Part shown: in pieces, positions 1 to 33,008 of the stretch
Numbering within the stretch: position 1 is the first letter of the stretch
Layout: each line of letters opens with the position of its first letter
DNA from: a virus
Length of the DNA stretch: 33,008 bases
Reading direction: 5' to 3' (one strand)
IMG/VR virus record: IMGVR_UViG_3300025168_000333
Span: 1 to 33,008 of that record
The notes under the pieces: generated by a model
What the model saw: only the letters and a program-made list of their open reading frames with translations
Told to the model about the DNA's origin: nothing
Database searches by the model: none
Made by a program: the position numbers and the translations under genes

Positions 1-78
1 CGCTTCTTCTATTTCATCTAGAATTGGCTTGTGTTTTTCAATTATTGAATTGTACAAATCGCTGTTAGTTAAGTTCAT
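1..78 (-). CDS. DnaA-domain-IV-like protein, N-terminal fragment cut by window edge
   Basis: This is the first 26 codons of the same gene that is present in full at 32211-32708. The ATG lies at 76-78 and overlaps the end of the NinG-like gene by 14 bases. The fragment is identical in DNA sequence to the full copy. It is truncated only because the window ends here. If the genome is circular it is not a second gene but the same one seen again. Confidence 0.9.
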   Translation of the reverse strand, partial: MNLTNSDLYNSIIEKHKPILDEIEEA

Positions 79-127
79 TTAATTTTAGTTTAAAAGTGTT
101 TATTAATTCAATTAGGTCTTGGTCTGT
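1..127. repeat. Left copy of 127-bp exact terminal repeat
   Basis: Bases 1-127 are identical to 32631-32757. Identity stops abruptly at base 128 and the following 251 bases are only about 84% alike, by my hand count of 39 mismatches and no gaps. The identical block spans the start of the DnaA-like gene and the end of the NinG-like gene. A length of exactly 127 equals a k-mer size commonly used by assemblers, so this is probably an assembly overlap marking a circular map and not a biological repeat. Confidence 0.95.
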
Positions 128-457
128 GTACTTCACCGTCTTGTTGCTTTTCATTAGTATCTCGTCTGCCTTCCCTGCGTAGTGCTTTTGGTCTATGTAA
201 ATTGAGAACTTATATTGCTCACCTTGCTTAAACATATTGCACCCGATACATTGCGCCCCGCAGTTTTCTTCATCCCATCGGGTCGCGTATCTGCTGCGTG
301 TAATAAAATGACCGTTCTGCATTTGCTTAATGGGTTTTTGAACGCCACAGGTTACGCAAGTACAAAACCCGTATTCTGAATCTCGCTGCCTTATGTATTG
401 GCTGAAAACTGAGTCTAGTTTTTTAACCAATTTTGACCTTGTTAATTTTTTTGCCAT
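65..457 (-). CDS. ninG: NinG-like recombination nuclease
   Basis: A 130-residue protein of the lambda NinG type, a family linked to Holliday-junction processing in the Red pathway. It shows the family pattern: a basic N-terminal helix ending in YIRQRDSEYG, a CxCxxC cluster at residues 32-37, the NGHF motif at 48-51, and a second cysteine group CGAQCIGCN at 66-74 that would complete a zinc or HNH-like site. It is the last gene of the recombination block (ERF, YqaJ exonuclease, SSB-like, PD-(D/E)XK-like) and overlaps the 147-residue gene before it by 16 bases and the DnaA-like gene after it by 14 bases. The family assignment is firm from motifs. The exact substrate is inferred from relatives. 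Confidence 0.85.
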   Translation of the reverse strand: MAKKLTRSKLVKKLDSVFSQYIRQRDSEYGFCTCVTCGVQKPIKQMQNGHFITRSRYATRWDEENCGAQCIGCNMFKQGEQYKFSIYIDQKHYAGKADEILMKSNKTVKYTDQDLIELINTFKLKLNELN

Positions 458-885
458 TCTAAAAACTTTAGGGTTTTCTTAGGTACTTTAATTAGCAGTT
501 CACGGTCATAAGTTGAGCCGTTTCGTATTTCATTTCTGCCTCCATATTCACATTTTGCGTTCTTAATTTCATGCAGAAAGTAGTACCCGATACAATCATC
601 AAACCTGTATATCAAGCAACACGGCACAGACCACTTTTTACAATAGTCTTGAAGATTTGCCATTTTTTTCAGCGATAATATCACGTGTGGCTTGGCTTGT
701 TCAAAGTCGCTTTTGTAGGTCTTCACTTCAGCTATTGATAGCAGTTTGTTGTCTTTGTATAGCTTGGCATCAAACGCGCAAAACGTGTCCATCAATTTAA
801 ACTGAAGCAACTTTTCTTTAGTTAACAGGGTAAGGGTTTCTCTTTCCCTCACCCTGTCTTCATCGCTTTCAAATTTGCGCGTCAT
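442..885 (-). CDS. Putative PD-(D/E)XK-fold nuclease-like protein
   Basis: A 147-residue protein with no motif I can name with certainty. The stretch FDAKLYKDNKLLSIAEVKTY (residues 38-57) has the spacing of a PD-(D/E)XK core (Asp39, then ExK at Glu53 and Lys55) in a beta-hairpin context. A later segment, CCLIYRFDDCIGYYFL, looks like a core strand pair. The start ATG overlaps the preceding TAA by one base (TAATG). It lies between the SSB-like and NinG-like genes, so a job in recombination or end processing is plausible. It could instead be a nuclease-fold protein without activity. The nuclease call is inference from the motif and the neighbours. Confidence 0.5.
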   Translation of the reverse strand: MTRKFESDEDRVRERETLTLLTKEKLLQFKLMDTFCAFDAKLYKDNKLLSIAEVKTYKSDFEQAKPHVILSLKKMANLQDYCKKWSVPCCLIYRFDDCIGYYFLHEIKNAKCEYGGRNEIRNGSTYDRELLIKVPKKTLKFLEWQKN

Positions 886-1130
886 TAGAACGGCATATCA
901 TCGTCAGAAGTCGGTGCGCTCACCGCTTTTTCTTTTGGCTTCCATGTATCTACCTGTATATACATACCGCCCTCTTGTGATTCTTTGATATTGCAATTCA
1001 ACCAACCTTTTGAGTTCTTCAATTTTGCCATTTTTTCAAAGTCTTGCGGGCCGAATGAAATCCTGTGCATTTTGCCGTATTTGGTTTCCTTTGTTTCAGT
1101 TTTTCCTAGATATATTTTTTCGTTACTCAT
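885..1130 (-). CDS. Small single-strand DNA-binding-like protein
   Basis: I place the start at 1130, giving 81 residues, because that ATG forms an ATGA overlap with the end of the exonuclease gene. A longer in-frame start at 1169 would overlap the upstream gene by 43 bases. The protein ends in SDDDMPF, which closely matches the acidic C-terminal tip of bacterial SSB (DDDIPF type) used to recruit repair proteins. The body is short and beta-rich (KIYLGKTETKETKYGKMHRI, then WLNCNIKE, MYIQVDTW), which fits a minimal OB fold, but no full SSB signature is visible. Its place between exonuclease and nuclease genes supports a role in coating or handing over single strands during recombination. Confidence 0.6.
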   Translation of the reverse strand: MSNEKIYLGKTETKETKYGKMHRISFGPQDFEKMAKLKNSKGWLNCNIKESQEGGMYIQVDTWKPKEKAVSAPTSDDDMPF

Positions 1131-1798
1131 GTTAATTTTATTTTGATTTGGTTCATATATGTGTTGCACTCGTTTACTCGTAATTTAATTGCTTCAATTG
1201 CCTCTTCACTTCTAGGTATTTCAAACGTTTTGACCCTTAGTTGCTGCGGCACGTCTGAAAACGTTAGGCGTTGCATTATCCTGTCTTCTTGCTTTTGGCT
1301 CAATGCCTTCACACCTGTTTTGTAGGCTTCTGAACGCATCTCGCTATTAATTAGGTGTATTGGGGTGTCCATTAGGCAATAGTCCAAGTACGCCTCGCTT
1401 TTGCCCGTCAGCCACATATACCCCTGAAGTTGCCAATAGTAGTCTTTGTTTGGTACTTCAGTTTCATATGCGGGAAAGGTGTCTAAACTCCATGAACATT
1501 TTATGTCCCGTACTGTGTTTTCAGTAAGTAGGTCAGGTGTGCCAACTATAAAGTCATTTTCAAACCTGTCTTCATTCTTAATAACAAGCCCTAACCCATA
1601 CATATCACCTACTAGGTCAATGGCTTCATCTTCCATGATGTTGCCTTTCTCGGTGTGCTTAGTACTAAAGAAAATTGTCTTTCCGTACTGCTTTTCCTTG
1701 AGCCACTTTTTCACATAGCTTTTGGCGGTTTTGCTTAGTTCATCTTTTTTGCGACTGTTGGTCATAACTTGACCTAGCCCACTACATCTAATTTTCAT
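1127..1798 (-). CDS. YqaJ-type phage recombination exonuclease
   Basis: With a start at 1798 (ATGA overlap with the ERF gene) the product is 223 residues; the longer start at 1828 would add ten residues inside the ERF gene. It matches the lambda-exonuclease/YqaJ group of the PD-(D/E)XK superfamily, 5'-3' exonucleases that resect double-strand ends. Visible motifs are the helix around KGNIMEDEAI (51-60), VGTPDLL (85-91, catalytic Asp89), VRDIKCSW (97-104, the ExK position written as DIK) and YYWQLQGYMWL (120-130, the QxxxY-type motif). It follows the ERF annealase directly, the usual exonuclease/annealase pairing of phage recombination systems. Confidence 0.85.
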   Translation of the reverse strand: MKIRCSGLGQVMTNSRKKDELSKTAKSYVKKWLKEKQYGKTIFFSTKHTEKGNIMEDEAIDLVGDMYGLGLVIKNEDRFENDFIVGTPDLLTENTVRDIKCSWSLDTFPAYETEVPNKDYYWQLQGYMWLTGKSEAYLDYCLMDTPIHLINSEMRSEAYKTGVKALSQKQEDRIMQRLTFSDVPQQLRVKTFEIPRSEEAIEAIKLRVNECNTYMNQIKIKLT

Positions 1799-2340
1799 GA
1801 TTTTGCTTCTTTTAGAATTTCTTGCCACGTTTCGTCATCGACAATAAAGTGCTTACTTAGTTCGTCACGGTCGTTTCCATCTTCAACGCCTTTCACAGCG
1901 TTTTTAAATAGGCTTGTACCGACTTTCACCTTCCTTCGTTTGTCAGTAGGTTGGTTGCTGCTAGTACCGCCTGCGTCTGTGTCTTTGTCAGTTATTAGGC
2001 AAAGCATCGATAATGAATACCTACGGTAGTAACTAATGGCAGAACCGTCAGTTTGGTATTGGTTCATGCCTGCTAGATTTTGGTCAGCTACAGGTATTTC
2101 AGTTTCGCTTGTTAGCTGTTCACCTGTGGGTATGTGTGTCAATATGGTCTTTATTACGCGCCCGTTTATTGGCTGCGCTAAAACTAACCCGTGACGCTTC
2201 AACAAGGGGTGTATAGTTTGCATAATTGAGGCAAGGTTGGCGTACTTGTATTTGAACGCCTGTGTAGATTTTTCAATTACGGGGCATTCTTGCTGAAATT
2301 CGCTCAATGCGCTCCATAAAGTTGGCTCTGTCTTTCCCAT
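1795..2340 (-). CDS. erf: ERF-family single-strand annealing protein
   Basis: A 181-residue member of the ERF superfamily (P22 Erf type), which anneals complementary single strands in phage recombination. The diagnostic ERF block is clear: FKYKYANLASIMQTIHPLLK near residues 30-48 and GSAISYYRRYSLSMLCLI near 99-116, followed by a DKDTDA acid patch. The C-terminal half is lysine- and aspartate-rich, as usual for the family. I prefer the ATG at 2340, which overlaps the TGA of the HTH gene by one base, over the TTG at 2343. It leads the recombination block with the YqaJ exonuclease and SSB-like protein. Confidence 0.88.
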   Translation of the reverse strand: MGKTEPTLWSALSEFQQECPVIEKSTQAFKYKYANLASIMQTIHPLLKRHGLVLAQPINGRVIKTILTHIPTGEQLTSETEIPVADQNLAGMNQYQTDGSAISYYRRYSLSMLCLITDKDTDAGGTSSNQPTDKRRKVKVGTSLFKNAVKGVEDGNDRDELSKHFIVDDETWQEILKEAKS

Positions 2341-2570
2341 CAAAATAGTGTTTTTAGTGGTGTGTAAGATATTTTCCTTTCCTTCAAGTATTCTGCAGTC
2401 GCTCGGTAGATAATTCTGCTATCAATCCGCCTGTTGGGTCTGTAGTTACTTAGCACATCAATCACGGTGCTTCTCGGAAAACCCGAACGCTTCGCAACTT
2501 CTTTGACGCCCCCGTAAGGTAGGTTCTTGAGTAGCTGCTTTACTCGGTTTGCAATTTGTTCTTCTGTCAT
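2340..2570 (-). CDS. Small helix-turn-helix DNA-binding protein
   Basis: A 76-residue basic protein. Residues about 20-42 (GGVKEVAKRSGFPRSTVIDV) form a clear helix-turn-helix, followed by a basic tail. It could be a Cro-like or operon regulator for the recombination genes, which it heads, but no partner repressor is visible, so the role is inferred. The leader reads CACTTAAAAAAATG with no Shine-Dalgarno, the A-rich type also seen before the major capsid gene. The gene lies only about 27 bases after a strong terminator hairpin and has no promoter of its own in that gap, so its expression must depend on read-through or antitermination. Confidence 0.7.
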   Translation of the reverse strand: MTEEQIANRVKQLLKNLPYGGVKEVAKRSGFPRSTVIDVLSNYRPNRRIDSRIIYRATAEYLKERKISYTPLKTLF

Positions 2571-2596
2571 TTTTTTAAGTGTTTAAAGTTCACCTG

Positions 2597-2624
2597 AAAA
2601 CCCCGCCTTTATTTCAGGGCGGGG
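2597..2624 (-). terminator. Rho-independent terminator
   Basis: Read on the minus strand, a 7-bp all-GC stem (CCCCGCC with GGCGGGG) closes a 10-base loop and is followed by TTTT. It sits 19 bases after the stop of the 114-residue gene. The U-tract is short, which may allow read-through into the HTH and recombination genes just downstream. Confidence 0.8.
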
Positions 2625-2642
2625 CTTAGTTGTGTTTGTTTG

Positions 2643-2987
2643 TTAATAGTAGTACAGGTCAGAAATCATGTCATTGTGCATCTCGCTAGTAATTTCAGGT
2701 ATCTCGGTCAAGTTGTAAAATCCTCTAGACTTAGTTAAGGCGCGACCGTTTTGGAAATGCTTAGAACCTATCTTCACGGCTGCTTCATAATAAGACCGCC
2801 CGCCTATAGTATAAGATACGTTAACTGTAGGCAATTTGTGGAAATAGGTGTCTTCTAGTTGGAAATACTGCTTGTCAAGTTCAGCCTTAACGCTCCAATT
2901 CTTTTCAAACTTTGCGTCTTCAGCCCAACCATTCAAAAGTCTTAGAAGTTCACTTTTTGTCTTGTATTCTTTTACTGTAGTTTTCAT
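2643..2987 (-). CDS. Hypothetical protein, single-gene cassette
   Basis: A 114-residue soluble protein that I do not recognise. It has a charged helical N-terminus, a beta-rich middle (VNVSYTIGGRSYYEAAVKIG) and an acidic, tyrosine-rich end (MISDLYYY). It is the only gene between a Bacteroidota-type promoter at 3011-3040 and the terminator at 2597-2624, with a CAAACAAACACAGAAAGC leader before the ATG. That isolated layout suggests an early or accessory function that is switched separately from the long operons. Confidence 0.75.
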   Translation of the reverse strand: MKTTVKEYKTKSELLRLLNGWAEDAKFEKNWSVKAELDKQYFQLEDTYFHKLPTVNVSYTIGGRSYYEAAVKIGSKHFQNGRALTKSRGFYNLTEIPEITSEMHNDMISDLYYY

Positions 2988-3010
2988 GCTTTCTGTGTTT
3001 GTTTGTTCGA

Positions 3011-3040
3011 CAAATATATAAATAATTTCGTTACCGCAAC
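3011..3040 (-). promoter_or_regulatory. Bacteroidota-type promoter P1
   Basis: On the minus strand: GTTG (3040-3037) followed 18 bases later by TATATTTG (3018-3011), matching the Bacteroidota primary-sigma -33/-7 consensus (TTTG or TTG, then TAnnTTTG). Directly after GTTG is CGGTAACGAAAT, a box shared almost unchanged by the other three promoters. A T-tract ends 19 bases upstream of GTTG. It drives the 114-residue gene. Confidence 0.82.
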
Positions 3041-3059
3041 AATTATTTAAAGTTTATTG

Positions 3060-3093
3060 AAAAAAAAGGGAGCAAGCCATAAGGCCCACCCCC
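3060..3093 (-). terminator. Rho-independent terminator after the DUF932 gene
   Basis: Minus strand: an 11-bp stem with several G-T pairs (GGGGGTGGGCC with GGCTTGCTCCC), a TTAT loop and then eight T. It begins about ten bases after the DUF932 stop codon. The same T-tract stands 19 bases upstream of the GTTG box of promoter P1, so the element may serve both units. Confidence 0.8.
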
Positions 3094-3103
3094 TCCAAAC
3101 AAA

Positions 3104-3964
3104 CTACGCTAATATCAGTTCAGGTTCTGCGACCCTTTTAATAATGTTAAAAGCCTTCAAGTTTTTCTTGTAACCTCCACCATACATCAAATGCTTTGCG
3201 TCTTGCTGTGGTGTCTCTAGGTGGTTTGTGTAGTACGTTACACCGTTAAACAATCCCCAAAGGGTATTCCCTTTGCCTTTTAGTTCACGTTCTAGCCCCC
3301 TGTCATATTCGTTCAGTTGGTTGTATTTGCGGGTCGAAATTTTTTCTTCACCTGTTAAACCAAATACAGCGTTTCTAACCAATTCTTTCACCGCAGAATC
3401 TAGCACCACACCATCAAACTTTTTAAAGGTAGTCATCAATTCTTCATCGCTTTGCATAGCTTCTTCAAAACGTGCCACAGCAATAGCAAGGCGTTCACTT
3501 GCGCTAGCTGTGTGTCGAAAGCGGTCAAGGTCACGCATAGCCCTATGGAACATATTACTACAGCTAACAACCGTATTCGTAGAACCGAAGCCTATAGAAC
3601 TACTCCCGTCATGCGAATTAAGACAAGTAATGTTTCTTTTTAGCGTGTCAGGGCCTATCTTTTGGTCAGCTAATCCTAGTTGATAATATACTTTTTTACC
3701 CTTGCTTAAATTGCCCCCTTTAACGTCCCCGCCAAAACGGTTTTGAATTTTAACCATTATTTCGGCTAGGTCTTTATTCTGTAGTGTAGAGTAGCGACCT
3801 TTTACCGTACCTATATGGGTGTAGTTGTCATTTCTATACATACCAAAGGCGTTGGTTTGCAATTCAGATACACCTTGTTCAGTTATTTTGTGGGCTACCA
3901 AAGGCAGTTTTTCAACTTCCCAATTTGTACCCGTTCTGTCTAGTAAATTTTGTACTGTTTCCAT
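3104..3964 (-). CDS. DUF932 phage/plasmid-like protein
   Basis: A 286-residue protein of the DUF932 family, which is widespread on phages and plasmids and of unknown biochemical function. Features typical of the family include the N-terminal segment with GTVKGRYSTLQNKDLAEIM near residues 52-70, the GKKVYYQLGL strand near 88-97, and ITCLNSHDGSSSIGFGSTNT followed by VVSCSNMF near 112-140. The C-terminal part is helical. It is the second gene of a cassette that starts at promoter P2 with a 42-residue protein and ends at the terminator at 3060-3093. The leader is a run of CAAACA-like repeats. The family is clear, but no activity can be read from sequence. Confidence 0.82.
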   Translation of the reverse strand: METVQNLLDRTGTNWEVEKLPLVAHKITEQGVSELQTNAFGMYRNDNYTHIGTVKGRYSTLQNKDLAEIMVKIQNRFGGDVKGGNLSKGKKVYYQLGLADQKIGPDTLKRNITCLNSHDGSSSIGFGSTNTVVSCSNMFHRAMRDLDRFRHTASASERLAIAVARFEEAMQSDEELMTTFKKFDGVVLDSAVKELVRNAVFGLTGEEKISTRKYNQLNEYDRGLERELKGKGNTLWGLFNGVTYYTNHLETPQQDAKHLMYGGGYKKNLKAFNIIKRVAEPELILA

Positions 3965-3995
3965 GTTGTTTGTGTTTGTGTTGTTTGTGTTTGGT

Positions 3996-4124
3996 TTATG
4001 CTTCTTTTATAGTGAATTTAAGTCCTTTTAACATTGGGTAAGTAAAATTTTCAGGAAATTTCTGTACTCTTAAAGACTCAATAATTAAAGCCTTTAGGTT
4101 AATGTATTCGTTAATAGCTTTCAT
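3996..4124 (-). CDS. Small hypothetical protein (42 aa)
   Basis: A short gene running from the ATG at 4124-4122 to the TAA at 3998-3996. The product (MKAINEYINLKALIIESLRV at its start) is helical and basic with no known motif. Support comes from position: it is the first frame after promoter P2, it is preceded by a CAAACACAAACACAA leader like other cassette genes, and it is followed by the CAAACA-type leader of the DUF932 gene with no other use for the space. Confidence 0.7.
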   Translation of the reverse strand: MKAINEYINLKALIIESLRVQKFPENFTYPMLKGLKFTIKEA

Positions 4125-4158
4125 TTGTGTTTGTGTTTGTTTGTTTAAATCGTTGGCA

Positions 4159-4189
4159 CAAATATGAGCATTTATTTCGTTACCACAAC
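4159..4189 (-). promoter_or_regulatory. Bacteroidota-type promoter P2
   Basis: Minus strand: GTTG (4189-4186), 19 bases, then CATATTTG (4166-4159), one mismatch from TAnnTTTG. The box TGGTAACGAAAT follows GTTG, as in P1, P3 and P4. A nine-T tract followed by CA ends exactly 10 bases upstream of GTTG. It drives the 42-residue and DUF932 genes. Confidence 0.78.
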
Positions 4190-4219
4190 AAAAAAGATGA
4201 AAAAAAAATAGATATAATT

Positions 4220-4426
4220 TCAGTTTTGCGAAAAAACGCAGGCCTGACTAGAGGTGACGGCTGCTAAAAATTCTTCACAATTTGCTGAAGTGTCGAAAAT
4301 AGAATCTATTTCCTTTCGCATTTGCTTGATATTGTAGTACATAACGCCAATAGCAACGGCAAACAACACATTGAGCAAACAAAGCAGTATTAACCCTATG
4401 GATATAATAGTTAACAGCACGTTCAT
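4220..4426 (-). CDS. Small membrane protein
   Basis: A 68-residue protein with one long hydrophobic segment (residues 3-30, rich in Leu, Ile and Val) and a short soluble tail with two cysteines. No family is recognised. It overlaps the phosphoesterase gene before it by ATGA and is the last gene of the run that follows the lysis cassette. A link to lysis or to superinfection control is possible but not shown. A weak hairpin around its stop (TGCG/CGCA) followed later by nine T may act as a poor terminator. Confidence 0.65.
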   Translation of the reverse strand: MNVLLTIISIGLILLCLLNVLFAVAIGVMYYNIKQMRKEIDSIFDTSANCEEFLAAVTSSQACVFSQN

Positions 4427-5136
4427 AGGTTCATTAGCTTGTTAATTACAGTATGACCCCCAATGACAACCGCGCAACCAATAGCGGGCTTCTTGCCTCG
4501 TTTGGCGTAGTTGAAAGCATAGCGGTCAAAGTCGATACCGCAGCCAATTTGAGTACCAAAAACCTTGAAGTTCTGACCAACAAACCATTCAGTATAGCAT
4601 TGAGTGTGAAGATGTCCTTGAACGCTGCTTTGCATATCGCTTTTAGCCTTGCTGCGTGCCGTGCCCCCCTCGCCATGTAAGAACTGAACGTTATCATACA
4701 CCACCCTGTCACAGAATGTCCAATCGGGTGCGCCTAAAACTTCATTGAACGTTTTAATCCATGCTTTTGGTATGCCTCCGCTGAAGGCTTTTCGCGAAAT
4801 AATACGGTCATGGTTTCCTATTGTAACGTCTGCAACGGGAAACACGTCAACCCACCTTTGAAGCCTGTCTATTGCAAGTTCTAGTTCATCTTTACCACCT
4901 AACCCGTCAGGGTCGGTTTCATGAAAGCTAGAATGATGTGAGTCGATTAAGTCCCCTATGAATATGACTTGGTTACAGTTGTGTTCACGGTATGTTTCTA
5001 CGCAGAAACCTAAATAATCATCTAGGCAGAACGGTTCATGTAAGTCACCAATGACTAAAATACGCCTTTCGTCCCTGACCAAACGCTCATATGATGCTAG
5101 CCTATTGCCCCGTAGTCTAGGACGTCTTTCATTCAT
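4423..5136 (-). CDS. Calcineurin-like metallophosphoesterase
   Basis: Start at 5136 gives 237 residues and an 8-base overlap with the previous gene; an ATG at 5154 and the far start at 5160 are possible alternatives. All signature blocks of the two-metal calcineurin-like superfamily are present: GDLH (30-33), GDLID (61-65), GNHD (107-110), LHGE (153-156) and GHLHT (174-178). Such enzymes cut phosphoester bonds in nucleic acids, nucleotides or phosphoproteins. The sequence does not say which. It lies just after the spanin-like genes and before a small membrane protein. Phage relatives are common, but their substrates are mostly undefined. Confidence 0.85.
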   Translation of the reverse strand: MNERRPRLRGNRLASYERLVRDERRILVIGDLHEPFCLDDYLGFCVETYREHNCNQVIFIGDLIDSHHSSFHETDPDGLGGKDELELAIDRLQRWVDVFPVADVTIGNHDRIISRKAFSGGIPKAWIKTFNEVLGAPDWTFCDRVVYDNVQFLHGEGGTARSKAKSDMQSSVQGHLHTQCYTEWFVGQNFKVFGTQIGCGIDFDRYAFNYAKRGKKPAIGCAVVIGGHTVINKLMNL

Positions 5137-5317
5137 GTATTTTGAACCTCGCATAGTCACAGAATTTACGGTCTATTTCACGCATTTTTGTTAGCCTAAC
5201 TTTCCAACGTTCTTTGATGCTTTTCTTTTCATTTTCGGTCATAGAAAGTCCGTATGTATTGGCGCAGTCCTTCGCGTTTTCTTCAAGTATTGCGTCAATT
5301 TGTTCTCGTTTAGTCAT
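5129..5317 (-). CDS. Hypothetical protein (62 aa)
   Basis: A small, highly charged helical protein (many Lys, Arg and Glu) with no motif I recognise. The middle (GLSMTENEKKSIKERWKVRL) would form an amphipathic helix. It overlaps the spanin-like gene upstream by ATGA and the phosphoesterase downstream by 8 bases, so it is surely part of the same transcript. No function can be assigned. Confidence 0.65.
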   Translation of the reverse strand: MTKREQIDAILEENAKDCANTYGLSMTENEKKSIKERWKVRLTKMREIDRKFCDYARFKIHE

Positions 5318-5742
5318 CTTAGAAGTTGAATTAATAAGGCGGCTTCTACAGCCACAGCCACACCCAAACCGATGTTCAGAATAGTATTTTTTACTACCTT
5401 TTTTCGGGCTGCTTTTTCATGTGACTTAATTACCTGTTCTAAATTGTAGGCAATACTATCCTTTTCAGCCATTTTAAGGCGTTCTAAGGACAGTTCATTA
5501 TCTTTTAGGGTAATTATACTATCTAGCCGCGTTAGTTGCTTAGATTCAATCTTTGCGGCTTGCTCTAATTCGCTTAAATATGAGAACGAAAAAAGAACTA
5601 TGTCAAATTGGTGTCTAGAAATTCCTATGAGCGTGTCTTGCTCGTATGGTATCAAGACGGGTGGTCTGTTCTGCGAAGAAACTTGACTTGCCATTAAAAG
5701 GCAAAGCCCTAACGCTATCAATTTGAACCAACGTTTTGACAT
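5314..5742 (-). CDS. Exported spanin-like protein (Rz1 position)
   Basis: A 142-residue protein with a signal peptide (RWFKLIALGLCLLMASQVSS, cleavage likely after residue 23), then a short proline-containing segment, a coiled-coil stretch (residues 55-115) and a second hydrophobic helix at the C-terminus (TILNIGLGVAVAVEAALLIQ). The first 128 bases lie inside the 126-residue spanin-like gene in another frame, the arrangement known for Rz/Rz1 pairs. The cysteine in the signal (LGLC) is not a good lipobox, and the extra C-terminal helix is not typical of Rz1; it recalls unimolecular spanins. I therefore call it spanin-like from position, overlap and topology only. Confidence 0.5.
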   Translation of the reverse strand: MSKRWFKLIALGLCLLMASQVSSQNRPPVLIPYEQDTLIGISRHQFDIVLFSFSYLSELEQAAKIESKQLTRLDSIITLKDNELSLERLKMAEKDSIAYNLEQVIKSHEKAARKKVVKNTILNIGLGVAVAVEAALLIQLLR

Positions 5743-5995
5743 ACACTTGCTGCTTTAATTCTTGAAGCCTACAGTTTTCGGCCTGTAATTTAGTCACTTT
5801 ATTTTGAAGCCCTAAAATATCCAATTCATAGGATTTTATTTTAGTTCGGCTCACTCGTATTCTTTCGCGCTGTATTTGCCCCACTTGCTCCACGTGAAGC
5901 AATTTAGAACCAACGGCAACCAATACTAAAAGACAAAGCCCGACCGTTAAGAGCAAAATTCGCTCACAGTTCCCCAAGCCACAAAGCCCTTTCAT
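5615..5995 (-). CDS. Inner-membrane spanin-like protein (Rz-like)
   Basis: A 126-residue protein with one N-terminal membrane helix (residues 13-32, ILLLTVGLCLLVLVAVGSKL) and a long periplasmic coiled coil (about 40-95) with heptad-spaced Leu and Ile. This is the topology of Rz-type i-spanins, which help disrupt the outer membrane in the last lysis step. It overlaps the endolysin gene by 32 bases and the next spanin-like gene by 128 bases. Sequence identity to known spanins is not visible, as is usual for this fast-changing group; topology and position carry the call. Confidence 0.6.
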   Translation of the reverse strand: MKGLCGLGNCERILLLTVGLCLLVLVAVGSKLLHVEQVGQIQRERIRVSRTKIKSYELDILGLQNKVTKLQAENCRLQELKQQVYVKTLVQIDSVRALPFNGKSSFFAEQTTRLDTIRARHAHRNF

Positions 5996-6434
5996 CTTCT
6001 CGTCTTGCTGTTAGTCCTGCAAAGATTTTGCCTTTGCTTTTATTCCACCGCCTAAACTCGTCAGGTATCATTTCCATAGACGGCTTTGCGTTTATCCAAG
6101 ACAATACCGTAGAACTTGAAAGGTTGCCAATGCCTACATTATAGGTGAAGGAAATTAAGGCGGCTAGTTGGTGGTCTTCTAGCTTTTGTTCTAGCACAGA
6201 AAGAACTTGCTTTTGAACTTTCTTGACAAAATGAATTAGTATTTCTTCACCTCGTTTTCGGTCAATTTTACAATCATCCATAGCAACGCGGTCACCGTTT
6301 TCATACATGGTGTTTCCATAGCCAATGGTAGGCACTCCCGCAGGGCATAAATAGGGTTCAGGCATAAATCCTTCCCATTTTTTTATGACCTTAATTGCTT
6401 GGTCTATTGTGGTGCTTTTCTTCTTTTTTGCCAT
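5964..6434 (-). CDS. Endolysin, GH24 lysozyme family
   Basis: With the ATG at 6434, which overlaps the holin stop by one base (TGATG), the product is 156 residues; a start at 6449 would add five. It is a T4-type (GH24) muramidase that cuts the peptidoglycan glycan strand. Catalytic motif: WEGFMPEPYLCPAGVPTIGY, in which Glu, Cys and Thr have the spacing of the T4 Glu11/Asp20/Thr26 triad, with Cys in the Asp position, a variant known in the family. Other family marks are the helix HQLAALISFTYNVGIG and the C-terminal GLTARREDERALW. There is no signal peptide, so export depends on the holin. Confidence 0.9.
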   Translation of the reverse strand: MAKKKKSTTIDQAIKVIKKWEGFMPEPYLCPAGVPTIGYGNTMYENGDRVAMDDCKIDRKRGEEILIHFVKKVQKQVLSVLEQKLEDHQLAALISFTYNVGIGNLSSSTVLSWINAKPSMEMIPDEFRRWNKSKGKIFAGLTARREDERALWLGEL

Positions 6435-6664
6435 CACTTGACTTTGCATTTATTCTCACGAATTTCGCCACGCATTTCGGTTAGGGCTTTGGTATTTTCG
6501 CCTATTACTTCTGCGAACTTGTCTACGTGGTCGGTGTTGGCCTTACTCCACTCGCTACGTTCTTCGCGGTGAATATCGGTCAACTTGTTAAGGTAATAGA
6601 TAAGCACTCCCAAAAAGACTCCACTTATACCGTATTGCGCTATGCTCTCTATTAAAATTTCCAC
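6434..6664 (-). CDS. Holin-like protein (BhlA/UviB-like topology)
   Basis: A 76-residue protein with one N-terminal membrane helix (IAQYGISGVFLGVLIYYLNK, residues 8-27) and a charged, coiled-coil-like cytoplasmic tail, the layout of the BhlA/UviB holin group. It comes immediately before the endolysin and overlaps its start codon by one base. Those features make holin the best reading. Many unrelated small proteins share this topology, so the call rests chiefly on position. Confidence 0.62.
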   Translation of the reverse strand: MEILIESIAQYGISGVFLGVLIYYLNKLTDIHREERSEWSKANTDHVDKFAEVIGENTKALTEMRGEIRENKCKVK

Positions 6665-6665
6665 T

Positions 6666-6890
6666 TTAACTTCTTCTTAAAAATTCAGATGATTCGTGTG
6701 CGTCTTGGAAAATGTCCCACGCCTCAAGTTCAGGTAATATTTCACCCAACCATTCAAGGTTACGATATTCTACACCACTATCTGAAACTACCAAAGTGTT
6801 CACTTCGTAATGCGAAAGGGTTATGTCGTTTGGGTCGTACTCGCTTTCAAGCAAAAAAGCCCAACTATGTAGTTCGCTATTGAATATCAT
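6666..6890 (-). CDS. Hypothetical acidic protein (74 aa)
   Basis: A small acidic, soluble protein without a known motif (EVNTLVVSDSGVEYRNLEWL in the middle). It overlaps the LamG-like gene by ATGA and ends one base before the holin start. In phages, genes between a receptor-binding-type protein and the holin are often fibre chaperones, but nothing here proves that. Confidence 0.65.
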   Translation of the reverse strand: MIFNSELHSWAFLLESEYDPNDITLSHYEVNTLVVSDSGVEYRNLEWLGEILPELEAWDIFQDAHESSEFLRRS

Positions 6891-7645
6891 GGAGTATCTG
6901 CGTTTGTTCCGTATGGACTTACAAAATTAGCCATTGTTAAATCTTGGTTGCTCATCGCATCCGCGATAGTTCCTGAACTCTGTCCTGCCGCCTCACTTAC
7001 AGGGTAGTATGAATGAACTGAGTCTAAGGTCGTGGTCGGGTCTGCTCCTTTGCCACTATTGTATAGGGCCGTCATTTGAGCATCCGTTATCAAATAGTTG
7101 CTGAAAACAGATTCACATTGAAATCCGTTTAAAGTGTTCGCACCACTTCCAAGAGTCAGGTTAATATTGGAACGTGTGAATACGTTATTAGATACGTCTG
7201 CCGTTTCAACCAAAGCCCCATTGACATACCACCTTACACGCTGAACGGTGCTACTTACAATTTCTACAGTTATTCCGTAATGAGTCCACGCGACTTGAGT
7301 AGATGCGGCAATATCATAAGTCCCTGCCAATGTTCGGTTGCGAGTTCGCATAGTAATTCTTGCGTTAGTACCCGATATAACGAAAGTCATAGCCGTGACC
7401 GCGCCACCATCAGTTCCTCCCCACAAATAATCGTTGTTCCCGAAGGTACTACCGCTTGCTTTAGCCCAACAGGCAAAGCCATAATCTGCTTGGTTAAAAC
7501 AGTTGAAACTTGTCGCAGTTCCTCCCGTTGACAAGCTATCATTTGTCCCATCAAATGAGACTGAACGCTGAAACGCGAAGCCACCACCACCACCGCCTCC
7601 ACTTGAAGCCGCTTGTGTCCTTGCTCTATTGAGTAGGCTTATCAT
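6887..7645 (-). CDS. LamG/concanavalin-like virion surface protein
   Basis: A 252-residue protein with a short N-terminal anchor, a seven-glycine hinge (residues 16-22) and a LamG-like jelly roll: SVSFDGTNDSLSTGG, then FACWAKASG, WTHYGITVEI, VRWYVNGALVETADV and LTLGSGANTLNGF are the usual strand landmarks of this fold. The end ALYNSGKGADPTTTLDSVHS is a common coda of phage LamG proteins. Such proteins bind sugars and act as receptor-binding or decoration proteins. It follows the connector and completion genes and precedes the lysis cassette, which fits a tail-tip or capsid-surface adhesin. Gly codons in the hinge form a triplet repeat. Confidence 0.72.
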   Translation of the reverse strand: MISLLNRARTQAASSGGGGGGGFAFQRSVSFDGTNDSLSTGGTATSFNCFNQADYGFACWAKASGSTFGNNDYLWGGTDGGAVTAMTFVISGTNARITMRTRNRTLAGTYDIAASTQVAWTHYGITVEIVSSTVQRVRWYVNGALVETADVSNNVFTRSNINLTLGSGANTLNGFQCESVFSNYLITDAQMTALYNSGKGADPTTTLDSVHSYYPVSEAAGQSSGTIADAMSNQDLTMANFVSPYGTNADTP

Positions 7646-7905
7646 CCGTTGTAGATAATAACGCTTCCGCTTGTAATTACAATTTCAGTAATTGCGTCAT
7701 TTTCGGGAACTGTTATTAAGCCACCTGCTTTAAGTGTGTTTCCGCCAATACCGTATTCTGTTCGCGCTTCCACTCCGTTCACTAAAAAGGAACTTATCAC
7801 GGTATCTTCTTGAGCAATAAAGCAATACGCACCAAGTGATGAGTTTGTTCCTGTTATTAATAGTTTTGAGCCTCTTGAGCCTGTTATTCTTTGGTCGTAA
7901 GTCAT
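7642..7905 (-). CDS. Small beta-rich probable virion protein
   Basis: I use the ATG at 7905, one base after the stop of the previous gene, giving 87 residues. A longer frame from 7989 lies wholly within the upstream gene. The protein is beta-rich with a glycine pattern (SKLLITGTNSSLGAYCFIAQ; EYGIGGNTLKAGGLITVPEN) typical of phage surface or decoration proteins. It overlaps the LamG-like gene by ATGA, and the two may work together. No family name can be given. Confidence 0.65.
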   Translation of the reverse strand: MTYDQRITGSRGSKLLITGTNSSLGAYCFIAQEDTVISSFLVNGVEARTEYGIGGNTLKAGGLITVPENDAITEIVITSGSVIIYNG

Positions 7906-7906
7906 T

Positions 7907-8332
7907 TTATATTGGTATTTGGCACTTGTCGTACCTGTATGGTTGTGTAATGGAAAGAACCATAGAATGACCTGAAACTTTGTCGTCAAACCGTTCGGTA
8001 AATGGTTCTATTGTAACATTTTTCTGAATATCTACGTCCGTGTGAAGTTGCCTAAAGTACGCCACGAAATCAAGTAGAATTGAAAGGGTGTCGCTTAACA
8101 CTTCATTCTCGTTTTCTTCTGCGGGTAGAACCCTATCCATTGAAAGTAGTCTTATGTTGTAGGTCAACGTTCTTTCGTTTAGGCTCACGCTTTCCTCAAT
8201 AGCCCACAAAACAGTATAATCAAGTTCTTTCGGGTTTATTTCCCATAAGTCCCCTTGACCGTACTGCGTCACCTGAAGGTGCGCTGTCGCTTGTGTTTCT
8301 ATTAGGGTGAATATTTCGTTCAGCGTGTACAT
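7907..8332 (-). CDS. Probable head-tail joining or tail-completion protein
   Basis: A 141-residue alpha/beta protein (MYTLNEIFTLIETQATAHLQ at the start). It follows the portal and the DUF6712-type connector, where tail-completion or neck proteins usually lie. The middle has two strands (TLTYNIRLLSMDRVL) and a helix-rich part (LSDTLSILLDFVAYFRQLH), as in small neck proteins. I do not recognise a named family, so the role is inferred from context. Confidence 0.5.
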   Translation of the reverse strand: MYTLNEIFTLIETQATAHLQVTQYGQGDLWEINPKELDYTVLWAIEESVSLNERTLTYNIRLLSMDRVLPAEENENEVLSDTLSILLDFVAYFRQLHTDVDIQKNVTIEPFTERFDDKVSGHSMVLSITQPYRYDKCQIPI

Positions 8333-8355
8333 ATAGCCTCAATTTCTTCTGATTC

Positions 8356-8919
8356 TTAATACTTGCGTTTCGACTCATACTTGTCTTCTAGGGAAATAAA
8401 TTTCGGTCGTCTACCTAGATACATTCCTGTAGTAAAAGTTTGGGTATCGGGTTGAATTATATCTAGACCGTCTTCAGGGTTTTGGTATGCTGCAAAGTCT
8501 GTTGAATGTTCAAGCAAATATGTGACTAAACGCTCAGTGTACCATTCGGCTTTATCTTTATATTTCTGTGAAATGAAATTAATTTCGTCAAGCGAAGCGG
8601 CTGAAGAATTTTCACTCGTTTGCTGCATAACGCCCTTATTCAAAAACTTGTATGAAATTGCGGTCGGGGCTTCTGCTTGCACCCAATACAATAACATAGG
8701 CTGAATGTGGTCATTGAGCAAAGTGGTGTTAGCCGTTGTCAATGTTCCCGCAGTAATTTGAGTTTTTATTTCATTGTACAGGGTAGTGCCTAGTTTTGGC
8801 TGTAGGTGTATGTCTTGACAAAGAATAATCACAGGGCGTAAAAACTTGAAATCAATGTTTTCATGCAGCAAAGTATTATCCTTCACAAATGCCTCCGATA
8901 TGAATAAAACGTTAGCCAT
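8356..8919 (-). CDS. DUF6712-like protein, probable head-tail connector
   Basis: A 187-residue protein that resembles the DUF6712 family of Bacteroidota phages. The N-terminus (MANVLFISEAFVKDNTLLHE) and the motif QDIHLQPKLGTTLYNEIKTQ (residues 36-55) are characteristic, followed by helical DHIQPMLLYWVQAEAPTAIS. Helical adaptor proteins of this kind sit below the portal. It begins one base after the portal gene ends, which supports the connector role. The biochemical role is inference. Confidence 0.65.
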   Translation of the reverse strand: MANVLFISEAFVKDNTLLHENIDFKFLRPVIILCQDIHLQPKLGTTLYNEIKTQITAGTLTTANTTLLNDHIQPMLLYWVQAEAPTAISYKFLNKGVMQQTSENSSAASLDEINFISQKYKDKAEWYTERLVTYLLEHSTDFAAYQNPEDGLDIIQPDTQTFTTGMYLGRRPKFISLEDKYESKRKY

Positions 8920-8920
8920 G

Positions 8921-10801
8921 TTATTTCTTTTTCTGCTTCATTAATACTTGCACCCATTCGTGACGGCAATGAAAAGACTTGCCCCACCATCCACCGCCTC
9001 GCTGCCAAACGTTCCTATTTTCAAATACGCCTATTTGCTCAATTTCTGTGAGACTCCAAGTTTTGCCTGACTTTGGGCTGTCAACTTCAGCAGACATTTT
9101 GACCATGCCCCGACAAAATTCTCTTGTGGTGTCAATTATTGGCTGCATTTCGTCACGGGTTGCATAAACGTAACGAATGACAAATTCTTCTTCAATTGGC
9201 GGTACTTCTTTTATTAGCCCTTTGCCTTTGTCGGTTACTTCTACTATGCGCTGCGTAGCGTCCTCAATTGTGTCAATTGATATAACTATAGCACCCGCGC
9301 TAGAAAGTCGCTGTATGCCACTCATAAGACGCTCCAAGTCAATTCCTAATGCTTTTGCAATATCTAGGAAAGGCGTACTAGGTTCTTTTAGTAAAATTTG
9401 CAGAATAGCCGTGTCAATTGGGTCTACGTCAGCAAACCAATACTTCAAAGAAAATTCATCTTGCTTGGCTTTGTTCAATACACCTGTGTAGTCAACTGAC
9501 CGCTTTCGGCTAGATACAAATTCGTATTCATCTGAACCCGTATTCTTAAAGTGTTGTATTATTCGGTCTTCATCTTCTGCATTGCAACAAACTTCACTTG
9601 ATGCTTTTAGTTCGGTTTGTACTTCTTCTATAGGTTCTAGTCCTATCTTCTCACGTATTTCGTTTTGAGTCATAACGCTTATGACCGTAGCTTCCGAAAA
9701 CTGTACTGAAATGGGCTCGGTTTCTTTAATATATAACCTTTCCTCAAAACCTTGCAAAGACGCTAATTGGTTAAACACTCGCTCAATAATTTGCTGCCTG
9801 TTATTTACGTAGGTATTTTGGAACAATTCAAATGAATCTATTAGCTGTGAACGCGATGTGAAAAGACCTTCTTCCTTTATACCAAACAGCGCAGGGTCAA
9901 CCACTTGGTGACCCGCGTAAAGTTCTTTTTGTACGGTACGGTTTAATATCTCAAAACGCTTATCAAAGTCGTTGCCGTTTAGCTGCTGTATTTCAGCCCC
10001 CCTGTCGCGTGAATCTGAAAAGTTTAGGACTATGCTGTTGGCGTTGTCTGTGTTGGTAAACTTATCTTTGATTTGCCGTTCAATATCTTCTTGCTCTTCA
10101 GCGGTCGGCTCACCATTGTAAAAATTTATAAGAGTTCCACCCATAAACCCGTTTTTAATTGAGTTTAGATGAAAGTTGGCTATTTCTACGTCAAGTTCTA
10201 TGTAACTAACTGACCCCATGTATGTAGGTAAAGGGTAGTATTTGCAGTCAGGGTGATACACCTTGACGTATAGCAGTTGCTTCCCTGTGGGGTTTTTCCA
10301 ATCAAAGGCGTCTATTTTCTCAATTTCGGGGTTGTGCTTCTTCCAATCTTCAGAATAGTAAAAACATGACCCGTCTTCATTGCTTCTATAGCGCGCAAAG
10401 TCGGCATGATATACAGCCGCGATTTTGTCGTTTAATTGGTTGTAGACAATTTCCAACGCGAAGCCGTTATATAGTTCCATATCTAAAGCAACCTTCTCTA
10501 GAATGTCATCCATATTTTCATAGGCGTTAGGGTGCTTCACAAACTGCTCTATTTCAGCTAATCTAGCGGTGTTTAAACCCTCATCTTTCACGCCCCACCC
10601 CTTGCCTACAACGTAGTCTTTTTTTGAATTGATAATAGCGTGATGTTTCGCGCTTCTTCGGTACAAATCAAGTAGGTATTCAGGGTAGCGATTTTTCCAT
10701 TCGCCTTCAGCCCCGAATAATATCCAATCTTTGCCCCTTTGCTCCCTAAAATCGGGGACTTTTTGAGCAGCAAAATTTAGTATTGAGATGTTATTCTCCA
10801 T
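8921..10801 (-). CDS. Portal protein with C-terminal winged-helix-like and CRHEW domains
   Basis: A 626-residue protein. Residues about 1-400 are portal-like: WILFGAEGEWKNRYPEYLLD, SKKDYVVGKGWGVK, a beta-rich wing, and a crown-type helix with VNNRQQIIERVFNQLASLQG. This part forms the dodecameric ring through which DNA is packaged. The protein then continues beyond a plain portal. Roughly residues 445-530 (DTAILQILLKEPSTPFLDIA onward) look like a winged helix-turn-helix, and the last 90 contain REFCRGM, WSLTEIEQIG, RGGGWWG and CRHEWVQV, a pattern I associate with minor head or head-morphogenesis domains. It lies about 13.6 kb downstream of the terminase rather than next to it. It overlaps the previous gene by 11 bases. 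Confidence 0.8.
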   Translation of the reverse strand: MENNISILNFAAQKVPDFREQRGKDWILFGAEGEWKNRYPEYLLDLYRRSAKHHAIINSKKDYVVGKGWGVKDEGLNTARLAEIEQFVKHPNAYENMDDILEKVALDMELYNGFALEIVYNQLNDKIAAVYHADFARYRSNEDGSCFYYSEDWKKHNPEIEKIDAFDWKNPTGKQLLYVKVYHPDCKYYPLPTYMGSVSYIELDVEIANFHLNSIKNGFMGGTLINFYNGEPTAEEQEDIERQIKDKFTNTDNANSIVLNFSDSRDRGAEIQQLNGNDFDKRFEILNRTVQKELYAGHQVVDPALFGIKEEGLFTSRSQLIDSFELFQNTYVNNRQQIIERVFNQLASLQGFEERLYIKETEPISVQFSEATVISVMTQNEIREKIGLEPIEEVQTELKASSEVCCNAEDEDRIIQHFKNTGSDEYEFVSSRKRSVDYTGVLNKAKQDEFSLKYWFADVDPIDTAILQILLKEPSTPFLDIAKALGIDLERLMSGIQRLSSAGAIVISIDTIEDATQRIVEVTDKGKGLIKEVPPIEEEFVIRYVYATRDEMQPIIDTTREFCRGMVKMSAEVDSPKSGKTWSLTEIEQIGVFENRNVWQRGGGWWGKSFHCRHEWVQVLMKQKKK

Positions 10802-11183
10802 AGACTACATAAGTTGAATTTCCACCTGAATAAGTGGTGGTTGTTGTTGCTGTTCCCTCTACCTTCACAATGCCTTCTTCTAGCATGGTTAGACCTGTAG
10901 GGTCAACGTTAGAACTTGAGGTGTTAGCGTACACATAATAACGCCATTGACCTTCATTTCCTAGCTTTATTTCACTATTAGCGGGCACAGGTGTTGCCGC
11001 ACCTACTTCAGTAAGTATGAACTTATTGAAACGGGTTGGGAAACTGCTTATGTCCTGTGCTATTGAGTAAACTACGCCCTCAGTCGTATCGCTTTTGAAC
11101 TCAAAAAGATAGTAGGTAGCTGTGCCACGTTCGTTCAACGTGACAACTACTGTGTTGGCTGTATCTTGTGTGATGTTTATCAA
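10791..11183 (-). CDS. Beta-rich probable virion protein (130 aa)
   Basis: A 130-residue, threonine-rich beta protein (TANTVVVTLNERGTATYYLF; EIKLGNEGQWRYYVYANTSS) of a type often found beside capsid genes in Bacteroidota phages; the Ig-like pattern suggests a surface or decoration role. No cysteine or catalytic pattern is seen. The start is a TTG at 11183 forming a TTGA overlap with the stop of the preceding gene; no ATG or GTG is available nearby. It runs 11 bases into the portal gene. Confidence 0.65.
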   Translation of the reverse strand: MINITQDTANTVVVTLNERGTATYYLFEFKSDTTEGVVYSIAQDISSFPTRFNKFILTEVGAATPVPANSEIKLGNEGQWRYYVYANTSSSNVDPTGLTMLEEGIVKVEGTATTTTTYSGGNSTYVVYGE

Positions 11184-11632
11184 ACCGAAAGAACACAGAA
11201 CTCAACGTCACATGATGCCGTGTCCGCTTGAACGCTAATGTTGTCTAAATCGACAAATGCAGAAAAAGCACCCCCTGAAGTGTTGGCGTCTATGCTGCCT
11301 GAAGTTAACATAAACGAAGAACCCGCCAATACTTTCACATCAAATGTATCTGCACTTGATTTCTTTACCCGTACTCGTATGAAATTGGTATCGTCAAGGT
11401 TTGTGATGCGAATGTATTTCACATTGGCTCTAACAAACTTTCCCTGACCGTTATTGGTGTCAAGTTCGATAATGTCTATTTCACCTGAACTTGGTGCGGT
11501 CACTATACGTCTGTCAGACTCGTTCACGTTAGCGATGGTTAGCGTGTTAGTGCCTCCTTGGTCTACACCATTCAATGTGATGCTTTCGGTGATTGTGACG
11601 GTCGCTGAAGCCGCAGTAATTGTACTAGCCAT
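11180..11632 (-). CDS. Beta-rich probable virion protein (150 aa)
   Basis: A 150-residue protein of repeated beta strands (TITESITLNGVDQGGTNTLT; YIRITNLDDTNFIRVRVKKS; SSFMLTSGSIDANTSGGAFS). The ATG at 11632 is preferred; an in-frame extension to 11692 would read back through the upstream terminator. The composition fits a capsid decoration or tail-surface protein. The gene lies just after the terminator at 11675-11702 and ahead of the portal, so its own transcription needs read-through or an unseen promoter in about 40 bases. Confidence 0.65.
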   Translation of the reverse strand: MASTITAASATVTITESITLNGVDQGGTNTLTIANVNESDRRIVTAPSSGEIDIIELDTNNGQGKFVRANVKYIRITNLDDTNFIRVRVKKSSADTFDVKVLAGSSFMLTSGSIDANTSGGAFSAFVDLDNISVQADTASCDVEFCVLSV

Positions 11633-11674
11633 GAATCTTGTTTCTTGTAAATAGCAAACAAGCGAAATTGTGCC

Positions 11675-11702
11675 AAAAAAAAAGCCCCACAAAAGTAGGG
11701 CT
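11675..11702 (-). terminator. Rho-independent terminator, strong
   Basis: Minus strand: an 8-bp stem AGCCCTAC / GTGGGGCT with a TTTT loop, followed by an eight- to nine-T tract. It begins 22 bases after the stop of the 104-residue gene and closes the two-gene cassette started at promoter P3. Confidence 0.9.
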
Positions 11703-11723
11703 CATTTAATAGGTGGTCTAGTT

Positions 11724-12038
11724 TCAATCCATGCAAGAACGCTGTATGCTAATGTGCGGGGCGGCTACTTCAAACCGCCCTTCTTCGTTTGTTAGGCTTA
11801 TGTCAATCCACTTGTAAGAACCTTTATACCCTAAAGTGGAAGTCAATTCGTCAAACTGTGCGCCTCTAATGGTCATGTGCATATCCCCTAGCTTGGTTTC
11901 AATCATCATTTGTATGGTCATAATTAACGGGCGTACCGTTTCGCTTATCGCGGCCTGCCATTGTCTGTGAATTTTTTCTTGGTCTAGAATTAGGTTGGTA
12001 AATTCTGCGCCTGTTGTGGTTATTGTTGGTCTTTCCAT
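11724..12038 (-). CDS. Hypothetical protein (104 aa), cassette gene
   Basis: A 104-residue protein with a helical N-terminal half (LILDQEKIHRQWQAAISETV) and a beta-rich end (YKGSYKWIDISLTNEEGRFE). No family is recognised. It is the second gene of the P3 cassette, has a CAAACACACAAAA-type leader, and is followed by a strong terminator. It sits between tail tube and portal genes but need not be a virion protein, because the cassette is transcriptionally separate. Confidence 0.72.
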   Translation of the reverse strand: MERPTITTTGAEFTNLILDQEKIHRQWQAAISETVRPLIMTIQMMIETKLGDMHMTIRGAQFDELTSTLGYKGSYKWIDISLTNEEGRFEVAAPHISIQRSCMD

Positions 12039-12064
12039 AATGTTTGTTTTTTGTGTGTTTGTGT

Positions 12065-12313
12065 TTATTTTAATAGTGCAATTTTGTAAAATTTACGACC
12101 GTCAAATGTGTAGCCTAAATCACGGGCAACGCTTATTACTTCAGAAAAGAAGTCGCTAGTACCAAAGCCCTCACCTTCAGGAAAACTGTCAGTAGTGTGT
12201 TCGGCTTGTTCCTGTGCTAATTCCATAGCCGCTTCAATATTAGTGTGGTCTACTAGGTTCAATTCTTTTAGTTGTCTAACTATTGCCGATGGGTTGTAAA
12301 TTAAGTTTGTCAT
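12065..12313 (-). CDS. Hypothetical protein (82 aa), first cassette gene
   Basis: An 82-residue protein (MTNLIYNPSAIVRQLKELNL at the start), helical with an acidic middle and a C-terminal strand pair. No known family. It is the first gene after promoter P3, with a leader made of repeated CAAA units just before the ATG, and is followed by the 104-residue gene. Its separate promoter suggests early or host-takeover use, which is inference. Confidence 0.72.
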   Translation of the reverse strand: MTNLIYNPSAIVRQLKELNLVDHTNIEAAMELAQEQAEHTTDSFPEGEGFGTSDFFSEVISVARDLGYTFDGRKFYKIALLK

Positions 12314-12350
12314 GGTGTGTTTGTTTGTTTGTTTGTTTTAATTGTTGGCA

Positions 12351-12381
12351 CAAATGTAGATTAATATTTTGTTACTGCAAC
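12351..12381 (-). promoter_or_regulatory. Bacteroidota-type promoter P3
   Basis: Minus strand: GTTG (12381-12378), 19 bases, then TACATTTG (12358-12351), an exact TAnnTTTG. CAGTAACAAAAT follows GTTG, as in the other three promoters, and TTTGTGCCAAC matches P2 downstream. A nine-T tract followed by CA ends 20 bases upstream of GTTG. It drives the 82- and 104-residue genes. Confidence 0.85.
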
Positions 12382-12401
12382 AACAAAATGAAAATAAAGT
12401 G

Positions 12402-12433
12402 AAAAAAAAAGGGGCTACCTCTCGGCAACCCCC
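12402..12433 (-). terminator. Rho-independent terminator after tail tube gene
   Basis: Minus strand: a stem of about nine pairs (GGGG, a bulged G, TTGCC with GGTAGCCCC), a GAGA loop and nine T. It lies about 45 bases after the tail tube gene and ends the capsid/tail tube transcript before promoter P3. Its T-tract also occupies the phased position upstream of P3. Confidence 0.85.
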
Positions 12434-12476
12434 ACAAACACGGAAAGAACAGAGCCGAAGCCCCGTGCAAATATAA

Positions 12477-12995
12477 TCAATTAGTCATACCGTCAGCATC
12501 TGTTTTGCTGATATTGAACATTGGTGCAGCCTCCATTCCTGAAAGCGTTATGGTGTACCCCTGAAGGTCGGCATAAGCCGTACCCGTTGCTGAAGTACCC
12601 GCAGAAACCTCAAGACCTGTAGTGACCCCAACTACAAAGTAGGTAGGTACTTCTTGATTTGTTTCTACAATAGCGACCAAGCGATTTTGAGCCAATAATT
12701 GAATTTCATTTCGGGTAGTTGCTGCCAACTTAGAAAGCACTACAGTCACCTCAGGTGTGTAGTAAACTGTGCCGTTTTGAACGTTGCTGTTTATGGTTTC
12801 TGTGAGGCTTGAAGTTTCCTTCAATTGCTCGTACTTCCAAAAAGCATTTCCTACAGGTGTAACGGTCACAACGCCTGAAGCATATACAGGTGTTTGCGCT
12901 TCCCAATCAGACAAACTAGCAAATCTAACTGACTTTATCCCACCTATTGCATCTTTGCAATCAAGTACAAATCCTTGTGATAATGCACAACTCAT
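12477..12995 (-). CDS. Probable major tail tube protein
   Basis: A 172-residue protein starting MSCALSQGFVLDCKDAIGGI. Its pattern (IKSVRFASLSDW, then VTVTPVGNAFWKYEQLKETS, NSNVQNGTVYYTPEVTVVLS, ATTRNEIQLLAQNRLVAIVE and a C-terminal GYTITLSGMEAAPMF) matches a structural protein family of Bacteroidota phages that I take to be the tail tube. The size and strand-rich fold fit tube proteins, and it follows the major capsid gene as expected. The leader ACTTAAAATGAAAAAAATATG has no Shine-Dalgarno. An intercistronic hairpin stands between it and the capsid gene. The family is seen; the tube role is inferred. Confidence 0.65.
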   Translation of the reverse strand: MSCALSQGFVLDCKDAIGGIKSVRFASLSDWEAQTPVYASGVVTVTPVGNAFWKYEQLKETSSLTETINSNVQNGTVYYTPEVTVVLSKLAATTRNEIQLLAQNRLVAIVETNQEVPTYFVVGVTTGLEVSAGTSATGTAYADLQGYTITLSGMEAAPMFNISKTDADGMTN

Positions 12996-13017
12996 ATTTT
13001 TTTCATTTTAAGTGGTT

Positions 13018-13041
13018 AAAAGGGGTGACCGAAGCCACCCC
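13018..13041 (-). terminator. Hairpin terminator or attenuator after the capsid gene
   Basis: Minus strand: an 8-bp stem GGGGTGGC / GTCACCCC (one G-T) with a TTCG tetraloop and then TTTT. It starts about 17 bases after the capsid stop and is only about 20 bases before the tail tube start. The short U-tract suggests partial termination or protection of the 3' end, which would give more capsid than tube mRNA. Confidence 0.72.
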
Positions 13042-13057
13042 CTGTAAATCAGTTTTC

Positions 13058-14017
13058 TTAGATAGCTACCTTACCAACTTGGTCAGGGTAAGCGAACTGT
13101 GTTCCCATAGTGAACTCCATCGCAACCTTCATCTTTCTGTCATCTTGCGAATACCAAGACTCAAGGCGGCTAGAATCTGCTTCCAAATCCATTCCTAGAA
13201 ATACGTTGCTCATAGACATACCATAGGCAGCGTTAAAGCCTTCAAGACCTCCTACACCTACTATTTCGATGTTAGTCCCAGGAAAAATTAATCTTAGTGG
13301 GTCAAAATCACTTGTGTAGTTGTTCAATTGACCACCCGCAGAAGAAAGACCGTTACCGTTCATCAAAGCCGCAGCAAGTACTCTGAACTTGTCTGTTCCC
13401 ATGAAGATTTTGAAGTCCCCTTGTGCAACAGCCGCGCTTGGTGTTTCAACGTAAATTCTTTCAATTGCTTCAAGTACGTTTGAAATGCTCAAACCTGTAG
13501 TCAAAGGCGTTGGAAAAGAACCTGTAACTGCGTTACAATCTGTGAAAGACGCAGTCGGGATAAGAAGCCCGTCAAACATTCCCAAGTTGCCTACACCTGT
13601 AGCAGCGTTACCGCCCCAAATGATTTTTTCAATCTCGTTCTGTACTTTTTCAACCAAGTAGTCAGCGAACTGCTGCTCAAAAGGTATAGTTTCTTGGTGC
13701 GTTCCTGAAGGCATTTGAGTTCTTAGGTAAAAACCGTTCAAATCCTTCGGGCAGAACTCCATATTAATCTTCACTTGCTTCGCGTCAATTTCTCGCTGCG
13801 TGTAAGTAATGTCGTTGTCCCCTGTTACGTCCCATGCACAGCCTGAACCGTCCTTCATGGTAACGTCAACGTCCATAAGGTTAATCTTTGTCTTGCCCTT
13901 TACACCCAATTGAGGCGTGAGCATAGAAGCAGTACGCCCCCCAATCAAACTTTTTGTGATTAGTGGGAAATTTTGCTCGTCAATATAGGCTACTAAGCCT
14001 GATGTATCTAATGCCAT
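13058..14017 (-). CDS. Major capsid protein
   Basis: A 319-residue protein placed directly after a prohead protease and an acidic scaffold gene, the classic capsid position. The N-terminal region (FPLITKSLIGGRTASMLTPQ), a stretch with NFxY-like FEQQFADYLVEKVQNEIEKI (E-loop/spine-helix type), and GDFKIFMGTDKFRVLAAALM (the P-domain-like sandwich) are consistent with an HK97-fold subunit of about 35 kDa. It has a strong A-rich leader (TACTTAAAAAATG) and a hairpin after its stop, both fitting very high expression. The role is secure from context and pattern; I cannot name a closer relative. Confidence 0.82.
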   Translation of the reverse strand: MALDTSGLVAYIDEQNFPLITKSLIGGRTASMLTPQLGVKGKTKINLMDVDVTMKDGSGCAWDVTGDNDITYTQREIDAKQVKINMEFCPKDLNGFYLRTQMPSGTHQETIPFEQQFADYLVEKVQNEIEKIIWGGNAATGVGNLGMFDGLLIPTASFTDCNAVTGSFPTPLTTGLSISNVLEAIERIYVETPSAAVAQGDFKIFMGTDKFRVLAAALMNGNGLSSAGGQLNNYTSDFDPLRLIFPGTNIEIVGVGGLEGFNAAYGMSMSNVFLGMDLEADSSRLESWYSQDDRKMKVAMEFTMGTQFAYPDQVGKVAI

Positions 14018-14036
14018 TTTTTAAGTATTTATTTTG

Positions 14037-14642
14037 TTAAAGTTTTTTTGCTTCATTCATTACGTTTCGCATCTTTTCAGCCATTTCGTAGTGGTCTGTA
14101 GATACAAACGGGTTAGGTACTTTTTTGGTTGGTGCAACCTTTGGCGTTGCTGCCATTTTTTCAATGATGTCTGTAACCAAGCCAACCGCTTCGGTTACCT
14201 CGTCAACGTTCTTCTTTGAAGCGAAGGCCGCAGCGTCTATTTCAGATTTAATAAGGTTTGAAACAGCCCCTAATATATCTTCTTTGAAAGCGTCTGCATC
14301 AAAAGGTTCTGCTGCATATTCTTCTTCTTTCTTCTTCGCTTCTTCTTCTTCCGTTACTTCTTCTTCAACCTCAGGCTCTAAAACTTCGACTATAATACCA
14401 CCTTCAGTCCTTACCACTACACCGCTTTCTAGTTCATGTGCTGCGTCAGGTGCTTCGGTAACGTCACCGTTTTCTGTCATAACTCCAACCGTTGCGCCTA
14501 CTTCAATAGCGGGCTCAATTCTTACGATTGAACCATCTGCTAGCTTCGCGTCTTCAAATGATTCTTTAGTCGCTTCTGTTTCTGAAAACAATAGCTTCTT
14601 AATTTCGGGTAACTTCCCCGTTACAAGTTCTGTGATATTCAT
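14037..14642 (-). CDS. Capsid scaffold-like protein
   Basis: A 201-residue protein with a beta-rich N-terminal half, a long Glu/Lys stretch (residues about 91-110, EVEEEVTEEEEAKKKEEEYA) and helical C-terminal segments. This composition, the helical C-terminus and the position between protease and major capsid genes are typical of scaffolding proteins that guide prohead assembly and are then degraded. The acid tract is coded by GAA/GAG triplet runs (about 14310-14370). No enzyme motif is seen. A long frame on the opposite strand is a shadow of these repeats. Confidence 0.68.
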   Translation of the reverse strand: MNITELVTGKLPEIKKLLFSETEATKESFEDAKLADGSIVRIEPAIEVGATVGVMTENGDVTEAPDAAHELESGVVVRTEGGIIVEVLEPEVEEEVTEEEEAKKKEEEYAAEPFDADAFKEDILGAVSNLIKSEIDAAAFASKKNVDEVTEAVGLVTDIIEKMAATPKVAPTKKVPNPFVSTDHYEMAEKMRNVMNEAKKL

Positions 14643-14688
14643 GAATAGTGCTTTGAAAGTAAATAGAAAATTAATTCAATTGTGCCAC

Positions 14689-15264
14689 TTAGCCATTCAT
14701 TGAAGAAACAATCGCCTCAATAATTTCGCGGTCTATTGTCATTTCACGGTCTTCATTGAACAGGCCTTCTACAGAGAACCCTTTGAAATCGCCCGATTTT
14801 ACTTGCTGCCAAACGTCATCATTTTCCACTTTAAACGAACCGAACCAAGACCCTTCAGGTAGTTGCTCATACCCTTTAGGTGTTTGCTTCATGTCATCTA
14901 TAATAAAAGACTCAAACATAAATACCCCGTCAAGGGCTGTTTCGTGCATCTCATTAACGCTATTGGTGCGCCCTTGCTTCATATATCTATAGACAATTTT
15001 GCGTATTGTAGAGGCGTTAAAAACAACGTAGTATTCACGCCCTTCATCGTCCCTTCTGTATATCGGGAAATCAGCCACCATTAACGGCCCTGATATAATT
15101 CGTTTTTCTTCGCTCGTTACTTCAAATCTGTACGGTTTTGGTTGGTTTTTAAAGGCCATCCATTCGCGTTCAATCGCGGGGGTGTCTACTAAGGCAACCG
15201 CCTCAACGCCCGCTTCTTGATTCTCGTCTATCGTAAGATATATTACAGGTAGTTTGTCATCCAT
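14689..15264 (-). CDS. Prohead protease, XkdF type
   Basis: With the ATG at 15264 the product is 191 residues; the upstream TTG at 15273 is an alternative. It matches the XkdF-like putative serine protease domain of PBSX-type phages: GPLMVADFPIYRRDDEGREY near residues 57-76, NEMHET (histidine candidate), GVFMFESFIIDD, the GYEQLPEGSWFGSFKVEND block, and the end GDFKGFSVEGLF, where the serine in FSVEG is the likely nucleophile, as in herpes/HK97-like proteases. The enzyme should cleave scaffold and capsid proteins during maturation. It overlaps the tape measure gene by 8 bases and precedes the scaffold. Confidence 0.8.
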   Translation of the reverse strand: MDDKLPVIYLTIDENQEAGVEAVALVDTPAIEREWMAFKNQPKPYRFEVTSEEKRIISGPLMVADFPIYRRDDEGREYYVVFNASTIRKIVYRYMKQGRTNSVNEMHETALDGVFMFESFIIDDMKQTPKGYEQLPEGSWFGSFKVENDDVWQQVKSGDFKGFSVEGLFNEDREMTIDREIIEAIVSSMNG

Positions 15265-17023
15265 CAATTCCAAATGTTACTTGATTTTCAATTTGTGAAA
15301 TATTTTGTTGATTGCCCGTCATTTCAGTTTCTATTACAAATGCCTGAATCGGGGCTAGTTGTGCGCCTTGTGTATTTCCTAAGTCTGTGGTGTTGGTGCT
15401 TACTTGCTCCATGTTTGGCGCAGTCGCTGAAGCTATAGCGGTTGAAGCGTTAGCGGGGGCGGGTGCTGTTGCCCCTCCCATTGGTGCAGAATTTAAAGTT
15501 GTAACGGCTGAAGCTATACCCGCGACCACCGCAGCCACACCTGTAGCCATTGCGATGAGGTTAGCGGGGTAAGGTACACTTTGAGCCTGTGCAATAGCCC
15601 CTACAACTGCCTTCGCTGTATCAATTGCTATCTGTGCCACCGCTATAGTTTTTTGAAGCGCAATAGCTGACTTAGACTGTTCCCCGCTAGACGCTATGAG
15701 TTGGTCTAAAGATGAAAGCAAACCGCTAGCCGCATCAAAACCCGCTTCCCGTAGTGCCTTCTTTTCTGCCTCCGCGTCTTCAACTGCTTTGGCTTTGTCA
15801 TCTTCTATTTTTTGTAGTGCGTCAGCAACGGCTTGTTGATGTGCAATATCTTCTTCTGCGTACTTGGCTCGTATCTCATTTTCAAGTCGCATTTTTTCGT
15901 CATCCCTAGCCGCTTCTAGTTCGTCTAATTCTTGAAGCAAAACGCCCTGCTCTTGTGCTGCTTGAACCGCAGCAAAAAATTTAGCATCTTCTATATCAAG
16001 AACCTTGTCAACTTCCCGTTGTATTTCTTCTTCTTTACTTAAGCCCTCCCTATCAGCTAGGTAGTCATCTAGTAATTTCTGTGCGCTTATCTTAGCTTCT
16101 GCAATTTTAAACGCTGCGGCTGCTTCTGCTTCTGCTTCTGCCTGTAGTGCTTCAGTTTGCTCTTTTAGTAGTGCGGTGTTTTCTAGTATTAATGCGTTTG
16201 AACTTGTTAGCTGTTCAGACCGTTGCCCTGTTATACGCTCGTTAATTTCTTGAATTGCAACTTTGGCATTTAAAACTTCAACCTGTGCATCTATTGAAGT
16301 TGTGTTGACCGATAATTCAAGTTCAGCCAATTCCATTCGTTTATTGGCTAACGCTAATTCCTTTTCGGCTTGGTCATCTAATATCTCACCTAGCTTGGTG
16401 TTGGCTGCTTGGCGTTTTTCTATGGTTAGGGATATGTCGTCACGTATCTGTCTTTGAACTTCTGCCTCCTGTAAAGATGTGAGCATCAATAGTTGCTGTT
16501 CGGCTTCTGCTAGTTTCACCTCGTTACGCAACTTGATTATTTTGTCGGCTGTTTCTAGTGCCCCATCCCCTGCTGAAGCAACTGCGCTAGTAAAGTTTGT
16601 TAGCGCATCATATACGTCAGCTAAGGACATTGAAGACAGTTCAGAAAACGAATCTATGAGGTCGCCAACCGCATTAAATACGTTATTAAAAACAACCTCA
16701 ATCGTCATATACGCCTTACCTAGCGCGTCAACTATTTTTTGGTTAGAACCTAGTAGTTCTTTTAAAAACGTGAACGCTTCGGTTAACAGAAATATAATTC
16801 CCGCAGCCGCAGTAATAGCCTTTAACCCGCCCGCGAATTTCTTTAGACCTTTTACCGCCCCGCTTGCTCCGTTTTTTACGCTCTTGAAACCTTTGCCAAC
16901 GTTCTCACCAACTTTCTTCCCTTTGGAAGCAATGCCCCCAAGTTTGGTTTCAATTTTTTTTAGCTTACTGTCGGCATCGCCAATTTCAACGTCAACTTCT
17001 AGGGCTATTTTGCTGTCTGCCAT
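15257..17023 (-). CDS. Tail tape measure protein
   Basis: A 588-residue protein with a basic, glycine-rich N-terminus (KLGGIASKGKKVGENVGKGF), a hydrophobic segment (AITAAAGIIFLLTEAFTFL), a long alanine/glutamate coiled coil (about 170-420) and a second hydrophobic region (VVGAIAQAQS to AAVVAGIASAVTTL, about 480-515). This is the standard layout of tape measure proteins that set siphovirus tail length. The common estimate of about 0.15 nm per residue would give a tail of roughly 90 nm. It is unusual in lying immediately upstream of the prohead protease. Its start overlaps the preceding stop by one base. Confidence 0.83.
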   Translation of the reverse strand: MADSKIALEVDVEIGDADSKLKKIETKLGGIASKGKKVGENVGKGFKSVKNGASGAVKGLKKFAGGLKAITAAAGIIFLLTEAFTFLKELLGSNQKIVDALGKAYMTIEVVFNNVFNAVGDLIDSFSELSSMSLADVYDALTNFTSAVASAGDGALETADKIIKLRNEVKLAEAEQQLLMLTSLQEAEVQRQIRDDISLTIEKRQAANTKLGEILDDQAEKELALANKRMELAELELSVNTTSIDAQVEVLNAKVAIQEINERITGQRSEQLTSSNALILENTALLKEQTEALQAEAEAEAAAAFKIAEAKISAQKLLDDYLADREGLSKEEEIQREVDKVLDIEDAKFFAAVQAAQEQGVLLQELDELEAARDDEKMRLENEIRAKYAEEDIAHQQAVADALQKIEDDKAKAVEDAEAEKKALREAGFDAASGLLSSLDQLIASSGEQSKSAIALQKTIAVAQIAIDTAKAVVGAIAQAQSVPYPANLIAMATGVAAVVAGIASAVTTLNSAPMGGATAPAPANASTAIASATAPNMEQVSTNTTDLGNTQGAQLAPIQAFVIETEMTGNQQNISQIENQVTFGIDG

Positions 17024-17607
17024 TATACAATATCAGTTATTCTGTAAAGAACGTCAACTATAATTTCTGAATCCCCTGCGGTTGGGTTGCCCGCGTCAAC
17101 GAAAACAGCTAAAGCGTCACCTGTTACTATGTTTTTGTTGGTATTGTGTAAGGTGAAAGTACCTTTGCTATCAACCGTTCCTGAAATATCAAATTTAGCT
17201 TGGATGTCTGCTGCCGCTGCGCTTGAGGCTTTTAAACCCATATTGATATTGGTAGCGTATGGCGTAGTTGCATACTTTAAATAAGCCGAAGCATTTACAA
17301 CTTGAATTTCTTTGCCTGTAATTCCCGTTACTATTGTTATCGGTGTGGAGTTTAGGGCTAAAATTTGAGGTACGGTTAGCGTCACTTTCGCCCGCTTTAA
17401 TTCACCCCCGCCTGTAGCTATTTCAAGGACTCCTGACGTAGTTCTAACGTATAGCCTTTGGTCTGCATCATTCAAATACAGTTCGCCTATGTAAACGTCA
17501 TTGACGCTCCACGTGCCGTCCGTGTGGTCGGTGCTTGGTGCTACTGTTGGAACTGCGCCAATAACTGTTGAACGCTTTAGTCGTATTCTTGAATCTTGTG
17601 TTGCCAT
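17023..17607 (-). CDS. Tail fibre-like protein
   Basis: A 194-residue protein. The N-terminal half has RIRLKRSTVIGAVPTV, then YIGELYLNDADQRLYVRTTS, a repeat-type motif common near the N-terminus of phage tail fibres and other appendages. The C-terminal half is beta-rich and resembles a small jelly-roll or decoration domain (KEIQVVNASAYLKYATTPYA). It lies between the 983-residue tail protein and the tape measure gene. It could instead be a tail-tip subunit or an adaptor. The motif is clear; the exact place in the virion is inference. Confidence 0.62.
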   Translation of the reverse strand: MATQDSRIRLKRSTVIGAVPTVAPSTDHTDGTWSVNDVYIGELYLNDADQRLYVRTTSGVLEIATGGGELKRAKVTLTVPQILALNSTPITIVTGITGKEIQVVNASAYLKYATTPYATNINMGLKASSAAAADIQAKFDISGTVDSKGTFTLHNTNKNIVTGDALAVFVDAGNPTAGDSEIIVDVLYRITDIV

Positions 17608-20559
17608 TTAATTGCCTTCTATGATATAAATAGATGTTTCGCTGAATTGTGCCTGAACTGTGTTTAGCCCCCCATCGACTGTGAAGATATTTGTGCCCCC
17701 GCCTATAGGTCTAACGGTGTTCAAACCACCATCAACCACCGAACGGGAAACCTCTTGCTCATTGTTTATGTATGTAACCCCCGATTCAGTTACCGTGACC
17801 CCGTTTGTGTTTATTAGCCTAACCCTAGTGACCCCATCTTCAATTGTGTTATCGCTGCCAATAATGGTAATGTCTTCGCTTCCTTTTTTTACTCGGTTTC
17901 TGTTGCCCTGCACCATAAAAGAAGTGACCCCATCTTCAACGGTGTTATTAGTGCCGCGAACAAAGCCCCCAAATAAAGGTGAAGAATTTCCGTTTTTCTT
18001 GCCTCGTTTAGTTATGGGTCTTATTGGGTCGGCAACCCCACCACCCCCACCAATAGGAGTAGTTTCAAATTTTAGCGGTTCTTTAGTTATGACCTTAATT
18101 AGTTCAACTTTGGTTAGGCTTTCATCAAAAGGGTTGTAATTCATGACCTTGTTAATTCGCCAATAGCTGTTATCTATTACAATTTGGTCACTAAAGTCAA
18201 GTTGATGTATGTCTAACGGCTCTAAATACAAATAGGCTGTAAGTAGTTTACTGTCTTTGTTTGTGGCCTCTAGAAGCCCCCTTCTATGGTATCGGTTAAA
18301 CAGGTTGTCATTAGTATATTGAAGCGTCCCCGTGTAGCTGTTTTGTGAATAAAATAGTTCGTTTGGTATGCCGAAATTTATATCCTGTGCGGGTGCTAGG
18401 GGGTGCGTAAGGTGGCCCGCATAAGGGTATTGCAACGGGTACAACCAATCATCTAACATAGAGGCATGAATCCACTTAGGGTCTGAGTCTATTAAACCCC
18501 CATAGTATAGCACCCGAACATTGAAGTCTGTAGGTTGTGCACCTTCTTCAATATCGCTGTCATATATCTTACCAATTATCCTGTTGCTTGGGTTGTCATT
18601 GACCAACGGTGTAGGGCTGAAAGTGATTTCAGTTTTGTTGGTGTTGTTTAAAAAGTCGTTGTCAATATCGACGCGCGCCCGACCGTATGCGTGACCGTGT
18701 GCATCTTGATAACGTTCGTTGTAATAGTCTGAATCTTCGCTATAGGTGTACTCGTATTCATTGGCGGTTAATAGTGCCAACGGCTCAAGGGTCAATTCTT
18801 TGCTGTGGTCTACTTTGTGCGTCCAATCTTTTACCGTGCCCCCCTCGTAGAAGTCGTCACGGGTTTCAATAATTAAATTCCTGTTGTTGTTGGGGTCTGT
18901 AGATACATACAGGTTGAACATATTAATGACCGACAATAAAAGGTCTGACATTGCTACTTCAGGTATGTTTTCATTGAAGCTATAAGGTGCAGAATCTACT
19001 ACATTAGCCCCCACAGTTTGCTCATTTGAAAAAGACCCACTAACTACTAACCAAAGGTCATACTGTTGCCCGCTAGTATTTTCATAGAAAGCAATTTGAG
19101 GGCTAAATCCTGTAGCATTTTCTCCATCTGTAGACTGTGGAAAATGTACTGCCATAAAAATGACATCCCCATCTAAGCACTCAACCGCTTCAGCTATAAC
19201 CTCAACTGATTCTTGCCCGTAGGCAAAAGTTGGCCCTGTGAATTGGTTAATACTTATTGAAATATCTTCTTCGTGTATTGTGCTAACGTCCCAACCACCT
19301 GACGGGTTTGCCCTTCTTCTGTGGTATTTTATCTGACCGTTTAAAGATTCTCCTTGAGTAAGTCCGTAGTCATCTAGAACAGATTGAACTAATGCCGCCC
19401 ACCCGTCTGCTTGGTTTCCAAGTAATTGTTCACGCCATGTAAACTTTAGATTGCTTTTTAAGTCATATGTTCCCGCAGTTTCTTCATTAACCCTAAACGA
19501 ATAACTACCTGAATCTAAAGTTGTCCAACCATACGAGCCAACTGAAGTGTCAGGGTAAACTGTAGGATTAACCCAATAGTTACCAAAATTGGTATAAGTT
19601 CCGTTGTCAAAATTCCCATCTGTTGAGTCATTAGAAAAGCACAATAAAGCCATGCCCGTAAGGTTTGAACCTATACGTGAGTCGTTGCCAATCTCTAAAG
19701 GTATCCAACTACTAATGCCCCCGCCTGTGTTAAATACTCCACGAATTAAAACTTGCTCATTATTTAAAGATTCAAACAATGTACCAAAAGACGGCACAGA
19801 CGCTTTAAAAAGTTTTTTGGGGTCTATCTTCGCTTTTGAAGTAATAGGCACTATGAGCCTTTTAAAGAAAGCCGAAGACAAAAAACTACTTGAGTAGGTA
19901 AACCCTGCAAAAGTAAATATTCGGTCTACAATTTCTTTTAAGTAAAATGCGGGCTTAAAGTCGGTTACAAAGTATTTACGCCACCCGTCAGGATTATAGC
20001 CAACAAACTCACCATAGTCTAGCATAGGGTAGACATAACCTGAACCATAGGTAGCCGTCCAACTTGCTTGTTGGTTTGCTTGGGTGTAGTCATGGTCTAG
20101 GTCGCTGAAGTCCACATATTGAACATTGGTTTGGGTAGCCTCGTTAAATTCAAAGCCGTTTAGCTGCTTATCCCCTAGCACCCCAAAGATGTCAACCAAC
20201 CTACCGACAAAAACCACCTCATAGATATAATCGCTTTTCACGCGCTTTATCTTCCTTAACTGTAGGCTACCATTCATGACCTCGATACCGTCAGCCTGAA
20301 CGCTTGCAGACGCCTTCTTGTTAGGGTTGAAGTTTACGTCTATGTTGGGTTGTGAAGGGTCGTTTATATTCGATATGTTGAAGTCGTATATCTGACCAAA
20401 TATTTCGTCATTGTTTTGCGTTGCGGGACATTGAATTGTCTTGCTGTAGCTTGTGCTTCTTTTTTCAGGGTGTCGTATGTCTGCAATACTGTAATTGAAT
20501 GAGAAATTAAACCCCGCAAATACGTCTAGTTTCTTGCCTTCTATGTAAACCTCAGCCAC
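17608..20559 (-). CDS. Large tail/baseplate protein with repeat-rich C-terminus
   Basis: At 983 residues, the largest protein in the window. The N-terminus (FAGFNFSFNYSIADIRHPEK, then SYSKTIQCPAT) resembles large tail-associated proteins of Bacteroidota phages that likely form the tail tip hub. The last 120 residues carry repeated NTV/DGV units (GTNNTVEDGVTSFMVQGNRN, SDNTIEDGVTRV, then VDGGLNTV twice) in the style of a beta-solenoid, pointing to a host-contact region. The start is GTG, within an 8-base overlap with the previous gene. A role in adsorption or baseplate is inferred from size, position and the repeats. Confidence 0.65.
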   Translation of the reverse strand: MAEVYIEGKKLDVFAGFNFSFNYSIADIRHPEKRSTSYSKTIQCPATQNNDEIFGQIYDFNISNINDPSQPNIDVNFNPNKKASASVQADGIEVMNGSLQLRKIKRVKSDYIYEVVFVGRLVDIFGVLGDKQLNGFEFNEATQTNVQYVDFSDLDHDYTQANQQASWTATYGSGYVYPMLDYGEFVGYNPDGWRKYFVTDFKPAFYLKEIVDRIFTFAGFTYSSSFLSSAFFKRLIVPITSKAKIDPKKLFKASVPSFGTLFESLNNEQVLIRGVFNTGGGISSWIPLEIGNDSRIGSNLTGMALLCFSNDSTDGNFDNGTYTNFGNYWVNPTVYPDTSVGSYGWTTLDSGSYSFRVNEETAGTYDLKSNLKFTWREQLLGNQADGWAALVQSVLDDYGLTQGESLNGQIKYHRRRANPSGGWDVSTIHEEDISISINQFTGPTFAYGQESVEVIAEAVECLDGDVIFMAVHFPQSTDGENATGFSPQIAFYENTSGQQYDLWLVVSGSFSNEQTVGANVVDSAPYSFNENIPEVAMSDLLLSVINMFNLYVSTDPNNNRNLIIETRDDFYEGGTVKDWTHKVDHSKELTLEPLALLTANEYEYTYSEDSDYYNERYQDAHGHAYGRARVDIDNDFLNNTNKTEITFSPTPLVNDNPSNRIIGKIYDSDIEEGAQPTDFNVRVLYYGGLIDSDPKWIHASMLDDWLYPLQYPYAGHLTHPLAPAQDINFGIPNELFYSQNSYTGTLQYTNDNLFNRYHRRGLLEATNKDSKLLTAYLYLEPLDIHQLDFSDQIVIDNSYWRINKVMNYNPFDESLTKVELIKVITKEPLKFETTPIGGGGGVADPIRPITKRGKKNGNSSPLFGGFVRGTNNTVEDGVTSFMVQGNRNRVKKGSEDITIIGSDNTIEDGVTRVRLINTNGVTVTESGVTYINNEQEVSRSVVDGGLNTVRPIGGGTNIFTVDGGLNTVQAQFSETSIYIIEGN

Positions 20560-21826
20560 GTTGTCGCATATTTTTAAGTGAATACTCTAGGTCAAAAGTG
20601 TATTGCATCAACTTGTCGTTCAGGCTCGTTTTCCTTTTTATTGAACCCCCGTCTATGTTAACCGCAACAAGTTCATTGTTTATTTCCTTGTAAATTTCAG
20701 GTGAAGTGAACAAACTTTCCATCCAATCGCTTTCGGTTTCGGTTAGGTAGTTAGTATTCACCTTTATTTTCTTGGTTAATCGGGTGTCATATTGTGTGCG
20801 TCCCCTGCTTGCTTTTGTGTACTCCCAAGCATTACCCGTGAAGGTGTGTTCTTGTTGGTCATATTGCTTTCTTTTTACCCTTGTGTTCTCTTCGCTCTTC
20901 AGGTCAAAATTAAACGCATCAAAACCGCCTAGCCTGTTCATCCAATGTAGCCTGACGGGTGTATATTTTGAGCAGTTTCTGTCTATATTGAAAGTGACCC
21001 TTTCGCTTATCGGGAATGAAGTGTCCCATAATTTAATGGAGTAGCTTTTAACGTTGTTCAATACGGTCGCGGGGCTTCCACTTGAATATTGTGACGGGTT
21101 GGTTAGTGGTATGTCATAAGTACCTACAGGCACACGCAGAAACCGTTTAGTATACCCCGCTGTCATAGCGGCTGCATAGGGGTTTGACACCAAGATGTTA
21201 CTTAGCTGTGAGCCTGTTGCGTTGTAGCCTGAATAAGTAGTGAGATAGTAGCCGTTTGGGGCGTTGTCTTCTGTGCCTATGAAGTACAAGAAGGCAGACT
21301 GACCCGTATTTATGTCCCTGAACTCCGTAGACGTAGGCCCGTCTGTTAGCCACTTGTGAGCCCCTACACCTGTGTCCATTAAATAGTCTGAAGGCGTAAA
21401 GTCTAGCCAATCAATATTGTCTTGCACCCCATTCCATACGCTTTTCAATGCGTAGAAATGTCCTAACCCTTGAACCTCGTATGCTCCATCGCTGTTCACA
21501 TCTTCTTCCTGTATTAGTAAGGCGTATTCAAAATGGCTGTTAACGTTTGGGGCGTACCCTAAATGGTTTGCTGTAGGTATTGCAATGTCATGACCTAGCT
21601 TGCTTTGAAGTATTCTTGAGACGTCCACAAAAGCCCTGTGGTCACCTCCAAATTCCGAAGGTGTTGGGTAGACCCTTACTGTAGCAATCGGGGTCAATGA
21701 GCCGTTAGGAAGCACGCTGACTTTGAACCGTTTTGTAGGTGTTGAAATACCCGCCCGAAATACATAAACATTGTCATTGTATGCTAGTTGATATTCTTGG
21801 GGTTGGTCATAAGTTACTATTGCCAT
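20552..21826 (-). CDS. Tail-associated structural protein (424 aa)
   Basis: A 424-residue, mainly beta protein (TYDQPQEYQLAYNDNVYVFR near the start). It pairs with the 983-residue tail protein, overlapping its start, and follows the gp10-like gene. The C-terminus (SWMESLFTSPEIYKE-type segment with a beta-sheet tail) recalls proteins of the distal-tail group by pattern only. I cannot name a family. The likely place is the tail tip, judged by neighbours. Confidence 0.55.
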   Translation of the reverse strand: MAIVTYDQPQEYQLAYNDNVYVFRAGISTPTKRFKVSVLPNGSLTPIATVRVYPTPSEFGGDHRAFVDVSRILQSKLGHDIAIPTANHLGYAPNVNSHFEYALLIQEEDVNSDGAYEVQGLGHFYALKSVWNGVQDNIDWLDFTPSDYLMDTGVGAHKWLTDGPTSTEFRDINTGQSAFLYFIGTEDNAPNGYYLTTYSGYNATGSQLSNILVSNPYAAAMTAGYTKRFLRVPVGTYDIPLTNPSQYSSGSPATVLNNVKSYSIKLWDTSFPISERVTFNIDRNCSKYTPVRLHWMNRLGGFDAFNFDLKSEENTRVKRKQYDQQEHTFTGNAWEYTKASRGRTQYDTRLTKKIKVNTNYLTETESDWMESLFTSPEIYKEINNELVAVNIDGGSIKRKTSLNDKLMQYTFDLEYSLKNMRQRG

Positions 21827-21827
21827 G

Positions 21828-22361
21828 TTACTTGTTTAAACGTTTAGTCATTTTAGAGAATGTTATAGCGACATCTTCTTTCACCGCTTGTTCAATATCG
21901 CTTTCAATTGTGCTGCTTACTTCTTTCACGGCCTTAGTAAAAAACTTCTTCGGCTTGATACCGAATAGCTTTCTATTTCTAGCAATGGCAAAGGCTAGCC
22001 CGTCAATTTCGCTGTCGGTCATATCTTCATCCATACCCGTGAGTTTCATTGCCACGTTTCGGTAACTAAGCCACTTCTTTATAGAGTCAACGGGCGGTTG
22101 TTTTGTGAACTTGAACGGGGTATCGTATTTGACCTTTGTGCCACTAACCCCCTTGTCAATATAATCGCCATAGTCAAGCATGGTAATGAACATCTTGTAG
22201 GTCTTACCAAACAATTGAATCTTAGGTTGAACGCCTATTTTTAAACTATCCCCTAACTTACCTGAAGCAAAGATGTCTTGCTTTTGTAAGTTCTTTTGAG
22301 CCGCAGAAACATACTTTGCCCTGTATTCGTTTAGGGTGTCAATTAATTTTTCGTGCGCCAT
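21828..22361 (-). CDS. HK97 gp10-like neck/tail-completion protein
   Basis: A 177-residue protein. The middle has FITMLDYGDYIDKGVSGTKV (residues 59-78) and then PPVDSIKKWLSYRN, with a later helix LAFAIARNRKLFGIKPKKFF; this YGxYIDxG / P-x-IxxW / IxxxGIKPxxFF series is the usual signature of gp10-like minor structural proteins. These act at the head-tail joint or tail completion. Its first codons overlap the end of the -1 frame of the tail chaperone, so the frameshift product runs 23 bases into it. Confidence 0.65.
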   Translation of the reverse strand: MAHEKLIDTLNEYRAKYVSAAQKNLQKQDIFASGKLGDSLKIGVQPKIQLFGKTYKMFITMLDYGDYIDKGVSGTKVKYDTPFKFTKQPPVDSIKKWLSYRNVAMKLTGMDEDMTDSEIDGLAFAIARNRKLFGIKPKKFFTKAVKEVSSTIESDIEQAVKEDVAITFSKMTKRLNK

Positions 22362-23117
22362 TTTGTTTTGCTTGTTGGTATTCGTTTGCCTGTTTTGCCT
22401 TTTGAAATGCTATTAAGTTTAAAAACTCCCGAAGCCCTAATTCAAAAAAGTAGTTCCATTTGGTTGCGTCATTATTGCTCAAGTTGTTTACAATATTCAG
22501 CCAACCGTATCGGCTTTCAAATGTGCTAACTGATTTTCCGCTTTGGCTTTTATCACCTCTAATTTTTTCACCGAATACTCCAATATATGACTTGTGGACT
22601 TGAGATAATTGGCTAAAAAAAAAGCGGACAAAGGCTGAACAATTGACATCGGTACTTCTAGCATTTCTTTTGCTACTTCGCTATGGTTCTTGCTTTTGTA
22701 CTTGACCCGCTTCCACCCGTACCATTTTTTTTCATAAGGCACACAAAAGACAGCCATTAATTCATGAAGATTATCCATGACCTTGTCGGGGTCTTTAAGT
22801 AAGTGCATAAGTGTAATGTATTGCCCACCGTTGAAATCATAGACATCTGAAAACACTCGGTACTTTTTACCCTTGCAGAAAAACTTTTTGACCTTCTTCT
22901 GTTGTAATGGCTTGGTTAAAAAACTTAGAGCCTTCACGCATTTTGCGTATGTGGTTAAACTAAACTTTTCGATATACTCAATATCCTGACCCGTTACGAT
23001 ACTTATGATAGCCATATTTTTATCATACTCTTCAGCATCTTCATTAAGCACGGATTGAATTGCTTGGTATTCGGCAATGGTTACGCCTGACCAATCTGTA
23101 GGTATGTTAATCTTCAT
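22339..23117 (-). CDS. Tail assembly chaperone, -1 frameshift fusion (gpGT-like)
   Basis: Product made by slipping one base back at the nine-T run near 22615-22623. The first 168 codons are those of the 206-residue protein; then an open -1 frame continues for 91 codons to a TGA at 22341-22339, giving about 259 residues. The extension starts SQLSQVHKSYIGVFG and holds YGWLNIVNNLSNNDATKWNY and FELGLREFLNLIAFQKAKQA, the helical style of T-type domains. It has no stop codons and no ATG, and fills the otherwise empty space before the gp10-like gene. In lambda such a fusion (gpGT) helps load tail tube protein on the tape measure. Coordinates here ignore the slip. Confidence 0.78.
22497..23117 (-). 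CDS. Tail assembly chaperone, unshifted product (gpG-like)
   Basis: A 206-residue protein from the ATG at 23117 (an in-frame TTG at 23159 lies inside the previous gene). It begins MKINIPTDWSGVTIAEYQAI and is helical, with a basic middle (QKKVKKFFCKGKKYRVFSDV). Its C-terminal 38 codons are replaced in the frameshifted form. The position ahead of the tail genes and the frameshift fit a G-type tail chaperone, though the distance to the tape measure gene (about 5.5 kb) is larger than in lambda. The chaperone call depends largely on the frameshift and position. Confidence 0.75.
   Translation of the reverse strand: MKINIPTDWSGVTIAEYQAIQSVLNEDAEEYDKNMAIISIVTGQDIEYIEKFSLTTYAKCVKALSFLTKPLQQKKVKKFFCKGKKYRVFSDVYDFNGGQYITLMHLLKDPDKVMDNLHELMAVFCVPYEKKWYGWKRVKYKSKNHSEVAKEMLEVPMSIVQPLSAFFLANYLKSTSHILEYSVKKLEVIKAKAENQLAHLKADTVG
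22614..22620 (-). other. Slippery site for programmed -1 frameshift
   Basis: On the minus strand the reading is GCT TTT TTT TTA, so the heptamer T TTT TTA fits the X XXY YYZ rule in the right phase. It stands at the end of a nine-T run (22623-22615). After a -1 slip, translation goes on with AGC CAA and stays open for 91 codons. Confidence 0.78.
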
Positions 23118-23151
23118 CTTATTAGTAAATAGAAAACTGTTTATTTTGTAT

Positions 23152-23739
23152 CTAAGCAAAGTTATCCAACAGGCAGAAATTTACCTCAGGTTTTCGCGCT
23201 TGGTCGTCACAGGTGTCTATGGGTCTACCGTTAGCTTCAGCCTCAGTTTTTATGACCTCCACGTTTTTCAGATTGTGTTGGTGCAATAGGTGGTCATGCC
23301 TCCCGCCCCTGCTAGCTGTGAGAATTAAGTTAGTCGGTATTTCGTCAAGCCTGTTCACCCAATAGGTTAGGCTCTTAGTGTACGCCCAAAACTCAACTTC
23401 AGGATTATCCCTGCATATCTGAAGCCATGTATCAAAATACGCCTGAGAATAAAAGTCACCGCTCATGTGTATTCGCACCGCTTTAGCTTTAGGAGGCAAT
23501 ACGGGCACACCTCCTTGCCTCAAATAGTCAAAGTTAGTCCACCTGTGCCCCCTGACCGCAGGGAAGCGTTCAGCGCTTGCTGAATAGCATCTATAGGCTT
23601 TGCTTTTATTGTTAAACTTTCCCGTATGCCTGTCAACTTTAACTAGGCACTCTGAAGCAAAAGGACAGGTGAAGCCGCTTGGTAGATTCCATTCGTAAAC
23701 TACACCCTCATAGTATTTCGTTTTTCTTATGAATTTCAT
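23152..23739 (-). CDS. Gp88-like phage protein
   Basis: Start ATG at 23739, giving 195 residues; a TTG at 23757 would fall inside the terminator. It resembles the mycobacteriophage gene-product-88 family: GFTCPFASECLVKVD (cysteines near residues 22 and 28), AYRCYSASAERFP, then RIHMSGDFYSQAYFDTWLQI and EFWAYTKSLTYWV, and a late cysteine pair in IDTCDDQARKPEVNFCLLDN. The conserved cysteines suggest a metal or Fe-S site, but the function is unknown. It lies between a terminator and the tail chaperone, an odd place for a non-structural gene. Confidence 0.72.
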   Translation of the reverse strand: MKFIRKTKYYEGVVYEWNLPSGFTCPFASECLVKVDRHTGKFNNKSKAYRCYSASAERFPAVRGHRWTNFDYLRQGGVPVLPPKAKAVRIHMSGDFYSQAYFDTWLQICRDNPEVEFWAYTKSLTYWVNRLDEIPTNLILTASRGGRHDHLLHQHNLKNVEVIKTEAEANGRPIDTCDDQARKPEVNFCLLDNFA

Positions 23740-23755
23740 GTGTACAAAATAAGCC

Positions 23756-23784
23756 AAAAAAAAAGCCCCCTAAATGGAGGCCTT
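23756..23784 (-). terminator. Rho-independent terminator
   Basis: Minus strand: AAG, a bulged G, CCTCC, an ATTTA loop and GGGGGCTT, followed by a tract of T (seven to nine). It lies 23 bases after the 79-residue gene and closes the P4 cassette just before the Gp88-like gene. Confidence 0.8.
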
Positions 23785-23807
23785 CAATTTGTTTGCTGTT
23801 GGTTGGT

Positions 23808-24047
23808 TTACGATGGGTCAAAGTAATTATCAAACTCCGCTTCATATCCCTTGCTTTGTATTTCTTCACAAAGTTCTGTAAGGCTTTCGGTGTCAAAAAA
23901 TCTTCCTGCCTTGCCTTGTATATTTACGCTAGACAGCCATTTGTTAAATGACACCCAACTGTGCTTTTTGTAGTACGTTTCATTTTCGTGAATATACGCA
24001 CCGTAGAAATGCCCGCAATCTGTGTATGTTATTTGTACTTTTTCCAT
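23808..24047 (-). CDS. Hypothetical protein (79 aa), cassette gene
   Basis: A 79-residue acidic protein (MEKVQITYTDCGHFYGAYIH at the start) with aromatic-rich strands followed by a helix (LTELCEEIQSKGYEAEFDNY). No known family. It is the second gene of the P4 cassette, with an AACAAACACA leader, and is followed by a terminator. A short frame on the same strand at 23708-23896 is a shadow. Confidence 0.72.
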   Translation of the reverse strand: MEKVQITYTDCGHFYGAYIHENETYYKKHSWVSFNKWLSSVNIQGKAGRFFDTESLTELCEEIQSKGYEAEFDNYFDPS

Positions 24048-24055
24048 TGTGTTTG

Positions 24056-24313
24056 TTATCGGGTTAGCTTTTGCGCTAGTTTTACGTCATTAAATAATTC
24101 CTGCATTTCAATTAATTGCTCTTTATGGTAAGCCTCTACCCTTTCGTTCATTTCAATAAATGCTTCGGGTGTTAGCTGTTGTTCTTTGGTAAATTTAACC
24201 GCCTTCAACGCTGCTAGCTTTGTAGCTGTCTTTTTGCTAGGTGCGTAGTCAAATGCTATTTGTGCAGTTTCTAACCTGTCTAAATGCTGTGTGTATTCTT
24301 TGGTGTACTTCAT
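24056..24313 (-). CDS. Hypothetical protein (85 aa), first cassette gene
   Basis: An 85-residue, fully helical, charged protein (MKYTKEYTQHLDRLETAQIA at the start) without known motifs. It follows promoter P4 with an AACAAACACAGAAAC leader directly before the ATG. Its small size and private promoter are what one expects of an early regulatory or host-takeover gene, but the sequence gives no specific function. Confidence 0.72.
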   Translation of the reverse strand: MKYTKEYTQHLDRLETAQIAFDYAPSKKTATKLAALKAVKFTKEQQLTPEAFIEMNERVEAYHKEQLIEMQELFNDVKLAQKLTR

Positions 24314-24333
24314 GTTTCTGTGTTTGTTCCCGA

Positions 24334-24362
24334 CAAAGATATAAAAGTTTTGTTACCACAAC
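24334..24362 (-). promoter_or_regulatory. Bacteroidota-type promoter P4
   Basis: Minus strand: GTTG (24362-24359), 17 bases, then TATCTTTG (24341-24334), an exact TAnnTTTG. The box TGGTAACAAAAC follows GTTG. An eight-T tract followed by CA, which overlaps the end of the terminase gene, stops exactly 10 bases upstream of GTTG. It drives the 85- and 79-residue genes. Confidence 0.85.
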
Positions 24363-24380
24363 TATTTATATGAAAAAAAA

Positions 24381-25565
24381 TTATCGTATCACATATTTCC
24401 CTGAATTGGTGTTTAGTTTTTCCATTGCTACATAGCGCAGGGCGTCCATTGCGTGATTGTTTGCATCTTCAGGAACGTTGGTTGCTTGGTTGGTTTTGAA
24501 GTCGCGCTTCCAAGCATACGACTTGAGTTCTCGTATCACGTTTACTGAATCGCGGTGTACCATTATTTGAACGCTCTTTAGTTTGTCAATACCCGAACGT
24601 ATAGAATCAGCCCCCTTCTTCACGCCCCTTATCCTGAAGCCCGCCCGTCTTATTTCTTCAATTGACTTTGGTTCTGCGCTGTCTGCTATTATTTCATCTG
24701 AACCCTTTAGACCACACCTTCGGGCAATGTCTGTATTCATAAGGTCGGTTTCATATATTAATTCCCTGACCCATAGCTTACCGTCATTGAACAGAACTTC
24801 TACCAATGCAGTCGGGTCGTGCGTAAACCCGAAATCAAGACCCCATGCACGCCACTTGAAACCTGTAGGCCAATCGCTTGTTTCTTTCCAATTGGTTATG
24901 ACCGCCCCTTCCCTACGGCTTCGCTTCCCAAGACCGTACACTTTCCATTTGAAATCATCCGCAGTACCCTTTGCGATGTTGTCGGGTGTAGGCTTATACG
25001 ATAATATCTTCTTTCTGATGTGCGGTTCTAGAAAAGTATTGTGTAGCATAGTCGAATGTATATAGACCACGTCAGGACGCTTTAAAACGTTGTCATATAT
25101 CCAATGCTCGTCAGTTGACGGGTTGTAGTCAAGAATCCATTTGCCTTTGCACCGTTGCTCAAGTTGGTCAAAATCGTCTTTACTTGTTTCAATGGCTTCA
25201 TTTAGCCAAAAGAAATCAGTTTCGATACCGTGCAACTTCTGTGAATCATCTAGCCCGTAGAACGCATAAGAAGACCCGTGATGCCTATATATTAATTCGG
25301 TTTTATTGAAGTCATCGGGATTCCATTGTTCAAGTGAGGTAAATACCTTTTTGAACGTATCTAGCACGGTTGGCTTTATCCATGTCCTACGCAGTCGGGC
25401 AATGGCAAACTGTTTAGGGCTTTGCGCTCCCATAACGTACAGGGCTTGACATATTGACCAAGTTTTGCTAGACCGTGAGCCTCCCTCAAGGACAACCCCT
25501 CTTATGTTTGGGTCATTAAGTGCAGACCATAATTCATCAAATACTTCAGTACCATTAATCCTCAT
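24381..25565 (-). CDS. terL: Large terminase subunit
   Basis: A 394-residue DNA-packaging motor with both domains. ATPase: Walker A GGSRSSKT (28-35), Walker B FFWLNEA (118-124), with the catalytic Glu in NEA, and a DYNPS coupling-type motif (146-150). RNase H-like nuclease: WGLDFGFTHDPTAL (Asp244), EIIADSAEPKSI (Asp295) and NNHAMDALRY (Asp374), three acids for metal binding. It overlaps the small terminase by 11 bases. The family looks like the PBSX/SPP1-type group, which tends to go with headful packaging, though that cannot be read with certainty. The portal is not adjacent, unlike in most phages. Confidence 0.93.
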   Translation of the reverse strand: MRINGTEVFDELWSALNDPNIRGVVLEGGSRSSKTWSICQALYVMGAQSPKQFAIARLRRTWIKPTVLDTFKKVFTSLEQWNPDDFNKTELIYRHHGSSYAFYGLDDSQKLHGIETDFFWLNEAIETSKDDFDQLEQRCKGKWILDYNPSTDEHWIYDNVLKRPDVVYIHSTMLHNTFLEPHIRKKILSYKPTPDNIAKGTADDFKWKVYGLGKRSRREGAVITNWKETSDWPTGFKWRAWGLDFGFTHDPTALVEVLFNDGKLWVRELIYETDLMNTDIARRCGLKGSDEIIADSAEPKSIEEIRRAGFRIRGVKKGADSIRSGIDKLKSVQIMVHRDSVNVIRELKSYAWKRDFKTNQATNVPEDANNHAMDALRYVAMEKLNTNSGKYVIR

Positions 25566-25956
25566 GGTCTTTGCGGTGAATTACAATTTCAATTTCACGG
25601 GGTGCGCCACCGTTTACGGTTTGGTCAATCTCTTCCTTCGGCTTACCGTACACCCTATCAAATAGAACGTCCAATATATGTATTGAACCACGCCTGAAAT
25701 CGCGCTGTGCCTTGTTCGCTATTAGTGCAATCCAAAAAGGTAGTTCATCGTTCTTGGCTAGTTCAACTAATTCGTTACGGGTCTTACCTAGAATGTTCTT
25801 AATTATATCTTGAACCTGACCTTTGGATAGCTTCAAGTTATGTTCCTCTAGGAAGTGTGCCTTTAGCACCGTTTCAATGTTTTTCGGTCTGCCTTTCGGG
25901 TTGCCGCTCACGCCTTTTTTGAATTGGTGTGGCTCTATGTTCTCAGGTTTTGGCAT
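25555..25956 (-). CDS. terS: Probable small terminase subunit (DUF5681-like)
   Basis: A 133-residue protein. The N-terminus has FKKGVSGNPKGRPK (residues 12-25), the mark of DUF5681 proteins, which often stand before the large terminase and are taken as small terminases or their DNA-binding partners. A helical core follows (ILGKTRNELVELAKNDELPF, then WIALIANKAQRDFRRGSIHI). It overlaps the large terminase and starts 16 bases after the IbrB-type gene. Function as packaging-site recognition subunit is inferred from position. Confidence 0.72.
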   Translation of the reverse strand: MPKPENIEPHQFKKGVSGNPKGRPKNIETVLKAHFLEEHNLKLSKGQVQDIIKNILGKTRNELVELAKNDELPFWIALIANKAQRDFRRGSIHILDVLFDRVYGKPKEEIDQTVNGGAPREIEIVIHRKDHED

Positions 25957-25972
25957 CGCTGTTCTGTCCTTG

Positions 25973-26488
25973 TTATTTAGGTTTCCAAGCCTTACTAAAT
26001 TCTTTGTCTTTGAATACTTCGCTCTTAGGTATTCCCGCTTTAAATAGCAGCCTCGTCACTTCTTCTTTTTCCATGCCTAACCGCTTCATTATCTCGCTAC
26101 CCTCCAAACCGTTTTCAACCATCTCGGTAACTATGTTGCTCATCTCTAGAACTCCATGCGTACCCCTTGCCCTGTTGTGACGTATGGTTGCCATTTGCTG
26201 TTGGCTTTTATCTTTTGGGGTCACCATTACAGTAGGAACTTTACCGTCTGTCAGGCTGTGTATTTCCTTATGACCTGAAACCGTCCACCTGTGGAAACCG
26301 TCAACTATTGTATTGTCGGGGTTTATGACAATTGGTTGCGTCCATCCGTCTTCCATAATGCTAATTTTTAATAGCTTTAATTCAGCGGGCGCGACCTTAT
26401 TAGGGTTGTAACCGTTTGGTTTTAGTTCGTCCCTGTGAAGCCACTTAATTGAGTTTAACGGCTGTGCTTTTAGTTTATCTTTTTCCAA
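25973..26488 (-). CDS. ParB/sulfiredoxin-fold protein, IbrB-type
   Basis: A 171-residue protein with a ParB N-terminal (ParB/Srx) domain: NPNKVAPAELKLLKISIMED (28-47), GWTQPIVINPDNT, then IVDGFHRWTVSG (61-72) with the GxHR phosphate-binding motif, followed by a helical DNA-binding-like part with an HTH-type segment (IMKRLGMEKEEVTRLLFKAG). It overlaps the PAPS-reductase-like gene by 14 bases, and a stop precedes its TTG start, the only candidate. The pair IbrA (PAPS reductase-like) and IbrB (ParB-like) is known from E. coli prophages as regulators of Eib surface proteins, but its biochemistry is unsettled. Here it is followed by the terminase genes. Confidence 0.78.
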   Translation of the reverse strand: MEKDKLKAQPLNSIKWLHRDELKPNGYNPNKVAPAELKLLKISIMEDGWTQPIVINPDNTIVDGFHRWTVSGHKEIHSLTDGKVPTVMVTPKDKSQQQMATIRHNRARGTHGVLEMSNIVTEMVENGLEGSEIMKRLGMEKEEVTRLLFKAGIPKSEVFKDKEFSKAWKPK

Positions 26489-27683
26489 AACGTTTCATTT
26501 TATATTGTTCCGAACCAAATTTCATAATCGCTTCATCAAATGATTTAATGCCTAATTTCTGTTGTTTATTCACCGCAGCGTTTTCTAAGGTTGGTGCTGT
26601 CCTACCTTTAAAGTCACCTTTGATAATTAGCTTACATAAGAACGCCCAACCCGTACCCGTTAGCGGGTGTACGTCATCGTCAGGTATTGGGTCTTTTGTC
26701 TTTTGAAAGTGTCTTCGTATAATGTCATTGATGTTTTTCTTGACCGTATTTGAGTTTACTGTGTCATAGCTTTCAAGTAGCATTTCAGCCCACTTCTTAT
26801 AAGTCGCATCTTCAGGCTTTTCAATTTTACCATAACCATAAATATCAGTATTTGCATACCGCCACGCAGTCGCAACCCCGTCAACCCTGTTTAGCATCTT
26901 GTGCCACATTTCAGGAAAACATTCAGCGTACATCCATAAGCCTCTAAGCGGTTCTTCACCAAAAGGCGGACAAACCCTTTGCGCTAAGAAGCGATTGTGC
27001 AACCCTGTTTGGTTCATTACGTCATAGGTCTTGTTGTAGTCCCAATCAAATTTAGTTACTGCTAGCCATACGTCTTCACTTGACCAATCATATATAGGGT
27101 GAGCGTGTGCAACGTGACCTTCCCTAGCAATGTAATTGTCATTCTTCTTAACAGCTACAGCCTTCATTCTTCTAAATGACTCCTGTGTTCTAACGCCTGT
27201 CATGATAACCGTAGTACCTACAGAACGGTCAGGCAATAAGGAACTAAATTCTTGAAAGGACATACCCTTCTTAAACTTCTTGTGTTCTGTTATTAGGCTA
27301 TCACTTTCAGGTAGTTCGCGCACCCATAAGTCACGTTTTTCTTTGTCCCAACAATACCAAAACGGTTCTTCATTTGAACAGGCGTTTCTGTGTTTAAATT
27401 CAAGACAATACCAATTAAATTGAACTCCTTTTTGATTAGCAACCCGATAAGCATATTCAATAGTTGGGGGGTGTATTGCTTCTTCATCAAAAAAGTTCAC
27501 AATGACTTCTTTGTTTAATTCGGCTGCAACTTCAATAGTCAAATTCAATACTACCGTACTGTCCTTTCCTGCAGAAAAGTTAACCACTACATTATCAAAA
27601 GACTCGTATAGGTATTTGATTCTATTTTTAGATTCAATATATACGTTCTCTTCTATGTATTCTTTCTGCCTTGCCCTACTCAT
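26475..27683 (-). CDS. PAPS-reductase-like (IbrA/DUF3440-type) ATP pyrophosphatase
   Basis: A 402-residue protein of the PAPS reductase/ATP sulfurylase-like family. The PP-loop is SAGKDST (37-43); next come NFFDEEAIHPPTIEYAYRVA, then GTTVIMTGVRTQESFRRMKA, and a C-terminal DUF3440-type half with HAHPIYDWSSEDVWLAV and a conserved CPPFGEEPLRGLW stretch. PP-loop enzymes activate a substrate with ATP and often move sulfur. The family resembles IbrA and, more distantly, DndC of DNA phosphorothioation, but no cysteine desulfurase or DndDE partner lies here. It overlaps the cupin gene by ATGA and the ParB-like gene by 14 bases. The family is clear; the substrate is unknown. Confidence 0.85.
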   Translation of the reverse strand: MSRARQKEYIEENVYIESKNRIKYLYESFDNVVVNFSAGKDSTVVLNLTIEVAAELNKEVIVNFFDEEAIHPPTIEYAYRVANQKGVQFNWYCLEFKHRNACSNEEPFWYCWDKEKRDLWVRELPESDSLITEHKKFKKGMSFQEFSSLLPDRSVGTTVIMTGVRTQESFRRMKAVAVKKNDNYIAREGHVAHAHPIYDWSSEDVWLAVTKFDWDYNKTYDVMNQTGLHNRFLAQRVCPPFGEEPLRGLWMYAECFPEMWHKMLNRVDGVATAWRYANTDIYGYGKIEKPEDATYKKWAEMLLESYDTVNSNTVKKNINDIIRRHFQKTKDPIPDDDVHPLTGTGWAFLCKLIIKGDFKGRTAPTLENAAVNKQQKLGIKSFDEAIMKFGSEQYKMKRFGKR

Positions 27684-28486
27684 TTTGTTCTTATTGCCTC
27701 GTCATGCTTTGCGGACACACCGTCTATCATAGTTCGGTTAATCATTGGGTGCTCAGTATCAGTAGCCCCAAAATCACTATCAGGATGAAACGCAATTACA
27801 TCCATTGAACTTTCGTATGTGTTGAAACTGTGTTGACCCGCAGGGTGCATCTTACCGTCTTCACCTTTTACAAACCCTGTTTCTTCATTGTATTCTTTTA
27901 TTACGAATATCATACCCGCCTTCAAGTCTAACTTACCAAAAGGCGTCACACATTCTCCATGACCTTTTGCAACTATGCCTATCCTATGTGATGGGTGCGT
28001 GTGTTGCGTTTGTGTTATGTTGCTAGGAAAGTGCAAATGATTTAAGCACGGGTCACCTAATTTTACAGGCGGTATAAGTAGGCTATCTGTGCAGCCGTCT
28101 ATATACTTTAAACGACCCTTTTCTTCAATAGAACCTCCAAACAAATTGTAGGCTTTGTAGTTTGTTTCAGGGTACGTTCCTGAATTGTGATATACTTCTA
28201 TTAGAATAAACTTAGAACCGCTAGTTTGGCAAGTTGTTAGTTCGCCTGTGCAACTAAAGAACATTCCTTCAGTTAGCGTTTGAGGTGCTTGGCCTGTATT
28301 GTTTAGAATTATCACGCCTTTATACACATAGCCGTAGTAACTACAGTCTTTAGATGTTCTAGGTAATTCACCGTCAATTACATTGTAGTATTTAATCGGG
28401 CTTAATTTGTGCGCTCTGTCATCAAATATCAATCCGTTATGTGAATTGTCAAAAGATATGAAGGCTGCGTTTTCTTGAATTTTCAT
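27680..28486 (-). CDS. Bicupin-like protein
   Basis: A 268-residue protein that reads as two tandem cupin barrels. The first (about 35-115) has YGYVYKGVIILNNTGQAPQT and EGMFFSCTGELTTC. The second (about 145-240) has QTQHTHPSHRIGIVAKGHGE with His162, His164 and His167 in the place of the metal ligands, then LKAGMIFVIKEYNEETGF and AGQHSFNTYESS with a likely fourth ligand His219. Cupins may be oxygenases, isomerases or sugar-binding regulators. It overlaps its neighbours on both sides by ATGA, between the ParB-like and PAPS-reductase-like genes, so joint function is likely; the reaction is not known. Confidence 0.75.
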   Translation of the reverse strand: MKIQENAAFISFDNSHNGLIFDDRAHKLSPIKYYNVIDGELPRTSKDCSYYGYVYKGVIILNNTGQAPQTLTEGMFFSCTGELTTCQTSGSKFILIEVYHNSGTYPETNYKAYNLFGGSIEEKGRLKYIDGCTDSLLIPPVKLGDPCLNHLHFPSNITQTQHTHPSHRIGIVAKGHGECVTPFGKLDLKAGMIFVIKEYNEETGFVKGEDGKMHPAGQHSFNTYESSMDVIAFHPDSDFGATDTEHPMINRTMIDGVSAKHDEAIRTK

Positions 28487-29058
28487 TTGTCTTTGTTATA
28501 TACTCTAAGTATTTCCATTAATGAGTCCTCAAGTTTTTCAAACAGGAAGTTCTTTTTAATTTGATTTAAAGCCTCCACAAGTTTCAACTTGTTTTCGTGT
28601 AGCATGACCATCTCAAAGACACTATAACCATCGTCAGACGCTTTAGGACTGCTTCCTGAGCCTTGCTCTTCATCTTCTGTAACGTTAAACATATCATCTT
28701 CACCTGTCCAAACTTCAAGACCCCAACTTGTCAACTCAGTTGCATCCCATGTATTAGCTAGGTCATCCCATTCCCACTCACCAAAGTTGACGTTGTCTTT
28801 AATTACAAATTCATTCTGTTTTTCCTGTGACCAATCGACTACTTCAACAGGGGCTTCTTTCCACCCTGCTTCAGTCATTGCCCTTAGTCGCATATTGCCA
28901 CCAAGAACAACCATATCTTTGTTGACTACAATAGGCCGAACCTTTGCCATTTCAGGAAAGTCTTTAAGCGACTTGACTAACTTCTCAAACCTTCGGTCTT
29001 TTATGACTCTAGGGTTGTTTGGGTTGGGCTTTAGTTTAGCTATTAGTGTACTCTTCAT
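28483..29058 (-). CDS. ParB-like N-terminal domain protein, no methylase
   Basis: A 191-residue protein with a ParB/Srx-type domain at the front: LKPNPNNPRVIKDRRFEKLV (9-28), LKDFPEMAKVRPIVVNKDMV, then VLGGNMRLRAM (51-61) carrying the GGNxR motif. In many phages this domain is joined to a DNA methyltransferase; here it stands alone with an acidic linker (TGEDDMFNVTEDEEQGSGSS) and a helical end. It heads the ParB-cupin-PAPS reductase-ParB run and overlaps the small gene upstream by 23 bases. Possible roles are a DNA-binding adaptor, a nuclease or an NTP-using enzyme. Confidence 0.75.
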   Translation of the reverse strand: MKSTLIAKLKPNPNNPRVIKDRRFEKLVKSLKDFPEMAKVRPIVVNKDMVVLGGNMRLRAMTEAGWKEAPVEVVDWSQEKQNEFVIKDNVNFGEWEWDDLANTWDATELTSWGLEVWTGEDDMFNVTEDEEQGSGSSPKASDDGYSVFEMVMLHENKLKLVEALNQIKKNFLFEKLEDSLMEILRVYNKDK

Positions 29059-29209
29059 CTTTGTAATTTATTAGGGCTTCAGTTGGGGTTTTGCCTTTCG
29101 CTTTTTTGCATGGTTCACCTATCCAATACGAAACCGCATCTTCACGGGTAAAACAGTACCACCAACCATCATAGATGTTATGCGTTAAATATAGGCCGTA
29201 GTCGGTCAT
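29036..29209 (-). CDS. Small hypothetical protein (57 aa)
   Basis: A small gene from the ATG at 29209, forming an ATGA overlap with the preceding stop, to the TAA at 29036-29038. It begins MTDYGLYLTHNIYDGWWYCF, and the rest (TREDAVSYWIGEPCKKAKGK) has two cysteines in all and basic residues. No family is recognised. It fills what would otherwise be a 150-base gap, and the frame has the same overlap style as its neighbours, which supports it. Confidence 0.72.
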   Translation of the reverse strand: MTDYGLYLTHNIYDGWWYCFTREDAVSYWIGEPCKKAKGKTPTEALINYKDEEYTNS

Positions 29210-29445
29210 TTCTTTTTACGCTTCGGCTTTGCATCCTCATACCATTGAAGCATGATTCTAGCCATTGTCTGTGAACTTCTTCCACAGGTGAAACACACAC
29301 TCCCTTTTGGTTGAATGTATGTGTAGGCGGCTTGGTATTCCTTTTGTTCGCTGCGGGTCATTCTACCGAAATTCACATTCCCTGCAAACCGTTCTAATTG
29401 TTCGCGGTTTTCTTTTATGAAATGCAATACTTCTTTCTTGGTCAT
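29206..29445 (-). CDS. Hypothetical protein (79 aa)
   Basis: A 79-residue basic protein, helical at the front (MTKKEVLHFIKENREQLERF) with one CxxC pair (GSVCFTCGRSS, about residues 49-59) and a lysine-rich end. A single CxxC could be half of a metal site completed in a dimer. It overlaps the membrane protein gene before and the small gene after by ATGA. The function is unknown. Confidence 0.7.
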   Translation of the reverse strand: MTKKEVLHFIKENREQLERFAGNVNFGRMTRSEQKEYQAAYTYIQPKGSVCFTCGRSSQTMARIMLQWYEDAKPKRKKK

Positions 29446-29711
29446 ATTAATTCAAATTTGTATATAAGCCTTTCAAGTAGTAAAGCAATTGAAGCGGTAT
29501 AAAGCGCAGGCATAATACCACCGCAACAGAAGCCAATTATCAACCCCATCCACCAACTAAGGCACATAGGACAATCAAGAGGCTTCAGCCCAACGTGTTC
29601 AGGTATATTAAAAAGCCCTTTTATAGCAAGGTCAATCATTAGAATTTCTACGAATATCAGTGAAAGTACTGCCGCCAATAGCGCGTTTAATATGATGGTC
29701 GATATAATCAT
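29442..29711 (-). CDS. Small membrane protein with CPxC motif
   Basis: An 89-residue protein with two hydrophobic regions (residues 1-25 and about 52-82) separated by a loop bearing LKPLDCPMCLSWWMG, a motif that recalls DUF1360-type membrane proteins. The start at 29711 makes an 80-base overlap with the sigma-like gene; an internal ATG at 29639 would shorten that to 8 bases but lose the first membrane helix. I keep the longer form with doubt. Function unknown. Confidence 0.6.
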   Translation of the reverse strand: MIISTIILNALLAAVLSLIFVEILMIDLAIKGLFNIPEHVGLKPLDCPMCLSWWMGLIIGFCCGGIMPALYTASIALLLERLIYKFELI

Positions 29712-30183
29712 TTTTCAGGTTGTTTAGTGTTTTTCTTACTGTGTTTCCAATTGATTTGAAAGGTATTGAGGTTAACGCTGCAACCTTCCTGTAGCTACCG
29801 TGTTCAATCCATAGCTTCACAATGTCTGCGTCATACCAATGGTAGTCTTCTAGTAGGTTTTCTATTAGCTGTATGTCGGCTTCCTTTTCATAGTCATAGA
29901 AATCTTCATCTACTACGGTCGGGAGTGGTGTATCTCTGTCAAATAGCCCGTATTTGGTGGCAAAAGTTGAACGGGGTGACGTCCCCATGTTCATCATGGT
30001 TCTAATGACATACCAACGCAAGTACCCGCCTTCATTTATTTCGTGCCATTTGTCTTCAGGCATCTCTAACAACAGCAACGCCACTTCTTGAATTAAGTCG
30101 TCAGCGTGCTTCGCGGTTAGCTTTACGGCTAATTCGTTTAGGCTTTCATCTGAAATTAAATCAATAACGGCTTTACTTCTCAC
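29632..30183 (-). CDS. Sigma-70-like (ECF-type) protein
   Basis: A 183-residue protein built like a small sigma factor. A region 2-like part covers about 18-68 (KHADDLIQEVALLLLEMPED, then YLRWYVIRTMMNM), and a region 4-like helix-turn-helix covers about 118-156 (HGSYRKVAALTSIPFKSIGN, then TVRKTLNNLKND). An acidic linker joins them. It could direct host RNA polymerase to phage promoters, for example for the long operons that lack a visible housekeeping-type promoter. It could also be a non-sigma relative. It overlaps the previous gene by ATGA. Confidence 0.66.
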   Translation of the reverse strand: MRSKAVIDLISDESLNELAVKLTAKHADDLIQEVALLLLEMPEDKWHEINEGGYLRWYVIRTMMNMGTSPRSTFATKYGLFDRDTPLPTVVDEDFYDYEKEADIQLIENLLEDYHWYDADIVKLWIEHGSYRKVAALTSIPFKSIGNTVRKTLNNLKNDYIDHHIKRAIGGSTFTDIRRNSND

Positions 30184-30422
30184 GCATACAAATAGGCTAT
30201 TAATAGCGAAGATAGCAGCATAAGTGCCACCAAAGATATTAACAACCTGTTAAGCATAACGGTCATCTTGTGGCCTCGTTCCTTTGCTAAGTCTTGGTCG
30301 GGGTGTATGTTCATAAGTTTCAGTTTAATGTCTTGCATAATCATCACTTCATCTTCATCCTCATACCTGTACTCAGTCATAGTTATTGCCCTAAGAATTA
30401 AGGCTGCTTCTTTCTTTGTCAT
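30180..30422 (-). CDS. Small tail-anchored membrane protein (80 aa)
   Basis: An 80-residue protein with a charged soluble front part (TEYRYEDEDEVMIMQDIKLK) and one C-terminal membrane helix (LLISLVALMLLSSLLIAYLY). No family. It overlaps the preceding gene by 32 bases and the sigma-like gene by ATGA. The topology suggests an inner-membrane anchor that places a cytoplasmic domain; the function is not evident. Confidence 0.66.
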   Translation of the reverse strand: MTKKEAALILRAITMTEYRYEDEDEVMIMQDIKLKLMNIHPDQDLAKERGHKMTVMLNRLLISLVALMLLSSLLIAYLYA

Positions 30423-30603
30423 CTTCTTTGTTTTGGTTTACTATTTTATATCCTAACTTATGTAAATCTTCAATTAAATAACAAGTCATTGTAGTTTTAG
30501 GTGTTTTCTCAAAAAACTCATAACCTCTCTCTTTTATTATGTGAAGCAATACGTTTTGTTCTTCTGCGTCTTCATCTCCGAATAATTGTTCTATTTTACT
30601 CAT
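30391..30603 (-). CDS. Hypothetical protein (70 aa)
   Basis: A 70-residue acidic protein (MSKIEQLFGDEDAEEQNVLL at the start) with a mixed helix/strand core (YLIEDLHKLGYKIVNQNKED). No family recognised. It overlaps the 41-residue gene upstream by ATGA and the tail-anchored gene downstream by 32 bases. It belongs to a run of small early-type genes ahead of the sigma-like gene. Confidence 0.65.
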   Translation of the reverse strand: MSKIEQLFGDEDAEEQNVLLHIIKERGYEFFEKTPKTTMTCYLIEDLHKLGYKIVNQNKEDDKERSSLNS

Positions 30604-30725
30604 CTTCTTTGTTTTGGTTTAATGTTCTCAAGTCTATCAATGGATGTTAATATGGCGTCTAACTTCTTGACCATCTTTTCAGCCGTTAGCTTGTGCCCGT
30701 TTAGCTTGACAATTTTGCTGCTCAT
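30600..30725 (-). CDS. Small hypothetical protein (41 aa)
   Basis: A short gene from the ATG at 30725 to the TGA at 30600-30602. The product begins MSSKIVKLNGHKLTAEKMVK and is a basic, probably single-helix protein. ATGA overlaps at both ends, with the 62-residue gene before and the 70-residue gene after, are strong support that it is translated. No function is suggested by sequence. Confidence 0.72.
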   Translation of the reverse strand: MSSKIVKLNGHKLTAEKMVKKLDAILTSIDRLENIKPKQRR

Positions 30726-30910
30726 TTGACCACCTGTAATTCAGTTTTCACGCTCATTAGTTTATACAGTTTATCCTTTACCCTAACCCAACAAGACCCC
30801 TGCGGGTATTTGGTGTAGTATGACATAACCGCGTCTGTAATGTGTACGCCTTCAGGAATCTTAGCAAAGAATGTTTTTTCGCCTTCTTCAGTTTCTATGT
30901 AGTACTTCAT
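30722..30910 (-). CDS. Hypothetical protein (62 aa)
   Basis: I take the ATG at 30910 (62 residues); TTG or GTG starts at 30937 and 30934 would add eight or nine residues. It begins MKYYIETEEGEKTFFAKIPE and is an alpha/beta protein with a basic end. No family. It overlaps the 41-residue gene by ATGA. Confidence 0.62.
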   Translation of the reverse strand: MKYYIETEEGEKTFFAKIPEGVHITDAVMSYYTKYPQGSCWVRVKDKLYKLMSVKTELQVVK

Positions 30911-30955
30911 CTTATTTCCTAATACGTCTTTCACCAATGCATTTTTTTTAATCTA

Positions 30956-31606
30956 CTAGCTAATTGTGAACTTTCGTTTCAGGTGTACCTGCATAACAGC
31001 CCTGTCAAGATGGGACTGCTCAACTTTTCGCTTCACAGTTTTCCCGCCTTGAAATAATGTAGGCAACGTTCGCAAGTATTCAACTGCCATGCTTTTGACC
31101 TCCCGTTCATCTTCGTGCGTTACTAGCAGTTCACCTTTGTCCTGTGCGTATTTACGGGCGTGACTGTACGCCCAACCGTAAGGTGGTAACTTGTTACCGT
31201 TTTCTAAATACCATCGCTCAAGACCCTCGTAATAGGCTCGTTCCTTTCCGTCAATTCCTGTAAACTGTGAAAGTATGGGTGCGCTTTGGTGGTCGGGTTG
31301 TACGGGTTCAGGGCGTGCCCTTAGTTCTTGACGCTTCTTTTTGTAGCCTTGCAGCACAGCACCCCACCAACCTGTTGAAAGGCGTTGTATTTTCATTATG
31401 TCCCTAGTTGGTTCAATGCGACCGCTATACGACCCCCGAACCGCCTCAATTAATTCGAGGGGTGTAACTGTTTTAAATTCCTTCTTAAAGAAATCTATCA
31501 AAACAATTTTCTGCGCTGTTTCTAGAGGCGTTGCTGATATATATGCCGCCACTTGGTCAAGGGCGTCCCCGTAGTCCTTAGAAGTTGATGTCGTTAAGTT
31601 GCTCAT
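30956..31606 (-). CDS. Hypothetical protein (216 aa) next to replication genes
   Basis: A 216-residue, largely helical, basic protein. It starts MSNLTTSTSKDYGDALDQVA; the middle has TRDIMKIQRLSTGWWGAVLQ and PPYGWAYSHARKYAQDKGEL, and the end is strongly basic. I do not recognise a family. It overlaps the DUF6291-like replication protein by 29 bases and lies third after the DnaA-like gene, where helicase loaders or other replication helpers are often found. A replication role is context only. Confidence 0.6.
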   Translation of the reverse strand: MSNLTTSTSKDYGDALDQVAAYISATPLETAQKIVLIDFFKKEFKTVTPLELIEAVRGSYSGRIEPTRDIMKIQRLSTGWWGAVLQGYKKKRQELRARPEPVQPDHQSAPILSQFTGIDGKERAYYEGLERWYLENGNKLPPYGWAYSHARKYAQDKGELLVTHEDEREVKSMAVEYLRTLPTLFQGGKTVKRKVEQSHLDRAVMQVHLKRKFTIS

Positions 31607-32198
31607 TCACGTTGTTTTTAAGGTTGTACATGGCTTGGTCAATTGGTGTAGGCTTCTTTTTGTCTTTTATATCGAATACACCTTTCCACCCGTTTTCAAT
31701 TGACTGCTCAAGCATTAAGATAGCGTTTTGTTTGTCTTCTTTTTCCAAGCGGTTCACCATTTTGGTAATTGCTAGGTCAGTCATTTTAGACTTTATCTGT
31801 TTTCTGTGTTTCATAAACTCCAAAAAAGCCTCGTTTAGTTCAGGGTCGTTGAAGTATTTGTTTCTTACAGTTACATTAACATTAGCATTAACATTAACAT
31901 TATCATTAACAGCTACGTTTGCTTTGCTTTTCTTAGCATTGCTACGTTTTGCTAGTCCTCCCTTGCGTCCCGCTTCTGCTCTGTTGCTTCGCTTAGTTTG
32001 CCACCTGTCTAAATCTCGCTTCAATTGCTGTTTAATTGGCTCAAAACAGACTTCAATTAGCAGGTTGTCCGTTACGGGGTCTTTGTCGTTAACGTACCTT
32101 AGAACGTGTTTAAATAATTCCCCTGCACTCGTATCATCCAACTTTTCAACCGTATGTATTAAGTCGGCATACAGTACAAAACTTTTTTTGTCTTCCAT
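31578..32198 (-). CDS. Replication protein, DUF6291 front and DnaD-like end
   Basis: A 206-residue protein. Residues 1-90 match the DUF6291-type domain (SFVLYADLIHTVEKLDDTSA, then ELFKHVLRYVND and EAGRKGGLAKRSN, common in phage replication proteins). A linker of asparagine-valine repeats (NVNVNANVNVTV) follows, and the end (ILMLEQSIENGWKGVFDIKD) has the pattern of the DnaD-like C-terminal domain of replisome organisers. It probably binds the origin and helps load the host helicase. It sits directly after the DnaA-like gene with 12 bases between them. Confidence 0.66.
   Translation of the reverse strand: MEDKKSFVLYADLIHTVEKLDDTSAGELFKHVLRYVNDKDPVTDNLLIEVCFEPIKQQLKRDLDRWQTKRSNRAEAGRKGGLAKRSNAKKSKANVAVNDNVNVNANVNVTVRNKYFNDPELNEAFLEFMKHRKQIKSKMTDLAITKMVNRLEKEDKQNAILMLEQSIENGWKGVFDIKDKKKPTPIDQAMYNLKNNVNEQLNDINF
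31873..31910. repeat. Six tandem xCATTA hexamers
   Basis: The plus strand carries six consecutive hexamers of the form [A/G/T]CATTA, which code for the Asn-Val linker of the DUF6291-like protein on the minus strand. Such direct repeats inside a replication gene could act as iterons or an AT-rich unwinding element, but a plain low-complexity linker would look the same. Confidence 0.8.
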
Positions 32199-32210
32199 GT
32201 TTGTGTGTGT

Positions 32211-32708
32211 TTATTCTTGGTTCACTTCTAAATATAAAGCATCTTTTTTTATCCAACTTAATTCCTCTAGTTCAAAATGCCATTCTGCACGATACCCGAA
32301 ATGATTCAACATTACCATTACGTCACCCCGCAACGTGCTATCAAATTGAATCCAATCATCCATTTGTTTGAGGGCGTGTACCACAGTAGAATGATGTCGG
32401 TTAAATATTGCTCCAATGCTTTGAAGTGTTAAGTTGTTTGGTATTACTTGCTTTTTGATTGTCCAAAAAACACAATACCGAAGCGTTTTCAATTTGTGTA
32501 TTCTTGAACCACCTTCGGCATCTGCTCGGTCTACTTCATAATAGTTGCACCAATATTCAATGATGTCTTCTATTTTCTTTGCTTTTTCTTTGCTTTGAAT
32601 CTCAATATCTCGCACCCTGTGAATTATTACCGCTTCTTCTATTTCATCTAGAATTGGCTTGTGTTTTTCAATTATTGAATTGTACAAATCGCTGTTAGTT
32701 AAGTTCAT
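32211..32708 (-). CDS. DnaA domain IV-like DNA-binding protein
   Basis: A 165-residue protein. Residues 95-116 (LQSIGAIFNRHHSTVVHALK) match the DnaA C-terminal signature used to grip DnaA boxes; basic residues precede it (HKLKTLRYCVFWTIKKQVIP). No ATPase domain is present, so this is a free-standing domain IV with an extra N-terminal helix region. It probably binds repeats at the phage origin, or acts as a regulator. It overlaps the NinG-like gene by 14 bases and is followed by the DUF6291-like replication protein. The first 26 codons appear again at the start of the window. Confidence 0.75.
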   Translation of the reverse strand: MNLTNSDLYNSIIEKHKPILDEIEEAVIIHRVRDIEIQSKEKAKKIEDIIEYWCNYYEVDRADAEGGSRIHKLKTLRYCVFWTIKKQVIPNNLTLQSIGAIFNRHHSTVVHALKQMDDWIQFDSTLRGDVMVMLNHFGYRAEWHFELEELSWIKKDALYLEVNQE

Positions 32709-32757
32709 TTAATTTTAGTTTAAAAGTGTTTATTAATTCAATTAGGTCTTGGTCTGT
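32631..32757. repeat. Right copy of 127-bp exact terminal repeat
   Basis: Identical to bases 1-127. It is followed, up to the window end, by 251 bases that align without gaps to 128-378 but differ at about 39 positions. The two copies give a unit length of 32,630 bases if joined as a circle. Confidence 0.95.
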
Positions 32758-33008
32758 ATATTTTACTGTCTTGTTACTTTTTCTAAGTATTTCTTCTGCT
32801 TTTCCTACGTAGTGCTTTTGGTCTATGTAAATTGAAAACTTGTATTGCTCACCTTGCTTAAACATATTGCACCCGATACATTGCGCCCCGCAGTTGTCTT
32901 CGTCCCATCGCGTAGCGTATTTTGACCTACTAATGAAATGCCCGTTTTGCATCTGTTTAATAGGCTTTTGAACGCCACAGGTTACGCATATACAAGAACC
33001 GTATTTTG
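32695..33008 (-). CDS. ninG: NinG-like protein, diverged second copy, 5' end cut
   Basis: This is a second version of the gene at 65-457, lacking its start because the window ends. The open frame reaches the window edge (KYGSCICVTCGVQKP). Of about 104 codons visible, most nucleotide changes are silent. Amino-acid changes are few and mild (Thr/Ser, Arg/Lys, Glu/Asp, Ala/Val), with all cysteines and the NGHF motif kept. That is what two functional alleles from related strains would show. It is most simply a variant of the same gene brought in at the contig end, not a real duplication. Confidence 0.88.
   Translation of the reverse strand, partial: KYGSCICVTCGVQKPIKQMQNGHFISRSKYATRWDEDNCGAQCIGCNMFKQGEQYKFSIYIDQKHYVGKAEEILRKSNKTVKYTDQDLIELINTFKLKLNELN

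Follow-up and report, generated by a model that had tools for sequence, protein, structure and literature searches.

A bicupin-IbrA-IbrB cassette ahead of phage terminase genes, probably a module for DNA modification

Introduction

The IMG/VR virus record IMGVR_UViG_3300025168_000333, positions 1 to 33,008 (33,008 bp, here called the window), carries genes for two ParB-like proteins, a cupin and a PP-loop enzyme immediately ahead of its terminase genes. What such a combination does at this position was the question addressed. An earlier note on the sequence had regarded the four genes as one set, which could modify DNA or a nucleotide before packaging or could control host surface genes. The comparisons described below indicate that the cassette probably makes a previously undescribed chemical modification of DNA.

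Results

Layout of the locus

All six genes of the region lie on the minus strand (Table 1). The coordinates confirm the head-to-tail arrangement reported earlier, with overlaps of 4 bases for ParB1/cupin, 4 bases for cupin/IbrA and 14 bases for IbrA/IbrB, and a gap of 16 bases between IbrB and TerS; TerS and TerL overlap by 11 bases. The identities proposed earlier, a ParB/Srx-like protein, an IbrA-type enzyme with SAGKDST and an IbrB-type protein, were borne out by matches to ParB_N, PAPS_reduct/DUF3440, phrog_2302 and phrog_2159. Scans for tRNA and Rfam families across the 33,008-bp window gave no matches.

Table 1. Genes of the cassette and the adjoining terminase region.
Feature	Coordinates	Strand	Length	Evidence and remarks
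ParB1	28483..29058	-	191 aa	ParB_N 8.1e-6 (slightly below Pfam cut-off); phrog_498 ParB-DNA methyltransferase 1.4e-23; MTase_II N-terminus 4.4e-9
Bicupin, putative metal enzyme	27680..28486	-	268 aa	Cupin_2 1.4e-4; alignment; AlphaFold2 model
IbrA, DUF3440 PP-loop ATP pyrophosphatase-type enzyme	26475..27683	-	402 aa	Motif FSAGKDST; PAPS_reduct 3.9e-14; DUF3440 1.2e-13; phrog_2302 2.9e-85
IbrB	25973..26488	-	171 aa	TTG start as listed; ParB_N 2.7e-4 (slightly below Pfam cut-off); phrog_2159 1.5e-65
TerS-like DUF5681 protein	25555..25956	-		DUF5681 1.3e-10
TerL, defines the slot	24381..25565	-		Terminase_3 2.1e-17; Terminase_3C 3.3e-17

Recurrence of the cassette

The ordered block was found again in 84 distinct viral loci and is therefore not a product of chance; five loci in bacterial genomes also carry it, and prophage loci with the cassette include one from Chitinophagaceae (L077) and one from Endozoicomonas (L135). 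The viral gene order is ParB1-(SDR)-cupin-(PP-loop2)-IbrA-(p165 or PD-DEXK)-IbrB-TerS-TerL, the brackets enclosing optional genes for an SDR, a second PP-loop enzyme, a 165-aa protein and a PD-(D/E)XK protein. The 165-aa protein had no match in Pfam, PHROG or phages and no significant Foldseek match in the PDB. Where a locus left room for the neighbour to be seen, IbrA adjoined the bicupin in 83/83 cases and IbrB lay downstream in 83/83. Conversely, the bicupin was present in all 83 testable loci found through close IbrA proteins, contrary to the refuting case set out in the earlier note, a cupin missing from all other IbrA/IbrB neighbourhoods. TerL lay within 3 kb of the cassette in 71 of 76 loci, and no ParA partner was found among the recurrent cassette genes.

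The cassette proteins retain 47-63% identity in comparisons in which TerL drops under 25%, and the types of TerL and TerS vary freely beneath the constant cassette. Mantel tests of co-divergence gave 0.61 for IbrA-IbrB and -0.02 for ParB1-cupin; on these values the genes are reassorted among loci, and co-divergence of the simple kind is therefore not counted as evidence for a unit.

The four-part set of the earlier note is therefore real, but it is larger and more modular than was supposed and part of it had been deposited before. Blocks of ParB-PAPS reductase-ParB beside the terminase exist in GenBank phages, for example Arthrobacter phage Shrooms and vB_RanS_PJN03, so it is the bicupin alone that makes the set new. 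In Shrooms (gp5-gp10) the block likewise stands directly ahead of TerS-TerL, but with a SAM methyltransferase (phrog_11826) and without a cupin. The bicupin gave no tblastn match in GenBank phages at E 1 and no PHROG match, hence cultured relatives that have this bicupin are lacking. No description of the cassette was found in the literature searched, where most subscription papers were out of reach.

The bicupin

The two-barrel architecture suggested earlier was confirmed by an AlphaFold2 model (mean pLDDT 93.8) and by fold comparison, which gave Z 19.3 to 1sfn and 18.5 to 4e2q over ∼210 residues spanning both barrels. The model thus confirms a predicted fold like that of (S)-ureidoglycine aminohydrolase and the YlbA bicupins, although identity to these is only ∼10-15% and a common fold proves no function. 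His162, His164, Arg168, His219, His234 and His246 are invariant in the bicupin alignment, and the protein is probably a metal enzyme. A sequence search of the PDB placed neither the bicupin nor IbrA.

IbrA and IbrB

IbrA and IbrB are clear members of the IbrA/IbrB pair family, in which a DUF3440 PP-loop protein adjoins an IbrB-type ParB protein. Most known pairs have neither cupin nor ParB1 and are encoded in regions of replication or early genes; those without a cupin often have replication and recombination genes as neighbours and stand apart from the terminase. Here, by contrast, the bicupin is constant. IbrA is nearest to DndC and BrxP (PADLOC 3.9e-10 and 1.5e-9, respectively). Cys93, Cys238 and Cys255 are nearly invariant within the cupin clade but no cysteine is invariant among 13 diverse IbrA proteins. 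The enzyme was also considered as a CysH PAPS reductase and rejected as such, its best CysH-type NCBIfam score being 32.9 against a cut-off of 154 bits and the ECG[IL]H catalytic cysteine motif being absent. IbrB contains a ParB/Srx domain with a DGFHR motif, an IRHNRARGTHG motif and a C-terminal region which, judged by eye, resembles a helix-turn-helix.

Cupins of another type also accompany the pair. EctC-type cupins, fused to IbrB or adjoining it, occur next to IbrA in 37 viral loci and also in mycobacteriophage Gaia. Gaia gp103-gp104 (a PAPS reductase and an EctC-cupin/ParB fusion) resemble the cassette in that a cupin would work with IbrA and IbrB, but the Gaia cupin has a single barrel, is fused to IbrB and lies away from the terminase. 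Profile comparison of the bicupin with this fusion detected no similarity, and the two cupins are for this reason treated as separate recruits. The presence of a second, unrelated cupin with IbrB and IbrA supports a real link between cupins and IbrAB.

ParB1 and the slot before TerS-TerL

In ParB1 a conserved N-terminal ParB/Srx domain, which has a GGNMR motif, is followed by a C-terminal tail that is particular to the cupin cassettes; the protein is nearest to ParB-methyltransferases. A model of the N-terminal domain trained on cupin loci scored held-out cupin proteins at 182 bits, TET/TAGT at 180, methyltransferase at 176 and Mom at 175. By contrast, the tail model gave a median of 94 bits for held-out cupin tails and near 0 for those of other modules. 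ParB1 proteins from all modules intermix in one tree, on which the cupin label changes at least nine times with good support.

The same slot was surveyed in 50 loci found through related TerL proteins alone, 33 with ParB1 upstream and 17 without. DNA-modification enzymes were present in 24 of the 33 compared with 1 of the 17 (Fisher 1e-5); four further ParB1 loci hold IbrA and five hold none of the modelled enzymes. Where related terminases occur without the cassette, the same ParB1 stands ahead of TerS-TerL and the slot is occupied by TET/JBP dioxygenases, TAGT glycosyltransferases, Mom, amino acid:DNA transferases and DNA methyltransferases, the Pfam tally being TAGT 11, Tet_JBP 10, N6_N4 methylase 8, Mom 4, ADDT 3 and aGPT-Pplase3 2. 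The loci without ParB1 contain some plain DNA methylases and a thymidylate synthase, which shows that modification genes can lie near TerL without ParB1 as well. Conversely, models for TET, TAGT, Mom, ADDT, kinase and methyltransferase gave no match in 123 cassette loci.

A census anchored on ParB1 gave 33 methyltransferase fusions, 11 TET/TAGT loci and 8 Mom loci, proportions which are biased because the query included ParB1 proteins of Mom and TET modules; the remainder includes the 7-deazaguanine genes QueD, QueE and FolE and a C5 methylase. The DpdA-like protein of one locus (L496) was not placed by the PDB sequence search. Serratia phage eta was considered as a case of modified guanine and set aside, as the paper on it reports no modified base (PMC3918226). 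The observed/expected ratio of 6-mer palindromes was 0.795 (0.773-0.813) for cassette loci, 0.701 (0.633-0.769) for loci without ParB1 and 0.718 (0.665-0.777) for TET/TAGT/Mom loci, the hosts differing between groups and the known-modification group overlapping the control.

Discussion

Given that the slot otherwise holds DNA-modification enzymes, the function of the cassette is probably DNA modification. It is likely that bicupin-IbrA-IbrB is a swap-in phage hypermodification module for which ParB1 is the adaptor. The slot, the mutual exclusivity and the common ParB1 favour the earlier suggestion of DNA modification before packaging, and control of host surface genes found no support in this analysis. 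The ParB-linked hypermodification loci (Mom; TET/JBP with TAGT; ADDT/aGPT-Pplase with a kinase; 7-deazaguanine; ParB-methyltransferase) share the ParB1 N-terminal domain and the position before TerS-TerL, and likewise have compact overlapping genes exchanged among related phages; the cassette differs from them in its catalytic genes and its ParB1 tail.

On this reading roles may be proposed for the parts. The N-terminal domain of ParB1, common to many phage DNA-modification modules, probably binds NTP and DNA, and the module-specific tail would dock the catalytic proteins. The PP-loop of IbrA would spend ATP on adenylating its target, for which a base carbonyl or a small carboxyl or amide compound is the best candidate, while IbrB, as a second DNA-binding ParB, may keep IbrA on the DNA and the bicupin may make or tailor the added group. 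In some phages the SDR or second PP-loop enzyme could supply further steps. Expression just before the terminase would allow genomes to be decorated before packaging and shielded from host nucleases. In a bolder version, judged less likely than not, the product would be a base hypermodification, possibly the first dependent on a cupin: IbrA would adenylate either a base or a precursor resembling an amino acid, the bicupin would complete the adduct, and an exchangeable ParB tail would plug the module into a general ParB1/terminase slot used by many phages. It counts against hypermodification that none of the module's enzymes is known to modify DNA.

The cupin-less IbrA-IbrB pairs away from the terminase weigh against it also, as does the annotation of E. 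coli IbrAB in several records as co-activators of prophage gene expression, a link repeated in papers (PMC4541368). This annotation and the AraC_binding-type similarity of the cupin would suit a regulatory block in which IbrA and IbrB co-activate phage or host genes, the cupin is a small-molecule sensor and the bases stay unchanged. Such a block is nevertheless improbable, since this module and DNA-modification enzymes replace one another behind a common ParB1, its pairing with the terminase is constant, and the bicupin combines an enzyme-type fold with a complete set of invariant histidines but lacks a DNA-binding domain. The constant position ahead of TerS-TerL, and the diverse NTPs bound by ParB-fold proteins (PMC12704722), could instead indicate a packaging factor, ParB1 and IbrB being NTP-dependent clamps that load or switch the terminase on concatemers, and IbrA and the cupin making or adjusting a nucleotide ligand. 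This we judge quite unlikely: 17 of 50 related-TerL loci lack ParB1 upstream, terminase types change under a constant cassette, and the other occupants of the slot modify DNA rather than package it.

DndC and BrxP, PP-loop proteins as IbrA is, are DNA-modifying defence enzymes, and these matches, with the three cysteines of the cupin clade, raise the prospect of a sulfur modification comparable to Dnd/Ssp phosphorothioation, in which IbrA would take the part of DndC. It is very unlikely, given that no cysteine is invariant in the 13 diverse IbrA proteins and that known phosphorothioation has no role for a cupin. Unlike Dnd and BREX type 4, moreover, the cassette has no sulfur partners; cysteine desulfurase, DndD and DndE were not found among its recurring genes, and the earlier remark that no Dnd partner is present thus extends to the conserved genes. 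Least credible is auxiliary metabolism, in which the genes would carry out genuine PAPS reduction, or some other small-molecule pathway, to the benefit of the host and with no bearing on DNA. The database names point that way, as do the cellular relatives of the bicupin, found in clusters with AsnB-type synthetases, NRPS, NeuB or CysE, but IbrA is far below the CysH cut-off and lacks the CysH motif, and two ParB proteins and the terminase linkage would be left unexplained.

On the preferred reading, DNA modification, the orphan IbrA/IbrB pair, until now named 'PAPS reductase' and 'partition protein', gains a testable hypothesis for its function, and inspecting the genes between ParB1 and TerS-TerL becomes a rule for discovering more modules. 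New DNA modifications bear on escape from restriction, on artefacts in virome sequencing and on enzyme tools. If one ParB domain can carry exchangeable tails, this would account for the way in which phages trade one modification chemistry for another.

The gene block in the window

The four genes of the block lie on the minus strand of a linear IMG/VR virus record of 33,008 bp. Successive genes overlap by 4, 4 and 14 bases, and a gap of 16 bases separates IbrB from a TerS-like gene, which itself overlaps TerL by 11 bases. The overlaps, and terminase genes 16 bases further on, had been claimed in the earlier note and are matched by the gene coordinates. The gene names proposed there are consistent with domain searches, with two cautions. 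The ParB_N matches of both ParB proteins are slightly below the Pfam cut-off, their PHROGs matches being strong. IbrA carries the PP-loop motif but, judged from its sequence, is a DUF3440 protein and not in function a PAPS reductase: its best CysH-type score, 32.9 bits, falls short of the cut-off (154), and the ECG[IL]H motif is absent from the sequence.

In the window, the gene immediately past TerL encodes a GP88-family protein (Pfam PF17338); in comparison loci L006 (7338-7946) and L018 such a protein is encoded between IbrB and TerL. The portal gene is found ~14 kb past TerL, behind tail genes, a late-gene order unusual for a tailed phage.

Coordinates of the cassette and of other genes in the window
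Gene	Position	Strand
ParB1	29058-28483	minus
Cupin	28486-27680	minus
IbrA	27683-26475	minus
IbrB	26488-25973	minus
TerL	24381-25565	
GP88-family	23152-23757	
Portal	8921-10801	

Recurrence of the cassette

Scanning with the cupin and then with IbrA as query collected 94 distinct viral loci; the cupin gene was present in 84. Counting only loci with enough sequence to show the partner gene, IbrA was within 1.5 kb of the cupin (83/83), the cupin was present beside a close IbrA (83/83), IbrB followed downstream (83/83) and TerL was within 3 kb (71/76). The cassette is a unit. Over 45 loci, median identity was 0.48-0.74 for the cassette proteins versus 0.25 for TerL, and where TerL fell below 25% identity the cassette proteins were still 0.47-0.63 identical. 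Because cassette identity stays high where TerL diverges, we conclude that the cassette passes between phages with differing terminases and is retained.

The cassette can take up exchangeable, optional genes: an SDR may separate ParB1 from a shorter cupin, a second PP-loop enzyme may follow the cupin ahead of IbrA, and IbrA and IbrB may be separated by either a 165-aa protein or a PD-(D/E)XK gene. The SDR beside the shorter cupin, seen in marine phages (L009:4149-4853, L020:3529-4233) and an Endozoicomonas prophage-like locus (L135:7155-7871), hints at an additional redox step. The conserved 165-aa protein (L028:2775-3272, L059:7176-7685 and about 20 other loci) gave a confident model (pLDDT 90), yet no significant fold match in the PDB; in L391, a locus that lacks the cupin, a longer relative is encoded upstream of IbrA. 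Cassette genes were also present in five bacterial genome loci from Bacteroidota and Proteobacteria (L077, L083, L095, L135 and L076, the last truncated past IbrA), with phage packaging genes nearby in L077 and L095.

Occupants of the ParB1-TerS slot

A survey anchored on terminase alone covered 50 loci, each with at least 2.5 kb of upstream sequence. A ParB1 homologue was upstream in 33, of which 24 had a DNA-modification enzyme and 4 had IbrA, versus a DNA-modification enzyme in 1 of the 17 ParB1-negative loci (Fisher p about 1e-5). Pfam matches among 51 slot proteins were TAGT (11), Tet_JBP (10), N6_N4 methylase (8, these being fusions to ParB1), Mom (4), amino acid:DNA transferase (3), aGPT-Pplase3 (2) and kinases (2). 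A control scan of ParB1-negative loci found none of the hypermodification families but did find a few plain DNA methylases and a thymidylate synthase; since plain methylases still occur there, the contrast is sharpest for hypermodification enzymes.

A second survey, anchored on ParB1, collected 71 distinct loci, made up of 33 ParB1-methyltransferase fusions, 11 TET/TAGT, 8 Mom, 2 cupin, 2 IbrAB, 12 other and 3 truncated, proportions that are biased because the query included ParB1s from several modules; the terminase-anchored result is free of that bias. One of the 12 others had a C5 methylase. Two more of them, L444 (1455-5430) and L496 (5507-8668), had a 7-deazaguanine pathway in the slot, with QueD, QueE and FolE homologues behind ParB1, beside a DpdA-like candidate picked by eye. 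Near the cassette, matches to TET, TAGT, Mom, ADDT, kinase or methyltransferase were found in 0 of 123 cassette loci.

In several phages the slot holds a ~355-aa protein with an ABC-ATPase part (L437:1001-2077, L476, L488, L505 and L361:967-2040), joined in L361 to a GNAT acetyltransferase domain (Pfam), a candidate for a further DNA-acylating module.

ParB1 tails

In a ParB1 tree, cupin-module ParB1s are intermingled with ParB1s from the Mom, TET and methyltransferase modules, and the cupin label changes at least 9 times on well-supported branches. When a C-terminal tail model was built from half of the cupin ParB1s, it scored the held-out half at a median of 94 bits (all >15) and tails from every other module near zero; N-domain scores were similar across the main modules. 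By these scores the C-terminal tail tracks the module. We read ParB1 as an adaptor, with a common DNA/NTP domain and an exchangeable tail that would serve for docking.

The bicupin and other partners of IbrA/IbrB

The two-barrel cupin of the earlier note is confirmed by a confident AlphaFold2 model (mean pLDDT 93.8) and by fold comparison. The closest solved folds across both barrels were ureidoglycine aminohydrolase/YlbA proteins (Z 18.2-19.3), followed by BacB, AerE, dioxygenases and KduI, with identities of ~10-15%. Likeness of fold does not reveal the substrate. In an alignment of 35 phage relatives, six residues within or close to the second barrel are invariant (His162, His164, Arg168, His219, His234 and His246), and the protein putatively binds metal.

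Cellular relatives (L076-L155) sit in other clusters, with NeuB and sulfotransferase genes in Maricaulis, beside an AsnB-like synthetase in Lewinella, with CysE and threonine aldolase in cyanobacteria, and in NRPS clusters. These neighbours hint at amino-acid-like substrates.

In a large second clade, IbrA and IbrB stand alone in 79 of 80 loci. Among cultured phages, the order is ParB-PAPS-ParB-methyltransferase-TerS-TerL in Arthrobacter phage Shrooms and ParB-ParB-PAPS-TerS-TerL in vB_RanS_PJN03, and in others IbrA-IbrB adjoins SNF2-type helicases. Mycobacteriophages Gaia and Nebkiss encode IbrB as a fusion with an ectoine-synthase-type cupin (Ectoine_synth 1.3e-32); phage XCL1123 likewise has this cupin fused or adjacent to IbrB. 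It accompanies IbrB in 37 viral loci (L307-L344; 14 fused, 23 separate but adjacent), nearly always directly behind IbrA. One and the same pair, IbrA/IbrB, has thus recruited two unrelated cupins.

Proposed function

The cassette probably modifies DNA. A regulatory role does not explain why it swaps with modification enzymes, and a packaging role leaves the same exchange unaccounted for. Insertion of sulfur into DNA would fit three IbrA cysteines that are nearly invariant within the cupin clade, but is weakened by the lack of any invariant cysteine among 13 diverse IbrAs.

From what is known of their families, a PP-loop enzyme would be expected to adenylate its substrate, ParB/Srx domains to bind NTPs and DNA, and cupins of this bicupin fold to act on small nitrogen compounds. 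In the DNA-modification reading that we prefer, IbrA would use ATP to put an amino-acid-like group on a base, the bicupin would then tailor the adduct, and genomes would be decorated shortly before packaging; this specific chemistry is far less certain than DNA modification itself.

No description of the cassette was found in the literature searched, and published overviews of the ParB fold and of phosphorothioation mention no cupin in this setting. The phage DNA-modification module is already known as a class of system; what seems new is this particular member, together with its enzymes and the rule that ties tail to module.
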